Part shown: positions 1 through 34,458 of the stretch, in pieces | Layout of the letters: each line of letters opens with the position of its first letter | Position numbering within the stretch: position 1 is the stretch's first letter | NCBI GenBank assembly: GCA_016789755.1 | Contig: JAEUQG010000145.1 | Location: 1-34,458 of the forward strand | Origin: Bryobacterales bacterium | GTDB taxonomy: Bacteria > Acidobacteriota > Terriglobia > Bryobacterales > Bryobacteraceae | Reading direction: 5' to 3' | DNA length: 34,458 nucleotides | Made by a program: the position numbers and the translations under genes | The notes under the pieces: model-generated | Seen by the model: the letters and a program-made list of their open reading frames with translations, nothing else | The model's database searches: none | Told to the model about the DNA's origin: nothing

Positions 1-1129
1 CTAGGTCTTTGACCGTTTGGAAGTCTTCCTTATATAGCCGAACTTGGCGCGAGCTGCCTTGCGAGTGAAACTCCATTGAATGTGTACGCGGTTGCGATTG
101 GCCTCGGTGTTCCAGGAGCGAATGCTGGAATCGAGTTGTTCCAGCGTGGGGATCCGGCGGCGTCCCAAACACTGTCGAGATACCAAACTCAGCTCGAGTT
201 CGGCTTGGTTGAGCCAACTGCCGTGTTTGGGTGTGTAGTGTACGTTCAGGCGGTTCCAGAGATAGCTGCCTTCTTTCTCGCCGAAGTGATCCGTGAGAGA
301 TTTGCGGCAATGGATGTTGAGGTTGTCCATCACCAAGTGGATCTTCCGAGCGAAGGGATAGGCGGCGACTACGCGCTGAACGACTTGCGCGAACTGCGCC
401 GCGGAGCGGTCGGGCGTGGCACAGGTATAGTGCCGTCCCGCCTTAGGTTCCACGACAGCAAAAATGTTGGCTGTTCCACAGCGTTTGTATTCGTTATCCC
501 TTCTGGCACTCCGACTCGGCCGTGCTGGCCGGAAGGGGCGGACATCAGCATGCAAAGAAACGGGTTTTTCGTCCAGACAAAGCACAGGCTCGGTGCTCCG
601 ATACGGCTTTTCATACACTGCCAGCACGTCTTCCATCTTGGTGATGTATTCTTCATCCAACTCGGCGATGCACCACATTTTTTTCCCGCCACGGCTTCAA
701 GTCGTGGCTCTGGAGCAAGATGCGAATCGTTTCCCGGCCGACTCCAGGAACCAGCTTTCGCTTGACGGCTTCTTCGGCAATCAAGCGCACCGTCCAGCGG
801 GATCGTCCCTCTGGCGGTTGGCTACAAGCCATGGCGATGATCCGCTGCTTGTCAGAAGCCTGCAGCAGTTCCGCATGCCCTGTGCGCTTCTTCTCAAACA
901 GGGCCCGCTCAAGACCTTCTTCTCGATACCGCTTAGCGATGACGCGGATGGCCTGTGCGGTGAACGGCACGACTTGCGCCACCTTGGGAGCGCTGAGACC
1001 GGCATCGAGTTGCAGTAAAGCCAGTGCTCGCAACACCACCCGTACTTGCTGGATGCCTCCGCACAACATCTGCTCCAGTGCTTTCCGGTCCTGCGTTGTT
1101 AGACGGAACGACGAAGGTGGGCGTGGCAT
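1..1129 (-). CDS. IS630-family transposase, two overlapping frames joined by -1 frameshift
   Basis: The first frame (ATG 1129 to stop at 653) holds the N-terminal helix-turn-helix region. The second frame (open from about 692 down to the TAG at 1-3) holds the catalytic core. Conserved IS630 DDE signatures are visible in the second frame: LCLDEKP (first Asp), HLVMDNLNIH (second Asp) and HGSWLNQAELELS (Glu). The frames overlap at a run of seven A on the minus strand (684-678). A -1 slip there joins ...LKPWREK to KMWCIAELDEEY, which restores an uninterrupted family-like sequence of roughly 375 residues. Programmed -1 frameshifting at A-rich heptamers is known in IS630 elements, so this is probably a functional split gene and not a pseudogene, although a simple indel in the A run cannot be excluded. 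The TTG at 1135 is an alternative start; ATG 1129 is preferred. Confidence 0.88.
4..30 (+). repeat. IS630 left terminal inverted repeat
   Basis: Read with its TA/CTAG flank (1-30), this end matches the reverse complement of 1173-1202 at 24 of 30 positions. The outer 16 bases have a single mismatch, followed by a more diverged inner part that ends in a shared TTCCT. The repeat overlaps the 3' end of the transposase frame. Confidence 0.88.
678..684 (-). other. A7 slippery heptamer, putative programmed -1 frameshift site
   Basis: Seven consecutive T on the plus strand give A AAA AAA on the coding strand, exactly where the two transposase frames overlap. Re-pairing one base back joins the DNA-binding and catalytic parts in frame. 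No downstream pseudoknot was established by eye. Confidence 0.75.
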
Positions 1130-1172
1130 ACCCAAGTATAGGCCAAAACATTTCCGATTGGAATTGTTTGTT

Positions 1173-1199
1173 AGGAATATGTTCAGACGGTCACAGACC
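1173..1199 (-). repeat. IS630 right terminal inverted repeat
   Basis: This is the partner of the left repeat at 4-30. It lies upstream of the transposase start, so the transposase promoter probably overlaps or lies just inside this end. TA (1200-1201) and G1202 complete the CTAG target. Confidence 0.88.
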
Positions 1200-1882
1200 T
1201 AGTCGTTGAGTTGGAAGGTTCCGACGAAAGCGCTACGCTTTTCGGGGCTCTTCCATGTGGTGCCCAAGCCATCGCCCTGGTAGGAGTGGGCGAGGGAGTA
1301 GGCGGGCATGGCGTGATCGAGTTTGGTGAGCGGCTGGTACCAGACCTCTTCGTTGGTGCAGATGTGGTCGCCGTCGTGGATGGCGCGGGTAGTGATCTCG
1401 GCGATGGCGCCGGCCTTAAGGGTGGCCGTGGCGCTGTGAATATTGTTGTTCTTCACGGTGAGATCGACGGGGGCGTAAACCACTTTGACGACGTGCTGCA
1501 TGAGGTCGCCGCCCATGCGAGTGGCGAACTTCTGAAGTGCCATGCGCTGTTCGGGGGTGGCGCGCTCATCGACGATGAGGACGGACTTCACGGGGTAGGC
1601 GTTGGTATGGACATCGCCAAGAGTGGCGCTGGCCTTGACCACGCCGACCACTCCGAGCCCGTCGAGGCTCACGCCATCGAAGTTTCCTTTGGAAACTCTC
1701 CAGCCGAAAACGGCCAGATCGCCCATGAGGTTCACTTCGGCATTGGCAAAACAAGGTCCAGTGAAAATATCAGCAGTGCGCGCTTCCACGTATTCGCCGT
1801 GGAGGCGCGATTTTTCCAGTCCAGCGCCGAACGCCAAGGAGGTCAGCGCGGCGGACAACACGATCGCTTTCATCGACTTCAT
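1199..1882 (-). CDS. Secreted DUF1326-type protein of unknown function
   Basis: A protein of about 227 residues with an N-terminal signal peptide (MKSMKAIVLSAALTSLAFGA), then a region of the type GEYVEARTADIFTGPCFANAE that resembles the start of DUF1326 proteins. The function of that family is not established. The ATG at 1882 is preferred because AAGGAG lies about 10 bases upstream (1892-1897); the in-frame TTG at 1903 would overlap that ribosome-binding site. A -10-like TATAGT lies at 1909-1904, without a convincing -35. The stop codon TAG (1201-1199) coincides with the IS630 target CTAG. Because the left flank is also C-TA, the pre-insertion stop was also TAG, so the protein is not truncated. 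Two Cys (one in TGPCF, one in HICTNE) are visible. The DUF1326 assignment is from recalled family pattern and is moderately sure. Confidence 0.7.
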   Translation of the reverse strand: MKSMKAIVLSAALTSLAFGAGLEKSRLHGEYVEARTADIFTGPCFANAEVNLMGDLAVFGWRVSKGNFDGVSLDGLGVVGVVKASATLGDVHTNAYPVKSVLIVDERATPEQRMALQKFATRMGGDLMQHVVKVVYAPVDLTVKNNNIHSATATLKAGAIAEITTRAIHDGDHICTNEEVWYQPLTKLDHAMPAYSLAHSYQGDGLGTTWKSPEKRSAFVGTFQLND

Positions 1883-1923
1883 TATCCTCAGCTCCTTAGA
1901 CAAACTATATCATTACGGCAAGA

Positions 1924-1954
1924 ATTCCGGGCGGCATAGCCGACCGCCCGGAAT
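1924..1954 (-). terminator. 11-bp perfect stem-loop between the molybdenum hydroxylase operon and the DUF1326-type gene
   Basis: The arms attccgggcgg (1924-1934) and ccgcccggaat (1944-1954) are perfectly complementary around a 9-base loop. It lies just after the stop of the small Cys-rich gene (1962) and before the next minus-strand gene, where a terminator or mRNA-stabilising hairpin is expected. On the minus strand the stem is not followed by a U-tract, so it may be a processing or attenuation hairpin and not a classical intrinsic terminator. Confidence 0.55.
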
Positions 1955-1961
1955 CCTTTGG

Positions 1962-2177
1962 TTAGAGTTCTTCGTAGCACCTACGGAAGGGGTTGCATTC
2001 GTAGTCGTCGACAACCTTTCCGTCAGGCCCCATGCATTGCTGGGTTTTGTGGCACCAGTAGGCGCGGTCATTGCCGTGCTGCACATTCGGGTCCCAGGGG
2101 GCATCGACGAAGAGGCCCTTCCACCGGATGTTGTTGCAGCGGTCGTCGTCAATGACCGTAATGCTGGAGCGCTCCAT
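1962..2177 (-). CDS. Small Cys-rich protein at the end of the molybdenum hydroxylase operon
   Basis: A 71-residue open frame that begins 12 bases after the FAD-subunit stop and ends just before a strong hairpin, which suggests it is the last gene of that transcript. It has no signal peptide or membrane segment. It contains five Cys (in RCNN, YWCHK, QQCMG, YECNP and RRCYE), many Trp/Tyr/Asp residues and an Asp/Gly-rich middle (DGKVVDDYEC). The spacing C-x5-C-x11-C-x5-C in the C-terminal half could form a metal site or disulfides; this is inference. No family was recognised. The ribosome-binding site is weak, so translation may be coupled to the FAD subunit. It could be a chance frame in GC-rich DNA, but its composition is unlike the antisense shadows nearby. 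Confidence 0.5.
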   Translation of the reverse strand: MERSSITVIDDDRCNNIRWKGLFVDAPWDPNVQHGNDRAYWCHKTQQCMGPDGKVVDDYECNPFRRCYEEL

Positions 2178-2189
2178 AACAGGCGAGTC

Positions 2190-3170
2190 CTAGCCGCGGG
2201 CTTTGGCGGCTTCGAGCAGTGCGCGTTTGACGGCGACGCGTGCCAACTGGACTTTGTAGGCGTTGCCGTTGAGGGGCTGAGCGCCGTCGAGGGCGGATTT
2301 ACCGGCTTCGGTGGCGACATCCTGAGTGAGCGACTTACCGGTAAGCATCTGCTCCGCGGCAGTGGCGACGACAGGAGTAGGGCCGACGTGGCCGAGCACC
2401 ACTTTGGCGCTGGCGACGCTGCTGCCCTTCATGCGAATGGCGACGGAGGCCGTGACGAGGGGCCAATCGAGGGCCTCTTTCTGACGGACTTCGTAGGTGG
2501 CGTTCTTGACGCCGCGGGCCGAGGGGACAACGATTTCGGTGAGGATTTCGTTGGGGGCCAGGGCCAGTTCCCGGGCGGCGTTGCTGGAAGGGACAACGAA
2601 GAGTTCTTCGACGCGCAACTCGCGGTTACCGTTGGGGCCGGCGATTTTGACCTTCGCACCAAGCGCGATGAGGGCGGGGGCGAGGCTGGAGGCGTTGACG
2701 AAGTAGGCCTGGGACTTAGGGAAGATGGCGTGGTAGCGATTCTCGCCATCGGGGACGAGGCTCTTGCCCTTTTCCTGGCCGAGGATGCCGTAGCCCTGGC
2801 GGAAATACCAGCAGCGAGGGCGCTGGCAGAGATCGCCGCCGACGGTGCCCATGTTGCGGATCTGGGGGCTGGAGACGCCCATAGCCGCCTGATGCAACGA
2901 GGGGTACTCGGTGCGGACGGCCGCGCTTTCGGTGAGTTCGTCGAGGGTGGCGGTGGCTCCAATGCGGAGACCGGCCGCGGTCTTGGTAATCCCGCCGAGT
3001 TCCTTAATGCCCTTGATGTTGATGACGCGCTTGGGCGTGTGGATATACTCCTTCATCAAGCTGAGCAGGTCAGTGCCGCCGGCGAGAATATCGGCCTCTC
3101 CCCATTGCGAGGAGAGCATGCCGAGCGCTTCCTTGAGAGAAGTGGGATTTGCGTATTCGAATGCCTGCAT
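2190..3170 (-). CDS. FAD-binding subunit of a molybdenum hydroxylase (xanthine dehydrogenase family)
   Basis: A 326-residue protein of the CoxM/HcrB/PaoB type that passes electrons from the 2Fe-2S subunit through FAD. The N-terminal half carries the FAD-binding signatures ILAGGTDLLSLMKE and, further on, IRNMGTVGGDLCQRPRC; a CO dehydrogenase flavoprotein C-terminal-like domain follows. After QRPRCWYF there is an insertion, ending near NRYHAIF, of the kind that in PaoB/HcrB binds a 4Fe-4S cluster. Here only two Cys are seen, close together, and the other expected ligands seem to be missing. The start at ATG 3170 is chosen because AAGGAGG lies upstream; the frame is open further but enters the previous gene. 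Only one base separates it from the stop of the molybdopterin subunit, so co-translation is likely. Confidence 0.9.
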   Translation of the reverse strand: MQAFEYANPTSLKEALGMLSSQWGEADILAGGTDLLSLMKEYIHTPKRVINIKGIKELGGITKTAAGLRIGATATLDELTESAAVRTEYPSLHQAAMGVSSPQIRNMGTVGGDLCQRPRCWYFRQGYGILGQEKGKSLVPDGENRYHAIFPKSQAYFVNASSLAPALIALGAKVKIAGPNGNRELRVEELFVVPSSNAARELALAPNEILTEIVVPSARGVKNATYEVRQKEALDWPLVTASVAIRMKGSSVASAKVVLGHVGPTPVVATAAEQMLTGKSLTQDVATEAGKSALDGAQPLNGNAYKVQLARVAVKRALLEAAKARG

Positions 3171-3171
3171 G

Positions 3172-5316
3172 TTACGCGCTCCTCCTTTCTTCGAGAGCCC
3201 TGAGAACACGGTCTGGGGTAAGTGGGATGATGGGCACGCGGACGCCGATGGCGTTGGCTACGGCGTTGGCGATGGCGGCGACTCCGCCCACGGTGGGTGG
3301 TTCGCCGAGGCCGATGACGCCGCGCTTGTCGAGTTCTTCGCGGATGTCCATGTGGACGATGATTTCGCCGATGTCGGCGGCGCCGGCGAGCTTGTAGAAC
3401 TCCATGTCGGGGTTCAACACGCGGCCGGTCTGGCCATCCATGACGCGCTCTTCCATGAGAGCGCCGCAGATGGACATGATGCAAGCGCCGGTGACCTGGC
3501 CTTCGGCGAGCTTCGGATTGACGACGAGGCCGCAATCCTGTACGGCGACCATGCGGTTCATCTTGACGACGCCGGTTTCGACATCGACGCTGACGTCCGC
3601 AATCTGGACGCCGGCAACGCCCTGGGTGTTGAGTCCGAGGGGATTGCGGGGATTGTTCTGGCCTTGGGCGGCGATGCTCTGTGTGCCGAGTTTGCGGCAG
3701 GCAGCGGCCCAAGTGAGAGACTTGGCCGGATCGCCTTTGACCTGGATCTTGCCGCCGACGGCTTCGAGTTTGTCAGCGGTGGTGCTGAGAGATGCCGCGA
3801 CCTTTTCAAACAACTGATCGAGGGCGTTGACGGTGGCGATGCGTGTGGAACTGCTGACGCCGCCGACGGTGGTGGATCCGCCGGAGCCGTTGGAGGGAGG
3901 CAGGGAGTTGTCGCCCAGCTTCACCTTGATGGCGTTGACAGGCAGCCCGAGGGTTTCGGCGGCGACCTGCGCGATGATGGTGCGGGTGCCGGTGCCGAGG
4001 TCCTGACTGCCGAGTTCGATATCGACGGAACCGTCGGGGTTGATCCTGGCGTTGCAGGTGGAGGCGTGGCCGGCGCCGCCCCAGGAGCAGATGCCGACGC
4101 CGAGGCCGCGTTTGACGGGGCCGGAGCCGGAATCGCCGCGGCGATGCCAGCGCTTGCTCCATTCGGCCAGTTCGGCGGCTTTCTTGAACTGGTGGACGTA
4201 GGACTCGCGGCGGGCTTCGGGGGCGTACTCGATGTTTTTGACGAAGACCTCAATGGGATCCATGCCGAGTTTGGCGGCGAGGTCTTCGACAGCAGCGCAG
4301 GTGAGGAACGAAGCCTGCGGATGATTGGGGGCTCGCCAGGCGCGGAGTGGGCCGCCGTTGGTGGCGACGGCGGAGTGATTGAGACGCCGGTTGGGAATGT
4401 TCGTAATGACGTAGGGGATGGGAGGCAGCGCGCCGCCGCCCATGCCGCCGGTGGCCCAAGAAGTGGACTCCCAAGCGATGATGGTGCCATCTTTCTTGGC
4501 GCCCATTTTGATGCGCGCGTAGGCGGAGGGCCGGTTGCCGGCGATGTTGAGTTCTGTGGCGCGGTCGAGGAAGGTTTTCACCGGGCGGCCGCCACTGGCT
4601 TTGGACAGGCGAGCGCCTTCGACGCCCCAGCGGTCGGAGCCGAACTTGGACCCGAATCCTCCGCCGATGTGGTCCTGGTGGACTTTGATGGCAGTGGCAG
4701 GGAGTTCGATGTTTTTGGCGAGATCGCCGCCGATGCCGGAGACGTTCTGGGTGGAGGGCCAATAGTTGACCTGGTCGCCATTCCACTGCACGACCTGGCC
4801 GTGGGGTTCGAGGCAGCAGTGGGTGAGGACGGGAATGCCGTAGTGGCCTTCGTTGACGACGTCGGCTTCCTTAAACGCCTTGTCGGGATCGCCAGTGAGC
4901 TGTTCGCCGGCGGGCTTGGCGCGGTTGCCGACTTTGGAAATATCCTCTTCCTTCACGACGTGGGGGAGGACTTCGTAGTCGACTTTGATGAGACGGACGG
5001 CATCGCGCGCGGCTTGTTCCGTGCTGGCGGCGACGATGGCGATTTCCTGGCTTTGCCACTGGAGTTCGGTGCCGGGTGTGGCGATGACACGGACGGCAGT
5101 GACTCCGGGAGCTTTCTCGGCGGCGGAAGTGTCGATACTGCGGACTCGCGCATGAGCATAAGGCGAGGTGAGCAGCGCCGACTGGAGCATGCCGGGTTTG
5201 TTGAGATCGGAGTTGTACTTAGCCTTACCGGTGGATTTTTCCAGGCCGTCGTGACGCGAAAGGCGCTGGCCGATGGCCTTGCGCGTACTCATGGGGGGCC
5301 AACTGTAGTTAGGCAT
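3172..5316 (-). CDS. Molybdopterin-binding catalytic subunit of a molybdenum hydroxylase
   Basis: A 714-residue large subunit of the xanthine dehydrogenase/aldehyde oxidoreductase family, which hydroxylates an aldehyde or N-heterocycle at a Mo-molybdopterin centre. The N-terminal aldehyde oxidase a/b hammerhead domain (GKAKYNSDL ... SPYAHARVRSID) is followed by Mo-binding segments such as HCCLEPHGQVVQW, GGGFGSKFG and GSGGSTTVGGVSS. Near the C-terminus is GVIGLGEPP, which contains the catalytic Glu typical of the family. The substrate cannot be deduced. The start ATG 5316 follows AGGGAG by about 8 bases and overlaps the end of the 2Fe-2S gene by 8 bases (ATGCCTAA), so translation is coupled. 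There is no own signal peptide, so it would travel with the Tat-exported small subunit. A cytosolic complex is the alternative if the Tat signal is not used. Confidence 0.93.
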   Translation of the reverse strand: MPNYSWPPMSTRKAIGQRLSRHDGLEKSTGKAKYNSDLNKPGMLQSALLTSPYAHARVRSIDTSAAEKAPGVTAVRVIATPGTELQWQSQEIAIVAASTEQAARDAVRLIKVDYEVLPHVVKEEDISKVGNRAKPAGEQLTGDPDKAFKEADVVNEGHYGIPVLTHCCLEPHGQVVQWNGDQVNYWPSTQNVSGIGGDLAKNIELPATAIKVHQDHIGGGFGSKFGSDRWGVEGARLSKASGGRPVKTFLDRATELNIAGNRPSAYARIKMGAKKDGTIIAWESTSWATGGMGGGALPPIPYVITNIPNRRLNHSAVATNGGPLRAWRAPNHPQASFLTCAAVEDLAAKLGMDPIEVFVKNIEYAPEARRESYVHQFKKAAELAEWSKRWHRRGDSGSGPVKRGLGVGICSWGGAGHASTCNARINPDGSVDIELGSQDLGTGTRTIIAQVAAETLGLPVNAIKVKLGDNSLPPSNGSGGSTTVGGVSSSTRIATVNALDQLFEKVAASLSTTADKLEAVGGKIQVKGDPAKSLTWAAACRKLGTQSIAAQGQNNPRNPLGLNTQGVAGVQIADVSVDVETGVVKMNRMVAVQDCGLVVNPKLAEGQVTGACIMSICGALMEERVMDGQTGRVLNPDMEFYKLAGAADIGEIIVHMDIREELDKRGVIGLGEPPTVGGVAAIANAVANAIGVRVPIIPLTPDRVLRALEERRSA

Positions 5317-5959
5317 TCTTTGCTCCCTTCATGGCTTTGGCGGCTTCGAGCACAGCTTTGCGGACGCCGACATAGGTTCCGCAGCGGCAGAGGTTGCCGC
5401 CGAGACCGGCTTTGACCTGATCGTAGGTGGGGCTGGGGTTCTTGTCGAGCAGGCCTTTGGCGGCCATGACGAAGCCCGGGGTGCAGTAGCCGCACTGCTG
5501 GCCGTCGTTATTGACGAAGGCAGTGCTGAGCGGGTGGGGTCTGGCAGCGGCGGCGATGCCTTCGATGGTCTGGATTTGCTTGCCCTGGGCGTCGACGGCA
5601 AGAACGGTGCAAGAGTAGATGACCTTGCCGTTGGCGATCATGGTGCAGGCGCCGCAGGTGCCGCGGTCGCAAACACGCTTGGCGCCGGTAATATCGAGGT
5701 GGTTACGGCAGGCGTCGAGCAGGGTGACACGGGGCTCGACGTTGATGTTGTGAACTTTTCCGTTGATGTTGAGGGAAACCGGGACTGCTCCCGGGCCGAT
5801 TTTGGCCCCGGCAGCCTGTGCGGCATCGGCTTCCTGTTCGCCTAAGATGGCGCTGCCAAGAGCGCCGCTGGTAACGCCCACGCCACGGAAGAATCCGCGG
5901 CGGGAAAAGCCGCCTTTGGGTGGGGCTTTCTCGTCCAGTTCGTCGTGGTGCTTACTCAC
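5309..5959 (-). CDS. Tat-exported 2Fe-2S subunit of the molybdenum hydroxylase
   Basis: About 216 residues. A twin-arginine signal (FSRRGFFRGVGV, then a short hydrophobic stretch to about ADAAQA) is followed by a plant-type ferredoxin domain with CDRGTCGACT and a fourth Cys at YSC, and a C-terminal 2Fe-2S domain with QQCGYCTPG and LCRCG. This pairing is typical of small subunits such as PaoA. The Tat signal suggests a periplasmic enzyme, as in PaoABC, exported as an assembled complex. The GTG at 5959 is preferred because AAAGGA lies about 11 bases upstream; another GTG at 5968 and a TTG at 5995 are possible. It is the first gene of the operon, in order Fe-S, Mo, FAD, small Cys-rich. Confidence 0.9.
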   Translation of the reverse strand: MSKHHDELDEKAPPKGGFSRRGFFRGVGVTSGALGSAILGEQEADAAQAAGAKIGPGAVPVSLNINGKVHNINVEPRVTLLDACRNHLDITGAKRVCDRGTCGACTMIANGKVIYSCTVLAVDAQGKQIQTIEGIAAAARPHPLSTAFVNNDGQQCGYCTPGFVMAAKGLLDKNPSPTYDQVKAGLGGNLCRCGTYVGVRKAVLEAAKAMKGAKNA

Positions 5960-6036
5960 TGCGGACACCGTCCTTTCGTGTCTTTTTCTTCCCAATCCGG
6001 CACGTCTGGTGCGGGAAGCAGAATACGGCCGGATAT

Positions 6037-6064
6037 CTTATACAAGGCCGTGAAGATAACTGAA
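6037..6064 (-). promoter_or_regulatory. Possible sigma70-like promoter of the molybdenum hydroxylase operon
   Basis: On the minus strand TATAAG (6042-6037) resembles a -10 box, with TTCAGT (6064-6059) 16 bases upstream as a poor -35. It lies in an AT-richer patch about 80 bases before the 2Fe-2S gene start. The rest of 5960-6148, between that gene and the radical SAM gene, shows no convincing coding frame. Confidence 0.35.
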
Positions 6065-6148
6065 TATACCAGAAGACGCCGAAAAGGGACAAGGCGCAGG
6101 AACTGCGGCTTTGGTTACGGGGGATGCGCCCCGTTACGCGGTCAATGT

Positions 6149-7258
6149 TCAGGCGCGTGTGATGGGGACCAAGGGTTCGTAGGGGCAGAAGGGGTCCTCA
6201 GCGAGCGGGTTGCCGGTGGCGCCGTAGGCTCGAGCGCGGGAGCCGCCACAGAGGATGTGATACTCGCAGACGCCGCAGCGGCCGTCGAAGGTAGTGGGGT
6301 CGTGGAGTTGTTTGAAGAGCGGGGAGTCGCGGTAGATATCGACAATTTTGTCCTGGCGGACGTTGCCGGCGGTGAGGGGAAGGAAGCCGGCGGGGCAGAT
6401 GTCGCCGGTGTTGGAGACGAACATGATACCGTGGCCGTCGCGGATGCCGAAAGCGCCGGTGGCGCGGCTCTTCTTCATGTCGGCGGCGTCCTGGCCCTGC
6501 TCGCGTTTGCGCTGGAGGGCGACGCGGCGATAGGAGGGGGCTTCGGTGGTGGCGACGATGAAGGGCGAATCCTGCGAGACATCGTAGACCCACTGCATGA
6601 GCTTTTCGCCTTCTTCTGGGGAGAGCGCCGCGAGGACCTTGCCGCGTCCGACGGATATTAAGAAGAAGAGGCTCCAGCGGGCAACGCTGAAGGGTTTGAG
6701 GAGTTCGAAGATGTGGGGCACGTCGTCGGCGGTCTGCTCGGCGACGAGGGTGTTGACCTGGAGCGGCATCTCGAGTTCCTGGGCCCAGCGGAGGGCATTC
6801 ATGGTGCGGTCGAAAGTGCCGGGGACACCGCGGATGGCGTCGTGGCGGGCGGCGGTGGAACCATCGAGGCTGAGGCCGAGCCCGTCGACGCCATGGTCTT
6901 TGAGCTTGACGAGGACATCGCGGGTGAGGGCTTCGGTGGCGGCGGGGGTGATGGAGATGCCGATACCGATAGAGCGGGCGTAGTCAATGACTTGGTAGAG
7001 GTCCTTGCGGGCGAGGGGGTCGCCGCCGGTAAGGATGAGGTGGGGGAGGGGATCGCCGAAGGATGGGATCTGGCTGACGAAGGCGAGGCCCTCATCGGTG
7101 GTGAGTTCGTTGGGGTGTGGTTCGGGCATCGCTTCGGCGCGGCAGTGGCGGCAGGCCAAGGCGCACGCTTGCGTCATTTCCCAGTAGATGTTGAGCGGCG
7201 TTTGCGAATAGTCGCGAGCGCCGTGCCGGGGCCCAGTTCCATGCATTGAGGTAGCCAT
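6149..7258 (-). CDS. Radical SAM/SPASM-domain protein (TIGR04053-like)
   Basis: About 369 residues. The N-terminal radical SAM core has the 4Fe-4S motif TQACALACRHCRAEA and an LTGGDPLAR segment. The C-terminal SPASM-type region has a Cys in GDICPAGF, followed by CGVCEYHILCGGSRARAYGATGNP and DPFCPY, which would bind auxiliary Fe-S clusters. The pattern resembles the TIGR04053 group, related to heme-pathway enzymes (AhbD/NirJ) and to peptide-modifying SPASM enzymes; the substrate is unknown. ATG 7258 is chosen because the conserved region starts shortly after (residues 15-30) and upstream codons lie in the divergent promoter region. Only 53 bases separate it from the divergent S41-like gene. 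No small precursor peptide gene was seen beside it. Confidence 0.88.
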   Translation of the reverse strand: MATSMHGTGPRHGARDYSQTPLNIYWEMTQACALACRHCRAEAMPEPHPNELTTDEGLAFVSQIPSFGDPLPHLILTGGDPLARKDLYQVIDYARSIGIGISITPAATEALTRDVLVKLKDHGVDGLGLSLDGSTAARHDAIRGVPGTFDRTMNALRWAQELEMPLQVNTLVAEQTADDVPHIFELLKPFSVARWSLFFLISVGRGKVLAALSPEEGEKLMQWVYDVSQDSPFIVATTEAPSYRRVALQRKREQGQDAADMKKSRATGAFGIRDGHGIMFVSNTGDICPAGFLPLTAGNVRQDKIVDIYRDSPLFKQLHDPTTFDGRCGVCEYHILCGGSRARAYGATGNPLAEDPFCPYEPLVPITRA

Positions 7259-7274
7259 GCTTTCACAGTACAAT
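7246..7274 (+). promoter_or_regulatory. Putative sigma70-type promoter for the S41-kinase pair
   Basis: TTGAGG (7246-7251, 4/6 match to the -35 consensus) and TACAAT (7269-7274, 5/6 match to the -10 consensus) are separated by exactly 17 bases. Transcription would start near 7281, and a GGGAGG ribosome-binding site precedes the ATG at 7312. The -35 lies inside the beginning of the divergent radical SAM gene, so the two transcripts may interfere with each other. Confidence 0.45.
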
Positions 7275-7311
7275 AACCACTCCTGGCAGCAATAGACGAG
7301 GGAGGCGCGCG

Positions 7312-9456
7312 ATGAAGATATTCGACGCACGGGACCTGGTGAAGGATGCGGCGATGGGGCTGATGGCTACAAAGGGAGAATTGCGGCTGCCCGATCTTCA
7401 GATTGAGGACATGGCGGACTTTCTGGGACGGGCGACGAAGACTGGGTTGAAGCGGGCGGAGAGGCTGACCATCCTGGAGCAGGCGACGCTGGTACTGGAG
7501 GGCTTCTATGCGCACTTGCCTTTCAAGCGGGCGCGCTATGCGGTGGACCCCGTGCAGCGGTTGCGTCTGCTGGCAGCAGAGATGGATGAACTGACGGATC
7601 TGGAATTTCATGGGGAGTTGGTGAAGACGTTCTTGCGGCTGCGCGATCCGCACACGTTCTATGCGCTGCCGGCGCCGTTTTCGGAGGCGATCGCTTTTCT
7701 GCCGTTTCGCATGCAGCACTATCTGGAAGGAGGGAAACCGCGATTTCTGGTGACGAACGTGATGACAGGGTTCGAGCATGAAAGCTTCCGGGTGCATACG
7801 CTGGTGACGCACTATAACGGCATGCCGGTGGAGGAGGCAGTGTGGAGGGAAACGGGGTTGGAGGCGGCCGGGAATGAGGATGCACAATTTATTCGCGGGC
7901 TGAACTCGTTATTCGGGCGGGCGCTGGTGAATACGGCGCCGCGAGAGGAGCACTGGGCGGTGCTGCAATATACAGCGCCCGGGGCGAGCGAGGAGTTGGG
8001 GATTCTGCTGCCATGGATGGTGATGACAGGATTACGGGCCAGTGCGCAGGGTGGGCCGAGGGGTAGCATCTTCAGTTCCCAGTTGCAGACGGAAGAATGC
8101 CGGAAGGCGCTGTGGAACCAGGATCAGTTGCACCTGGAGAAGGAAGCGGACGCGAAGTACCGGCCGGGGAAGCAGGCTTCACGAGTTGCCGCGCCGGTGA
8201 AGCGGAGGGTGATGAAGCAGCAGAATGAAACTTCGCTTCCCAAGCACTTCTCGTTTACGGCAAGCGCGTTCGATGCGCTGGATACGGCGGGAGGCGTAAG
8301 TCCGGAGTCGCTGCGGGATGGGATGCGGCCGGATGGGAATTACGGGTATTTGCGGATTCACAACTTCAATGTGAAGAGCGAGGATACGCAGGAGTTTCTG
8401 GACGAGGCGAAGCGTATTCTCGACAAGTTGAATCTTGCGGCCGGCGATGGACTTGTGTTGGATGTGCGGTCGAACCCTGGGGGGAACATCCAGGCGGCGG
8501 AGCGGTTGCTGCAGATGCTGACCCCCGCGGAGATTGAGCCGGCGCAGTTTCACTTCATGAACTCGCGCCAGACGCGCGAGATTGCGGCGCAACTGATCAA
8601 AGTGTCGAGGGCGGACCGCAGCGCGGCGGAGCAGGAGTTCGACGATTGGAAGGGCGGTTTGCTGGCATCGCTGGCCGAAGGTAGCGTGTTGACGCCGGGC
8701 CGTCCTTTGACAGACAAGGCGTTCGCCAACGATACCGGGCAGGTGTATCAGGGGCCGGTGGTACTGCTGGTGGATGCGCTCTCCTATAGTGCGACGGACA
8801 TATTTGCGGCGGGGTTTGAGGATAACAAGATCGGACCGGTATTGGGGGTGGACCGGAATACGGGCGGGGGCGGCGCAAACCGCTGGTTGCACGAAGAGTT
8901 GCTGACGAATACGGTGGGGCTGCGAAACATGGGGCTGGAGAAACTGCCCGGGGGAGCGAATCTGGGAGTGGCGATACGGAGGGTGACGAGAGTGGGTCAG
9001 AATCTGGGCAGCGCGCTGGAGGATGTGGGGGTACAGTGCGGGAAGGACATGGTACACGATCGCACGTTGCGGGATTTGCTGGAGGGCGACAGCGACCTGC
9101 TGTTGCGGGCCTGCGGTCTGCTGTCGGCGCGGCCGACTTACTGGCTGAAGATCTTCAAGGTGGAAGTTCTGAAGACTGTCGTTAAGGTGGAGGCGCAGGC
9201 AATCGGAATTGATCGGGTGGAATGCTATCTGGACGGGTATCCGCAATTCACCATCGCGGTGGATCGGGATTTGCAGGAAGAGGCGAGGAACCGCATGATG
9301 GGGACGGGCTTCGTGGCGACGATCGGGATGGACGCTCTGCAACGGCGTCCGACGCGGCTGAAACTGAAGGGGTATACGTTCGTGGATGATGTCGACAATT
9401 CGGAGACGAGGCTAGTGGCGGCGCAGGATTTTCTGATCGAAGAAAAAGAGGAATGA
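7312..9456 (+). CDS. S41-family peptidase-like protein
   Basis: A 714-residue protein whose central part matches the tail-specific protease (S41) fold: GYLRIHNFNV, LVLDVRSNPGGNIQAAERLL, then LVDALSYSATDIFAAGFEDNKIG and VLGVDRNTGGGGAN. The Ser in SYSATD would be the nucleophile. The GKG motif with the catalytic Lys of CtpA-type enzymes is replaced by GGGG, so it is closer to the S41B style or may not be a classical Ser-Lys protease. A PDZ-like stretch (VTHYNGMPVEEA) lies at about residue 160-175. No signal peptide is visible, which is unusual because most bacterial S41 proteases are exported. It starts after GGGAGG and overlaps the kinase gene by 4 bases (ATGA), so translation is coupled. Confidence 0.82.
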   Translation: MKIFDARDLVKDAAMGLMATKGELRLPDLQIEDMADFLGRATKTGLKRAERLTILEQATLVLEGFYAHLPFKRARYAVDPVQRLRLLAAEMDELTDLEFHGELVKTFLRLRDPHTFYALPAPFSEAIAFLPFRMQHYLEGGKPRFLVTNVMTGFEHESFRVHTLVTHYNGMPVEEAVWRETGLEAAGNEDAQFIRGLNSLFGRALVNTAPREEHWAVLQYTAPGASEELGILLPWMVMTGLRASAQGGPRGSIFSSQLQTEECRKALWNQDQLHLEKEADAKYRPGKQASRVAAPVKRRVMKQQNETSLPKHFSFTASAFDALDTAGGVSPESLRDGMRPDGNYGYLRIHNFNVKSEDTQEFLDEAKRILDKLNLAAGDGLVLDVRSNPGGNIQAAERLLQMLTPAEIEPAQFHFMNSRQTREIAAQLIKVSRADRSAAEQEFDDWKGGLLASLAEGSVLTPGRPLTDKAFANDTGQVYQGPVVLLVDALSYSATDIFAAGFEDNKIGPVLGVDRNTGGGGANRWLHEELLTNTVGLRNMGLEKLPGGANLGVAIRRVTRVGQNLGSALEDVGVQCGKDMVHDRTLRDLLEGDSDLLLRACGLLSARPTYWLKIFKVEVLKTVVKVEAQAIGIDRVECYLDGYPQFTIAVDRDLQEEARNRMMGTGFVATIGMDALQRRPTRLKLKGYTFVDDVDNSETRLVAAQDFLIEEKEE

Positions 9457-11990
9457 CCGGAACGACGATATCGCATTACCGGATTTTGTCCAAGCTCGGC
9501 GAGGGCGGGATGGGCGTAGTGTACCTGGCCGAAGATCTGAAACTGCGGCGGACGGTGGCACTGAAGTTTCTGGCGGCGGATGAGGTAACGGCGGAAGACC
9601 GGGAGCGCTTTCTGCGGGAGGCGCGGGCGGCGGCAACGATTCAGCATCCGAACGTGTGCCCGATTCATGCGGTGGAAGAAGAAGACGGCCGGCTGTTTTT
9701 TGCGATGGCCTACATCAAAGGACAGACGATCCGGCAGATGCTGGAGCATGGTCCGATGGCCGTGGAGCGGGCGGTGGAACTGGCGCAGCAGATTGCGGCG
9801 GGGTTGGCGGCGGCGCATCAGCAAGGCGTGGTGCATCGGGATATCAAGAGCGGGAACGTGATGGTGGACGAGCATGGCAACGCGATCATTCTCGATTTCG
9901 GGCTGGCGATGCATGGGAGTGGGGAGCGGATTACGCGGGCGGGTAGCCGGGTGGGGACTCCGGCGTACATGTCGCCGGAACAGATACAAGGACAGGCGGT
10001 AGATCACCGGACGGATTTGTGGTCGCTGGGGGTTCTGTTGTTCGAGATGCTGACGGGGCGGCTTCCGTTTGAAGAAAGCGGTTCATTCGGGGTGCTGTTT
10101 TCGATTGTGCAGAATGAGCCGGGGAAGTTGGGGGAGCTACGGGCGGATGTGCCGGGGGCGGTGCAAGAGATTGTGGCCACGGCGCTGCGCAAGAATCCAC
10201 AGCACCGGTGGCAGAGCGCGGGACAGATGGCGGGAGCGCTGCGGCGGACGCGGGCATCGCTGCCGGATTTGGACGCGACGGTGGTAGTGCCGCCGGAGGT
10301 TTTTCCAGTGCGGCGGAAGCGCTTGTGGATTGCGGTGGGCGCGGCGATGCTGGTGCTGGGCGCAGCGGGCGCGTGGTGGAAATTGCGGCCGCCGGCGGTG
10401 GAGTTGCCAGCGCAGAAGCATCTGGCGGTGCTTCCGTTCAGTGTGATCGGAAAGGACGAGGAGTTGCAGGCGTTGGCCGACGGTTTAGTGGAGACCGTAA
10501 CGGCGCAACTGAGCCAGGTGGAGCAATTTCAACGGGAGTTTGCCGTTGTTCCGGCATCGGAGATACGCAGCCGGAAAGTATCGAGCGCGGAAGAGGCGCG
10601 GCGGATCCACGGTGCGAATCTGGTGGTGAGCGGTAGCTGCCAGCGGCTGGCGAAGAAGCTGCAGTTGACGGTGAGCCTGATCGATGCGGCGGCGTTGCGC
10701 GTGGTGGGAGCGCGCACGGTGAGCGTGGATGCCGGCCGGTTGTTGGAACTGCGGGATGCGACGGCGAATGCGGTGTTGCGGCTGCTGGATCTGCGTCTTT
10801 CGCAACCGGCGGCAAGCGCGGTGTTTCGCCAGGGCGAGACGACATCGGATGCGCACAACGACTATTTGCTGGGGCGTGGGTATCTGGCGCGGAAGGATGT
10901 GCCGGGGAATGTCGACCGGGCGGCGGCGAATCTTGAGCGGGCGGTGCAGAAGGACCCCAATTCGGCGATCGCGCTGGCGCATTTGGCCGAGGCTTACGGA
11001 TTGCAGGGGATTGGGATGCGGGATCCGGAAATTGTGGCGAAGGCGCTACGGACAGCGGAGCGGGCGGTGCAGGTGGATCCGGGTTTGGCGCAGGCGCGGG
11101 TGAAATACGGCGAGTTGCTGCTGAACAACGGGGCGGCTGAAAAGGGAGTAGCGGAGTTGCGGAAGGCGCAGCAACTGGAGCCGCAGAAGGCTGACGCCGC
11201 GCTGGCGCTGGCTTTCTACCATGCGCGGACTGGGGATTTTCTGACGGCGGAGGAGGAATACAAGAAGGCGATCCGGCAACGGCCGATCGACTGGTACGGG
11301 CATTTCATGCTGGGTTATTTCTATTCCGGGAGAGGGCGTTATGCGGAGGCCCGGCAAGCCTACGAGGCGGCGCTGAAGCTGACGCCGGAGAACGGCATGG
11401 TGCTGACGAACGTGGCGTCGCTCGAAATGCGGATGGGGAATTTCGGAGCGGCGCGGGGAGTATTGGAGCGGCAGTTGCGGAGCCAGCCGGGGGCGCTGGT
11501 GTACATGGGGTTGGGGCTGGCCTATTATTTCGAGCACCAGTATGCGAAGGCAGCGGCGGCTTATGAGTCCGCGATCGACTTACGGCCGGGCGATTACCGG
11601 ACGTGGGGCAACCTGGGCTTGGTGTATCTGCAGCAGGCAGGCAGTGAGGGCAAGGCGGAAGCGGCGTTTCGCAAAGCGATCGAACTGGCGGAAGAGGAAC
11701 TGCGGGTGAATCCGGAGAGCCATCGGATTCGGGCGGCAATGGGGCAATACTGGGCGGCGCTGGGGAACAGGAAGAAGGCACTGGATCTGGTGGCCGCGAT
11801 TCCCGAGCCGGCGCGGCGTCCTTATATGGGGTTGCTGGCGGTGATGTATGAACGGCTGGGGATGCGGAAGGAGGCGATTGAGGTGGTGCAACGGAATCTG
11901 GCGGACCGGAGTGAACTTGTAACGTTGCGGGCCGACCCGGAGTTGGAGAAACTCTGGGCCGACCCGAAGTTTCAGGAGATCGTGCGGTAA
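9453..11990 (+). CDS. Transmembrane Ser/Thr protein kinase with TPR repeats
   Basis: 845 residues. The N-terminal kinase domain (about 9-270) has the glycine loop LGEGGMGVVY, the Lys of VALKF (about 38), the catalytic loop HRDIKSGN (about 128), DFGLA (about 148) and the activation/P+1 segment GTPAYMSPEQ. An arginine-rich stretch and one membrane helix follow at about 290-308. After the membrane comes a FlgO/adenylate-cyclase-associated-type region (KHLAVLPF ... IHGANLVVSGSCQ). At least eight TPR-like repeats fill about 470-800. The kinase would lie in the cytosol and the TPR part in the periplasm, a common acidobacterial arrangement. It is coupled to the upstream S41-like gene, suggesting that the two act together; the kinase substrate is unknown. 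Confidence 0.92.
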   Translation: MTGTTISHYRILSKLGEGGMGVVYLAEDLKLRRTVALKFLAADEVTAEDRERFLREARAAATIQHPNVCPIHAVEEEDGRLFFAMAYIKGQTIRQMLEHGPMAVERAVELAQQIAAGLAAAHQQGVVHRDIKSGNVMVDEHGNAIILDFGLAMHGSGERITRAGSRVGTPAYMSPEQIQGQAVDHRTDLWSLGVLLFEMLTGRLPFEESGSFGVLFSIVQNEPGKLGELRADVPGAVQEIVATALRKNPQHRWQSAGQMAGALRRTRASLPDLDATVVVPPEVFPVRRKRLWIAVGAAMLVLGAAGAWWKLRPPAVELPAQKHLAVLPFSVIGKDEELQALADGLVETVTAQLSQVEQFQREFAVVPASEIRSRKVSSAEEARRIHGANLVVSGSCQRLAKKLQLTVSLIDAAALRVVGARTVSVDAGRLLELRDATANAVLRLLDLRLSQPAASAVFRQGETTSDAHNDYLLGRGYLARKDVPGNVDRAAANLERAVQKDPNSAIALAHLAEAYGLQGIGMRDPEIVAKALRTAERAVQVDPGLAQARVKYGELLLNNGAAEKGVAELRKAQQLEPQKADAALALAFYHARTGDFLTAEEEYKKAIRQRPIDWYGHFMLGYFYSGRGRYAEARQAYEAALKLTPENGMVLTNVASLEMRMGNFGAARGVLERQLRSQPGALVYMGLGLAYYFEHQYAKAAAAYESAIDLRPGDYRTWGNLGLVYLQQAGSEGKAEAAFRKAIELAEEELRVNPESHRIRAAMGQYWAALGNRKKALDLVAAIPEPARRPYMGLLAVMYERLGMRKEAIEVVQRNLADRSELVTLRADPELEKLWADPKFQEIVR

Positions 11991-11994
11991 GGGA

Positions 11995-12195
11995 TTACTC
12001 TTCGCCGTCCTTCTTGCCGCCGTCCTGCGGGAAGGGGCCTTCTGGGAACTCAGGGCCGACTGGGGCCTTGGGGAACAGGGTTACGAGAATGCGCACGGCT
12101 TCGGCCACCAGTTTCTTTGCCTTTCTCGGGTTGGTGGGGCGAAGCGCCAAAGCTTCCTTGAGGAGCTTTTGCGCCTGTTTGATTTTTTCTTCCAT
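11995..12195 (-). CDS. Small hypothetical protein with a basic helix and acidic Pro/Gly tail
   Basis: 66 residues that start at ATG 12195, about 9 bases after a clear AAGGAGA. The N-terminal half (MEEKIKQAQKLLKEALALR ... KAKKLVAEAVRIL) looks like an amphipathic, Lys/Ala/Leu-rich helix pair. The C-terminal part is Pro/Gly-rich and ends in KKDGEE. The helix pair resembles one TPR-like unit (about 34 residues with Ala at small positions), but this is weak. It converges on the kinase-TPR gene with only 4 bases between the stops. No family recognised. Confidence 0.6.
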   Translation of the reverse strand: MEEKIKQAQKLLKEALALRPTNPRKAKKLVAEAVRILVTLFPKAPVGPEFPEGPFPQDGGKKDGEE

Positions 12196-12361
12196 GGGGA
12201 GTGTCTCCTTTTCATTGGAGCGAACACACCGCGTCCGCGTATAGGTGATTATGGGGTCGGGGTAGCGCGGGTGCAAGAAGATTTTGCCTTGCAGGGGAGT
12301 GGCGTCTCCGGTTTTGGTATATGATGCCTCAAGTCAAGATCCGATCTGAGGGGCATTTCAC

Positions 12362-15300
12362 ATGAGCATTGGTTTCCGCATTGTGTTCGCGGCTGTGTTG
12401 GTCAGCGCGATGGCCTGGGGTCAATCGAGTGGCGCCGTGAATGGCACGGTGCAGGACGGCAGCGGCGCGATGGTTCCGGGCGCTGAGATTCAGGTGGCGA
12501 ATCAGCTTACGGGGTTGCTGTTCAACGCCACCAGCGATGAGGCGGGCCGGTTCTCCGTGCAGCGTTTGCCGGTGGGCGAATACAAGCTGACGGCGCGACG
12601 CGACGGGTTTCAGCAGTTCGTGACGGAGCAGTTCCGGTTGGATGCGGACCAGACGCGGTCGATTACGGTGACGCTGGCGATCGGCAACACGACGGAAGCG
12701 GTAACGGTGACGGGGGCGGTGGCGCAGGTGGATACGGTGAGCGGAACGATCCGGCAGGTGGTGGACGAGCGGCGCATTACGGAACTGCCGCTGAACGGGC
12801 GCAATCCGGTGCAACTGGTGTTGCTGGTGCCGGGGGCGGTGCAATCGAACACGAACGGGCTCAGCCAGAACAACGGGATCTCGGTGAATGGGGCGCGGGG
12901 GACGTCGACGAACTACATGCTGGATGGGGGAGACAATAACGATCCGCAGGAAGGCGGCTCGGCGGTGACTCCGAATCCCGATGCGCTGGAGGAATTCAGC
13001 GTACTGACGAACAACTTCAGCGCGGAGTATGGGCGGAACGCAGGGGCGATAGTGAATGCGGTGACGAAGTCGGGGACGAATGCATTTCACGGGTCGGCGT
13101 TCGAGTTTGTGCGCAACGATGCGCTGGATTCGCGGAACTTCTTTGCGTTGTCGAAGGGCAAACTGCGGCGGAACCAATATGGGGGGAGCTTCGGCGGACC
13201 GGTGGTGAAGAACCGGGCGTTCTTCTTCGGATCCTACGAAGGCGTGAAACAAAGACAGGGCGAAACGTTTTCAAGTCTGGTAGTGCCGACGGAATTGGAG
13301 CGGCGCGGCGATTTCACGGCGTCGACACAGAAGCCTCGCGATCCGAATGCGGGAAACGCGCTGTTTCCGAACTCGGTGATTCCGGCGACGCGCTTCGATC
13401 CGGCGGCGCTGAAGTTCATGGAATTGCTGCAGGTGCCGCTGCCGAACGCGAGCGGGAGCCGGCACATTTTCAACCGGCCGATTAACCAGGACACGGGGCA
13501 GTATCTGGGGCGGGGCGATTACGCGCTGTCCACCAGCCAGCGATTGACGGGGCGCGTGTTCGAGACATCGAGCACGGAGTTCCTGACGGCGGGGCTGCCG
13601 GTGCTGACTTCGGACGTGAAGTTCGATACGTGGAACGTGAGCGGGCAGCATACGTGGACGATGACGCCTGCATTGCTTGGGGTGGGGCAATATACGTGGA
13701 ACCAGTCGATCATCGACCGCGGGCCATTGCCGGTGGGATCGGGGAACGGGGTTTCCTTTCAGGACATGGGGATCCGCGTGAACCGCGGTGGAGCCGATGC
13801 GCTGGGCAAGACGCTGGTCCCGCATTTCCGCGGCCAGGTGAACGGGTTTTGGAACTTGAACCAGGACAACCTGGTGCGCATCGACCGCGGGTCGCATCAG
13901 GCGACCTATGCGATGACCTACAGCCGGGGAGCGCATCTATTGAAGTGGGGCGGGGAGTACCGGACGACGAAGAGCGACCGTGTGACGGCGAACGGCATCG
14001 ACCCGCAGTTCACGTTCAACGGGCAGATCAGCGGGAATGCGTTCTCCGATTTTCTGCTTGGACGGCCGTTCAACATGACGCAGGGGTCGGTGCGCATCAA
14101 CCGCATCCGTTCGCAGACGTACAACCTCTATTTCCAGGATGAGTGGAAGGCGCGGGCCGATTTGAGCCTGACGTTCGGGATGAGGTATGAGCCGCTGTTT
14201 CCGTACTATTCGGCGGACGATGAGTTGACGGCGTTCCGGGCAGGTGTGCAGTCGGTGGTGTATCCGTCGGCTCCGGTGGGGTTGCTGTACGCGGGCGACG
14301 CGGGGATTTCGCGGGGCGGCACGGATAACGATTGGAACAATCTTGCGCCGAGGGTGGGGCTGGCGTGGAGCCCGTTCGGGAGTAAGAAGACGAGTATCCG
14401 GGCGGCCTATGGATTCTTCTATGACGTGATGAAGTTTCATACGGTGAGCCATTTCGTGAACTCGCCTCCGTATTCGCTGCAGATCACATTGAACACTCCG
14501 CGAAGCTTGTCGGATCCGTATGCGGGGCAGGTGAATCCGTTCCCGTATGCACCGCCGGCGACGGATGCGGAGCGGGCCCGGTATACGTTTCTGCGGCCGG
14601 TGACGATCGGGCTATCGCCGAACGCGGACCAGGCGACTCCGTATGTGCAGCAGTGGAATCTGAACGTGCAGCGGGAACTGGCCCGGGATTACATGGTAAC
14701 GGTGGCGTACATCGGCACGAAGGGCACGCGGCTGCCGTTGCGCAACGAACTGAATCCGGCGCTGTTTCGGGCCGGAGCGACAGCGGGGAACGTGAATGCG
14801 CGGCGCATTTACGCGCCCGATTACGCCAGCATCATCGACTACCAAACGGTGATCAACTCGACTTACAACGCGCTGCAGATCACGTTGAACAAGCGGTTGA
14901 GCAGCGGGTTCACGATGATGGCGGCTTATACCTACAGCCGGTCGATTGACGGATCTTCGCTGGAGGTGGATGGATTCAACGGGCAGGATCCGCGCAATCT
15001 GCGAGCGGACAAAGGCCTTTCGGATTTCGATTTGCGGCAGCGGTTTATCTCGTCGTTCCTGTACGAGCTTCCGGGGCCGAAGAGCGGCGTCGCGAAGTGG
15101 GTTTTGGGCGGGTGGCAAACGAATGGGATTTTGAACATCCAGTCGGGCGGGAATTTCAACGTGGTAAGCGGACAGGACCGCGCGTTGTCGGGCGTTGGGA
15201 CGCAGCGGCCGAATCTTGTGGGGAGTCCGTATCTGGATACCGGGCGGAGCCGGGACGAGTTGCTGAACCAATACTACAATCCCGCCGCGTTTGCGTTGCC

Positions 15301-15556
15301 GGCGTTGGGGGAATTCGGGAATTCCGGGAGGAACACTCTGATCGGGCCGGGGAGGTGGAATCTGGACTTCGCGCTGTTCAAAGGGTTCGACGTGCGGGAA
15401 GGGATGCGGCTGCATTTGCGGTGGGAGATGTTCAATGCGGTGAACCACGCCAATCTGGGGAATCCGCGGTCGAACATCAGCGCGGCGAATCCGGGGCGGA
15501 TCGATTCGACTTCGGGCGGACGGGTGATGCAGTTGGGATTGCGGCTGGTATTTTAA
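12362..15556 (+). CDS. Oar-like TonB-dependent outer-membrane receptor
   Basis: 1064 residues. A signal peptide (MSIGFRIVFAAVLVSAMAWG) precedes a carboxypeptidase regulatory-like beta domain (about 22-100: GTVQDGSGAMVPGAEIQV ... AGRFSVQRLPVGEYKLTARRDGF). A plug domain follows (about 120-230: ITELPLNGRNPVQLVLLVPGAV, GTSTNYMLDGGDNND), then a long beta-barrel that ends in an aromatic residue (VMQLGLRLVF), typical of outer-membrane barrels. Receptors of this Oar/TonB family are amplified in Acidobacteria; the ligand cannot be read from sequence. The ATG at 12362 follows GAGGGG. A TATGAT element about 40 bases upstream could be a -10, but no -35 was convincing. The next gene begins after 2 bases, so both are probably one transcript. 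Confidence 0.92.
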   Translation: MSIGFRIVFAAVLVSAMAWGQSSGAVNGTVQDGSGAMVPGAEIQVANQLTGLLFNATSDEAGRFSVQRLPVGEYKLTARRDGFQQFVTEQFRLDADQTRSITVTLAIGNTTEAVTVTGAVAQVDTVSGTIRQVVDERRITELPLNGRNPVQLVLLVPGAVQSNTNGLSQNNGISVNGARGTSTNYMLDGGDNNDPQEGGSAVTPNPDALEEFSVLTNNFSAEYGRNAGAIVNAVTKSGTNAFHGSAFEFVRNDALDSRNFFALSKGKLRRNQYGGSFGGPVVKNRAFFFGSYEGVKQRQGETFSSLVVPTELERRGDFTASTQKPRDPNAGNALFPNSVIPATRFDPAALKFMELLQVPLPNASGSRHIFNRPINQDTGQYLGRGDYALSTSQRLTGRVFETSSTEFLTAGLPVLTSDVKFDTWNVSGQHTWTMTPALLGVGQYTWNQSIIDRGPLPVGSGNGVSFQDMGIRVNRGGADALGKTLVPHFRGQVNGFWNLNQDNLVRIDRGSHQATYAMTYSRGAHLLKWGGEYRTTKSDRVTANGIDPQFTFNGQISGNAFSDFLLGRPFNMTQGSVRINRIRSQTYNLYFQDEWKARADLSLTFGMRYEPLFPYYSADDELTAFRAGVQSVVYPSAPVGLLYAGDAGISRGGTDNDWNNLAPRVGLAWSPFGSKKTSIRAAYGFFYDVMKFHTVSHFVNSPPYSLQITLNTPRSLSDPYAGQVNPFPYAPPATDAERARYTFLRPVTIGLSPNADQATPYVQQWNLNVQRELARDYMVTVAYIGTKGTRLPLRNELNPALFRAGATAGNVNARRIYAPDYASIIDYQTVINSTYNALQITLNKRLSSGFTMMAAYTYSRSIDGSSLEVDGFNGQDPRNLRADKGLSDFDLRQRFISSFLYELPGPKSGVAKWVLGGWQTNGILNIQSGGNFNVVSGQDRALSGVGTQRPNLVGSPYLDTGRSRDELLNQYYNPAAFALPALGEFGNSGRNTLIGPGRWNLDFALFKGFDVREGMRLHLRWEMFNAVNHANLGNPRSNISAANPGRIDSTSGGRVMQLGLRLVF

Positions 15557-15558
15557 GC

Positions 15559-16893
15559 ATGATGCGGCGGAGAACCTTTCTCTCATCGGGCGTCGGGGCG
15601 GCCGCGGCGGGAAGCGCGGCACAGCGGCCAGGCCGTAGGAATGAACCGCTGGCAGACGATTTCGTGGTTGTCTGGAGGTCGCCGCAGCCGGGAAAGATTG
15701 CGGGGGGCACTCCGGGCATGACTCGACTCCCGGACGGCCGTTTGGCGGCGACGTTTCAAATCAACGCGCCGGCGAAGAGCATGCCGGGGACGAAGGAAGA
15801 TGAGTGGGGCGCGTGGCTGGGGCGGGTGTTTGTGAGCGACGACCGGGGCGGCAGTTGGAAGCAGACGGGCGAATTCCCGATGCGCGGGGCGCGGCCAATC
15901 GCGGCGGGAGGAAGGCTGTATGTCGTGGGGCACGCGTCGGGCGTGGTGGTGATGCGGTCGGACGATGGTGGACAGACATGGTCGAGGCCCGTTCGCGTGG
16001 CGGCGGCGGAGGAGTGGGGATGGTATTCGCAGGCCTGCTCAGTGGTTCATGCCCGCGGCCGGGTGTACTTTACAATGGACCGGGTGACAACGAAGGAAGG
16101 ACGTCCGAGCCGTGGAGTATATGCTCCGGTAGTAATGTCAGCCAAGGAAGATGACGACTGGCTGAGGGCGGATGCCTGGACCTTCTCGAACGTGTTGACC
16201 TACGATGCGGCGGTGAAGGAGTTGGGGGCGGCGAACCTGATCGGAGTGCCGTTCTACCCGCCGGACACGCACATGGATGAGCGCAAACTGGGCCGCTGGG
16301 CGCAGTTTCCCGGGTGGTTTGAATCGAACGTTGTGCAGGTGCACGATCCGGAGCACATCTGGCATGACGCGGAAGGGCGCACGTTGCACATTCTGATGCG
16401 CGGACATACGGTTGGGGCTCCGAACATGATGGCGGTCGCCAAGGCGGTGCACCGGCAGGATGGTTCGATTGTGGTGTCGGTGGAACGGACGCCGGCGGGC
16501 ACTCCGGTGATCTTCATTCCATGCCCCGGCGGGCACAACCGGTTCCATGTGACCTGGGATGAGCGGACGGGACTGTACTGGCTGGTCAGCTTGCAGGTGA
16601 CCGATTCGATGAAGAAGGTGAAGCTGCTCAATCCGAAACGGTGGAACCTACCCTACGACGAGCGGCACCGGCTGGCGCTGCACTTTTCGAAGAACTGCGT
16701 CGATTGGTGTTTTGCCGGGCTGATCGCCAACGCCAGGGACGACGGGCAATCGAGGCATTATGGGCCTGGGGTGATCGATGGGGAGGATCTGGCGGTGCTC
16801 AGCCGCACGGCGACGGAAAAGGCCAAGAACGCACACGACGGCGACCTGATCACGTTTCATCGGGTGAAGAGCTTCCGGGATTTAGTCTACTGA
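15559..16893 (+). CDS. Tat-exported BNR/sialidase-like propeller protein
   Basis: 444 residues. The N-terminus MMRRRTFLSSGVGAAAAG looks like a twin-arginine signal. The rest resembles a six-bladed sialidase/BNR fold: Asp-box motifs SDDRGGSWKQT and SDDGGQTWSRP, plus other blade-like segments, so a carbohydrate-active or carbohydrate-binding role is likely. The arginine triad and the FRIP motif near the N-terminus of true sialidases were not clearly found, so exo-sialidase activity should not be assumed. ATG 15559 begins 2 bases after the TonB receptor stop; the second ATG at 15562 is equally possible. The pairing suggests uptake of a glycan or related ligand processed in the periplasm. Confidence 0.8.
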   Translation: MMRRRTFLSSGVGAAAAGSAAQRPGRRNEPLADDFVVVWRSPQPGKIAGGTPGMTRLPDGRLAATFQINAPAKSMPGTKEDEWGAWLGRVFVSDDRGGSWKQTGEFPMRGARPIAAGGRLYVVGHASGVVVMRSDDGGQTWSRPVRVAAAEEWGWYSQACSVVHARGRVYFTMDRVTTKEGRPSRGVYAPVVMSAKEDDDWLRADAWTFSNVLTYDAAVKELGAANLIGVPFYPPDTHMDERKLGRWAQFPGWFESNVVQVHDPEHIWHDAEGRTLHILMRGHTVGAPNMMAVAKAVHRQDGSIVVSVERTPAGTPVIFIPCPGGHNRFHVTWDERTGLYWLVSLQVTDSMKKVKLLNPKRWNLPYDERHRLALHFSKNCVDWCFAGLIANARDDGQSRHYGPGVIDGEDLAVLSRTATEKAKNAHDGDLITFHRVKSFRDLVY

Positions 16894-16922
16894 AGGCGAC
16901 GTTTTCGCTGGCCGGTGCAGAG

Positions 16923-19031
16923 TCAGCGGGCGAAGAGGGATCGGATTTTCGTCATGATGCCGTGGGCCAGGCGGAGGTTCATGTCGCCGAGAGGTTGGTC
17001 GGTGGTGACGTAGGTCCAGGTTGCACCACGATCGAAAGTGGCCGGGAAGTCATCGAGAGAGGGCTCGGAGATGGCTTGTTCGATGGCGGGAAGCATCTCG
17101 GCGAAGATCGCTTCGGCATCATGGAGGAAGGTGTCGAGGGGATTCTTGCCGCCGAAGGAAATCCAGTGGATGCCGGACTTCATCTCCGCGACGGTGGCGA
17201 TGTAGGTGGACCAGAGATCGTCGATCTGGAGGAGTGCGGCGCGTGGGTGCGGGCATTGGCGCTCTGCGAGCAGAACATCGAGGCGGATGGATTGGACCAT
17301 GCGCCGCTGGTGTTCAATGAGTTGGTCGTACTTGAGAAGGGTCTTGCGGACCTCGAGATTCTCGCCCTCAATCACACGCTGGATATGGGAGAGGGCCTCG
17401 GCGGGATTAGGGGTGGAACGCAGGGCGCCGGCCAAACCGAAGCGCACCATCAGTTCGTCTTCCAGGCTGAGGAAGAATCGCGATTCTCCGGGGTCGCCCT
17501 GGCGGCCGGAACGGCCCCGTAGCTGATGGTCGATGCGGCGTGCTTCATGGCGCGCGGCGCCGATGACGTAGAGTCCGCCGAGGGCGGCGACGCCATCTCC
17601 GAGGCGAATATCCGTACCTCGCCCGGCCATGTTGGTGGAGATGGTGACGGCTCCGCTTTGTCCGGCCTGGGCGATGATGGCGGCTTCTTCGGCGTCGTTG
17701 CGGGCATTGAGGACGCGATGGGGAACGGCGGCCTGGGTGAGTGCGGCACTGAGTCTTTCCGAATCGGCGACGCTGGCGGTGCCCACCAGCACGGGACGTC
17801 CGGCGTGATGCTGGGCTCCGATCTCGCGGACCAGCGCAAGGTCGCGTTCGGCGCGAGTGTGGAAGATGAAATCGGGTTGATCCACGCGGATCATGGGGCG
17901 GTGGGTAGGGATGGCCACAACTTCCAGGCCGTAGACTTTCCATAGCTCTTCGGCTTGGGTGAGCGCGGTGCCGGTCATGCCGCACAGTTGCGGGTAGAGC
18001 TTTACAAGGCTCTGGAGTGTGATGGAGCCGAGAATCCGTCCTTGTGTCCGCAGCGGGAGTTGCTCTTTGGCTTCGAGTGCGGTTTGCAGGCCGGCGGGCC
18101 AGCGGCGCAGTTCGGCAATGCGGCCCTTGAACTCGTCGACAATCTGAATTTCGTCTCCGCGCACGATATAGTCCACATCGCGCCGGAGCAGCACCTGGGC
18201 ATGCAGCGCATCGGTGACCGCGGTGAAGAGCGCGGGGTCATCGTAGAGATTGGGGACGCCCAGGGCGCGCTCGATCTTCTCCGTGCCGAGGTCGGTGAGG
18301 AGCACGTTGCGGCCGTGGGGATCGACTTGGAAATCGCTGTGCAAGTGGAGAGTGCGGGCGATGGCGGCGAGGCTTTCCACGAGGTCTTTGGGCGGGGCTT
18401 CGCCGCCGGCGATCACCAACGGGATGCGGGCTTCGTCGATGAGGATGGAATCGGCCTCGTCGATCAAAGCAACGTCGAAATCGCGGTGCACCAGTTCTTC
18501 GGGGGAGAGCGCCAGCGAGTCGCGCAGCAGGTCGAAACCGGCCTCGTTGGGCGTGAGGTAGACGATGTCGCAGTCATAGGCCTTGCGGCGTTCGGCGGGA
18601 GTCATGCCTTGCTGGATGAATCCAGTGGAAAAACCGAGGGCTTCGTAAACGGGTCCCATCCATTCGACGTCGCGGCGGGCGAGGTAATCGTTGGCGGTGA
18701 GGATGTGGACGGCTCGCTGGTTAGCGGCGAAGTAGGATGCGGTCATGACCGCGGTAAGGGTTTTGCCTTCGCCGGTCTGCATTTCGGCAATCTGGCCTTG
18801 TGCCATGACAATGGCGCCGAGGAGTTGTTCGTCGAAGGGCTGCAAGGCTAGGACGCGTTCGATGGCAAGGGAAGCGGCGGCGATGCAATCGGTGAGGGAA
18901 GTTGGTTTTTCGGGAAGCGGCTGGGTGCGTCTGGTGCGGATAGCGGCTGCGACGTTGGCATAGAACTGCAACTGGCTGCCGGCCGGTTGCGTCAGCAGGG
19001 ACGCGGCTTTGCCCAACAGCTTGCGGAACAA
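16923..19031 (-). CDS. Short accessory SecA-like preprotein translocase ATPase
   Basis: About 702 residues versus 830-900 for housekeeping SecA. It has the SecA motor: EMQTGEGKT (Walker A), ALIDEADSILIDEARIPL (Walker B region), STNMAGRGTDI and LRGRSGRQGDPGESRFFLSLEDELM in the second nucleotide-binding domain. A helical scaffold region reaches the C-terminus, but no zinc-binding SEC-C tail is present. These features suggest a dedicated accessory SecA for selected substrates or, less likely, a divergent main SecA. The start is uncertain: TTG 19031, four bases after the hpt stop, is preferred because the coding signal begins at FRKLLGKAASLL. The longer upstream reading overlaps hpt in antisense-like composition and was rejected. 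The gene converges on the propeller gene at its 3' end. Confidence 0.88.
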   Translation of the reverse strand: MFRKLLGKAASLLTQPAGSQLQFYANVAAAIRTRRTQPLPEKPTSLTDCIAAASLAIERVLALQPFDEQLLGAIVMAQGQIAEMQTGEGKTLTAVMTASYFAANQRAVHILTANDYLARRDVEWMGPVYEALGFSTGFIQQGMTPAERRKAYDCDIVYLTPNEAGFDLLRDSLALSPEELVHRDFDVALIDEADSILIDEARIPLVIAGGEAPPKDLVESLAAIARTLHLHSDFQVDPHGRNVLLTDLGTEKIERALGVPNLYDDPALFTAVTDALHAQVLLRRDVDYIVRGDEIQIVDEFKGRIAELRRWPAGLQTALEAKEQLPLRTQGRILGSITLQSLVKLYPQLCGMTGTALTQAEELWKVYGLEVVAIPTHRPMIRVDQPDFIFHTRAERDLALVREIGAQHHAGRPVLVGTASVADSERLSAALTQAAVPHRVLNARNDAEEAAIIAQAGQSGAVTISTNMAGRGTDIRLGDGVAALGGLYVIGAARHEARRIDHQLRGRSGRQGDPGESRFFLSLEDELMVRFGLAGALRSTPNPAEALSHIQRVIEGENLEVRKTLLKYDQLIEHQRRMVQSIRLDVLLAERQCPHPRAALLQIDDLWSTYIATVAEMKSGIHWISFGGKNPLDTFLHDAEAIFAEMLPAIEQAISEPSLDDFPATFDRGATWTYVTTDQPLGDMNLRLAHGIMTKIRSLFAR

Positions 19032-19035
19032 GGAG

Positions 19036-19563
19036 CTATTCCGAGAGGATGCAGACGTCGCGGAGCTGGCGGTAATCCTCGGCGTAATCGAGGCCGTAGC
19101 CGACCACGAATTCGTCGGGGATCTGGAAGCCAACGTAATCGACGGCCACGGGCCGAAGCCGGCGCTCGGGCTTATCGAGCAGGGTGGCGATGCGGATCGA
19201 ACGGGGGCGGCGCTGTTGCAACACGTGGATGAGGTAGGTGAGCGTTACGCCGGAGTCGAGGATGTCTTCAACGATGAGGACGTCGAAGCCTTCGATGGTG
19301 GTATCGAGGTCTTTGGTCAGGCGCACTTCGCCGGACGTCGTTTTCCCTTTGCCGTAAGACGATGTGCCGATGAAGTCCATGCGCACCGGATGTTTGATGG
19401 CGCGGGCGAGATCGGAGTAAAAAAGGATGGCGCCCTTCAGCACGCAGACCATGTACAGCGGTCCGCTGCCGGTGTAATCCTTGTCAATTTGCGCGGCCAT
19501 CTGGCGGATGCGGTCTTGGATCTGCTGTTCAGAGAGCAGGACGGAGAGCTTTGCTTCGGGCAT
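19036..19563 (-). CDS. hpt: Hypoxanthine phosphoribosyltransferase
   Basis: 175 residues, the normal length for bacterial Hpt. It transfers phosphoribose from PRPP to hypoxanthine or guanine in purine salvage. The PRPP-binding motif VLIVEDILDSGVTL lies at about residue 95-108. The N-terminal LSEQQIQDRI and the loop MDFIGTSSYG (flexible loop with Ser-Tyr) are typical, as is the C-terminal VDYVGFQIPDEFVVGYGLDY. The gene lies between the exported coiled-coil protein upstream (10 bases) and the accessory SecA downstream, all on one strand. Its ribosome-binding site is weak. Assigned with high confidence; guanine versus xanthine preference is not decided by the sequence. Confidence 0.95.
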   Translation of the reverse strand: MPEAKLSVLLSEQQIQDRIRQMAAQIDKDYTGSGPLYMVCVLKGAILFYSDLARAIKHPVRMDFIGTSSYGKGKTTSGEVRLTKDLDTTIEGFDVLIVEDILDSGVTLTYLIHVLQQRRPRSIRIATLLDKPERRLRPVAVDYVGFQIPDEFVVGYGLDYAEDYRQLRDVCILSE

Positions 19564-19573
19564 GATGGAAACT

Positions 19574-20386
19574 CTAGTCGGCTGAGCGGAGGCGGGTGGA
19601 AGGCGGGCCGATGTGAATGTGGGGGGCGGTAGCGGCGCCTTTGACGGCGGTGCGGAAGGCGAGATAAGGGATGCCGGTGCGGTCGAGGAAGCGGCGCAGC
19701 CACTGGCCTTCGGCCGAATCGGGGTTCACGGCGACGTCGATGCGGCCAGAGTGGTTGAGGCCCATCGTGCGATGGAATGCCGTGTCGCCACGTGCGCTGA
19801 CCGGGAGCGACCGGGAAAAGGCGGTTGCGAACTCTTTTTCGATTTGCCGCAGCCGGGCTGTGGCCAGTCCACCATAGGCGGGTTCGTCCTCGGTTGCAGA
19901 GGCGGCAGATTCGGCTTCTAGATTCCGCTGCTGTTCCGCCCGGGCCATTTCGGCCAGATCGCTCCAGAGGTGGGCCTGCGCCTGGGCCAGTTCCAGCGTC
20001 TTTCGGCGGTGCTCCAGTTCCTCGAGTAATGCGTTGAGCGAAAGGCGCGAAGCCACGCCGGCTTCGATCAGCTTGCGGTGCGCGTCAATGCGTTGTTGCT
20101 GGCGTTCCACCAGTTTTGCGGCGCTGTCGAGCATTTGCCGCGTGAGGGGTTCCGTGAGCTCTTCGACCCTGAGCGTGCCGTAGAGGGTGCTGCGCAGAAA
20201 TGCCTGTTGTTCGGCTTCCTGGAGGGCAAGCCTCGCCTCTTCCAGCCGCAGGCGCGGCAGACCGCCGCCGGCGACCAGTTTCTCGATGCGGTCGAGCTCT
20301 GCTTTCGCCTTGGCCAAATCCGGGGAGTCGAGAGCCGCCTGCGCCAGGAGGGACACGAACAGCGCCAGGGGCAACAACACGCGCAT
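19574..20386 (-). CDS. Exported coiled-coil protein with possible C-terminal metal site
   Basis: 270 residues. A signal peptide (MRVLLPLALFVSLLAQAAL) is followed by a long alpha-helical, Glu/Leu/Arg-rich region (about 25-165), most likely coiled coil, then an acidic linker and a compact C-terminal domain. That domain has GLNHSGRIDVAVNPDS and PHIHIGPPS. The H...D and H-I-H arrangement recalls the zinc ligands of M15/D-Ala-D-Ala peptidase or DUF882-type domains, so a peptidoglycan-related role is possible, but spacing in the first motif is shorter than the canonical M15 pattern. First gene of the minus-strand hpt-secA group; divergent from rsfS with about 45 bases between starts. No clear ribosome-binding site. 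Confidence 0.65.
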   Translation of the reverse strand: MRVLLPLALFVSLLAQAALDSPDLAKAKAELDRIEKLVAGGGLPRLRLEEARLALQEAEQQAFLRSTLYGTLRVEELTEPLTRQMLDSAAKLVERQQQRIDAHRKLIEAGVASRLSLNALLEELEHRRKTLELAQAQAHLWSDLAEMARAEQQRNLEAESAASATEDEPAYGGLATARLRQIEKEFATAFSRSLPVSARGDTAFHRTMGLNHSGRIDVAVNPDSAEGQWLRRFLDRTGIPYLAFRTAVKGAATAPHIHIGPPSTRLRSAD

Positions 20387-20430
20387 GGTTTCATTGTACG
20401 CTAAAGGCAGGAGCCTTTACTTTAGCCAGA

Positions 20431-20883
20431 TTGCCTAGAAAAACAGCAACCACGAAACGCGCGGGAGCCGGTGCGGCTGCCGCCAAGAAAACAGCCCGCC
20501 CGCGGAAGCAGAAGGTCATTGCCGCCCCGGCGGAACAAACTGCCTGGCAGATCGCCGTGCTGGCCGCGGAGTCGAAGAAAGCGGAGAATGTGCGGGTATT
20601 GAACCTGCAGGGGCTCACCAGCTTTACCGATTACCTGGTGCTGTGTTCGGGTACGAATCCGAGGCAGGTGCAAGCCATCGCCGATGAGGTTGAACTCCAA
20701 CTGAAGAACGAGGGAGAACGTCCGAAGAGCGTTGAGGGCTACAAGAATGCCGAGTGGATTCTGCTCGATTACGGCGACTACGTGGTGAACGTCTTCTCTG
20801 AGAAGGCTCGCCAGTACTACGACCTGGACCGCTTGTGGCAGGACGCGGCGGAAGTGGTGCGCAGCGCGGCCGGCGGGGAATAG
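20431..20883 (+). CDS. rsfS: Ribosomal silencing factor RsfS with basic N-terminal extension
   Basis: The C-terminal core (about residues 37-150) matches the RsfS/Iojap family: KKAENVRVLNLQGLTSFTDYLVLCSGTNPRQVQAIADEVE, then EGYKNAEWILLDYGDYVVNVF and YYDLDRLW. RsfS binds L14 (uL14) and blocks 50S-30S joining in starvation. The start is uncertain. TTG 20431 gives 150 residues with a Lys/Ala-rich leader (PRKTATTKRAGAGAAAAKK), and no ATG lies before the core. The frame stays open upstream to 20200, but that region is antisense to the exported coiled-coil protein. A GGAG at 20410 is too far from the TTG. The stop is 7 bases from the stop of the convergent SGNH hydrolase gene. Confidence 0.85.
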   Translation: MPRKTATTKRAGAGAAAAKKTARPRKQKVIAAPAEQTAWQIAVLAAESKKAENVRVLNLQGLTSFTDYLVLCSGTNPRQVQAIADEVELQLKNEGERPKSVEGYKNAEWILLDYGDYVVNVFSEKARQYYDLDRLWQDAAEVVRSAAGGE

Positions 20884-20890
20884 TGTTTTC

Positions 20891-22060
20891 CTAAGGCGCG
20901 CACAAGGCGGCCGCGAGTCTGCCGGCGACGGCTCGATGGCCGGCCTCGTTCCAGTGGCCTGAGCCTTGTCCCGCCCCAAATCCATGCAGATAGGCCCGCT
21001 CCCGAGTGGCCAGGTCGCGCAGCCACTCGGCAAGCCACACGACACGGATGCCATTGGAAATGGCGTGCTGGCGCAACCGCTGATCGGCATAATCGAGCGA
21101 TTCCAGGCCGTACTTCTCGGCGAAGCGGCGCCGGTCCACTTCTTCCGGCAAAACCTGGACCGCGTTGTTGGCGAGCACGAGCAGGAATTTCCGCCCATCG
21201 CGTTCCACCTCATTCCGGAATTGCGTGATCAGGTTCTGTGTGACGATCCAGCTTTCGCGCATCGATTCCCCGCGCGGCGGAACGTAGGCGAGCCACTCCA
21301 TCCATTCCTTGCCGAAAGTGGAAACGATGCGCTCCTGGTCGGCTGTACGGCCCTTGCGGCGTTGCCAGTTGTAGTAGGCTTCGGTGGCCAGTTGCACCAG
21401 GCGCAGGGAACTGTGGAGGCTTCGGAACCGGTCTCGCAGCCAGAGCGAGACGGGGCCAGGTTTGCCCCCGGAAGAAAATGGCTCAACGAACTCCAGTGCT
21501 CCGTTCGGTGCCAGGCGGAAGTACGGCGCAGCGTCGGCGTTGGTTGGGTTGAGGTCGCGGGTGTTATTGAACAGATCGTTGCCGGCAAAGACCGTTAGAA
21601 CGACGATATCCGGCGAGAAGAGCCGGGCTTTGTGACGATAGGTGAGCAGTTCCTGGGCCGTGCCGTAGCCGGTGACTCCGAAGTTGAGCACTTCGGAGCG
21701 CTTGCCGGTGCATTGGGTCAGCGAGGGCTCCATCAGGGCGGGGAAGGTCTTTTCGATCGGTAACTGCATCGACTCCACGAAGGAGTCCCCGATTACGGCG
21801 ACGCGCAGCGCGCCGGGCGGCTTGGCCCGTGCACGTGGCTTATCGCGCATGCCCTCGGCGTTAATCTCGATCAGGGCCTCGCCCTCGGATGTATACCAGC
21901 CTGTGGCGCCAGGGCGCAGTTTCCATCCGGTTACGAAATCCAGTTCGTAGAAGGAAGCACTCAGACGGAGTCCGGACAGACGGAGGCCGATCTCGGCCAA
22001 ACCCAATGCCAAGAGGACGCTAAGGGCGATGATGATGAGCTTGATCGTGGGGGTGCGCAT
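20891..22060 (-). CDS. SGNH/GDSL-type hydrolase, membrane-anchored or exported
   Basis: 389 residues. An N-terminal hydrophobic segment (KLIIIALSVLLALGLAEIGLRLSG, signal anchor or signal peptide) precedes an SGNH fold. Block I is VAVIGDSF with the nucleophile Ser, block II is represented by NFGVTGYGTAQEL, block III by FAGNDL, and the catalytic His by GHWNEAGH near the end. The family includes esterases and acyltransferases/deacylases that act on lipids, glycans or peptidoglycan; this member resembles the uncharacterised periplasmic ones. The usual Asp before the final His (DxxH) is replaced by HWNEAGH, as in ALG-like acetyltransferase relatives. The gene starts at ATG 22060 and shares the upstream AT-rich region with gltB. 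Confidence 0.82.
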   Translation of the reverse strand: MRTPTIKLIIIALSVLLALGLAEIGLRLSGLRLSASFYELDFVTGWKLRPGATGWYTSEGEALIEINAEGMRDKPRARAKPPGALRVAVIGDSFVESMQLPIEKTFPALMEPSLTQCTGKRSEVLNFGVTGYGTAQELLTYRHKARLFSPDIVVLTVFAGNDLFNNTRDLNPTNADAAPYFRLAPNGALEFVEPFSSGGKPGPVSLWLRDRFRSLHSSLRLVQLATEAYYNWQRRKGRTADQERIVSTFGKEWMEWLAYVPPRGESMRESWIVTQNLITQFRNEVERDGRKFLLVLANNAVQVLPEEVDRRRFAEKYGLESLDYADQRLRQHAISNGIRVVWLAEWLRDLATRERAYLHGFGAGQGSGHWNEAGHRAVAGRLAAALCAP

Positions 22061-22099
22061 TATTAGAAAAACTGAACTTGCATCGATCTGATTTTTTGC

Positions 22100-22128
22100 T
22101 AGACTTATAAATTAGCTTTGCGTATACT
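22100..22128 (+). promoter_or_regulatory. Putative sigma70-type promoter of gltBD
   Basis: TAGACT (22100-22105, 4/6 match) and TATACT (22123-22128, 5/6 match) lie 17 bases apart in an AT-rich patch that stands out from the GC-rich surroundings. Transcription would begin near 22135, leaving a leader of about 85 bases before the gltB ATG at 22220. Confidence 0.6.
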
Positions 22129-22162
22129 AACGCATAACCTGCTCGGCTTACTCGTCCCCCGT

Positions 22163-22194
22163 GTTGGTGAGAGCAAGCTTGCAGGCAAGCCAAC
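22163..22194 (+). promoter_or_regulatory. Hairpin in the gltB leader
   Basis: GCTTG (22177-22181) and CAAGC (22186-22190) form a 5-bp stem with a CAGG tetraloop, closed further out by GTTG (22163-22166) and CAAC (22191-22194) with a one-sided bulge. The same stretch includes a perfect 10-base palindrome GCAAGCTTGC (22173-22182) that could also be a protein site. It does not match the glutamine riboswitch pattern I know. Regulatory function is inference. Confidence 0.3.
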
Positions 22195-22219
22195 GTCGGA
22201 CGATCGAGAGGTACACCCA

Positions 22220-25200
22220 ATGATGCACGAGAATCTCACCCGCGGTCTACCCCCAGCGCAGGGATTGTACAGCCCGAGCCAGGAGAGGGACGCATGTGGC
22301 ATGGGTCTGATCGCTAATCTGAAGGGTGTTCCGAGCCACGACATCATTCAGAAGGGCGTGCAGATTCTGATCAACCTGACGCATCGCGGCGCCTGCGGAT
22401 GCGATCCGGAGACTGGGGACGGGGCTGGGATTACGATCCAGATCCCGCACAAGTTTTTCCAGCGTGAGTGTTCGAAGCTGGGTTTCACCTTGCCCGCTCC
22501 TGGGGAGTATGGCGTGGGGATGGTGTTCCTTCCCGTCGAGTCCAATGCGCGTCTGCGGTGCGAAGGCATTTTGGAGCGTATTGCGCGGGAAGAGGAGTTG
22601 GAGGTTCTGGGGTGGCGCGATACGCCGATCAACGCCGACGCGATCGGGCGTTTGGCACGTTCCTCACAGCCTTATATTGAGCAGATTTTCATCGGGCGCG
22701 CTCCGGGTATGACCCCGGATCAACTGGAGCGGAAGCTGTACGTGGTGCGCAAGCGGGCGGAAAGGGAAATCGCCACGCACGAGGAGATGAAGGAGCACGA
22801 GTTCTTCTACATCCCTTCGATGTCGACGCGGACCATCGTGTACAAAGGGCTGCTGCTGGCGCCGCAGATCTCGGAATTCTATAAGGAACTGAAAGACCCC
22901 GATCTGGTGAGCGCGTTGTGCATGGTGCACCAGCGTTTTTCCACCAACACGTTTCCGACCTGGCAGTTGGCGCACCCGTTCCGGTATTTGTGCCACAACG
23001 GCGAGATCAACACGGTGAAGGGGAACGTGAACTGGATGAAGGCGCGCGAGAGCGTGCTGGGCAGTCCGTTGTGGGCGGAGGACATCAAGAAGCTGTTCCC
23101 GGTGTGCGTGCCCGGCGGGTCGGATTCGGCGAGCATCGACAACGCGGTGGAGATGTTGCTGCTGAGCGGGCGGGAATTGCCGCACGTGATGGCGATGTTG
23201 ATTCCGGAGGCGTGGTCGCACGACACGACGATGCCGGCCGAGGAGCGGGCGTTTTATGAGTATCATGCCTCGCTGATGGAGCCCTGGGATGGCCCGGCGG
23301 CGATTGCATTCACGGATGGCCGGATGGTGGGCGCGACGCTGGACCGCAACGGATTGCGTCCGGCGCGGTGGCTGGTGACGCACGACGATATTTTGATCAT
23401 GGCCTCGGAAACCGGCGTGCTTCCGGTGAAGGCGGAGAACGTGAAGTTCAAGGGACGGCTGCAGCCGGGCAAGATGCTGCTGGCGGATCTGAAGGAAGGC
23501 CGGCTGATTCCGGACGATGAAATCAAGCAGAAGCTGGCGCAACGGCAGCCCTACGGGGAATGGATCGAGCGGCACCAGATAACGCTGGACCGGCTGCCCG
23601 CGCCGCAGCGCTGGCATCCCACGGATTTCGAGACGTTGCTGGAGCGGCAACGCTGCTTTGGATACACGGACGAGGACCTGAGCATGATTCTGGCCTCGAT
23701 GGCTTCCGGTGGCGAGGAGCCCATCGGGTCGATGGGTACGGACACTCCGCTGGCGTGCCTTTCGGACAAGCCGCAGCCGATGTTCCACTACTTCAAACAG
23801 TTGTTCGCGCAGGTGACGAATCCGGCCATCGACCCCATTCGCGAAGAGATGGTGATGTCGCTCACCTCCTACATTGGGACAGAGCGGAACATCCTGGAGG
23901 AGACCCCCGAGCACTGCCACACGCTGAAACTGGATCAGCCGATTCTCACCAACTACGATCTGGAGAAACTGCGGCGTGTTTCGTGGGGCGATCTGTTGAC
24001 TGCGACGCTGACGACTACCTATCGTGTCGCGGGCGGGGAAAAGGAACTGGAGCGTTCGCTCGACTGGCTCTGCCGGCGCGCCTCGCGGGCGATCAAGGAC
24101 GGCTACACGTTGCTGGTGCTGAGCGATCGCGGAGTAGATCGGGATTACGCGCCGATACCGAGCCTGCTGGCGCTTTCGGCGCTGCATCACCATCTGATCC
24201 GCGAAGGCACGCGAACGCAGGTGGCGTTGATTGTGGAGTCGGGCGAGCCGCGCGAAGTGATGCACTTTGCGATGCTGATCGGCTACGGAGCGAGTGCGAT
24301 CAATCCGTACCTGGCCATTGAGACGCTGGAAGACATGCACCGGAACGGGCGGTTGAAGGAAGGCGTTTCCTTCGAGACCGCGCTGAAGAACTTCAAGAAG
24401 GCGATTAATAAAGGCCTGCTGAAGGTGTTTTCGAAGATGGGCATTTCCACGCTGCAGAGCTACCGCGGGGCGCAGATCTTTGAAGCGATCGGGCTGAACG
24501 AGAGCCTGGTGGAGAAGTATTTCACGGGGACACCGTCGCGCATTGACGGGATCGGGTTGGGAGTGCTGTCGAAGGAAGCCAGGATGAAGCACGAGCTGGC
24601 GTTCCATCCCGTAACCGAGAGCCACACGGAACTGCCGGTAGGCGGCAATTATCACTATCGCGTGCGCGGCGAGTATCACCTGCTCAATCCGGGAACGATC
24701 TCGAAGCTGCAGCATGCGGTGACGCAGAACAGCTACAAGACATACGAGGACTTCGCTGCTGAGATCGACGAGCAGAGCCGGCAGTTGTGCACCATTCGCG
24801 GTCTGATGGACTTCAAATGGGCCAAGAACCCTCTGTCGATCGACGATGTGGAGCCGGCCAAAGACATCGTGCGCCGCTTCGCCACCGGGGCAATGAGCTT
24901 CGGCTCGATTTCGGCCGAGGCGCATGAACTGCTGGCGATCGCCATGAACCGCATCGGCGCGAAATCGAACACGGGCGAGGGCGGCGAAGACGAAGTACGG
25001 TTTGCTCCCGATGCGAACGGAGACTGGCGCCGCAGCGCGGTGAAGCAGGTGGCCAGCGGACGCTTCGGCGTCACGGCAAACTACCTGGTGAACGCCGACG
25101 ATTTGCAGATCAAGGTGGCGCAGGGCGCCAAGCCAGGAGAAGGGGGCCAGCTTCCGGGACACAAGATCGACGATGTGATCGCGCGGGTACGGCATTCCAT

Positions 25201-26812
25201 TCCCGGCGTAGGGCTGATTTCCCCGCCTCCGCATCACGACATCTATTCGATCGAAGACCTGGCGCAGTTGATCTACGATCTGAAGAACGTCAACCCAAGG
25301 GCGCGCATTCACGTCAAACTGGTGGCGGAGGTGGGCGTGGGTGTGGTCGCCGCGGGCGTGGCCAAGGCGCATGCCGACGTGGTGCTGATCAGCGGCGATA
25401 CGGGCGGCACGGGCGCGAGTCCGCTGACGTCCATCAAGCATGCCGGCGTTCCGTGGGAACTGGGATTGGCGGAAACGCAACAAGTGCTGGTGCTGAACGA
25501 TCTGCGAAGCCGCATTGCGGTGCAGACCGACGGGAAGTTGGCGACGGGCCGCGATGTGGCCATTGCCGCGCTGCTGGGCGCCGAGGAGTACGGGTTTTCT
25601 ACCACTCCGCTGATCACAATCGGGTGCATCATGATGCGCAAGTGCCACCTGAACACTTGTCCGGTGGGGATTGCGACGCAGGATCCGCGGTTGCGGGCGA
25701 AGTTCTCGGGGCAGCCCGAGCATGTCATCAACTACTTCTTCTACATCGCCGAGCATCTGCGGCAGATCATGGCGCGGATGGGCTTCCGCACGGTGGATGA
25801 GATGATCGGGCGTTCGGACCGCCTGAAGATGCGCGACGCGGTGGATCATTGGAAGGCGAAGGGCGTGAACCTGGACAGCATCCTCTACACGCCGGACGTG
25901 CCGAAGCGCGTCGGGCGGCGGTGCATGATCCCGCAGGATCACGGGCTGGAGGAATCGCTGGACAAGAAGTTGATTGAGCATGCGGCGGATGCCTTGGAGA
26001 GCAAGACGCCGCTCGACTTCAAGCTTCCCATCCGCAACGTGCACCGCACGGTGGGCACGATGCTGAGCGGGGAGATTGCGCGGCGCTACGGTTCGGAAGG
26101 GCTGCCGGAGAATACGATACGTTTCGATTTCACGGGCAGCGCGGGACAGAGCTTCGGCGCATTCCTGGCCAAGGGCGTGACGCTGCGGTTGGAAGGCGAC
26201 GCCAACGATTACACGGGCAAGGGCCTGTCGGGCGGGCGGATTATCGTATTCCCGCCTAAGGGATCGAACTTCCAGCCGGAGGAGAACATCATCGTCGGCA
26301 ACGTGACGCTGTACGGCGCCACGAGCGGCGAGGCATTCTTCAACGGCATGGCCGGAGAACGGTTCGCGGTGCGCAACTCCGGTGCGACGACCGTGGTGGA
26401 AGCTGTCGGCGACCATGGGTGCGAGTACATGACGAAGGGTCTCGCGGTGATTCTGGGCCACACGGGACGGAACTTCGGAGCAGGCATGAGTGGCGGCATC
26501 GCCTACGTTCTGGATGAAGACGGCGAGTTTGCGCGGACGCGCTGCAACCGGGCCGGAGTGGATCTGGACCCGGTGGAAAGCGCCGAAGATATCCAGGTGC
26601 TGAAGGGGTTGATCGAGAAGCACGTCCAGTACACGGGCAGTCCGCGCGGCGCGTGGATTCTGGAGAACCTTGCGGAGATGCTCCCGAAGTTCGTGAAAGT
26701 GTTCCCGCACGAGTATAAGCGTGTGATGGGCGTGCCCCGCAGCAAGCAGGACGAGGTTCCGAAGCATGTGCCCGTGGCAGCGCCGGCGGCGCAGGAGGTG
26801 ATTCGTGGGTAA
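22220..26812 (+). CDS. gltB: Glutamate synthase (GOGAT) large subunit
   Basis: About 1530 residues, normal for bacterial GltB. Glutamine is hydrolysed by the N-terminal Ntn amidotransferase, and the ammonia is channelled to 2-oxoglutarate at the FMN site. The catalytic Cys is Cys26 in RDACGMG, so 25 residues would be removed as a propeptide. The central domain and the FMN/TIM-barrel domain (about 800-1200) follow, with [20 protein letters not shown] and [11 protein letters not shown]. The 3Fe-4S Cys cluster CHLNTCPVG lies near residue 1140. A C-terminal GXGXG repeat domain ends the protein. ATG 22220 is preferred, with GAGAGG about 9 bases upstream; the frame is open back to 22118, but that includes the promoter. 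Overlaps gltD by 8 bases. Confidence 0.96.
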
Positions 26813-28256
26813 AGTAACCGGCTTTCTGGAGTATCAACGGGAGTCGATTTCGACGCGTCCCGTGGCCGAGCGGCTGAACGACTGGTTTGAGGTGTATCAA
26901 CCGCTGCCCGAAGAGAAGGTGCAGTTGCAAGGCGCGCGCTGCATGGATTGCGGCGTGCCCTTCTGCCACACGGGTTGCCCGGTGAACAACATCATTCCGG
27001 ACTGGAATGACCTGGTGTTCAAGAATCGCTGGAAGGAAGCCATTCGGGTGCTGCACTCGACGAACAACTTTCCGGAGTTTACAGGACGAATCTGCCCCGC
27101 ACCGTGCGAGTCGGCATGCGTGCTGGGGATCAATGAGCCGCCGGTGGCGATCAAGTTGATTGAGCGCACGATCATCGACCATGCGTGGAAGGAAGGCTGG
27201 ATTCAGCCGGAGATGGCCGAGCGCAAGACGGGGAAGAAGGTAGCTGTAATCGGATCGGGTCCCGCGGGGATGGCGGCGGCGCAGCAGTTGGCGCGGGCGG
27301 GCCATGCGGTGGACCTTTACGAGAAGGCCGACCGCATCGGCGGTTTGCTGCGCTACGGCATTCCCGACTTCAAGATGGAGAAGCATCACATCGACCGGCG
27401 CATGGAGCAAATGGCGGCCGAAGGCGTGAACTTCATCGCCAAGGCTCATGTCGGGACAGCGATCCCGATTGAAGATTTGCGCCGGGACTACGATGCGGTG
27501 TTGATTGCGATCGGAGCCGAGGCGCCGCGCAATCTGAATGTGCCGGGCCGGCATTTGAAGGGGATTCACTACGCGATGGATTTTCTGCCGCAGCAGAACA
27601 AGCGCAACGCCGGCGATGCGGACGTGGTGGCCGATCCGACGCGGTTGAGTGAGCCGATTCTGGCGACGGGGAAGAACGTCATCATCATCGGCGGCGGCGA
27701 TACCGGCGCCGATTGTCTGGGGACGTCGCATCGCCACAAGGCGAAGTCGATTTACCAATTCGAGATCATGCCACGGCCTCCCGCCGAACGCGCCGGGTCG
27801 ACACCGTGGCCGTTGTGGCCTTTGAAGCTGCGGAGCGAGAGCTCGCATGAAGAGGGCGGCATTCGCGATTGGAGTATTTCGACGACGCACTTCAGCGGCG
27901 ACGAGCAGGGCAACGTGAAGAAGCTGCACGCGCTGCGTGTGGGTCCGCCGCCGAACTTCGAGGTGGTTTCGGGTTCCGAGTTCACGCTGGATGCCGATCT
28001 GGTGCTGCTGGCGATGGGATTCACGGGCCCGGCCCGTAACGGGTTGGTGGATGCGCTGGAGAAGCAGGGGATGAAGCTCGATCAGCGCGGTAATGTCGCG
28101 GCGGACGAGAAGTTCATGACGTCGATTCCCGGAGTGTTTGCCGCAGGCGACACGCGGCGCGGGCAGTCTCTGGTGGTCTGGGCGATTGCCGAAGGCCGGA
28201 AGGCGGCGCGCGGGATCGATGAGTATTTGATGGGCGAATCGAAGCTTCCGGCGTAG
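26805..28256 (+). CDS. gltD: Glutamate synthase small subunit
   Basis: 483 residues. Oxidises NADPH and passes electrons through FAD and Fe-S clusters to GltB. The N-terminal Cys motifs [15 protein letters not shown] and [10 protein letters not shown] bind two 4Fe-4S clusters. The FAD-binding GSGPAG ([17 protein letters not shown], about residue 148) and the NADPH-binding GGGDTGADC (about 290) are present, and the C-terminal [14 protein letters not shown] completes the FAD domain. The GTG start at 26805 is supported by AGGAGG seven bases upstream and overlaps the end of gltB, so expression is coupled. A convergent nucleotidyltransferase gene begins 15 bases after the stop. Confidence 0.96.
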
Positions 28257-28271
28257 GGTGCCCGGGGACTG

Positions 28272-28991
28272 TTAGCTGCTTCCACCGCGCACCAGCCGCT
28301 CTCCGTGCGACAGGTCTTCGGGGCGGCCGACATCCATCCAATCCTGTTCGACCGCGTGCATGCGAAGGATGGACTGCTTTTCGATCAGTTGATGGATGGC
28401 GGCGGTGAGTTCGTATTCTCCGCGTGGAGAGAGCGGAATGCGGCGTAGTTCCTCGAAAAGGACCGGGCGGAAGGCGTATAGCCCGGCGCTGTTCCAGTGC
28501 GTTGTGGACGTACCGACGGGCGGTTTTTCGACAATACGGACGACACGGTTGTTTTCTTCATAGACGGCGGCGCCGGGAGCGGGGTCGTCGACGTATTTCA
28601 CCCCAAGAACTCCGGCAGCGTTGTCGTCGAGTTTGGCGATGAGACCGATGTAGTCGGCGGTGGAACAGAGAATGTCACCGAAGGTGAGAAGGAACGGGTT
28701 GTGGGCGGCAAAATCCTGGGCCAGAAGTGCGGCGCTGCCGGTTCCGTCGGGGTTTTCCTGCCGGCGGTACTCGATGTCGAGCGGATAGCCGGAGAAGTGC
28801 CGGCGGATGATTTCGCCGCGGTAGCCGATGACCAGCAGGACGCGGCGAATGCCGGCGGCGCTGAGGCGGTCGAGGATGTGCTCCAGCATGGGCTTGCCGG
28901 CGAGCAGGAGCATTGGCTTAGGGAGTTCCGAGGTAAGGGCGCCCATGCGGGTTCCTCTGCCGGCCGCAAGAATCACGGCGGTTTCCATCAT
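28272..28991 (-). CDS. Sugar-1-phosphate nucleotidyltransferase
   Basis: About 239 residues of the RfbA/GlmU-N/ManC-like fold. The nucleotide-binding motif VILAAGRGTRMG and the substrate loop ELPKPMLLLAGKPMLEHIL start the protein. The metal/phosphate site is LLTFGDILCS. Near the end, EQDWMDVGRPEDL is the typical C-terminal signature. It would make NDP-sugars from sugar-1-phosphate for envelope polysaccharide; the sugar and nucleotide are not decided by sequence. The start is ATG 28991, or the second ATG at 28988; the ribosome-binding site is weak. It is single-gene, convergent with gltD and divergent from uvrB. Confidence 0.88.
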   Translation of the reverse strand: MMETAVILAAGRGTRMGALTSELPKPMLLLAGKPMLEHILDRLSAAGIRRVLLVIGYRGEIIRRHFSGYPLDIEYRRQENPDGTGSAALLAQDFAAHNPFLLTFGDILCSTADYIGLIAKLDDNAAGVLGVKYVDDPAPGAAVYEENNRVVRIVEKPPVGTSTTHWNSAGLYAFRPVLFEELRRIPLSPRGEYELTAAIHQLIEKQSILRMHAVEQDWMDVGRPEDLSHGERLVRGGSS

Positions 28992-29031
28992 TTTTTCAGT
29001 TTCGCAGAGCTTGAGCCGAAGCACTGGGCCG

Positions 29032-29037
29032 TATACT
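29032..29037 (+). promoter_or_regulatory. Possible -10 box of uvrB, close to the start codon
   Basis: TATACT matches the -10 consensus in 5 of 6 positions and is identical to the gltB -10. TTGAGC lies 15 bases upstream as a possible -35. If used, transcription would begin within a few bases of the uvrB ATG (29048), giving a leaderless or nearly leaderless transcript. A GGAAG at 29038-29042 could alternatively act as a ribosome-binding site from a distal promoter. No LexA/SOS-like palindrome was recognised. Confidence 0.35.
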
Positions 29038-29047
29038 GGAAGTTGCA

Positions 29048-31030
29048 ATGTCCTACCAATTAGCCGTTGACTATCGCCCGCGCGGCGATCAGGCGGCGGC
29101 GATCGATCAGCTTGTGCGTGGCGTGGCGGACGGTGAGCAGCACCAGGTTCTGTTGGGCGTGACGGGCTCCGGAAAAACCTTCACGATGGCGAAGGTGATT
29201 GAACGGACACAGCGTCCGGCGCTGATTCTGGCCCATAACAAGACTTTGGCCGCACAGTTGTACCAGGAGTTCAAGAGCTTCTTCCCGCACAACGCCGTTG
29301 AGTATTTCGTCAGCTATTACGATTATTATCAGCCGGAAGCGTACATTCCTTCCTCCGATGTTTACATCGAAAAGGAAGCGACGGTGAACGATGAGCTCGA
29401 CAAGTTGCGGCTGTCGGCAACGCGTTCGCTGTTTGAGCGGCGCGACTGCGTGATCATTGCGAGCGTCAGTTGCATCTATGGGTTAGGGTCGCCGGAAGCC
29501 TACTACGGCATGCTGCTGATGCTGGAGAAGGGCCAGAAGGTTAGACGCGAACAGATTGTGCAGCGCCTGGTGGAGATTCTCTACGAGCGTAACGATCACG
29601 ACTTCCGCCGGGGGACATTCCGCGTGCGTGGGGACGTGATTGAGCTGTTTCCGACATACGACGACAACGCGTTCCGGATCGAGTTGTGGGGAGATGAAAT
29701 CGAGGGGCTGTACCAGATCGACCCCCTCACCGGCGCGATCAAGCAAAAGTTTCTGCGGTTGCCGATTTATCCGAAGACGCACTATGTGATGAGCGAGGAC
29801 ATGCGGGTGCAGGCGATGACGAGCATCGAAGCCGAGCTTGCCTGGTGGATGGCGGAATTGGAGAAGAAGGGCAAGCTGGTGGAGGCGCAGCGGCTGTTTC
29901 AGCGGACGAAGTTCGATCTGGAGATGATGTCGCAGATCGGGTATTGCCACGGGATTGAAAACTATTCGCGGCATTTTTCTGGCCGGTTGCCCGGCGAAGC
30001 GCCGCCGACGCTGCTGGATTATCTGCCGCACGATGCGATGGTGTTCATCGATGAAAGCCACCAGACGATTCCGCAGTTGGGCGGCATGTACCACGGGGAC
30101 CGCTCCCGAAAGGAGAACCTGGTGAGCTTTGGGTTCCGGCTGCCGAGCGCGCTGGACAACCGCCCGCTGACATTCGAAGAGTTCGAAAACCGGGTGAATC
30201 AGCTTGTGTACGTTTCGGCGACTCCCGGGCCGTACGAACTGACGAAAGCGGCGGGAGTAGTGGTGGAGCAGATTATCCGCCCGACGGGCCTCATCGACCC
30301 GGAGGTGGAAGTGCGCGGAATCCGCGGCCAGGTGGACGATTTGTTGGGAGAGATCCGGAAGCGGATCGAGTGCAATGAGCGGGTGCTGGTGACGACTCTG
30401 ACAAAGCGGATGTCGGAAGATCTAACGGAGTACTATTCCGAATTGGGGATCAAATGCCGGTATCTGCATTCGGAAGTGAGCACGCTCGACCGGGTGAAGA
30501 TCCTGCGGGATCTGCGCAAAGGGGAGTTCGATGCGCTGGTGGGGGTCAATCTGTTGCGCGAGGGTTTGGATCTGCCCGAAGTGTCGCTGGTGGCGATATT
30601 GGACGCAGACAAAGAGGGGTTCCTGCGCTCCGTGGGATCGCTGATCCAGACTATCGGACGGGCGGCGCGCAACGTCAATGGAAAAGCGATACTATATGCC
30701 GATGTCATGACCGAAAGCATGCGGCGCGCGATGGAGGAAACGTCGCGGCGGCGGCAGATTCAGAAGGAGTACAACGAGCAGAACAACATCACTCCGCAGT
30801 CTATTGTCAAACCGATCGACATGAGCCTGGTTGCGATAGCCGAGGCCGATTACGTCACCGTCCCGTTGGAGGCGGATCTCGAAGTGGAATCGATGAGCGC
30901 AGAGCAGCGGGAGAAGACGATCGCGGATCTGGAGTCGGCGATGAAGGAAGCGGCACGGAGTTTCGCTTTCGAGAAGGCGGCACAGTACCGGGATAAGATC
31001 AAGTCGCTGCGATCAGGCGAACTGAGATGA
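29048..31030 (+). CDS. uvrB: Excinuclease ABC subunit B
   Basis: 660 residues, normal length. UvrB receives damaged DNA from UvrA, verifies the lesion and recruits UvrC in nucleotide excision repair. Visible features are Walker [10 protein letters not shown] (about 37-45), the beta-hairpin region [12 protein letters not shown], the helicase DEAD-like motif [16 protein letters not shown], and motif [16 protein letters not shown]. The C-terminal UVR motif (about 620-655, [30 protein letters not shown]) would contact UvrC. The ATG at 29048 agrees with the N-terminal conservation. The 3' end overlaps the DUF2520-like gene by 4 bases. Confidence 0.97.
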
Positions 31031-31878
31031 AAAAGCAAGCACCGATTGCGCTGTTGGCGGCGGGCAAGACGCGGGACAGCTTTCTGCGTCGCGTACCGCA
31101 CATCACCGAGCGCTTAGGTCCGGTCGGATCGACGTCGCTCCGGCTGGCGAGCCGGATAGTGAACATCCTGCAGGCGGGCGTGCCTGTGGGGACGCTGGAA
31201 GCGTTTGCTCAAGCGGCGGTGATTCTGATTTCCGTGCCCGATTCGTGGCTGGAACAATTTCAAGACGAATTGTTGCGCTGCGATTTCCGCTGGAAGGAAA
31301 AGACCGTGCTGCTGTTCGATTCGAAGATGGACAGCGCGGCGTTGGGAAAGTTGGCGGATGCGGGAGCGGCAGTGGGTTCCATCACGCCGGTTCCTTTGTT
31401 CGACGAGAAACTGGCGGTGGTGGAAGGGAGCAGGAAGGCCGTACAGGCTGCGAGGAAGCTGATGCGGTCTCCCGGAGTCCGTGTGTTGACAATGGACGCG
31501 GGGCAGAAGTCGCTCTTTACGGCGGGAACCGGGTTTGCGACCAGCCTTGCCTTGCCTCTGCTGGCGGCGAGCGTGGAAACTTTGCGGGCGAGCGGAATCG
31601 ACCAGAACCAAGCGCTGTCGCTGGCCGAGAAGCTGTTCCAGAAGACGATGCGAACGTACCTCAAATCGGGCCGTAGAGGATGGGAAGGCGCGCTTTCGGC
31701 CCAAGACCGGGACGGGGTACGGCGGCAGGTGCAGGCCCTATTTCGGGAAAGCCCATTGCTGGCGGCATACTACTACGAAAATGCGATCAAAGTATCGGAA
31801 ATATTGAAGCAGGACCCGGCGTGGATCCGGGAGGCAGTGCATGAGGTGTATTCGACGAAGGCGGCGGGGGCTATTTGA
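31027..31878 (+). CDS. Rossmann-like/DUF2520-type protein
   Basis: 283 residues that overlap uvrB by 4 bases (ATGA). The arrangement recalls DUF2520 proteins (Rossmann N-terminus, ketopantoate-reductase-like helical C-terminus): a beta strand at the N-terminus ([10 protein letters not shown]), a strand ending in [11 protein letters not shown], then [13 protein letters not shown], and a helical C-terminal domain. The canonical GxGxxG loop is not seen at the first strand, so NAD(P) binding is doubtful. Its role is unknown; the coupling to uvrB may only reflect transcription. The 3' end overlaps the convergent ankyrin gene by 8 bases. Confidence 0.65.
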
Positions 31879-33034
31879 GAAGCCCGGCGATGGCGGACTG
31901 GTCGGCTTCGAGCGCTACCTGATAAGGGGTCTTCCCGGCCTTATTGCGGGCGCCCTTGTCCGCCCCCCTGGCAAGCAGCGCCTCCACTGCTTCGCGCCGT
32001 CCGTAGCTGGCTGCGACATGCAGAGCCGTTGCGGCGGACTCGGCGTCGGCTGCGTCGATGGCCGCGCCTTTGTCGAGGAGAAATTGAATCACCGGAACGT
32101 GTCCGCCGAGCGAAGCTTCATGGAGAGGGAACGTTCCGGACTGGCCTCGATGGGATACCCCCGCTCCTCGCTTTACCAGCAGTTCAACGATGGCGAGATG
32201 GCCTTTGATGGCGGCGTCGGGAAGGAGGGCGTCGGCTTCAGAGGGTTGTTTGAGGAGCAGTTCGACCACCTCGGGTTCGCCGCGCAAGACCGCGTTGCGG
32301 AGGATCTTCATGCGTTGCGTATCCTCGACGGCGGCGCCCCTGGCGAGCAGGAGTTCGGCCGTGGCCCGTTGCCGGTAACGCAGCGCCAGTTCGAGGAGCG
32401 ATTCCCCATCGGCGTCTTTCGCGCGGACGTCCATACCCTTATCCGCCAGGAGATTGACGACGTCGGTGTTGCCTTTGACCACCGCCTGCTGCATGGCGCG
32501 CGCGGACGGCTTGGCGCCCTTGGCGAGAAGGATTCCAACGACTTCCGCGTGGCCTTTGGCGGCCGCTTCGTCGAGGGCTGTGGCGCCGCCGTGATCGGCT
32601 TCCTGAATCTGCGCGCCGCGGGCGAGCAGGAGCTGGACGATTTCTTTGTAGCCGCGATTGGCGGCGAGATGGAGAGCAGTGGAGCCGGATTGGTAAAAGG
32701 CGCCGATGTGCGCGCCCTTGGAGAGCAGGAGAGCGACGACTTCGGGGTGGTTAGTGATGACGGCGTAGTGCAGCGGGGTGCTGCCGGCTTCGCGGTGACG
32801 GGCGTTGACCTCGGCGCCGCGCTCGATGAGCAACGCAACGATGTCCTTTTCGCCGGCCCAGGCAGCGTCGTGGAGCGCTGTGCCGCCGAGGTTATCCCGT
32901 TCGTTGACATCGGCTCCGGCGGCGAGCAGTTTCTCGATCTCTGCGCGGTCTCCGGAGCGAACCGCGAGATGGAGGTCGCCGGCCGTGGCGGTGGAGGACG
33001 CCAGCAGCAAAGCGGCGATGAAGATTACTGCCAC
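31871..33034 (-). CDS. Exported ankyrin-repeat protein
   Basis: 387 residues. A signal peptide (VAVIFIAALLLASSTATAG, GTG start) precedes about eleven ankyrin repeats that fill the rest; good examples are GGTALHDAAWAGEKDIVALLI and SGSTALHLAANRGYKEIVQLLL. No catalytic domain is seen, so it likely binds a protein partner, probably in the periplasm. The GTG at 33034 overlaps the end of the M2 peptidase gene by 10 bases, so translation is coupled and the peptidase is a candidate partner. GGAGG lies about 12 bases upstream. Converges with the DUF2520-like gene, overlapping its 3' end by 8 bases. Confidence 0.88.
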   Translation of the reverse strand: MAVIFIAALLLASSTATAGDLHLAVRSGDRAEIEKLLAAGADVNERDNLGGTALHDAAWAGEKDIVALLIERGAEVNARHREAGSTPLHYAVITNHPEVVALLLSKGAHIGAFYQSGSTALHLAANRGYKEIVQLLLARGAQIQEADHGGATALDEAAAKGHAEVVGILLAKGAKPSARAMQQAVVKGNTDVVNLLADKGMDVRAKDADGESLLELALRYRQRATAELLLARGAAVEDTQRMKILRNAVLRGEPEVVELLLKQPSEADALLPDAAIKGHLAIVELLVKRGAGVSHRGQSGTFPLHEASLGGHVPVIQFLLDKGAAIDAADAESAATALHVAASYGRREAVEALLARGADKGARNKAGKTPYQVALEADQSAIAGLLK

Positions 33035-34458
33035 GATCCCGATTGGCCTCCGTTTTCCTTACTGAGGTGGTTGACGAGGGGTTTGAAGTATTCGAGCATG
33101 GCGCGGGAACTGATGTCTTCACCGGTCTTTTCGCGGATCAACTGGCGCCAGTCAGTGGTTGCGCCGACGCTGAGAAGATCCCACAACCATTTTCCGACCT
33201 CCTTGTTTCCGTAGTAATTGCAGTTATGGGGATCCTGTTTCAGGATCTTGCGGGCGATGTAGTCGTGCAACTGGAATTTGATGAGATAGGCCATCGCGTA
33301 GTCGTAGTATTGCGCGGCGTCGTCGATGACGTGGGTTTTTGTGCAGGCGTCGCAAAATTCCTCGCCTCGCGCCGCTGGGGGCTCGATGCCCTGATATTTG
33401 GCGGCGAGATCCCACCACTTCTTGTTGAACTCCGAGATGGGGAGTTTCTTCTCGTAGAGGTCGTGTTCGAAGTGCGTCATGGTCCCGGCGGAGAAGGGAA
33501 GGAAAACGATGGCGTTGTCGAGCGCTTCGGCAAGGAGCATCTGGGTGGGGTCGAGTTTGCGCGACTCCGGCAGCAGGCCGACGCCGCGGAGATAGGGCTG
33601 TTGCCGGGCGGCGATGGAGATGAGATCGCCGACGGCTTCATGGAAGGCCCGGTTCGCTCCTTCGCGGAGTACATGCGGGACCTTCGGGCTTGAGTAGGCC
33701 ATGTAGTAATAGACATGGCCGAGTTCATGATGGCTTGTCTCGAACCAGTAGAAGTTGGGGACGACGCTCATGAGGCTGCGGACATCTTTGTCCTGGTCGA
33801 TGTGCCATGCCGAGGCGTGGGTGTTCTTCTTGCGTTTGGAATCGGGGGGGAGTTGGTACAAATCAGAACGCTCCCAAAATGTTTTGGGGAGTGCGGGCAT
33901 GCCGAGCGAGGTGTAGAACCGCTCGGCTTGCTGGACGACCCACTCGGGGGACTTGCCGCGGAAGAGGTCGTTGAGGTCGGCGGCTTCGACCATGCCCGGC
34001 CATTCCTGGCCCCAACGGTTGCCGAGCCAATGGGCGGGGATCTGTTTCGGAACCGGTTGTTTGTAGCGTTCGGAGAGCTTGCGGCGCGTCCACAGGTGGA
34101 GTTGTTCGTAGAGCGGTTGCATCTCGGAGACGGTTTTGTCCATGAGTTGCATCATCTCGGCGACGCTCATGCCGTAGTCGGCGATCTGGAGATGGAAGTA
34201 GCTGGAGTAGCCGAGCTCTGAGGCGACGCGGTTGCGAAGGTCGCGCAGTTCGGCAAGGCTTTGTTTGAGGGCAGGGCCGGTTTGCTTGGAAACCTCCCAC
34301 ATTTTTCGGCGTTCGGCAAGGTTGCGGGAATCGGCGAGTGCTTTGTCGATTTCGTTGGGCGTGGTTTTCTTGGCGCACTGGGCGCCGCGCGGTTCCAGGC
34401 AGAATGTAAAGCCATCGAGAATGGAGGCGGCGCGGGCCTCGGTTTCGATGCGGCGGGT
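33025..34458 (-). CDS. ACE-like M2-family zinc metallopeptidase, 5' end outside the window
   Basis: At least 477 residues are visible, and the frame is open to the window edge without a start, so the N-terminus is missing. The zinc motif is HHELGH (HExxH), with the third ligand Glu in REGANRAFHEAVGDLI, as in angiotensin-converting enzyme, the M2 peptidyl-dipeptidase family. Upstream WFETSHHELGHVYYYMAY and downstream QYYDYAMAYLIKFQLHDYIAR also match that family. Bacterial M2 enzymes remove C-terminal dipeptides, usually in the periplasm; the signal peptide cannot be seen here. The stop codon overlaps the start of the ankyrin gene. An internal ATG at 34302 is unlikely to be the true start, because the reading frame upstream of it (for example DGFTFCLEPRGAQC) still looks like the family. 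Confidence 0.9.
   Translation of the reverse strand, partial: TRRIETEARAASILDGFTFCLEPRGAQCAKKTTPNEIDKALADSRNLAERRKMWEVSKQTGPALKQSLAELRDLRNRVASELGYSSYFHLQIADYGMSVAEMMQLMDKTVSEMQPLYEQLHLWTRRKLSERYKQPVPKQIPAHWLGNRWGQEWPGMVEAADLNDLFRGKSPEWVVQQAERFYTSLGMPALPKTFWERSDLYQLPPDSKRKKNTHASAWHIDQDKDVRSLMSVVPNFYWFETSHHELGHVYYYMAYSSPKVPHVLREGANRAFHEAVGDLISIAARQQPYLRGVGLLPESRKLDPTQMLLAEALDNAIVFLPFSAGTMTHFEHDLYEKKLPISEFNKKWWDLAAKYQGIEPPAARGEEFCDACTKTHVIDDAAQYYDYAMAYLIKFQLHDYIARKILKQDPHNCNYYGNKEVGKWLWDLLSVGATTDWRQLIREKTGEDISSRAMLEYFKPLVNHLSKENGGQSGSWQ

Follow-up and report, generated by a model that had tools for sequence, protein, structure and literature searches.

Transposition of ISY100, a member of the IS630 family, duplicates TA in vitro (PMC2170065). 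IS870 of Agrobacterium, according to the title of the paper describing it (Fournier, Paulus and Otten 1993, J. Bacteriol. 175:3151-3160, cited in PMC6471742), depends on CTAG for the making of the stop codon of its large ORF1. An IS630 element of Roseiflexus shows transcriptional slippage on T5C5, aided by a hairpin (PMC5009743).

The element studied here resembles ISY100 and the IS630-Tc1-mariner elements in its transposase, at the family level, and in insertion at TA with TA duplication, but the insertions of ISY100 are described as into TA, whereas the element group of the window sits in CTAG (PMC2170065). The CTAG target and a target-made stop codon of the large ORF are common to IS870 and the window element, as far as the title of the IS870 paper allows the comparison (PMC6471742). 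As in Roseiflexus, the IS630-family transposase is spread over two frames, although slippage there uses T5C5 with a hairpin and the conserved run of the window element is A7 (PMC5009743). Very probably, a cut-and-paste element of this family entered the CTAG at the end of a DUF1326 gene, where the final codon, for Asp, meets the TAG stop, and the stop was rebuilt.

The element and its two junctions

The window, i.e. the whole stretch of 34,458 nucleotides that was analysed, is the entire contig C589 of an assembly of 596 contigs. The relevant features are the following.

1 to 4: left junction CTAG, with TA at 2-3; holds the TAG stop of the transposase, and base 1 is also the start of the contig
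4 to 1199, minus strand: IS630-family insertion sequence of 1196 nt, a length that does not count the TA duplications on either side, with inverted-repeat ends beside TA and matches to NCBIfam transpos_IS630 in both ORFs
1 to 678, minus strand: transposase ORF 2, DDE part (Pfam DDE_3, 5.9e-28; NCBIfam transpos_IS630, 4e-37, above cut-off)
653 to 1135, minus strand: transposase ORF 1, helix-turn-helix part (Pfam HTH_32, 2.3e-14)
678 to 684, minus strand: A7 run at the meeting point of the two transposase frames, kept in relatives too
1199 to 1202: right junction CTAG, with TA at 1200-1201; the minus-strand TAG at 1201-1199 is the DUF1326 stop, and the empty site is found in G004
1199 to 1903, minus strand: DUF1326 gene, of 234 aa if translation begins at the first possible start; its end reads ...FQLND TAG (Pfam DUF1326, 3.7e-14)

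The element is flanked by TA at both ends (2-3 and 1200-1201), as are its relatives. Its ends, GGTCTTTGACCGTTTGGA and GGTCTGTGACCGTCTGAA, are imperfect inverted repeats in which 15 of 20 positions match. Both ends have G as their first base, a property shared by nearly all relatives with ends found, and CTAG stands at both ends in most of the related elements whose ends were located. At the right junction the DUF1326 gene reads ...CTC AAC GAC TAG, in which the TAG consists of the target TA (1200-1201) and the first base, G, of the element. The right-end CTAG is indeed the TAG stop of this gene, as the earlier note had proposed.

Several related loci deserve mention in their own right. The junctions of a related element in L096, at 2610 and 3813, read GTAG instead of CTAG, and this element sits within a long ORF. 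A fragment of the right end of the window element, of about 89 nt and 93% identical, with CTAG at its end, was found in L008 (G000:C120, approximately 4952-5041). A decayed remnant of a related element lies directly 3' of another gene in L009 (G000:C592, approximately 2815-2990); judged by eye, the TGA of this neighbouring gene may derive from within the old element end.

The IS630-family transposase is encoded by two overlapping minus-strand ORFs, the first of which matches the first part of the NCBIfam transpos_IS630 model below the cut-off. The frame of the second does not close within the element but continues into the target TA, and its stop, the complement of 1-3 (TAG), is made of the target TA and the flanking G. 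The same exact end at the junction TAG was observed in 16 of 25 element copies (the window copy and 15 of 24 relatives). The claim that the left-end CTAG supplies the transposase stop is thereby borne out, although it describes a property already known, by title, from IS870.

The split of the transposase frame lies at GCGGGAAAAAAATG; 18 of the 25 copies compared have an A7 run at this point (the run was noticed in the window and in L081-L116). In L120 the split site holds A6, and the transposase is encoded there by a single uninterrupted ORF of 373 aa. This pattern points to programmed slippage or frameshifting as the probable origin of the split frame, and not to a decayed copy. The transposase ORF starts 63 nt past the DUF1326 stop on the same strand (window 1135-1199), an arrangement in which the two could be co-transcribed.

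The left flank and the DUF2750 site

Base 1 is the first base of C589 and lies inside an overlap of 141 nt with contig C387, the end of which is identical to window 1-141. The overlap is probably of the sort that de Bruijn assembly produces around a repeat. Because the contig ends within it, base 1 gives no independent evidence on the left flank of the window copy; it tells only that, in the copies with this end in common, the base before TA is C. The earlier note had argued from this base that the stop before insertion was TAG, an argument that is invalid, since the contig breaks in the overlap and its sole neighbouring contig has the same end within a different gene.

Past the CTAG, C387 carries a DUF2750 gene (Pfam 2.1e-16), which is broken by the identical element end at an in-frame CTA/G. 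The empty DUF2750 site is found in C41, which has 71 bases in common with C387 through the CTAG, after which the DUF2750 reading frame goes on. One genome bin contains both the occupied (L007, G000:C387, 3116-3323) and the empty version (L073, G000:C41, 1-120), and their comparison identifies the target, on the readable side, as the TA of CTAG. Both versions side by side suggest that this insertion is polymorphic, recent and gene-breaking; the identical 141-base end, at a site that is also empty in the bin, suggests recent movement of the element.

A search of the bin with the DNA and the proteins downstream of the DUF1326 gene in G004 yielded unrelated or paralogous matches only, and the sequence that truly adjoins the window copy on the left was not found. 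Since this flank is absent from the assembly, the TA duplication is legible on one side only at the DUF1326 site. C387 was judged unlikely to be the missing flank, in view of its DUF2750 gene and the empty site in C41, but it is retained as a rival in the following form. The window copy could be a hybrid, in which C387 and C589 became linked through one element when a copy at the DUF1326 stop recombined with the copy in the DUF2750 gene, so that the left flank would be DUF2750. In line with this, none of the contigs in the bin other than C387 ends with the left end of the element (141 nt identical), no contig links the right end of the element to the DUF2750 side in C41, and C589 is unbroken at its right end, where two intact copies in one assembly graph would predict a break; the last point counts against a simple insertion. 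On the other hand, the empty site in C41 means that part of the population never carried the DUF2750 copy, a contig that stops at base 1 implies one or more further left flanks, and in a bin that is 87% complete a contig is easily missing. We therefore regard a hybrid as unlikely. The right junction, and hence the DUF1326 stop codon, would be unaffected by it.

Stop codons among CTAG sites

CTAG is a rare word in this genome. In 404 kb of G000 it occurs 124 times, compared with 1407 expected from the base composition (11-fold rarer) and 406 from a second-order model (3-fold rarer). The 176 background CTAGs of G000 and G004 comprise 35 TAG stops, 92 sites within genes and 49 between genes, approximate figures since the classes were assigned with a simple, crude codon-usage caller trained on two genomes. 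Stop codons take up approximately 20% of the CTAGs but only 2.4% of the TA dinucleotides in G000.

For comparison, 27 other insertions of the element group were collected for which both flanks are present, namely 26 relatives and the DUF2750 copy, with the window copy excluded. Five are in stop codons, six in genes and 16 between genes, proportions that are again approximate, as the relatives belong to other genera and phyla. In L168 the stop codon hit is that of an unnamed ORF; in the other four of the five cases the gene is recognisable, and encodes MutL, an OEP outer membrane efflux protein, a pyridine nucleotide-disulphide oxidoreductase or a KAP NTPase. Gene-interior sites are depleted among the insertions (22% versus 52% in the background, p=0.004), whereas sites between genes are over-represented (p=0.002). 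A search of a literature collection with few subscription papers turned up no previous survey of IS630 elements inserted at the stop codons of host genes.

An active preference of the element for stop codons as harmless targets might be read from the five related insertions, out of 27, and the window copy that lie exactly in stops. This rate, however, equals the stop share of the CTAGs (5/27, or 18.5%, against 35/176; Fisher p=1), and six of the 27 insertions, including the DUF2750 copy, are inside called genes. Such a preference is highly improbable and was rejected on the background rate. As approximately 20% of the CTAGs are TAG stops, a CTAG-specific element meets a stop about once in five insertions; landing in a stop is passive, and the coincidence at the DUF1326 gene is mild. 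The description of a TAG stop as a natural safe site for the element, given in the earlier note, holds in this passive sense, but the same element end breaks the DUF2750 gene within the bin.

Because rare CTAGs are concentrated at TAG stops to a far greater extent than TAs, one could also imagine that CTAG specificity and G-terminal ends have been kept by selection as a self-limiting strategy, which would do less damage to the host than plain TA insertion. We consider this quite unlikely.

The end of the DUF1326 gene and the rebuilt stop

Relatives of the DUF1326 gene are present in 46 of 61 genomes. The closest, in G004, encodes a protein that is 94% identical, and the gene order upstream of DUF1326 is the same there. 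G004 contains the empty site that the earlier note had proposed to obtain from close relatives: its DUF1326 gene does not continue past the insertion point but ends at the same Asp codon, GAC TAG, with the TAG within CTAG. A CTAG is likewise found at the DUF1326 end in G001 and G007. The end of the protein is the same LND in ten of the 11 congeners, and the eleventh ends with FED at the same position. Since the gene at the empty site stops right after the same Asp codon, and its TAG is part of a CTAG, it is supported that the insertion took no residue from the DUF1326 protein and that the previous stop was TAG, as the earlier note had maintained.

That the gene was formerly longer and was cut short by the element with a premature TAG, which ends starting with G after TA would create in any gene entered in that frame, is scarcely credible given the shared end in the congeners and the 18 other relatives checked, none of which extends more than nine residues beyond the match.

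In the preferred reading, insertion at the stop, a cut-and-paste IS630-family element would insert at the TA of CTAG, the target here being the CTAG where the terminal Asp codon of the DUF1326 gene adjoins its TAG stop (GAC TAG). The TA would be duplicated upon strand transfer and, with element ends that start with G, both junctions again read C-TA-G. The DUF1326 gene would regain its TAG from the target TA and the G of the element, while the transposase frame would run off the far end and gain a TAG from the target TA and the flanking G. Because both ends begin with G, a gene whose stop codon begins with this TA regains TAG in either orientation of the element. Stop codons would be entered as often as their share of the CTAG sites predicts, and insertions of this kind would persist since nothing is broken. 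Persistence by selection, the left flank of the window copy and the activity of the transposase are the parts of this account that we infer.

The rescue of the stop codon is the expected outcome of a known target rule; it is real, and its mechanism is ordinary and documented. What is usefully added is the measured background, namely the scarcity of CTAG and its strong concentration at TAG stops. The locus and its background form a measured example of how the target word of a transposon alone can steer insertions to harmless places, with the stop restored automatically. A gene end beside an IS630 element may bear a TAG derived from the element and yet be the natural end of the gene.
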